IMG/VR virus record: IMGVR_UViG_3300043438_000305
Coordinates: 1 to 20,807 of that record
Length of the DNA stretch: 20,807 nt
Origin: a virus
Reading direction: 5' to 3' (one strand)
The notes below the pieces were generated by a model, which searched no databases, was not told the origin of the DNA, and worked only from the letters and a program-made list of their open reading frames with translations. How positions within the stretch are numbered: position 1 is the stretch's first letter; the number at the start of each line of letters is the position of its first letter. The position numbers and the translations under genes were made by a program. Below are positions 1 through 20,807 of this stretch, piece after piece.

Positions 1-1316
1 GCGTAGCCAATAGCCGCACCATAAGCACCAGACTTAACGACAGCCTTTGTCATGTCACCAATGTAGCCACCCATAGGAGCCCACTTTGACAACACCCTAG
101 CCAACTTTCCTGTGCTTGTCTGCTCAAGTCCCATGCGACCAAGCACACCAGCCCCATTAGCCATTTCCTTGCCTAGTGTTTCAATGAAAGCACCGCCAAT
201 TCTTGAGGCGTTGGCAACAGCCCATATTGGAACAATGGTAGCCGCATACGGCAGTCCGATAGTTCCAAGACCAATACCAGCCATTAACGAACCACCAAAG
301 CCAGCCTGTCCCTTTGTCGGTCCAGTAATTCTGAGATTTGCGTTTGGAGTTGTGTGAAGATTAGTGTCTAAAAGTTCATCAGCCTGTTGCTTAACCCAGT
401 TGATTGGTTTTGAAATCAATGTATCAACAGACTCACCAGAAACACGGAAAGCCTTACCAAGTTTCTCAGTCAGTCCATATCCAAGTATCTTACCTTTTTC
501 AAGTCTGGCGGCTGTGTTCTTAAGTGAAGAAGCAGTACCAGAAATGCCTTCTTTCAAGGCATCCTTGGCAAGGCTGTTCATCGCAGATGACATGGCACTC
601 TTTGCACCAGCCTTGGCAAACGCAGACTCGCCAAGAGTAATAAGCGTCATCGGGTCTAGGAAATAAGACCCAGCGACAGCCAATTCATTGTTGACAGTAT
701 ACAGGTCTTTAGCCGACAAGGTTGTGATATCTCTCCCAATCAACGAAGAGGTGTCTGGCATTATCACATTTTCTTGTCCTTCTGCTATACGCTGTGATTG
801 GGCTCTCCAATTCGCCAACTTATGGAAGTCGGTATATCTATCATAGACATCTCCCTGCGGATTAAAAAGTCTATAAAATGGAGAGTTCTGATTCTTTGAT
901 GCTTCTTTGTAAAGACCAACTAAGTCTCTGGTTCCTCTAGCAAGAGCCTCTGCCGTAGTAGGACCAAGATTACCTATGTTTCTTACGGCTGTCTTCATAT
1001 TACGCTTTTCTCCAAAAGGAGTAAGCGATGCAATGCCAGAGCCGATATCTCCAAAGAATGTACCAGCGGCTCCGCTGGCGGTTTCCCACCAGTTCATCTC
1101 CTGCTTCTTATGCCACTCGTCATAGAGTTTAAACTCGTCCATGCTCAAGTTGACTGCCTTGCCTGTTGACTGGGCAATCATCACTTTAAACGCAACATCG
1201 TCTCCGCTCAATGGTCTGTTTAAGATAGCATCAAGTTTGTCCTTTTGGACATTCTTGACTCCCTCTTCGTCAGCCCCTTCTGGAGGATTGAAAAGATACA
1301 AAGAATCTCTGTTCAT
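1..1316 (-). CDS. Large putative internal virion (ejection) protein, C-terminus outside window
   Basis: An open frame runs without a stop from ATG at 1316 to the left edge, giving 438 codons of an incomplete protein that begins MNRDSLYLFNPPEGADEEGV. It starts 5 bases after the stop of the 910-residue gene, so it belongs to the same transcript. The sequence is rich in Ala, Gly and Lys, with helical stretches and a hydrophobic Gly-rich segment near residues 336-366 (core GSLMAGIGLGTIGLPYAAT), which could insert in a membrane. I see no catalytic motif in the visible part. Its place after the tail genes, as the third large protein in a row, matches where podoviruses keep internal virion proteins that are ejected with the DNA. 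That role is inferred from position and composition. A lytic transglycosylase or other enzyme domain could lie in the missing part. Confidence 0.75.
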   Translation of the reverse strand, partial: MNRDSLYLFNPPEGADEEGVKNVQKDKLDAILNRPLSGDDVAFKVMIAQSTGKAVNLSMDEFKLYDEWHKKQEMNWWETASGAAGTFFGDIGSGIASLTPFGEKRNMKTAVRNIGNLGPTTAEALARGTRDLVGLYKEASKNQNSPFYRLFNPQGDVYDRYTDFHKLANWRAQSQRIAEGQENVIMPDTSSLIGRDITTLSAKDLYTVNNELAVAGSYFLDPMTLITLGESAFAKAGAKSAMSSAMNSLAKDALKEGISGTASSLKNTAARLEKGKILGYGLTEKLGKAFRVSGESVDTLISKPINWVKQQADELLDTNLHTTPNANLRITGPTKGQAGFGGSLMAGIGLGTIGLPYAATIVPIWAVANASRIGGAFIETLGKEMANGAGVLGRMGLEQTSTGKLARVLSKWAPMGGYIGDMTKAVVKSGAYGAAIGY

Positions 1317-1321
1317 TTTAA

Positions 1322-4054
1322 TTATTGGCTGAAGACATCGTTGATTGCTCTAAGTCTCGCTTGTTGATGCGGAACTCCCTGCTCGATGTATTCGTTATAC
1401 CTAAGTCTTAAAAAGGCTTCTTGCTCTGGTGTCAAGCCAGAATCTGCATTTTCTTCAGCCGCAAATCCGTTAGCACTAGCAATACCTTTAACTTTCTCAG
1501 CCATTCTGAATCTGTACTCCTTAAGAGTTCCAAGTGCTGTTTTTCTAAATATAGCACCACTCATTGACGCAAGGTTAGGAACAACGGATTCCAACTTTTT
1601 TGCGTCCTGCTCGGAGAACGCACCAGAACCAGCGACTTCAGTTCTGCCTGCGGCTTGAATAGAGTTGGTAATACCTAAGATAGCACCAGCCTTTTCATTT
1701 GGAACAATGGAATCCCAAACACCAACTTTTTCAGCCAACTCTATAACTCTATCAAGTGCGTCAATTGCTCTTACTGTGTCAAGAACGCTTGTCTTAACCT
1801 TACTAGCCTCTGTAGTGTCAATGGTTCTGATGTCACCTCGGAATGCCCACTTAGCAGTTGAAATCTTGTCAACTCTTATTGCGTCTTTTAACACAGCATG
1901 CTTTTCTAACGCTATTTGGTCGGAAACGGACATACCCTTGCTTTGCATGACTTCCCACTTTTCTCCAATACCAACTAATGTAACTCCATTGCTTGTCATT
2001 ATTCTAACCTTTGGCGGGTAGCCACGCATTTGTCTAAATGTTGACTCAGACCAGTTCATTGGAACGCCACCCATCTTATTAAGTCTGCTAGTTAATTGAC
2101 CATACTCCTCCGCAATCTTCTCATCGTCAGACTTGAGTTCTGGCTGACCGACAAGCGGAGGTAAAGGAGGCTCTGATGTTCTAGCCTGCTGGCGTTGGAT
2201 TGGGGACGCTTTAGCACCAGCAGGAGCGATAGAGGTAGGCACAGGGCTGGAAGGAGCCTGTGGAGCCATTTGAGCGGCTTGAGCCGTAGGAGCGGGCTTA
2301 GTCTTTTCCGCTGGCTTCTGAACCTTTGAAAGCAACTCAACTTGACGCTGGGAATTATCTATTTCAAATTGCCAAGCGTCATAGTTAGTCTTGGCAAACA
2401 TTTGAAGTTGCTCAAGTTTTCCTTCTATAGAGTTTTGGTCTGTCCATTCAAAAAATGCCTTCTTGTCAGCATCCGTTGCAGTACCTTGTTGGAACATTCC
2501 AATGATGTCAATGCCTGTATCTTTTTGATACTGCCTTCCTATTTCTAATTGAATCGTTTCATCGCCTAATGGGGCTCCTCTATTCCATGTCCATGACCCA
2601 TCAAAAAGTTTTCTTCCACGCTGTTTTTCATATTCAGCCGCAGTCTTAGCAATGTTTCCATCCTTTATTGCGTCTGCTGGATTTGGTGGCTTTGGCATTG
2701 ACTTAGCAATAGCCAAGTCGGACTTAGCCTTGTCAAGAGCGTCTTCTGGGCTTAAGGTTGCCTTTGAAACTTCAATAAGTTCTTTAGATAACTCTTGAAT
2801 CTTGGCATTATTTGCATCCTTTTCAAAAACAGTATAAACTACCGCATTTTTTAAATCTTCTATTTGTTTTAAAATCTGCTTTTTTCGTTGATAAGGAGAA
2901 ACAGGTGTAGCACCAGCAGGCTTTGGTGCTTCCTTTGGCTTTTCTGGTTCAGCAGGAGTCTTTATTTTGCCTTGAATTTCAGCAATTCTAGCCTGTGCCT
3001 TTGTCTTTTCTGCCTGTAAGTCTGTAAGTCTTGATAACTGAGCCTCTGCCTCTTTTTGTTTTTCTTCTGCCGTCAAGTTTCCAGTAAAGCCCAAGAGATT
3101 GCCAGCCAATCTGGACGCAGTACCGATTTCTGGTATTCCGCCAATGATGTTATTTTCGACAAATCCACCAACAGTACTCCATCCCATCTCAGCACCAGAC
3201 ATTTCTCTGGCTCCTCTGAGTGCTTTGTCGATTGAAACAAGTTTGCCCTGCAATGATTCAAGTTCAAACTGCAAAGCCTGCTGTTGTAACTTTTCTTTTT
3301 GTGCCTCAATTTCTGCCTGTCCAGCAGGAGGAACTTTATACTCTAAAGTCTTAGATTGTGTTGGTGTCCCAGCCTGCGGAACAGGTGCAGGAGCGGGAGC
3401 GGTAGCAGAAGCCTGTTGCTGACCCGCTCTTCCAAGACCTCTAACAGCCCCAGCAACTATGCCGACTGGCCTTGGTGCTAAAGTCATAGCCGCTTCACCA
3501 ACGGCAGGAGAAAACTTAGTCACGGCATCCATCATTCTGGATGATGTGGTGCTACCAGACGATGTTTCTTTGCCAATGTCACTACCAGCAGTCTCCATAG
3601 CCAACTTATGGGCAAGGAGCATTTTCTGATATTCGTCATATTCCATCTGAGACTTATTGAGACTCAGTTGATTCATGCTGTACTGCTGTTGAGCCGCCCG
3701 AGTCTTCAAGACTTGCTCCTCAACCATTGCACCAGTCTTATAACCCTCAAGAGTTGAAACTAGTTGGCTCTTTGAGAGATAATTAAGACCACCTTCCCTA
3801 TTGATAGCCTTGTAGATGTCATGGATATACTTTGGTGCTGAGTCGGATGGCTTACCCTTCTCGTCAGTAGAGTATTGAGATAAAATGGAAGAAGCCGTAC
3901 CACGCAAAACTTCCATCTCGTTGCCAGCGTTAACAATCTGCTCTGGCATGGCAAGCATGGCTTTATCCCTAGCCTGCTGTTGTTGCAGGAGGGCATCCAT
4001 GTTTTGACCGACATTGAAGGCATCGCCTCCAGTATATTGTCCAAATATTGCCAT
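1322..4054 (-). CDS. 910-residue putative internal virion / ejection protein
   Basis: The start ATG at 4054 lies 7 bases after the preceding stop, with the A/T-rich leader TAACTAATTT and no Shine-Dalgarno. The N-terminus (MAIFGQYTGGDAFNVGQNMD) is followed by Gln-rich helical stretches around residues 95-150, coiled-coil-like Glu/Lys/Gln segments around 240-370, and several Pro/Ala-rich linkers near 215-235, 370-390 and 590-640. The C-terminal part looks globular and contains RTEVAGSGAFSEQD about 105 residues from the end, a type of segment I associate with large phage virion proteins. There is no signal peptide, clear membrane segment or recognised enzyme motif. With the Gly-zipper gene before it and a third large gene after it, it is best read as one of a trio of capsid-internal proteins released at infection. 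Function is inferred from context. Confidence 0.8.
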   Translation of the reverse strand: MAIFGQYTGGDAFNVGQNMDALLQQQQARDKAMLAMPEQIVNAGNEMEVLRGTASSILSQYSTDEKGKPSDSAPKYIHDIYKAINREGGLNYLSKSQLVSTLEGYKTGAMVEEQVLKTRAAQQQYSMNQLSLNKSQMEYDEYQKMLLAHKLAMETAGSDIGKETSSGSTTSSRMMDAVTKFSPAVGEAAMTLAPRPVGIVAGAVRGLGRAGQQQASATAPAPAPVPQAGTPTQSKTLEYKVPPAGQAEIEAQKEKLQQQALQFELESLQGKLVSIDKALRGAREMSGAEMGWSTVGGFVENNIIGGIPEIGTASRLAGNLLGFTGNLTAEEKQKEAEAQLSRLTDLQAEKTKAQARIAEIQGKIKTPAEPEKPKEAPKPAGATPVSPYQRKKQILKQIEDLKNAVVYTVFEKDANNAKIQELSKELIEVSKATLSPEDALDKAKSDLAIAKSMPKPPNPADAIKDGNIAKTAAEYEKQRGRKLFDGSWTWNRGAPLGDETIQLEIGRQYQKDTGIDIIGMFQQGTATDADKKAFFEWTDQNSIEGKLEQLQMFAKTNYDAWQFEIDNSQRQVELLSKVQKPAEKTKPAPTAQAAQMAPQAPSSPVPTSIAPAGAKASPIQRQQARTSEPPLPPLVGQPELKSDDEKIAEEYGQLTSRLNKMGGVPMNWSESTFRQMRGYPPKVRIMTSNGVTLVGIGEKWEVMQSKGMSVSDQIALEKHAVLKDAIRVDKISTAKWAFRGDIRTIDTTEASKVKTSVLDTVRAIDALDRVIELAEKVGVWDSIVPNEKAGAILGITNSIQAAGRTEVAGSGAFSEQDAKKLESVVPNLASMSGAIFRKTALGTLKEYRFRMAEKVKGIASANGFAAEENADSGLTPEQEAFLRLRYNEYIEQGVPHQQARLRAINDVFSQ

Positions 4055-4061
4055 AAATTAG

Positions 4062-5168
4062 TTAGTAAGAAACTCCCTGCATCAATGGATTAGATGAAAA
4101 TGTAGGGGAAGAAAGACCATTAAGTTTTGAACCGCCCATAAACTGGTCAAAAGTTGTGACATTGCCAGCACCGACCCCAGCACCTGCATTTCCAAAATTA
4201 AACATATTAGGGTTCTGCATCATCATAGAACCAAACTGACCAAACGAATTAAGCAGTTGCTGTTGCTGTTGCATACCCGCTCTAGCCACAGCCATATTAT
4301 GTTGATAGTTCATTCCTTGTGCCTGAGTTCCAAGTTGTGACTCTGGCTGGAATATCTGAGGCTGGTACTGACCAAGCATTTGATTGGCTTGACCCATGAA
4401 CTGACCGCCCATGCCTGCCGTGTTCATAGCACCGCTGGCAAATTGCAACGCTTGTTGTTGAAGCCCAAGTTCTGAGTTCATAACATTGCCAGCAAATTGT
4501 CTGGCTCTATCCTGTCTTTGTAAACCTAGATTGTAGTTGGAAAGAACGCCAGCCGCAACTCCCTGTCTTCCGCTAAGGCCACGCATACCCATAGCCATAT
4601 TAGCATTCTGGAATGCTATACGCTGGTCATCCGCATTAAGACCAGTACCAGCATTCAAGTCTGCTTGTGCCTGCCCAAGAAGTGTATTCTGCATGCCTTG
4701 GACGCTTTGTGGAACAAGGAGGTTTCTTGACGCTCCAGCAAGACCACCAAGCGTGTTCATGTATGTGTTAGCCGCATTCTGCTGAACACCAGCAAAAGCC
4801 GTGTTTGCTTGATTAAGCATTGACACATAGCCTTGCGTTCCGTCACCACCATAAAGTTGACGATTAAGAGTCTGCTCTTGAAGACCTTGATACCTAGGTC
4901 TAAACTTACCCTCCAAATCAAGCAACCTTCCTTGGATACCCTCTTGAGCGGTAAGATTAGTGTTCATTATCTGGCTATAAGAAGGAGGTTTTTGAACCTT
5001 TTTTTTCTTTGAGCCAAACAATCCACCAATCAAAGCCCCAACAGCCATTCCAACTGGACCGCCTACAGCACCTATCTTAGCACCAAGGGCATAACCTCCC
5101 ACAGCACCAGACATTGCACCAGATGCGGCTCCGCTTGCACCACCTCCTACAGAATCGTAATCAGACAT
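4062..5168 (-). CDS. Gly-zipper, Gln/Met/Asn-rich putative DNA-ejection protein
   Basis: This 368-residue protein opens with a small-residue stretch (about residues 8-52) with repeated G/A-x-x-x-G/A spacing, ending at GALIGGLFGSKKKK. This is a glycine-zipper-like hydrophobic segment closed by a basic cluster. The rest is rich in Gln, Asn, Met, Ala and Gly, with a QQQQQ run near residue 300 and many predicted helices but no enzyme motif. Podovirus ejection proteins (T7 gp14, P22 gp7 type) commonly combine a membrane-active Gly-rich part with a low-complexity helical body and sit just after the tail genes, as here. It starts 3 bases after the preceding stop and ends 7 bases before the next start. 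The ejection role is inference from composition and position; a tail-tip or scaffold-like role is possible. Confidence 0.8.
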   Translation of the reverse strand: MSDYDSVGGGASGAASGAMSGAVGGYALGAKIGAVGGPVGMAVGALIGGLFGSKKKKVQKPPSYSQIMNTNLTAQEGIQGRLLDLEGKFRPRYQGLQEQTLNRQLYGGDGTQGYVSMLNQANTAFAGVQQNAANTYMNTLGGLAGASRNLLVPQSVQGMQNTLLGQAQADLNAGTGLNADDQRIAFQNANMAMGMRGLSGRQGVAAGVLSNYNLGLQRQDRARQFAGNVMNSELGLQQQALQFASGAMNTAGMGGQFMGQANQMLGQYQPQIFQPESQLGTQAQGMNYQHNMAVARAGMQQQQQLLNSFGQFGSMMMQNPNMFNFGNAGAGVGAGNVTTFDQFMGGSKLNGLSSPTFSSNPLMQGVSY

Positions 5169-5171
5169 AAA

Positions 5172-6116
5172 TTAATCAAAAACTAGGACATCGAAATCGA
5201 CATCGGTTGAACCACCAGAACTACTGAAAATTCTGTATTGTGCTAGAACATAAAATGAAGATGATGTTCTTATTCCATATTCACCCATAGAAACACTAGC
5301 ATTTCCATCCCATTGTGTTGAAACCGCAGAAATAACATAGTTTGGCGATGACATTGGAGTTGTGAAATCAATTCTGTAATAACCAGTTCCAAGCCTAGTA
5401 GCGGAGCAATTAAATGGGGCTCTTCTTGGGACAAGGTTAGTGCCATCAAACTTCCAAGAACCGCTGGCCTTTAAAGAAGGATTTGATTGAGCAACAGTAA
5501 GCGTTCCATTGATGACAACATTTCCTTCAAATGTTGCTGGTCCATCAACATTGAGTTCAGCATGGTTAGTATATCCAGTAGGATTAGTTATATCAAGTTT
5601 GCCAGAAATTCGTGCATTACACCGACCTTCACTTGGTGCTGGAGTATAAATGTCAAAGTTTTTTGTAGTAAATAAAACCTGATTTAACCAACTGCTACCA
5701 GTTGGAGGGGCTCCAGTATATGCATCATAACCAAAACGCATTTGAGGATATATTCCACTTACAACAATGTTTGTCTGCCTTAAGTCCATCATAGGATATG
5801 GGGCATAAGGGCTAGGGTCAGTTTTATCTGCAAGTGTAAGATTGTCTATCTGAGCAGAGTCAACAGAGAGATTATCAACATTTATCGTATCAGAGTTAAT
5901 TGTGTCAGTAAACTGAAGTTTAGTCTGCTTAAACAAACTACCAGCCTTACCGATAAGCAATAGGTCTGTGTCTGCTGTTGCCGAATTTGCTGTCTGTTCT
6001 GCAATAGCACCACCAACAAGTTGTGCATTGTTTACATGCTGGTTAAGATTGCCAGCCGTGACAAGAGAGTTTGCTCCTGTACTAGTATAATTAAATCCAG
6101 ATGATATTTGTGACAT
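5172..6116 (-). CDS. Putative tail fibre / receptor-binding protein (314 aa)
   Basis: The N-terminus (to about residue 60) has a modular fibre-attachment look: NSLVTAGNLNQHVNNAQLVG then TANSATADTDLLLIGKAGSL, similar in pattern to N-terminal segments I associate with virion fibres. A repetitive strand-forming region follows (residues 70-95, with TINSDTINVDNLSVDSAQID), then Ser/Thr/Gly-rich beta structure. The last 100 residues include SWKFDGTNLVPRRAPFNCSA and TTPMSSPNYVISAVS, typical of compact C-terminal tip domains. No pectate-lyase or other enzyme motif is visible. It follows the nozzle gene by 3 bases and, unlike most genes here, has a plausible Shine-Dalgarno (GAGG, 8 bases before ATG). 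Receptor binding is inferred; it could also be a head fibre. Confidence 0.75.
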   Translation of the reverse strand: MSQISSGFNYTSTGANSLVTAGNLNQHVNNAQLVGGAIAEQTANSATADTDLLLIGKAGSLFKQTKLQFTDTINSDTINVDNLSVDSAQIDNLTLADKTDPSPYAPYPMMDLRQTNIVVSGIYPQMRFGYDAYTGAPPTGSSWLNQVLFTTKNFDIYTPAPSEGRCNARISGKLDITNPTGYTNHAELNVDGPATFEGNVVINGTLTVAQSNPSLKASGSWKFDGTNLVPRRAPFNCSATRLGTGYYRIDFTTPMSSPNYVISAVSTQWDGNASVSMGEYGIRTSSSFYVLAQYRIFSSSGGSTDVDFDVLVFD

Positions 6117-6119
6117 ATT

Positions 6120-8078
6120 TTATTCCTCGTTTTTAATTGTTCTTCCAGTTTGTGTTGCTTCAACAACTATTGATTTTATTATTGGTCTTCCAGAGAGAGT
6201 GGTTAATTCGATATCTAAACCTACTGACACTTTTCTTACTGGGAATGTTCGTGTTTTGTTTTCAGCCACCGATGTGGATGCTATATCAAGAACGGACGAA
6301 GTGTCTGGGTTGTATGTTGATATTGATGTTTGGACAGTACCAAAAGATTCAAAATCAAGGTCTGTTGCTATAGATGTAAATCGCTTCTTCTGAAGAGTAT
6401 TGAATGAATACCTTCTTGTCAAGGCGTATCCTCTAATCGTAGAGTATTGATACACGCTGGGTTCAAGATAAAAACTTAATGGTATACCTTCTGGTATCTC
6501 TGGATTGTCTGCCGACTCTGGGATATATGGGAAACTCGCAAAAGACGGAGCGGAGGTTATGTCTCCAAACTCATCGTTTTCAGTCTCCTCTGACAGATAA
6601 ATTCCATTGTTCCTTGTCCAAAACATCATTCTATTGACAGCACCACTCGTTCCGCTTTTTGTAATAACAATTCCGTCCGCATTAAATTGAGTTGGGTAAG
6701 TGTCAACAGACTCCCACATCTGGTTTGTCAAATTATAAACAAGAACATGGGTGTTGTATTGACTTCCGTCCAAAGGAACTGCCAAATAGTATCTACCATT
6801 GTAGACTGTTGCTACAGCCTTATGCACATAGTTCTGGTTAATTCTGTCTATGTACTTCTGTATCTGCGTGGACATTGGAGCCGTGTTTGCGAGCAGATTG
6901 GCATCCAACTGTGGCTCAAGCCTATATACCCCCCTCTTAGACAGAAAGAACACATATCCAGACACATTGGCTATGCTGTTCTTGGCTAGGCATCCGATAT
7001 CAAAGGTCAAAGACCGAACATACGAATCCGCAAGAACTATGTCTGGTGTTGAGGTATTGTCAGCAAACTTTGCTGAGTATATGCTATTGTCCTTGAAAAC
7101 AAGTATTTCATCCTTAGTCCAAGGGTGGAATCCGACTATCTTTTGCTCATCGCCTTGGTTTATTGTCAATGCCTGTATGGTTAAATCAAACACCCAATTG
7201 CCATTAGCATTTGGCAAATAATCGGAAACAGCAATTTCATCCCTGCTGTATTTGCAGTATATGCGGTTCTTGTGGTATATGGCTGTGCTTGTAGGCGGGA
7301 AGTCGCAAGCCGTAGGAGATGTTCCACCAACTATAGTCCCATCAATAACCCCTTGTTTGACAACGCTTACGGAAGTCCCATCAAAAACAAGAACAGGCTT
7401 TGCCACTTGAATGACATATCCAGACTGACTTCCGCTATGCGGGGTAGTTATGTTATATGTGAAAGAAGTTGAATTTGGAACTGTTGCTACAACAAAATTA
7501 TTTGTGCTTGTAGGACCACTCCATTGAGTGTGTGCTGTTTCTATAACAAATTCATCACCAACAGCAAGACCATGTGGAAGAAGTGTTTTGACTAAAAGAG
7601 ATGATGAACTTCCGCTGGTATGAACATTTGCCGATGTGGTTGCTGTAGGTGCTGATATATATTTTGTTGGCTCACCTCTAAGAATGTACAACTTATTAAC
7701 AGCCTGCAAAACCTGTATAGGTCCAGTTAATGATTTTCTATCAAGCGGAAACGAATATCTAGTTCCTATTGTTTCCGTAATTGGGTCAAATAATGTAAGA
7801 TAATTGGCAGATGTTACCCCATTGTAGGATATCAACGCAATCCTTTCATCTCCATCTGAATTAATATAAACTCCAGCACCTATGACATTGCCAATGTAAG
7901 AGGCATCCGCAGGGCTAAGTAACCGCTCAATACCCTTGCGGACTTGCAGAGTTTGCAGGTCTAATCGGATGTTCCTTCCGTCTTGAAGTACACCCGCCTT
8001 AAGGGTTGCTGGGTTTGCTCTAGTATCTATACCTATAAATCCAGCGTCTCCGTCAAAATTACGCTGTCCGTTAGGCAT
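6120..8078 (-). CDS. Putative tail nozzle / tail tubular protein B-like
   Basis: The 652-residue product begins MPNGQRNFDGDAGFIGIDTR and has the stretch KAGVLQDGRNIRLDLQTLQV followed by RKG. That pattern (complete coverage of the DNA or tube, a GRN-R-L segment, then VRKG) is common in podoviral nozzle proteins with a beta-propeller-like body, such as the T7 gp12 class. The remainder is nearly all beta strand, with repeated aromatic blade-like segments such as NGRYYLAVPLDGSQYNTHVL and MMFWTRNNGIYLSEE. Length is a little below T7 gp12. Residues about 150-225 look like an extra Ser/Thr-rich domain (LPHGLAVGDEFVIE). The ATG overlaps the stop of the 35-residue upstream gene (TAATG), suggesting coupled translation. 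It probably forms the distal tail tube that contacts the cell. The assignment rests on pattern, size and gene order. Confidence 0.7.
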   Translation of the reverse strand: MPNGQRNFDGDAGFIGIDTRANPATLKAGVLQDGRNIRLDLQTLQVRKGIERLLSPADASYIGNVIGAGVYINSDGDERIALISYNGVTSANYLTLFDPITETIGTRYSFPLDRKSLTGPIQVLQAVNKLYILRGEPTKYISAPTATTSANVHTSGSSSSLLVKTLLPHGLAVGDEFVIETAHTQWSGPTSTNNFVVATVPNSTSFTYNITTPHSGSQSGYVIQVAKPVLVFDGTSVSVVKQGVIDGTIVGGTSPTACDFPPTSTAIYHKNRIYCKYSRDEIAVSDYLPNANGNWVFDLTIQALTINQGDEQKIVGFHPWTKDEILVFKDNSIYSAKFADNTSTPDIVLADSYVRSLTFDIGCLAKNSIANVSGYVFFLSKRGVYRLEPQLDANLLANTAPMSTQIQKYIDRINQNYVHKAVATVYNGRYYLAVPLDGSQYNTHVLVYNLTNQMWESVDTYPTQFNADGIVITKSGTSGAVNRMMFWTRNNGIYLSEETENDEFGDITSAPSFASFPYIPESADNPEIPEGIPLSFYLEPSVYQYSTIRGYALTRRYSFNTLQKKRFTSIATDLDFESFGTVQTSISTYNPDTSSVLDIASTSVAENKTRTFPVRKVSVGLDIELTTLSGRPIIKSIVVEATQTGRTIKNEE

Positions 8079-8185
8079 TAGATTTTAAAGATTGCCAAGT
8101 AAATGGATTTTAACTTGTCAGAATATCTAGCACCGACATAAACCCCGCCAAGAAAAGTGACTGTAGCAATAATTAAGGTAATCAT
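8078..8185 (-). CDS. 35-residue single-pass membrane protein
   Basis: This small gene fills the space between the 323-residue fibre-like gene and the nozzle gene. Its ATG lies 1 base after the upstream TAA, and its own TAA overlaps the nozzle ATG. The protein starts MITLIIATVTFLGGVYVGAR and ends YSDKLKSIYLAIFKI, that is, one hydrophobic segment (residues 2-20) followed by a short basic tail. The perfect fit between neighbours on both sides argues for a real gene. A small membrane protein in a phage late operon may be a holin-like, antiholin or infection-stage membrane component, but the sequence does not say which. Function unknown. Confidence 0.62.
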   Translation of the reverse strand: MITLIIATVTFLGGVYVGARYSDKLKSIYLAIFKI

Positions 8186-8186
8186 A

Positions 8187-9158
8187 TTATTTAATAAACC
8201 AAGTGTCTGCGGCAACCTTGATTAAGGTGCTAACGCCATCAAGGAGTGTGTGACTCCCACCTGCCACTCCATTAAGAGAAGCACTACTCATAAAAGTAGT
8301 AACAGTAGAACCAGCAGGAGAACAAATGAAAAATCGTGTTCCAATCGGGAACGAATAAGTAGAATCCGAAGGAATGCTAATAGTGTAAAAAGCCGTTAGT
8401 ACATGAAGAATACGACCATCAGTAGCACCAAGCGTTAAGGAAGTGCCAACACTTGTAAGATTTTCTTGAATGCCGTATGCACCTACTGATGTGCCTCCTC
8501 CAGAGCCGTTTTCCATACGCATGGTGTTTGCTGTGGAGTCATACTTGAACGAGTAGTAACCAGAACCCATCGAGTAACCATTAAAGTTGCCAGTAAGGTC
8601 AATGTTTGTTACTGACGCAGGAGGAACAACAGGAATTGTAAAGTCTTCCCACACATTTCCACCACCTCCAGCCCTACGAGCATAAAGCAAACCTGTACCC
8701 GTTGGTGCATCTGAAATGCCACCACCGCCAGTTACAACAGCCCAAGCCGCATTCTTACGAACATACTCAGAGCCGTCAGAAGGAGCATCAGTAAGATAAG
8801 AACCAATGGGCTGATATGTGCTACTAGCCGCAGAGGTAGTCAAATACGAAGTCATCCCAGAAAGCGTCTGGTAGGTGCTTGAGGCAGTTGCCGTAGTCAG
8901 ATAACCGCTGATGGAAGCCCCAGCAGGGATGGTTACAACCCCTGTGAAGGTCGGACTTGCTTTAGGGGCATAAGTCGTGCTTGCAGAAGAAGTGGTTAAA
9001 TAAGACAGACCGCTGATATAACTGACTGTGGTAAACGGATTAGCCGATGTAGGGCTAGAACCGCTTGTGATAGCACCAAGTTGCTGGGTGGAGATTTCGT
9101 TTCCAACCTCAACAACATTAGTGGGTATTTGAACCCCGACTGAGATGCTGATACTCAT
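8187..9158 (-). CDS. Fibre-like structural protein with YLTT repeats (323 aa)
   Basis: The central part carries degenerate repeats beginning YLTT or YLTD at about residues 53, 87, 105 and 121, each followed by a Ser/Ala/Thr run and STY or TTY. A collagen-like PKASPTFTGVVTIPAG segment sits between the first two. Such repeats are typical of trimeric phage fibres. Next comes EYVRKNAAWAVVTGGGG, a linker type common in phage fibres, then a beta-rich C-terminal region ending VAADTWFIK. There is no enzyme motif. The ATG shares a base with the stop of the 99-residue gene (TAATG). It may be a tail or head fibre; the position before the nozzle gene does not decide this. Confidence 0.75.
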   Translation of the reverse strand: MSISISVGVQIPTNVVEVGNEISTQQLGAITSGSSPTSANPFTTVSYISGLSYLTTSSASTTYAPKASPTFTGVVTIPAGASISGYLTTATASSTYQTLSGMTSYLTTSAASSTYQPIGSYLTDAPSDGSEYVRKNAAWAVVTGGGGISDAPTGTGLLYARRAGGGGNVWEDFTIPVVPPASVTNIDLTGNFNGYSMGSGYYSFKYDSTANTMRMENGSGGGTSVGAYGIQENLTSVGTSLTLGATDGRILHVLTAFYTISIPSDSTYSFPIGTRFFICSPAGSTVTTFMSSASLNGVAGGSHTLLDGVSTLIKVAADTWFIK

Positions 9159-9457
9159 TACACTTCAGAGTAAGCAACATGGATAAGGGTCGAAGCGGCT
9201 GTTGCAAAAGCACGAACAGGACCATTGTAGTTATCCAGCGAAATGTTTGAAAGGGGTGGTACAAGGATGCCTTGCGTACCGCTTGTATTTAAAATGATTT
9301 CGATTGATGCCGTGGCTGACTTGTTCTGAACTGTGACAATAACTCGTCTTGAGGATGTCGCATTAGCCGCAAGAACAGTTGTGATGGCGGTTCCAATCGT
9401 GGAATCCGCTTGCACAAACGACTTTAGAATCGGTGATGATAAGGAGATGTTTGACAT
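9158..9457 (-). CDS. Small beta-rich virion-type protein (99 aa)
   Basis: The protein is almost wholly predicted beta strand, with RRVIVTVQNKSATASIEIIL, then a turn, then LVPPLSNISLDNYNGPVRAF and a final strand TLIHVAYSEV. This resembles a compact beta-sandwich of the sort found in small phage decoration or fibre-base proteins. It has no Cys, signal peptide or membrane segment. It starts 1 base after the connector gene stop and its own stop overlaps the fibre-like gene start, so it is translated within the same block. I do not recognise a named family. A structural role is inferred from its neighbours. Confidence 0.7.
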   Translation of the reverse strand: MSNISLSSPILKSFVQADSTIGTAITTVLAANATSSRRVIVTVQNKSATASIEIILNTSGTQGILVPPLSNISLDNYNGPVRAFATAASTLIHVAYSEV

Positions 9458-9458
9458 A

Positions 9459-10223
9459 TTAGTATGATTTTATGAACTTAAATTTAGGGTACTGACCTTG
9501 CTGTCTGATTATCTTGTCGATTTCTGCGTCAAGGAAAGCCTTGGCTTCCGCTTCAGCAACATTGGCAGAATCGATTTGTCCCTCCGAACGCAGGTAGTCT
9601 GCGTACACAGCCCTAGAAAGGTATGGTCCAAAGATATATGGAACCTTAACCTTTGTCCAGTTGGTGGTAGAAGTTTCTGGGTTGGTATTAGTGTTATTGG
9701 AAATACACTCGTAGAAGTTGGCTGTAAAATCCTTGCCGTCTACTGGCTGTAATGTGCCGCTATTTGAACTAGAGTCAAAGTAAGCCTGTGAGCCTACCGA
9801 ATAGGTCGTAGTTGAGTTCCAAGGGTTTCCCTTAAACTCTGGCGGGACAGTTCTGTACTCGACATAAACCCCCTCCGTATAACCACGCAGGATGACCAAA
9901 CGCTCCTGTGTGTCCGTAACCCAAATGTGGAAAGGGATAGACATAGCCCTAGTCCCAGAAATAGGATTTCTATCCCAGACCCCAAGCACTTCCCCAGCAT
10001 CCGCTGGCTTGACCACATAGGTCACATTGTTGGAATCCGTGACAGTAGATACCGATGTATATCTGATGATGTCTGGGAACCTGTCATATTCCCACGCATA
10101 ACGCAGTCTGGCAGACGCAAAATCTCGCATCTGCCGAAAGGTCTGCACATTAAATTCGTCCCTATCTAACCCGCACAATTGTAGTGCGTCAGTAAGGATT
10201 TTATTAAAGTCTACTGTTCTCAT
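9459..10223 (-). CDS. Putative head-tail connector with chitin-binding-like insert
   Basis: The N-terminal 130 residues (MRTVDFNKILTDALQLCGLD, then FASARLRYAWEYDRFPDIIR) and the last 60 (VPYIFGPYLSRAVYADYLR, then SEGQIDSANVAEAEAKAFLD) have the helical pattern of adaptor proteins that sit below the portal. Between them, at about residues 134-191, is a module reading WNSTTTYSVGSQAYFD ... NFYECISNNTNTNPETS followed by NW. This has the W-x-TY-x-x-G, F-Y-x-C, NTN-x-x-P-x-TS-x-x-W layout of small chitin/cellulose-binding modules of the CBM5/12 type. The gene overlaps the 121-residue gene by 4 bases and follows capsid genes, fitting a connector (T7 gp11 or P22 gp4 position). Both the connector role and the carbohydrate-binding role are inferences; the insert could serve only structural contacts. 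Confidence 0.68.
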   Translation of the reverse strand: MRTVDFNKILTDALQLCGLDRDEFNVQTFRQMRDFASARLRYAWEYDRFPDIIRYTSVSTVTDSNNVTYVVKPADAGEVLGVWDRNPISGTRAMSIPFHIWVTDTQERLVILRGYTEGVYVEYRTVPPEFKGNPWNSTTTYSVGSQAYFDSSSNSGTLQPVDGKDFTANFYECISNNTNTNPETSTTNWTKVKVPYIFGPYLSRAVYADYLRSEGQIDSANVAEAEAKAFLDAEIDKIIRQQGQYPKFKFIKSY

Positions 10224-10585
10224 GTAACAAAGCCGTCAGCCGTAAACACGGCTCCTCTAACGACTGTCTTTTTTGCGTAATTATTAACCGCAACTGCTGG
10301 ATTGTCTCTTTTGAATTCCTTAAGGAACTGCTTGTCATCCCAGCATTGATACCCAAGACGCTGACCCCAATAGTGGTAAGCATCCAGAGGTATTCTAGCA
10401 GAAAGAGAGCCAAGGCCATCTATCGTATTGACTTCATTCCTATAGCCAAAACTGGCGAGTTCTTTCGCCTTGATAGTAGCCTTGACCTCGTTGAGCCGCC
10501 ACCCATTGATTAATTCCCTCTCCATCTCCTTGCGAAGATGGGAGGGAACCGAATCAGCCAATGACTGGAACATGTCATCAGCCAT
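10220..10585 (-). CDS. Conserved-looking hypothetical protein (121 aa)
   Basis: This soluble protein, rich in charged and aromatic residues, has a distinctive middle: GLGSLSARIPLDAYHYWGQR followed by LGYQCWDDKQFLKEFKRDNP. The dense aromatic residues and the WGQRLGYQCW core suggest a real, folded protein with conserved surfaces rather than a chance frame. The N-terminal third (LRKEMERELINGWRLNEVK) is helical. It starts 5 bases after the major capsid stop and overlaps the connector gene by 4 bases, so it should be made with the capsid proteins. I cannot give it a function; a head-completion or assembly role is only a guess from position. Confidence 0.72.
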   Translation of the reverse strand: MADDMFQSLADSVPSHLRKEMERELINGWRLNEVKATIKAKELASFGYRNEVNTIDGLGSLSARIPLDAYHYWGQRLGYQCWDDKQFLKEFKRDNPAVAVNNYAKKTVVRGAVFTADGFVT

Positions 10586-10590
10586 ACCGC

Positions 10591-11667
10591 TTACGAGGCG
10601 TAGTCGAACTTACCAAACGCCAGAGGATTCTTCACGCAGAGTGAAGCGATGGCGTTGATGAGACGAGCAGGTCCACCACCATTGTCGGTGAGTTCCTTGA
10701 TTCCAGCGACAGAACCACCATAGCGGATTTCAATGAGTTCCATAGGAATCACATAGCCGCAGAAGTTGTTCTTGAGGAACAGGGAGGGGTGCAGACGAAT
10801 CTGTCCGAAGTCACCTTCAAAGATGTCCACGGACGAGATGTAGGACGAATCAGCACCATCACGATTGATGGTACGGATTTGAGCCTGCGACTCAGCACCA
10901 CCAGTTGAGCGGTTGGTGTAGAGCAGGTTGGTGAACTGTCTCTTGAGGTTAGGACCGACAACCGCATCGTAGGAGCGATACTGACCTGTCTGGCTGTACA
11001 TCGAGGTGAGGATGTCTTGAACAGTCAGTTCAGTAAGGGTTGAGGAGGCGGTTGTTGACTCCGCAGTAGCCGTAGCGTTACCAGCAACCGATGAGGCTGG
11101 AGTAAGGAAGGCCGTTGGGACATCGAGGTAGTTGTCGATACCGACAGGAGAACCTGTAGTTGTCTTGACTGAGCGAACCCATGAGTCAAGACCACGGCTG
11201 ACATAACCCTGCGTTGAGCCGTTGTCGGTCTTAGGCAGGTTGTATGAAGCAAAGGTTCTTTCCATGTCACGCTTAAGCATGGTCATGCCCTTGGAGATGT
11301 TGTTCGCCAGTTCATCCTTAACACCAGCGGTGACCGCAATGTCGATGGTCAGAGGTGACACACGGACTGTCTTGCGGAACTCTTGGATGTGGTTGGATAA
11401 CTCGTAGCGATACTGAGTTGAGCCGTCCTTAACAAAGTTAACTGGGTCGGTGGAGACATTGACATCCGTACCATCGACAACACCAGTCGTGTTAACGACA
11501 GCGTTGGGGAGGGAGTCAACCTGCCAGCGGAACCAAGTATTGCCAGGTTTTGCGGCTTTTGGAATCATCGATGTAAGGGGAGTATCCTTAGCATCAACGA
11601 GGGAGATGAGGTCAGCGAGGGCTTCCCGCTTACCAGAGACGATATTTCTTTCTGTGAGACTTGCCAT
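10591..11667 (-). CDS. Major capsid protein, SU10-like (HK97-fold type)
   Basis: The 358-residue product starts MASLTERNIVSGKREALADL. It contains DTPLTSMIPKAAKPGNTWFR (about residues 28-47) followed by WQVDSLPNA, and later GMTMLKRDMERTF (about residues 127-139). This layout (D-x-P-L-x-S-M-I-x-K, then W-Q-D-S-L, then a long helix with LKRDxE) resembles the SU10-type major capsid family (DUF5309). It follows the scaffold gene by 28 bases and comes before the head-tail genes, the usual place for the coat. Length is normal for the family. The coat self-assembles on the scaffold into the icosahedral shell. Its leader (CATATTATCATTATG) is A/T-rich with no Shine-Dalgarno, notable for what should be the most abundant phage protein. 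Confidence 0.85.
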   Translation of the reverse strand: MASLTERNIVSGKREALADLISLVDAKDTPLTSMIPKAAKPGNTWFRWQVDSLPNAVVNTTGVVDGTDVNVSTDPVNFVKDGSTQYRYELSNHIQEFRKTVRVSPLTIDIAVTAGVKDELANNISKGMTMLKRDMERTFASYNLPKTDNGSTQGYVSRGLDSWVRSVKTTTGSPVGIDNYLDVPTAFLTPASSVAGNATATAESTTASSTLTELTVQDILTSMYSQTGQYRSYDAVVGPNLKRQFTNLLYTNRSTGGAESQAQIRTINRDGADSSYISSVDIFEGDFGQIRLHPSLFLKNNFCGYVIPMELIEIRYGGSVAGIKELTDNGGGPARLINAIASLCVKNPLAFGKFDYAS

Positions 11668-11695
11668 AATGATAATATGATTTGAAGTTGGACGC

Positions 11696-12667
11696 TTAGA
11701 TGAATTGCTTCAGTACTTCTGCTAGGTCTGAGGAAGATTTAGACTTGAGGAACTTAGAAGTGGCATCCCTAGCATTAGCGTCCTTACGGCTAGATGGATA
11801 CGAAGATGTTCCTGTGGGCTGAACTGGTGCTTTCTGAATCTGGCGTTGCTTATTACCTTCTCTGGCTTGCATGCCTCGGATGTAATCTCCAACAACCATT
11901 TTGAAGTCTGGGAACTTGGTGATTTCTGGAAAAGCCTTAACAAAGTTATTGGCTATTTGCAGTTCCTTAGAACTGCGGTCCTTATACCACCGATATTCAG
12001 ATTCTGCGACCTTATCCACCTGCTCCTTGGTAGCCAGATAATTGGCTCTCTTGGGCAGATGTTCTTCAAGGGCATCCATAGCGTTGAGTTTGATTTTTCT
12101 GACATCTTCTGTCGAATAAACTCGCTCATTGCCGTTCTCCTCGGTAATCACAACTCCGTCCGCATTTTCCTCACACCATCTACGAACTTGTCTTGCTTGG
12201 GCAATCTCTGCCTCGATTTCTGCACGACTGTTCAGATTAGAATAAGGGTTTGCTTGGTCCTTGTAATTTCTCGGAGTGGACTCTTCCTTTAGTTTGCCTT
12301 CCAGTTCGTTCAACTTTGCCTGCATCTGTTCCAGTTTTGCTTCCGCATCCTTTCGCAGGGCAGTCAGTTTGTTGATTCGCTTTTGGACATTCTTGGGGAG
12401 TTCCTCCTTGTCAGCGTCTACTTCCTGTCTTTCGCCATCCTGCTCGTCAGATTGGTCGGAATTTTCATCCTGCAATCCATCCTCGTCAAGGTGGTCTTCT
12501 GGTTGATTTGTCTCGGATTCGCCAGTATCCGTTCCGCTATCATCAATAAGCGAAAAGTCCTTCATAAGGATATCCTTTAAGGACACTTCATTGAGGAGTG
12601 ATGACTCCTTGATAGATTCGGCATTTGAAGCCTCTGGGCTATCACCAGTATTATCGTTTGTATTCAT
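11696..12667 (-). CDS. Capsid scaffolding protein
   Basis: The N-terminal 90 residues are very acidic (DDSGTDTGESETNQPEDHLD, then more Asp/Glu to residue 90). A coiled-coil segment follows at about 92-130 (KRINKLTALRKDAEAKLEQM), then a helical charged body and a basic, Lys/Arg-rich end (SYPSSRKDANARDATSKFL). An acidic disordered front, central coiled coil and basic coat-binding tail is the usual plan of scaffolding proteins, and its place between portal and coat is the classical one. It should be removed from the procapsid before packaging. No protease motif is visible, so processing would be by exit or by a protease encoded elsewhere. A gap of 127 bases before this gene contains a possible promoter, so scaffold and coat may be transcribed more strongly than the portal. 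Confidence 0.85.
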   Translation of the reverse strand: MNTNDNTGDSPEASNAESIKESSLLNEVSLKDILMKDFSLIDDSGTDTGESETNQPEDHLDEDGLQDENSDQSDEQDGERQEVDADKEELPKNVQKRINKLTALRKDAEAKLEQMQAKLNELEGKLKEESTPRNYKDQANPYSNLNSRAEIEAEIAQARQVRRWCEENADGVVITEENGNERVYSTEDVRKIKLNAMDALEEHLPKRANYLATKEQVDKVAESEYRWYKDRSSKELQIANNFVKAFPEITKFPDFKMVVGDYIRGMQAREGNKQRQIQKAPVQPTGTSSYPSSRKDANARDATSKFLKSKSSSDLAEVLKQFI

Positions 12668-12794
12668 GGTTAAGGTCCAAGTCCTGTTGTTTTACAGAGT
12701 TTATAGTTCTCAGAAACTTAATTCGTATAAACACCAAAATCGGATATAGTCAACATGTTCTAGTTAACTTTTTCGATTTTATAGCATTTTACCC
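12668..12794 (-). promoter_or_regulatory. Gap before scaffold with candidate promoter elements
   Basis: No gene fits in these 127 bases; the longest frame from an ATG encodes 12 residues. On the minus strand there is TTGACT, 18 bases, then TATACG (about 12731-12760), a fair sigma70-like arrangement. Farther down lies GAACTATAAA (12709-12700), which recurs exactly in the gap before the 198-residue gene (18778-18769). Neither matches the Bacteroidota -33/-7 form in full. The position just before scaffold and coat is where an extra late promoter would be useful. No clear hairpin terminator is visible. Confidence 0.35.
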
Positions 12795-13064
12795 CTATTT
12801 AAGGCTAGGGTCATCTGCCCAATTGATGTTTGCAATGTCTAAAGCCTTCTTTCTCTCGGAAACAAGGACTTCCTTTATTTCTCTGATAGCATTGGCTCTT
12901 CCGCATTGATGAACACGCTTCTCTCCCTCGACATTCGGGCTTAACGCCATCTCTGTCTCAACCTTAATGTTATTGTCAAGGATTGAGATGATGTTATCCC
13001 ATAACTCCTTTGGTTTACCATCAATAAAGGCGTAAGCATTCAGATTATATACTGGTTCTGGCAT
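12795..13064 (-). CDS. Small hypothetical protein between portal and scaffold (89 aa)
   Basis: The product begins MPEPVYNLNAYAFIDGKPKE and is a small helical, charged protein. Its middle, HQCGRANAIREIKEVL, has the H-x-x-GR-x-x-A pattern I associate with short proteins found next to portal genes in other phages, but I cannot name the family. It starts 2 bases after the portal stop with the leader AATAATT, and ends before the longest gap in the structural block. No membrane segment, signal or enzyme motif is visible. The role is unknown; co-translation with the portal suggests a part in head assembly. Confidence 0.65.
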   Translation of the reverse strand: MPEPVYNLNAYAFIDGKPKELWDNIISILDNNIKVETEMALSPNVEGEKRVHQCGRANAIREIKEVLVSERKKALDIANINWADDPSLK

Positions 13065-13066
13065 AA

Positions 13067-15271
13067 TTATTGAATATTTTGCTGTTGACCCTGTTGCTCT
13101 TGAGCCGCCTCATACTGAGCCTGCTGTTGCTCCTGCATAAACTCATCAGAAACAGGAGTAACCCCAGTTCTGCCAATCTGAGCATTCTGCTGTTGCTGTA
13201 TTGACATTTGCAGATTCTTAGCGTAGTTTTGGAAGAGGGCTTGGAAGAACTGGTCACCCTGCAACGCCTGCTGTGCCTTTGGATTCTTCTGGATGATGTC
13301 TTGGGCGTATTGCAGTTTGGATGGGGCTGTAGGGTCGTTTTCGGTGTATTGAGCCTCTAGACCCATTAACATCAACGCAATGTCCGTCTGGACATCTCTG
13401 TACATCTTCTGGGAGGCTGTGGCTTGGTCGATGATGATATTCTTGGCAATGTCTGGCGAAATAGCCTCAACAAGTAGTGCGACCAACTTATTTCTGTCGA
13501 TAGCACCACCTGCGTCCATCGGAAGAACAAATTGACTGATGGCCTGCATCTTTTTCATCACATACTCGTTGTCCAAGTCTCTGACATCAAACTTGACCTC
13601 AAAATCGAACTGTGAAGCGATATCCGTGATGTTTTGAGGAAGAGCAACAGCGGTAATACGCTCAAGTTCCTCTGGAGCCATGTACTGCAAGCACAACTGA
13701 ACAATATGAGTATAAATTTCAGCCCAAACTGTAAGCCAATCATCAACTATTGACTGTTGTATAAGTTGTGTCGTTGTTTGCGGAACTAATTCATTTGAGA
13801 TGCCAAAATACATTGCCGCATTCTTTTCGACCTGCTGAATGATGTTAAAGGCAAGATTTGGCGTTCCAGCAGGCGGTTCCATAAACCTAAAGTCATCTGG
13901 TGACATAATAGGCACTTGGACGGCTGGACCAATCTTTGTAAGCCCTTGAGCCCTACGCTTGACTAGGATTGGCGGGAATGTTTCGACTGAGGTTCTGTCA
14001 CGCAGAGCGTCATGCTGTGCCTTCATCTCAGCCTGCTCAGTCATCAGAATCTCTGGGATACCTCTGCTCTGATTGATGGACTTTCTGATGTATTCCTTGC
14101 GATATGGAACGAAAGGATACTGGTTATGGGCATACCCAAGTTTCTTGTGGATGAAGAATCCGTCTGAGTTGGACTGTGGGGTGAAAGCCGTATAGTAGAT
14201 GCAGGGAGTCCCGCTTTCATCTATCTGGCGTGTGTATGCGTACACGACCTCGACAAGGTTATTGTTTCTGTACTCACGATTGTCCAATAGCATCACAGGA
14301 GGCGTGATGTTAGGGTCGTTGTACCAAGCGGTCTTGCCAGCGGTATTAAGAGCCGTCTCGATGTATTGCTCATCCCATCCGTCTGTTCTGACCATAGAAA
14401 GAATCTCTACTTCTGTCATATATACTCTTCTAAAGATTACTCGGGCTTTTTGCAGTTCAATGGTCTCTGGCGGGAAGCAAATTTCATCGTATGGCTTCAA
14501 AGCCGTAATGACAGGTAGATTCTTTGTGATTGTCTCGATGAACACCTTGGTTTCGCCAAACTGTCTAAGTTCATCGACCATTCTGCCCATTTCAACCTCA
14601 TCAACACCTTCAACGGCAAGTTGAAGAAGAGAAACAGCCAAATCTTTTGAACCTTCATCCATGATGTAGTTCGGGAGTTGCCCTAGCGTAGATTCTGGGT
14701 TTTCCTGTAACGCCATATTGCAGATTTCCTGCAATTGAACCATAGTCACCTTGTTTTCACGCTTACCAATCTCCTGTTGCCAGCCGACAAAAGCGGCTGA
14801 CCATCCGTAGGTGTTTGCGTAGTTAGCAAGCAATTTAGCCTCACGCAGGGATTCAATTCTAAGCCTTCCACCAATGACATGCTGAAGAAGCGTTGAACAA
14901 GCCGTAGCAAAAGCCGCATCCTCGACTGTATTACCAGTAACACGGATTTTGCTGGCTTTCCAAGTGTTTATGCAAAGTGCAACGACTTCGTTAATAACTC
15001 TGTCGATAAGTCGGATTCTGACATCTGAAGCACCCTCAAAAGGCATCGCAGGGCTTCCGTTACTTCGGATATCTGAGTACTTCTTGCCATCGTCAGACTG
15101 ACCATCCCAACGGCAAAAGCGAATGTCATCAATTTCCTCAAGACCTGTGGCAAAAGAACCATTATACACAGAACGCTTAAACTCAAAGTTTAATTCTTGG
15201 ATATCTGGTTTATCTGATGCGTAGGCAAGTTTATCGTGCATGCCTGTCTTATAATTATCATTTGGTTCCAT
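13067..15271 (-). CDS. Portal protein, P22-type
   Basis: At 734 residues the length matches P22-like portals (725). The front contains RFCRWDGQSDDGKKYSDIRS (about residues 51-70) and the PFEGASDVRI motif (77-86), both characteristic of this portal class. The last 90 residues are strongly Gln-rich (QLSIQQQQN-like runs and a final QEQQQAQYEAAQEQQGQQQ), which fits a helical barrel at the C-terminus. It comes two genes after the large terminase and ends 2 bases before the 89-residue gene. The portal dodecamer replaces one capsid vertex, docks the terminase during packaging and later holds the tail. Its start overlaps the end of the 63-residue gene by 14 bases, so translation is probably coupled. 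Confidence 0.87.
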   Translation of the reverse strand: MEPNDNYKTGMHDKLAYASDKPDIQELNFEFKRSVYNGSFATGLEEIDDIRFCRWDGQSDDGKKYSDIRSNGSPAMPFEGASDVRIRLIDRVINEVVALCINTWKASKIRVTGNTVEDAAFATACSTLLQHVIGGRLRIESLREAKLLANYANTYGWSAAFVGWQQEIGKRENKVTMVQLQEICNMALQENPESTLGQLPNYIMDEGSKDLAVSLLQLAVEGVDEVEMGRMVDELRQFGETKVFIETITKNLPVITALKPYDEICFPPETIELQKARVIFRRVYMTEVEILSMVRTDGWDEQYIETALNTAGKTAWYNDPNITPPVMLLDNREYRNNNLVEVVYAYTRQIDESGTPCIYYTAFTPQSNSDGFFIHKKLGYAHNQYPFVPYRKEYIRKSINQSRGIPEILMTEQAEMKAQHDALRDRTSVETFPPILVKRRAQGLTKIGPAVQVPIMSPDDFRFMEPPAGTPNLAFNIIQQVEKNAAMYFGISNELVPQTTTQLIQQSIVDDWLTVWAEIYTHIVQLCLQYMAPEELERITAVALPQNITDIASQFDFEVKFDVRDLDNEYVMKKMQAISQFVLPMDAGGAIDRNKLVALLVEAISPDIAKNIIIDQATASQKMYRDVQTDIALMLMGLEAQYTENDPTAPSKLQYAQDIIQKNPKAQQALQGDQFFQALFQNYAKNLQMSIQQQQNAQIGRTGVTPVSDEFMQEQQQAQYEAAQEQQGQQQNIQ

Positions 15272-15449
15272 TTTTTATGTTTTTATTAATATGTTCAATT
15301 AAAGAATCTCTGTAAAATTTGTGATGCCCACCTTTAGTGACATAGACAGCCACTTCATTCGTTTTTCTAAGTTTGTCAAGGTATTGTTTATTCAAGCCAG
15401 TCATCTCTGCGGCTTCAGCCTTTGACAGTAGTATCGGATATCTGTCCAT
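15258..15449 (-). CDS. Small excisionase/MerR-like helix-turn-helix protein (63 aa)
   Basis: The protein reads MDRYPILLSKAEAAEMTGLN, then KQYLDKLRKTNEVAVYVTKG and GHHKFYRDSLIEHINKNI. That is the standard helix-turn-helix-17 plan: a short strand, AEAAEMTGLN as the first helix and turn, KQYLDKLRKT as the recognition helix, then a basic wing and a closing helix. It sits between the large terminase (2-base gap) and the portal (14-base overlap), where many phages carry small terminase. No other small-terminase candidate is visible nearby. The lambda small subunit uses a winged helix of related type for DNA recognition, so this could be a minimal packaging-site reader. A transcriptional regulator is the alternative. 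At 63 residues it lacks an obvious oligomerisation domain. Confidence 0.75.
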   Translation of the reverse strand: MDRYPILLSKAEAAEMTGLNKQYLDKLRKTNEVAVYVTKGGHHKFYRDSLIEHINKNIKNGTK

Positions 15450-15451
15450 CT

Positions 15452-17056
15452 TTAATATGAAAAACCTTTGTTATTCCCTGTGAACGAATTTGTATTGTTG
15501 TATTCTGGAGCCATAACTGCGAGATATCGTAGGCAGTCAATTGGGTCTTTGCTGGCTCCTTTTTCTCCGTCCGCACCAGTCCATTCTCGCATTGAGTATA
15601 TAAGGTTCTGGCACTCTTCAGAAATATATAGTCTTGGCTGGTTAATAGTGCTTCTAGGCTGGGATGTGTCATAAGAAAGCCAGTCATTAATGATTGCAAT
15701 GCCTTCTTCAAGCCGCAAACCTGCGGCAGGCTCAAAAAACATAGGTTTATCGCCAGAGTCAAGCAATTCTATCAAAGAAGTGCCTCCATCTCGACCAACT
15801 GCTTGAGTTGCACCTGCTCTTGGGTCAATAAAGCGTCTTTCTGGGTCTTTGCCGTCTTCAATCTCACGAATCAACTCCTTGTACTGGTCAATTCCCATTC
15901 CAGCACCATTTCTTTGTGCCGTACCAGCCTTTCCGTCTGCTTTTTCGCTAGGAAGAGCCCATTCACCCATAGAAATATCTGGAAACTCCCTAAAAATGTA
16001 CACATTTCCGTCTTTCCCAACCCTAGCCCATATCATAAACCAGTTTCTAGCACCAGCAGGGTCAACTACCATGTAGTCAGTACCATCTTTAGGCACTTGG
16101 TCGGCCTTTACGATGTTGTGGTCATCGAATCTAGGGAACTGAGAGCCGATTGTGTTTTCTGCCCAGCCGTATGCTCGTATCTTAATCTCGTTGGTATTCT
16201 TACCTTCCAGCGTTTTGGCTAATTGGTCAAATGGGTTATACGGATTAAGGTCGGAATGGAACCAGATGCAGGCTGAGTTCTTGCGGAAAGAGTGTGCTAT
16301 ATATGGCATTTTGCCTCTTTCGCACCCAGCAACATGCTGGCTACCCTGCTCAAGCAGGGATGCTTTCCGCTGTTCCTTTATCTTGCACCCAGATACATAG
16401 TCCTTAACGACCTGCGAATAGCCTTGGACTGGAGTAAATGTAACACCCATCTTGCCTCTTCTAGTGACAATACGATATCGTAGAGTTTCAACCCAATCAA
16501 GAGGCACAAGTTCATCGCACCATATGAAGTCAACCTCACCACCTTCGATGACCTTCTTGTCTTGTGCGTAATTCATAAAGAAACATTGACTCTTGTTTGG
16601 CAAGATGAATGTGTTGTCGCTAAATCCGTTCTTCTGTGAATAAGAAATGTTGGTGACCTTGGTCTTCTTAGCGGTCTTCAGTTCCGCTGGCATGTACTTC
16701 CAGATGACATTCTGTTGCATCTGTATGCTAGACTGGGAGGTCGTGTGCAGACACCAGACTCTAGCGTCTGGCTTTGATGTAAGAATTTGCATGACCTTTT
16801 TAGCCGCCCACTCAGTCTTGCCTGCACGATTGCCACCCATCACGCACAACTCATCGAAATCAGACAGCAGTTTGTCCGCATCATTCCAATGCTTTGGCTC
16901 GTAGCCGTGGCGGTATGGGTCTAGTTTCTCAGCGAGTATCTTGTCCTCTCTGTCTTGCAGGAACTTGGCTACGAACTCAGCACCATACTTTAACGCAAGA
17001 GCCTTAATCTGCTCCTGCGTTGGTTTCAGTAAGACTGGGTGGTCTGATAATATCAT
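15452..17056 (-). CDS. terL: Terminase large subunit
   Basis: The 534-residue product has an ATPase domain with Walker A GGNRAGKT (residues 74-81), Walker B VDFIWCDE (175-182) and a TFTP coupling-type segment (206-209). The C-terminal nuclease domain has the expected acids: D332 in MVVDPAGA, D411 in FIDPRAGA and D504/D507 in KDPIDCLRYL. Together these give the RNase H-like fold of phage terminases. The enzyme drives DNA into the procapsid and cuts the concatemer. Length and motif spacing are normal, and no residue is missing. Its ATG overlaps the endolysin stop (ATGA), placing lysis and packaging in one transcript. The cutting mode (headful or site-specific) cannot be told from this window. 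Confidence 0.95.
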   Translation of the reverse strand: MILSDHPVLLKPTQEQIKALALKYGAEFVAKFLQDREDKILAEKLDPYRHGYEPKHWNDADKLLSDFDELCVMGGNRAGKTEWAAKKVMQILTSKPDARVWCLHTTSQSSIQMQQNVIWKYMPAELKTAKKTKVTNISYSQKNGFSDNTFILPNKSQCFFMNYAQDKKVIEGGEVDFIWCDELVPLDWVETLRYRIVTRRGKMGVTFTPVQGYSQVVKDYVSGCKIKEQRKASLLEQGSQHVAGCERGKMPYIAHSFRKNSACIWFHSDLNPYNPFDQLAKTLEGKNTNEIKIRAYGWAENTIGSQFPRFDDHNIVKADQVPKDGTDYMVVDPAGARNWFMIWARVGKDGNVYIFREFPDISMGEWALPSEKADGKAGTAQRNGAGMGIDQYKELIREIEDGKDPERRFIDPRAGATQAVGRDGGTSLIELLDSGDKPMFFEPAAGLRLEEGIAIINDWLSYDTSQPRSTINQPRLYISEECQNLIYSMREWTGADGEKGASKDPIDCLRYLAVMAPEYNNTNSFTGNNKGFSY

Positions 17057-18012
17057 TTACCCAGTTGGGTGTTATTATTACGCTGGGACAACTGTTTTTC
17101 GACCTGCGTTTCAAGAGATGAGTTATCGAAAGGGTCAAATATAAGTTTATTGACCATCCAGTCTCGCTGTGATTTTGGAGCATCCTTCATGTAATCATTT
17201 GTTCCAGAAAGTATATCAAGCCCCATTTTGGTTTGCAATACTTTATCAACAGGATACGCATAACTAGTAGTCCAATCCTTTGCCGCTAAAGGAAGTTTTG
17301 GAGTCTTAATAAATCCACTTATTGCCTGTTGCGGTGTAACTTCAGCCTTCTTTTTTGCGGCTTCTTCAAGTTCCCTAATTGACTCGTTTTGGTTTATGAA
17401 AAAATTAAGTTGTCCTTCTGTAAGGATTTCTCCAGCATTTTTCATTGTTTCTGAGAATGGAGTAGATGGTCCAATAATCCTATACATACCTTCTGGTGTT
17501 GCACCCTTTTTTAATTTAGGGTCTCTCCATAAAATATATTCTATTCCAGCCCTTCTAGCCAAGTCTGGGTCTCTTTCCAGTACATCTGGGTCTGAGACTA
17601 AATCAACGCCAAGTTTTTTTCCAATATATTCATAGTTGTATCTGCCTGTAAGTTGAACAAATGTCCTTCCACGGAACTTCCATCCATCGCCTTCTTCCTT
17701 GTTCCCCAATTGCGGATGATTCTGATAAAATACATTGGCAAACTTTTGTTCATCCCTAAGTAGACCATCTCTCTTTATTTTTTCTATTCCCTGCTCCCTT
17801 GTTAGCCCAGCAAAGTATTGATTGTCATGTTTAACATCCCAAAGTCTTTCTGCTGTTGTATAGTAAAGGCTTTCCCTTTTTCCACCACCCTCTGATTGTG
17901 CAAGCAATGCAATATTTTTGATGTAATTGTCATCCATTCCTCGACTACGCAGTTCCTCTACAAATTTCTTGTTTAGAAATTCAAACTTTTTAATAATTTT
18001 CTTTTCAGCCAT
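17053..18012 (-). CDS. GH19-type endolysin (chitinase-like lysozyme)
   Basis: Residues about 25-200 have the glycoside hydrolase family 19 pattern used by phage lysins: NIALLAQSEGGGKRESLYYT (E41 and E47 are the likely acids), then FANVFYQNHPQLGN, then GDGWKFRGRTFVQLTGRYNY (108-127). In family 19 the first motif is usually H-E-S-G-G; here the residue before the Glu is Ser (SEGGG), a mild departure. The enzyme would cut the glycan strand of peptidoglycan. The last 120 residues form an unassigned helical, Lys/Gln-rich extension that could bind wall or virion. There is no signal peptide or signal-anchor, so export needs a holin. The gene overlaps terL by 4 bases and follows the Thr tRNA. Confidence 0.87.
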   Translation of the reverse strand: MAEKKIIKKFEFLNKKFVEELRSRGMDDNYIKNIALLAQSEGGGKRESLYYTTAERLWDVKHDNQYFAGLTREQGIEKIKRDGLLRDEQKFANVFYQNHPQLGNKEEGDGWKFRGRTFVQLTGRYNYEYIGKKLGVDLVSDPDVLERDPDLARRAGIEYILWRDPKLKKGATPEGMYRIIGPSTPFSETMKNAGEILTEGQLNFFINQNESIRELEEAAKKKAEVTPQQAISGFIKTPKLPLAAKDWTTSYAYPVDKVLQTKMGLDILSGTNDYMKDAPKSQRDWMVNKLIFDPFDNSSLETQVEKQLSQRNNNTQLGK

Positions 18013-18022
18013 ATAATTAAAG

Positions 18023-18097
18023 TGGAGCCTTGTGTTGGGATTGAACCAACGACCTACTGTTTACAAAACAGTCGCACTACCGCTGTGCTAACAAGGC
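18023..18097 (-). tRNA. tRNA-Thr (UGU)
   Basis: The minus strand folds as a full cloverleaf: 7-bp acceptor GCCTTGT/ACAAGGC, D arm GCAC/GTGC, anticodon stem ACTGT/ACAGT with loop TTTGTAA (anticodon UGU, codon ACA), and T arm GTTGG-TTCAATC-CCAAC. The discriminator is U, followed by an encoded CCA. It lies alone between the 198-residue gene (5 bases away) and the endolysin, about 1.4 kb from the main tRNA array, so it must be cut out of the late message. Confidence 0.95.
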
Positions 18098-18102
18098 TAA
18101 GG

Positions 18103-18699
18103 TTATCTCTGGTCCATAAAGATGTGGAAATCGACATTCCCATCGTCCTGCATAGCAGGTACAAAGTATTTTACTCCCTTTTTCAAGGTGTTATTTTTAA
18201 CGCCTTCCATGTACTCATCATAGTGCAGGATATTAGTCTTGTCCTCCTCGGTCATGTACTCGCTGGCTTGGGTGTTAGCCTTGATTTGGTCCATAGAATC
18301 CTTTGTGACCGACTTATAGATTGAATCCGTTCCATTGAGCAACTCAATCTCCATGTCCGACATAGCACCTCCACCGCTGATTGGGTTGCTGTTATTGCTT
18401 GGCACTCCAAGTCCCATTGATTGTTGAGCAGTTGGGTACGGATTAGCCTGCGGAGGGGTATATGGGGTAACAGTACCCTGTTGCAACTTCATGCTGACTG
18501 GCAGTCCGTTCCAAGATAGGGCTAGACCTCCATTAGAATCCATTCCAACCACCTTGTAGCCGTCTCCGACTGTATCACCAGCCTTGTGCCACTTCCCGCC
18601 TAGCGAGAAGATTTGTTGGTTGCCTTGACCAGCCACACCTGTCCATATCGGTGGCAATTGCAGGTTATTAAAATTAGGTTTTTTCTTAGTTTCAGCCAT
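18103..18699 (-). CDS. Unknown protein with small beta-barrel-like N-terminal domain (198 aa)
   Basis: Residues about 18-72 contain IFSLGGKWHKAGDTVGDGYK, then VVGMDSNGGLALSWNGLPVS and MKL. This is a G-K-x-x-x-x-G-D-x-V-x-x-Y-x-V strand pattern seen in small SH3-like barrels of pilus and secretion proteins (GspC/PilP type), though the match is only by pattern. A Pro/Gln/Asn-rich linker follows (75-110), then a helical charged C-terminal part ending VDFHIFMDQR. There is no signal peptide or membrane segment. The start is preceded by AGAATTAAT with no Shine-Dalgarno. It sits between two small unknown genes and the Thr tRNA, before lysis and packaging genes. I do not recognise a function; virion or accessory roles are both possible. 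Confidence 0.7.
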   Translation of the reverse strand: MAETKKKPNFNNLQLPPIWTGVAGQGNQQIFSLGGKWHKAGDTVGDGYKVVGMDSNGGLALSWNGLPVSMKLQQGTVTPYTPPQANPYPTAQQSMGLGVPSNNSNPISGGGAMSDMEIELLNGTDSIYKSVTKDSMDQIKANTQASEYMTEEDKTNILHYDEYMEGVKNNTLKKGVKYFVPAMQDDGNVDFHIFMDQR

Positions 18700-18766
18700 A
18701 TTAATTCTTGAAAAGGAATCTCTTCTTCAGCATCAGTTTCGTCATCGGGGTCTTGAAAGGTTTCTA

Positions 18767-18797
18767 CTTTTATAGTTCATCAACGACAGGGTTCAAA
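18767..18797 (-). promoter_or_regulatory. Candidate promoter before the 198-residue gene
   Basis: In the 112-base gap between the 99- and 198-residue genes, the minus strand has TTTG, 19 bases, then TATAAAAG. The first box and the spacing match the Bacteroidota promoter form, but the second box lacks the TTTG half. A sigma70-like reading is also possible (TTGAAC, 16 bases, TATAAA). The decamer GAACTATAAA overlapping the second box is repeated exactly at 12709-12700. No gene with an ATG fits in this gap. Confidence 0.4.
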
Positions 18798-18811
18798 ATT
18801 TTTAAAATTTG

Positions 18812-19111
18812 TCAACTGTCAATGATATCATAACCTTGATTTTTATCTTTAAGAGTTTCGTCAAGAGTCATAGAAGCAATTGTCATTAAAGACTTCATGT
18901 ATAGAATACTGGCTTCCTTGTCAATTGTTGCTGGTTTACCAGCAACAACAATCTTAACATCATCGGAGTTCGGCTTACCAATAACACCCACGAACCAAGG
19001 AATGTTCCATTTGGACATGTCTTTGGAAAGAGAGTCTAGGCAATGAGCCTCAAACTGCTCGTCATTGTAGACTGTGTCACTTTCCTTTGTAGACTGGGTT
19101 TCTTTTGACAT
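18812..19111 (-). CDS. Unknown small protein (99 aa)
   Basis: I take the start at the ATG at 19111 (MSKETQSTKESDTVYNDEQF). A longer open frame reaches 19396, but its extra part lies inside the better-looking 145-residue gene and reads as low-complexity Lys/Ser sequence, typical of a shadow frame. An alternative ATG at 19120 would add three residues. The protein has a mixed core, KWNIPWFVGVIGKPNSDDVK, followed by IVVAGKPATIDKEASILYMK, and a helical acidic end. It overlaps the upstream gene by 35 bases. No domain is recognised. Its company with a helix-turn-helix-like protein and tRNAs gives no clear functional hint. Confidence 0.62.
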   Translation of the reverse strand: MSKETQSTKESDTVYNDEQFEAHCLDSLSKDMSKWNIPWFVGVIGKPNSDDVKIVVAGKPATIDKEASILYMKSLMTIASMTLDETLKDKNQGYDIIDS

Positions 19112-19514
19112 ACCAACCATGTCTATCTTTCTTGATGGTAATCCGAAGATTGACTCTAAAGCCTCGATTGTCTTTGCAGATTGCCGTGAAGACTTGCCCT
19201 TCCTTGTTCTTGACTTGGAGGAGGCGGGTATTGGGGAAGTTGCATCTGGTGACGGAGACTTCTTGTTCGTTGGTTTCTTCTTCTTTTTCATTGATTTCTT
19301 TGGTGATTTGATTGCTTTCAAGATTGAGTTGGTCGGTGAGCCACGAAATACCAGCAGGAGTCCAGAGCCACTTGCGGAGTTTCTCTGGCTTGCCACTCAA
19401 CTCCTTGAATGTCAAAAGGGGATTATCCCCGCACTTAGTTCTCCAAGTGCGGAGTTCATCACGGCTCAGACCGAGCCGCTCGCTAACATCTTTATCTGAT
19501 ACATTGTCGCTCAT
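19077..19514 (-). CDS. Unknown protein with possible N-terminal helix-turn-helix (145 aa)
   Basis: The front (MSDNVSDKDVSERLGLSRDE then LRTWRTKCGD) looks like a short helix-turn-helix, with VSERLGLSRDELRTW as the two helices. A region rich in Trp and Leu follows (KWLWTPAGISWLTDQLNL, about residues 48-65), then an acidic linker, then a strand-rich end with TRCNFPNTRLLQVKNKEGQV and GWYVKRNPVYKGK. This distinct composition supports this frame over the overlapping one. It starts 19 bases after the Ile tRNA with the A/T leader TTTTATATTATT, so it is probably transcribed with the tRNA array. The function is not recognised; DNA binding is suggested but unproven. Confidence 0.68.
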   Translation of the reverse strand: MSDNVSDKDVSERLGLSRDELRTWRTKCGDNPLLTFKELSGKPEKLRKWLWTPAGISWLTDQLNLESNQITKEINEKEEETNEQEVSVTRCNFPNTRLLQVKNKEGQVFTAICKDNRGFRVNLRITIKKDRHGWYVKRNPVYKGK

Positions 19515-19533
19515 AATAATATAAAATTGAAAG

Positions 19534-19606
19534 TAGGGGTGGGGAGAATCGAACTCCCGACTTAGCCCTTATAAAGAGCCCACTCTAACCGCTGAGTTAC
19601 ACCCCC
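19534..19606 (-). tRNA. tRNA-Ile (UAU)
   Basis: Acceptor GGGGGTG/CACCCCT (first pair G-U), D arm ACTC/GAGT, anticodon stem GGCTC/GGGCT with loop TTTATAA, and T arm GGGAG-TTCGATT-CTCCC. The anticodon is UAU, which reads AUA. Most bacteria read AUA with a lysidine-modified CAU tRNA, so a UAU tRNA is uncommon. The discriminator is A and no CCA is encoded. It is the last gene of the array. Confidence 0.93.
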
Positions 19607-19612
19607 CGAAAA

Positions 19613-19685
19613 TACGGCAAGCGGGGGTCGAACCCGCAACATCCAGTTTGGAAAACTGACACTCTGCCAATTGAGTTACTGCCGT
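19613..19685 (-). tRNA. tRNA-Gly (UCC)
   Basis: Acceptor ACGGCAG/TTGCCGT, D arm ACTC/GAGT, anticodon stem TCAGT/ACTGG with loop TTTCCAA, and T arm GCGGG-TTCGACC-CCCGC. The anticodon UCC reads GGA and other GGN codons. The 3' half resembles known bacterial tRNA-Gly (UCC). The discriminator is A; no CCA is encoded. The A1-U72 start is unusual for glycine. Confidence 0.9.
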
Positions 19686-19690
19686 GAAAG

Positions 19691-19775
19691 TAGAGGGTAT
19701 CCGATTTGAACGGATGGGACTTTGACATCCAGCAGTTTTCAAGACTGCCGCAATAGACCACTCTGCCAACCCTCT
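19691..19775 (-). tRNA. tRNA-Ser (UGA)
   Basis: Acceptor AGAGGGT/ACCCTCT, anticodon stem GCAGT/ACTGC with loop CTTGAAA (anticodon UGA, codon UCA), a long variable arm, and T arm ATCCG-TTCAAAT-CGGAT. The long variable arm and the CUUGAAA loop are typical of serine. The discriminator is A, whereas bacterial serine tRNAs usually have G. No CCA is encoded. Confidence 0.93.
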
Positions 19776-19780
19776 GAAAG

Positions 19781-19860
19781 TGCTGAAGGCGGGACTTGAA
19801 CCCGCAAGCCATTGGCGATTGATTTTAAGTCAATAGTGTTTACCATTTCACCACTTCAGC
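19781..19860 (-). tRNA. tRNA-Leu (UAA)
   Basis: Acceptor GCTGAAG/CTTCAGC, D arm GTG/CAC, anticodon stem ATTGA/TCAAT with loop CTTAAAA (anticodon UAA, codon UUA), a long variable arm (CGCCAATGGCTT), and T arm GCGGG-TTCAAGT-CCCGC. The discriminator is A, as expected for leucine. No CCA is encoded. Confidence 0.93.
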
Positions 19861-19865
19861 AAAAC

Positions 19866-19938
19866 TGGAACCGCTGGGACTTGAACCCAGAACCAACGGC
19901 TTAAAAGGCCGCTACTCTGACCATTGAGTTACGATTCC
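19866..19938 (-). tRNA. tRNA-Lys (UUU)
   Basis: Acceptor GGAATCG/CGGTTCC, D arm ACTC/GAGT, anticodon stem GCGGC/GCCGT with loop CTTTTAA (anticodon UUU, codons AAA/AAG), and T arm CTGGG-TTCAAGT-CCCAG. The discriminator is A; no CCA is encoded. A 13-bp hairpin lies between this gene and tRNA-Ala. Confidence 0.93.
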
Positions 19939-19940
19939 GT

Positions 19941-19986
19941 CAAGGTTTACAAAGAGATTAGATTGACATGCCATTTGTAAACTTTG
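19941..19986 (-). repeat. 13-bp inverted repeat between tRNA-Ala and tRNA-Lys
   Basis: Arms 19941-19953 and 19974-19986 pair over 13 positions with one G-U (core GTTTACAAA/TTTGTAAAC), around a 20-base loop. It fills almost the whole 54-base spacer between two tRNAs, whereas the other spacers in the array are 1 to 6 bases. There is no T-run after it on the minus strand, so a standard terminator is unlikely. It may aid processing or mark a lost gene. Confidence 0.7.
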
Positions 19987-19992
19987 ACCAAA

Positions 19993-20066
19993 TGGTGGAG
20001 GCGGGGAGAATCGAACTCCCATTGCCCGAATGCAAATCGGGTTTCCTACCATTGAAAGAAGCCCCC
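19993..20066 (-). tRNA. tRNA-Ala (UGC)
   Basis: Acceptor GGGGGCT/CGCCTCC, a reduced D arm TTTC/GAAA, anticodon stem CCCGA/TCGGG with loop TTTGCAT (anticodon UGC, codon GCA), and T arm GGGAG-TTCGATT-CTCCC. The G3-U70 pair, the main identity mark for alanine, is present, as is discriminator A. An encoded CCA follows. The seventh acceptor pair is a U-C mismatch and the body is only 71 bases. A Cys reading (GCA) would break the anticodon stem. Confidence 0.88.
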
Positions 20067-20067
20067 A

Positions 20068-20138
20068 TAGACCCACAAGGAGTCGAACCTTGACATAGAG
20101 AACCAAAATCTCTAGTGCTACCATTACACCATAGGTCT
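20068..20138 (-). tRNA. tRNA-Gln (UUG)
   Basis: Acceptor AGACCTA/TGGGTCT, D arm GTGT/GCAC, anticodon stem AGAGA/TCTCT with loop TTTTGGT (anticodon UUG, codon CAA), and T arm CAAGG-TTCGACT-CCTTG. The discriminator is A; no CCA is encoded. Only one base separates it from tRNA-Ala, so 3' trimming and CCA addition must be precise. Confidence 0.92.
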
Positions 20139-20142
20139 AAAA

Positions 20143-20215
20143 TCACCGAGACAGGACTTGAACCTGCAATCCCCTGCTCCCAAAGCAGGTGCGTTAGCCA
20201 TTACGCTACTCGATG
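20143..20215 (-). tRNA. tRNA-Pro (UGG)
   Basis: Acceptor CATCGAG/CTCGGTG with C1-G72 as in bacterial proline tRNAs, D arm GCGT/ACGC, anticodon stem CCTGC/GCAGG with loop TTTGGGA (anticodon UGG, codon CCA), and T arm GCAGG-TTCAAGT-CCTGT. The discriminator is A; no CCA is encoded. It is the first tRNA of the array, 10 bases after the structured leader RNA. Confidence 0.93.
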
Positions 20216-20225
20216 CAGTTGATGA

Positions 20226-20337
20226 CTGGCGGGGAGTTTCGGACCTCCTCTAGTATTTGCCAGAATCTTTCGACTCACCCATGTTTACCTAATTTCTTAG
20301 GTGATTCGCAAATACACTTTCCCTGTGGGAACGCCAG
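20226..20337 (-). ncRNA. Cloverleaf-like structured RNA heading the tRNA operon (unknown family)
   Basis: Hand folding of the minus strand gives a closing stem CTGGCG (20337-20332) with CGCCAG (20231-20226). Inside it are hairpin TTCCC-ACA-GGGAA (20331-20319), a central arm pairing 20315-20303 with 20267-20253 over 13 bp around a two-base bulge, and hairpin GGAG-GTCCGAAA-CTCC (20248-20233). The central arm ends in a sub-hairpin ACCTAA-GAAA-TTAGGT with a GNRA tetraloop (20302-20287). The upper arm can instead pair TCACC (20304-20300) with GGTGA (20279-20275), so two folds compete. The element starts about 20 bases after the likely transcription start. No open frame fits it. It does not match tRNA, tmRNA, RNase P, a riboswitch or a ribozyme that I know. 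It may be a leader, a processing element or a stand-alone RNA. Confidence 0.6.
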
Positions 20338-20361
20338 CAAATTTCAAAGAACCCGCATATT

Positions 20362-20392
20362 CAAACATAGTTTTACTCACTTGTCAACCAAA
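20362..20392 (-). promoter_or_regulatory. Bacteroidota-type promoter for the tRNA operon
   Basis: The minus strand reads TTTG (20392-20389), 19 bases, then TATGTTTG (20369-20362), an exact match to the Bacteroidota consensus TTTG-N19-TAnnTTTG. A TTGACA box overlaps the spacer, so a sigma70-like reading with TTGAAT at 17 bases is also possible. Transcription should begin near 20355, upstream of the structured RNA and the eight tRNAs. Confidence 0.7.
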
Positions 20393-20762
20393 TGTAAAAA
20401 CTTCTTCCATTGACCCCATATGCTATAAAACCAGAAAATTCTTTATTCCCCGCTTGACTTCTTTTCTGACAATCCCCTTAATAATCCCCTTCCTCACCCT
20501 CGCTGATGCTCGGGCGGTTTTTACCTTTTGCAAAAAAAAGTGTAAGGCATGGAACCTAACATATCAACCTTCTGGCGGTTAAACGCTACCCCCTCCCCCC
20601 CTTAAGGGTGCAAACCCTTTTCTTAGGGGATGCATGAGGGGTTAAAGGGGTTAAACCCTCCAGCCTATTCACTCCCTTGGCTGGAGGGTGTTCCCCTGCG
20701 GGCGTTACCCGCTTGGTTGATGAGGTTGGTGGGTGGCACATGGTGGGCGGGGAGGCTAGGGG
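20393..20762. other. Gene-free repeat-rich region
   Basis: No convincing gene lies here on either strand. The right half is GC-rich with runs of C or G. I see a tandem pair of aatcccctt spaced by 12 (20471-20491), a tandem ggggttaaa pair (20638-20655), a nested hairpin around aaggg-tgcaaa-cccttt near 20601-20632, an 11-bp hairpin (20655-20689) and a small hairpin GCGGG-CGTTA-CCCGC (20698-20712). A weak sigma70-like pair, TTGATA-N17-TACACT, lies on the minus strand near 20541-20569. The region separates two transcription units. It could also be an origin or packaging region, but nothing proves this. Confidence 0.55.
20655..20689 (-). terminator. 11-bp GC-rich hairpin after the right-edge gene
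   Basis: The arms accctccagcc (20655-20665) and ggctggagggt (20679-20689) are perfect complements around a 13-base loop. It lies about 75 bases after the stop of the right-edge gene. On the minus strand it is followed by TTAACCCCTTT rather than a long T-run, so intrinsic termination would be weak. It may be a bidirectional barrier or another structural signal. Confidence 0.42.
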
Positions 20763-20807
20763 TTAGCCTCGGAAGGTGATGTCCCAACTGCCGTTGTCGA
20801 GGCAGTC
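20763..20807 (-). CDS. C-terminal 14 codons of an unknown gene
   Basis: From the right edge the minus strand reads DCLDNGSWDITFRG and stops at TAA (20765-20763). The codons are C/G-ending (GAC, CTC, AAC, GGC, ATC, ACC, TTC), unlike the A/T-ending preference of the virion genes. The hairpin that follows fits a gene end. The segment is too short to identify, and could be a chance frame. Confidence 0.4.
   Translation of the reverse strand, partial: DCLDNGSWDITFRG

Follow-up and report, generated by a model that had tools for sequence, protein, structure and literature searches.

How phages keep long untranslated tRNA arrays from Rho is a question that is rarely asked. In bacteria, boxA elements lie near the 5' end of long untranslated stable-RNA transcripts, both in rRNA operons, where they act through NusB-S10/SuhB antitermination, and ahead of CRISPR arrays. 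In E. coli, boxA blocks Rho-dependent termination at long noncoding or untranslated leaders (PMC4807359), and in Legionella it raises the long untranslated precursor-crRNA about 10-fold (PMC7862264). Phage tRNA islands, for their part, are the setting of T4 RNA C and RNA D (species 1 and 2; 139 and 119 nt) and of GOLLD and ROOL (400 to more than 800 nt). T4 RNA C, encoded by rnaC, folds into a T-arm-like hairpin and long middle arms and has no anticodon arm. The HK022 put RNA is also a structured RNA that starts a phage transcript, and its antitermination is not known to need boxA or Nus factors.

Here we describe a phage locus at which a host-type boxA heads a tRNA operon and is followed by a structured RNA that is real, conserved and unclassified, a new covariation-supported family in phage tRNA islands that is, like RNA C, RNA D, GOLLD and ROOL, without assigned function. 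The boxA sequence, its position near the 5' end and the long untranslated stable-RNA transcript are those of the rRNA and CRISPR leaders, and the same motif stands upstream of 16S in the probable host phylum. Unlike those leaders, it heads a phage tRNA array and lies at about +2 rather than tens of bases in, and in contrast to the rRNA leader no boxB or boxC was recognised in the phage leader, the new structured RNA coming next. This RNA resembles T4 RNA C and D in size and in belonging to a phage tRNA cluster, a comparison of gene position and fold alone; no sequence homology was detected, the T4 RNAs close their cluster at its 3' end whereas the present element opens its own at the 5' end, and RNA C, unlike the present RNA, keeps a canonical GGTTCGAATCC T arm. 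Like GOLLD and ROOL it is a structured phage RNA beside tRNAs, and several GOLLD loci are also headed by a promoter and boxA, but it measures only 115 nt, folds differently and has no Rfam match.

Genomic setting

The window, that is, the whole 20.8-kb stretch of DNA analysed, is an IMG/VR fragment of a tailed phage. The minus strand carries all large genes, beginning with a 145-aa reading frame at 19514 and ending at 1322, and an array of eight tRNAs (20215-19533, minus strand) has the structured RNA directly upstream (Table 1). About 840 nt without a sizeable gene separate the predicted transcript start from the reading frame at 19514, so that the boxA heads a long untranslated RNA containing the eight tRNAs, and no convincing intrinsic terminator was found between the array and the co-directional late genes. 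At most gene starts on the minus strand of the window an obvious Shine-Dalgarno sequence is absent.

The phage is of a lake type, and its host is probably in the Verrucomicrobiota. With an alignment as query, its terminase relatives in the genome collection were found mostly in Verrucomicrobiota MAGs (Pedosphaera, Opitutae, Verrucomicrobiales), whose contigs can be stray viral contigs; a genome scan with the terminase alone as query gave no match.

Table 1. Features of the window and the evidence for them
Feature	Position	Strand	Evidence
-35-like hexamer TTGACA	20382..20387	minus	sequence
-10-like hexamer TTGAAT, 17-nt spacer	20359..20364	minus	sequence alignment; weak here, 4/6
boxA-like element GTTCTTTGAAA, expected transcript 5' end	20342..20352	minus	consensus match; Verrucomicrobiota 16S leaders; relatives without the structured RNA
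Structured RNA, four-way junction, 115 nt including unpaired 3' C	20224..20338	minus	folding and homologues
P1 5' strand GCTGGCG, acceptor-like, 7 bp	20332..20338	minus	invariant in six homologues
P2 hairpin TTCCC-ACA-GGGAA	20319..20331	minus	compensatory change in 3/5 pairs
P3 long middle arm: P3a GTATTTGC/GCAAATAC, P3b GAATC/GATTC, variable tip	20253..20315	minus	
P4 hairpin GGAG-GTCCGAAA-CTCC, T-arm position	20233..20248	minus	compensatory change in 2/5 pairs
P1 3' strand CGCCAGT, then invariant C20224	20225..20231	minus	invariant in six homologues
tRNA-Pro(TGG), first tRNA of the array	20143..20215	minus	
tRNA-Gln, Ala, Lys, Leu, Ser, Gly, Ile (rest of the array)	19533..20139	minus	
tRNA-Thr, ninth tRNA, apart from the array	18097-18023		
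Glycosyl-hydrolase-19 lysin	17053-18012	minus	
Terminase	15452-17056	minus	
Major head protein	10591-11667	minus	

Structure and conservation of the RNA

The first-pass annotation of this DNA had proposed that the phage tRNA operon is headed by a cloverleaf-like RNA made of a closing stem, a 5-bp hairpin, a GAAA-capped middle arm and a hairpin in the T position. Our analysis confirmed this fold and its place before the tRNA-Pro of an eight-tRNA array. The proposed bounds were 20226-20337; 20338-20224 describe the element better, the closing stem CUGGCG/CGCCAG having 7 rather than 6 bp when the outer G.U is counted; P4 reads GGAG-GUCCGAAA-CUCC as RNA. An energy-model fold, one of the checks suggested at that stage, gave -38.0 kcal/mol for the original interval, which is better than chance, as shuffled sequences average -25.5 (z -3.6; 1 of 200 shuffles is as good). 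Taken singly, the homologues fold with less remarkable energies (z -0.7 to -2.8), and the case for the structure therefore rests on comparison rather than on energy. The 13-bp form of the middle arm (8 bp of P3a and 5 bp of GAATC/GATTC) lies 2.4 kcal/mol above the computed optimum in the window, and the homologues support it despite this lower computed stability. The idea that the upper arm behaves as a switch found no such support: the alternative pairings are 2.4-3.0 kcal/mol worse than the optimum, each has a pairing probability below 4%, and the homologues keep a single form of P3, which speaks against a riboswitch or other bistable element.

A terminase search provided 80 relatives, which were examined for copies of the structured RNA. 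Divergent copies were present in five and identical copies in two, giving six distinct sequences from related uncultivated phages, the only ones known, and in all six P1 encloses P2, P3 and P4. Shuffling the interior while P1 was kept constant produced P2 and P4 together in only 8 of 1800 cases. In an alignment (A4) assembled by hand from the helix strands, 98% of cells are paired and 11 of 25 pairs (17 cells) show compensatory change, a count reached by none of 500 shuffles, while sliding the partners by 1-3 columns left at most 2 such pairs; the search for compensating changes in homologous leaders, also suggested earlier, was thus positive. P3, the tip of which varies in length and sequence, has compensatory change in 6 of the 8 pairs counted, but since its strands were picked by eye these counts lean towards structure, whereas P2 and P4 leave little choice. 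P1 is invariant and is therefore itself without covariation support. The covariance model built from the six copies (R1) recovers them at 63-93 bits in 828 kb scanned, as it must by construction, and found nothing else above 17 bits. In L072 and L073 it also gives weak matches (14-16 bits) to two tRNAs per locus, placing P1 and P4 on the acceptor and T arms.

The structured RNA occurs only where the array is present, and both are absent within 4.5 kb in L012, a relative of 81% identity. Its distance to the first tRNA varies from 8 to 120 nt. Three relatives (L008:7062-7177, L011:1038-1120, L078:1481-1558) share another conserved element, TATAATGGGGMGTAATTAACCCAAGGCCAA...GGGCCGTCC, immediately ahead of the first tRNA, twice behind the structured RNA and once alone; it looks like another small structured RNA and had no Rfam match. 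Additional hits of a P1...P1' pattern scan (L082, L084, L086, L087) have neither tRNAs nor boxA and look like chance, as does the sole covariance-model match in 195 Verrucomicrobiota genomes (L133), which contains mismatched pairs and lacks both boxA and tRNA. A nucleotide search of annotated phages returned tRNA-Pro matches or chance matches only.

No Rfam family, GOLLD and ROOL included, matched the structured RNA at the gathering threshold or at E values up to 10, which agrees with the earlier failure to place it in a known family. The 7-bp closing stem with one unpaired 3' base, the D- and T-position hairpins and the slot behind boxA are shared with tRNAs and with the tRNA-like domain of tmRNA, but there is no anticodon loop, tag reading frame or encoded CCA. 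Neither ARAGORN nor Rfam calls a tRNA at 20224-20338 even at E 10, the tRNA pattern, which includes a D-loop GG, is not matched as a whole, and the T-loop motif UUCRANY is only partly kept, with UCCGAA, CCCGAA, CUGAAAC and CUGAUA among the copies. G1.U72 and C73 in P1 and the 3-nt loop of the D-arm analogue are also atypical of tRNAs. That the element has no CCA end, as originally reported, is true but uninformative, since only tRNA-Ala encodes CCA among the tRNAs of this array. A tmRNA was rejected by the ARAGORN tmRNA search and by Rfam RF00023, and for a hammerhead or other self-cleaving ribozyme, inspection by eye of the GUC and CGAAA strings revealed no matching core and Rfam was again negative.

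Promoter and boxA at the head of the transcript

Upstream of P1, all six copies carry a promoter-like TTGAC-N18-TANNNT, with a weaker -10 in the window, followed by GTTCTTTG(A)AATTT; GTTCTTTG itself is present in all six. TTGAC[A/T] is likewise kept throughout at an equal distance from boxA, and the -10 hexamers of the homologues are TAGTAT, TAAAGT, TACTAT and TATGAC; a generic promoter scan did not list the -10-like hexamer of the window. The predicted transcript start, GUUCUUUGAAA, matches the boxA of ribosomal operons. The 11-nt element matches the gamma-proteobacterial consensus GYTCTTTAANA at 10 of 11 positions (PMC5725501) and closely resembles the boxA of the Legionella CRISPR array, GTTCTTTAAAA (PMC7862264).

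The probable host phylum uses the same motif near its rRNA genes. YTCTTTGA was found within 400 nt upstream of 16S in 11 of 30 Verrucomicrobiota leaders (mean 0.8 and maximum 5 in 200 shuffles), the exact string being absent from about two thirds of those sampled, and GTTCTTTGACAATTG occurs in several 16S-23S spacers, with GGTGTTCTTTGAAAAG at two of the rrn loci (L105 and L106). The phage 5' end thus resembles the rrn boxA of the probable host phylum, and the identification as boxA, judged from sequence, is well supported. The earlier description was correct about the structure but missed the 14 nt in front of it, which include boxA and are its most interpretable part. Farther upstream, all relatives share a strongly conserved block at window positions 20400-20480 (minus strand), TTAYTAAGGGGATTGTCAG...AGTCAAGCGGG, possibly an activator site or a second promoter.

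More distant relatives show what else can follow boxA. In L059/L060, L072/L073 and L080, the promoter and GGTGTTCTTTGA stand directly before tRNA-Thr with no structured RNA, and in L052 the same promoter and GTTCTTTGG, one change from GGTGTTCTTTGA, do so too. In these relatives the first paired base comes 13 nt after boxA, and in the structured-RNA copies P1 comes 13-14 nt after it; the structured RNA therefore occupies the slot of the first tRNA; its position at the operon head had been noticed before, but not this equivalence. Directly before tRNA-Ile inside the array, L072 (8646) and L073 (1376) carry a second boxA-like sequence, GTTCTTTACAT, which may mean that long arrays contain boxA more than once.

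Occurrence in other viral contigs

The motif TTGAC-N18-TANNNT-N4-9-GTTCTTTGA gave at least 120 matches in viral contigs, against 46 in all for a permuted motif. Among the matches listed, a tRNA or tmRNA starts within 45 nt at 10 of 97 distinct boxA places, whereas the local tRNA density predicts 0.3 (P 8e-13); behind the permuted motif there was none in 30, counted by ARAGORN calls alone, unlike the boxA places, which were also scanned with Rfam. In six isolate phages that carry tRNA arrays (three Kehishuvirus-type crAss-like phages, Phass-1, Bacillus P59 and Enterococcus CCS1), the stretch from the promoter to the first tRNA contains no boxA-like motif, so boxA before tRNA arrays is recurrent but not universal. 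In the papers searched, which lay outside subscription journals, none describes boxA at phage tRNA or tmRNA operons, and mentions of 'BoxA' in two phage papers refer to BOXA1R PCR primers.

Discussion

We propose that a sigma70-type promoter gives rise to a transcript opening with the host-type boxA, that host NusB-S10 would bind this boxA RNA and that RNA polymerase would become Rho-resistant, as on rRNA operons, so that it could complete the untranslated leader and the array and may continue into the late genes. Protection of the roughly 840-nt untranslated stretch is the simplest reading of the phage boxA. Behind it, the RNA folds with P1 as an acceptor-like stem, P2 in the D position, P3 replacing the anticodon arm and P4 in the T position. 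Its acceptor-like P1, its unpaired 3' base and its D- and T-position arms suggest that tRNA-processing enzymes release it, with RNase P expected to cut at G20338 and 3' trimming to proceed to about C20224; the product, which is probably a stable RNA of tRNA-like form similar to T4 RNA C, could then persist and act in trans. We give this explanation as a whole about an even chance of being correct. Its target in trans might be the host translation or tRNA machinery, where the RNA could serve, for example, as a decoy for enzymes that process or cleave tRNAs. The broader proposal, a new family of trans-acting phage tRNA-like RNAs together with a hitherto unreported borrowing of host rRNA antitermination by diverse phages for tRNA, tmRNA and GOLLD operons, is more tentative, and we hold it at somewhat below even.

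The main rival is that the structure works in cis as part of a nut- or put-like antitermination complex, in which Nus factors, polymerase or a phage protein would bind to boxA together with P1 and P2, and the structure would not be released as a small RNA. The unbroken invariant block from boxA into P1 (GUUCUUUG(A)AAUUUGCUGGCGUU), next to a P3 that varies freely, would suit such a complex, as would the fact that the structure is always transcribed first, 13-14 nt behind boxA. However, both in relatives within the phage group and in unrelated phages, a tRNA or tmRNA directly follows boxA with no such structure, which indicates that boxA does not need it, and the loops of P2 and P4 vary, unlike boxB. 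We therefore regard a role in cis as unlikely. The structured RNA is a module separate from boxA, dispensed with by relatives and found only with the array. An independent module with a variable distance to the first tRNA, sitting between it and boxA, could also be an insulator or processing leader that shields the 5' end, prevents misfolding of the first tRNA or spaces boxA from the array. Such a role would have no need of an invariant P1 sequence or of covarying P2, P3 and P4, and relatives manage without it, which makes it quite improbable.

Doubt may also be raised about boxA itself, since Nus binding to GUUCUUUG is only predicted and this sequence always begins about 5-7 nt after the -10 hexamer, as a promoter or initially-transcribed DNA element common to tRNA operon heads for reasons of initiation would do. 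Host rrn leaders, however, carry the motif about 100-200 nt upstream of 16S and in the 16S-23S spacer, away from promoters, and GUUCUUUG fits the experimental boxA consensus, so that an initiation element seems very unlikely. Antitermination through boxA, the reading that we prefer, is an ordinary-looking yet unreported use of a host signal by phages; a host-type boxA heading tRNA operons is a concrete and testable answer to the problem of Rho and seems recurrent in several unrelated viral contigs.

Two further observations concern other phage RNAs. Phage tmRNA genes lie 7-18 nt downstream of a promoter and rrn-type boxA in L137, L141 and L205 and in seven loci called by Rfam directly behind boxA among the matches listed (L166, L182, L199, L206, L226, L242, L245), on contigs apparently unrelated to one another. 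Rfam also places GOLLD behind boxA in L140, L150, L174 and L219, among the matches listed, where promoter and boxA precede the conserved Rfam core by about 410-440 nt and could mark the 5' end of GOLLD.
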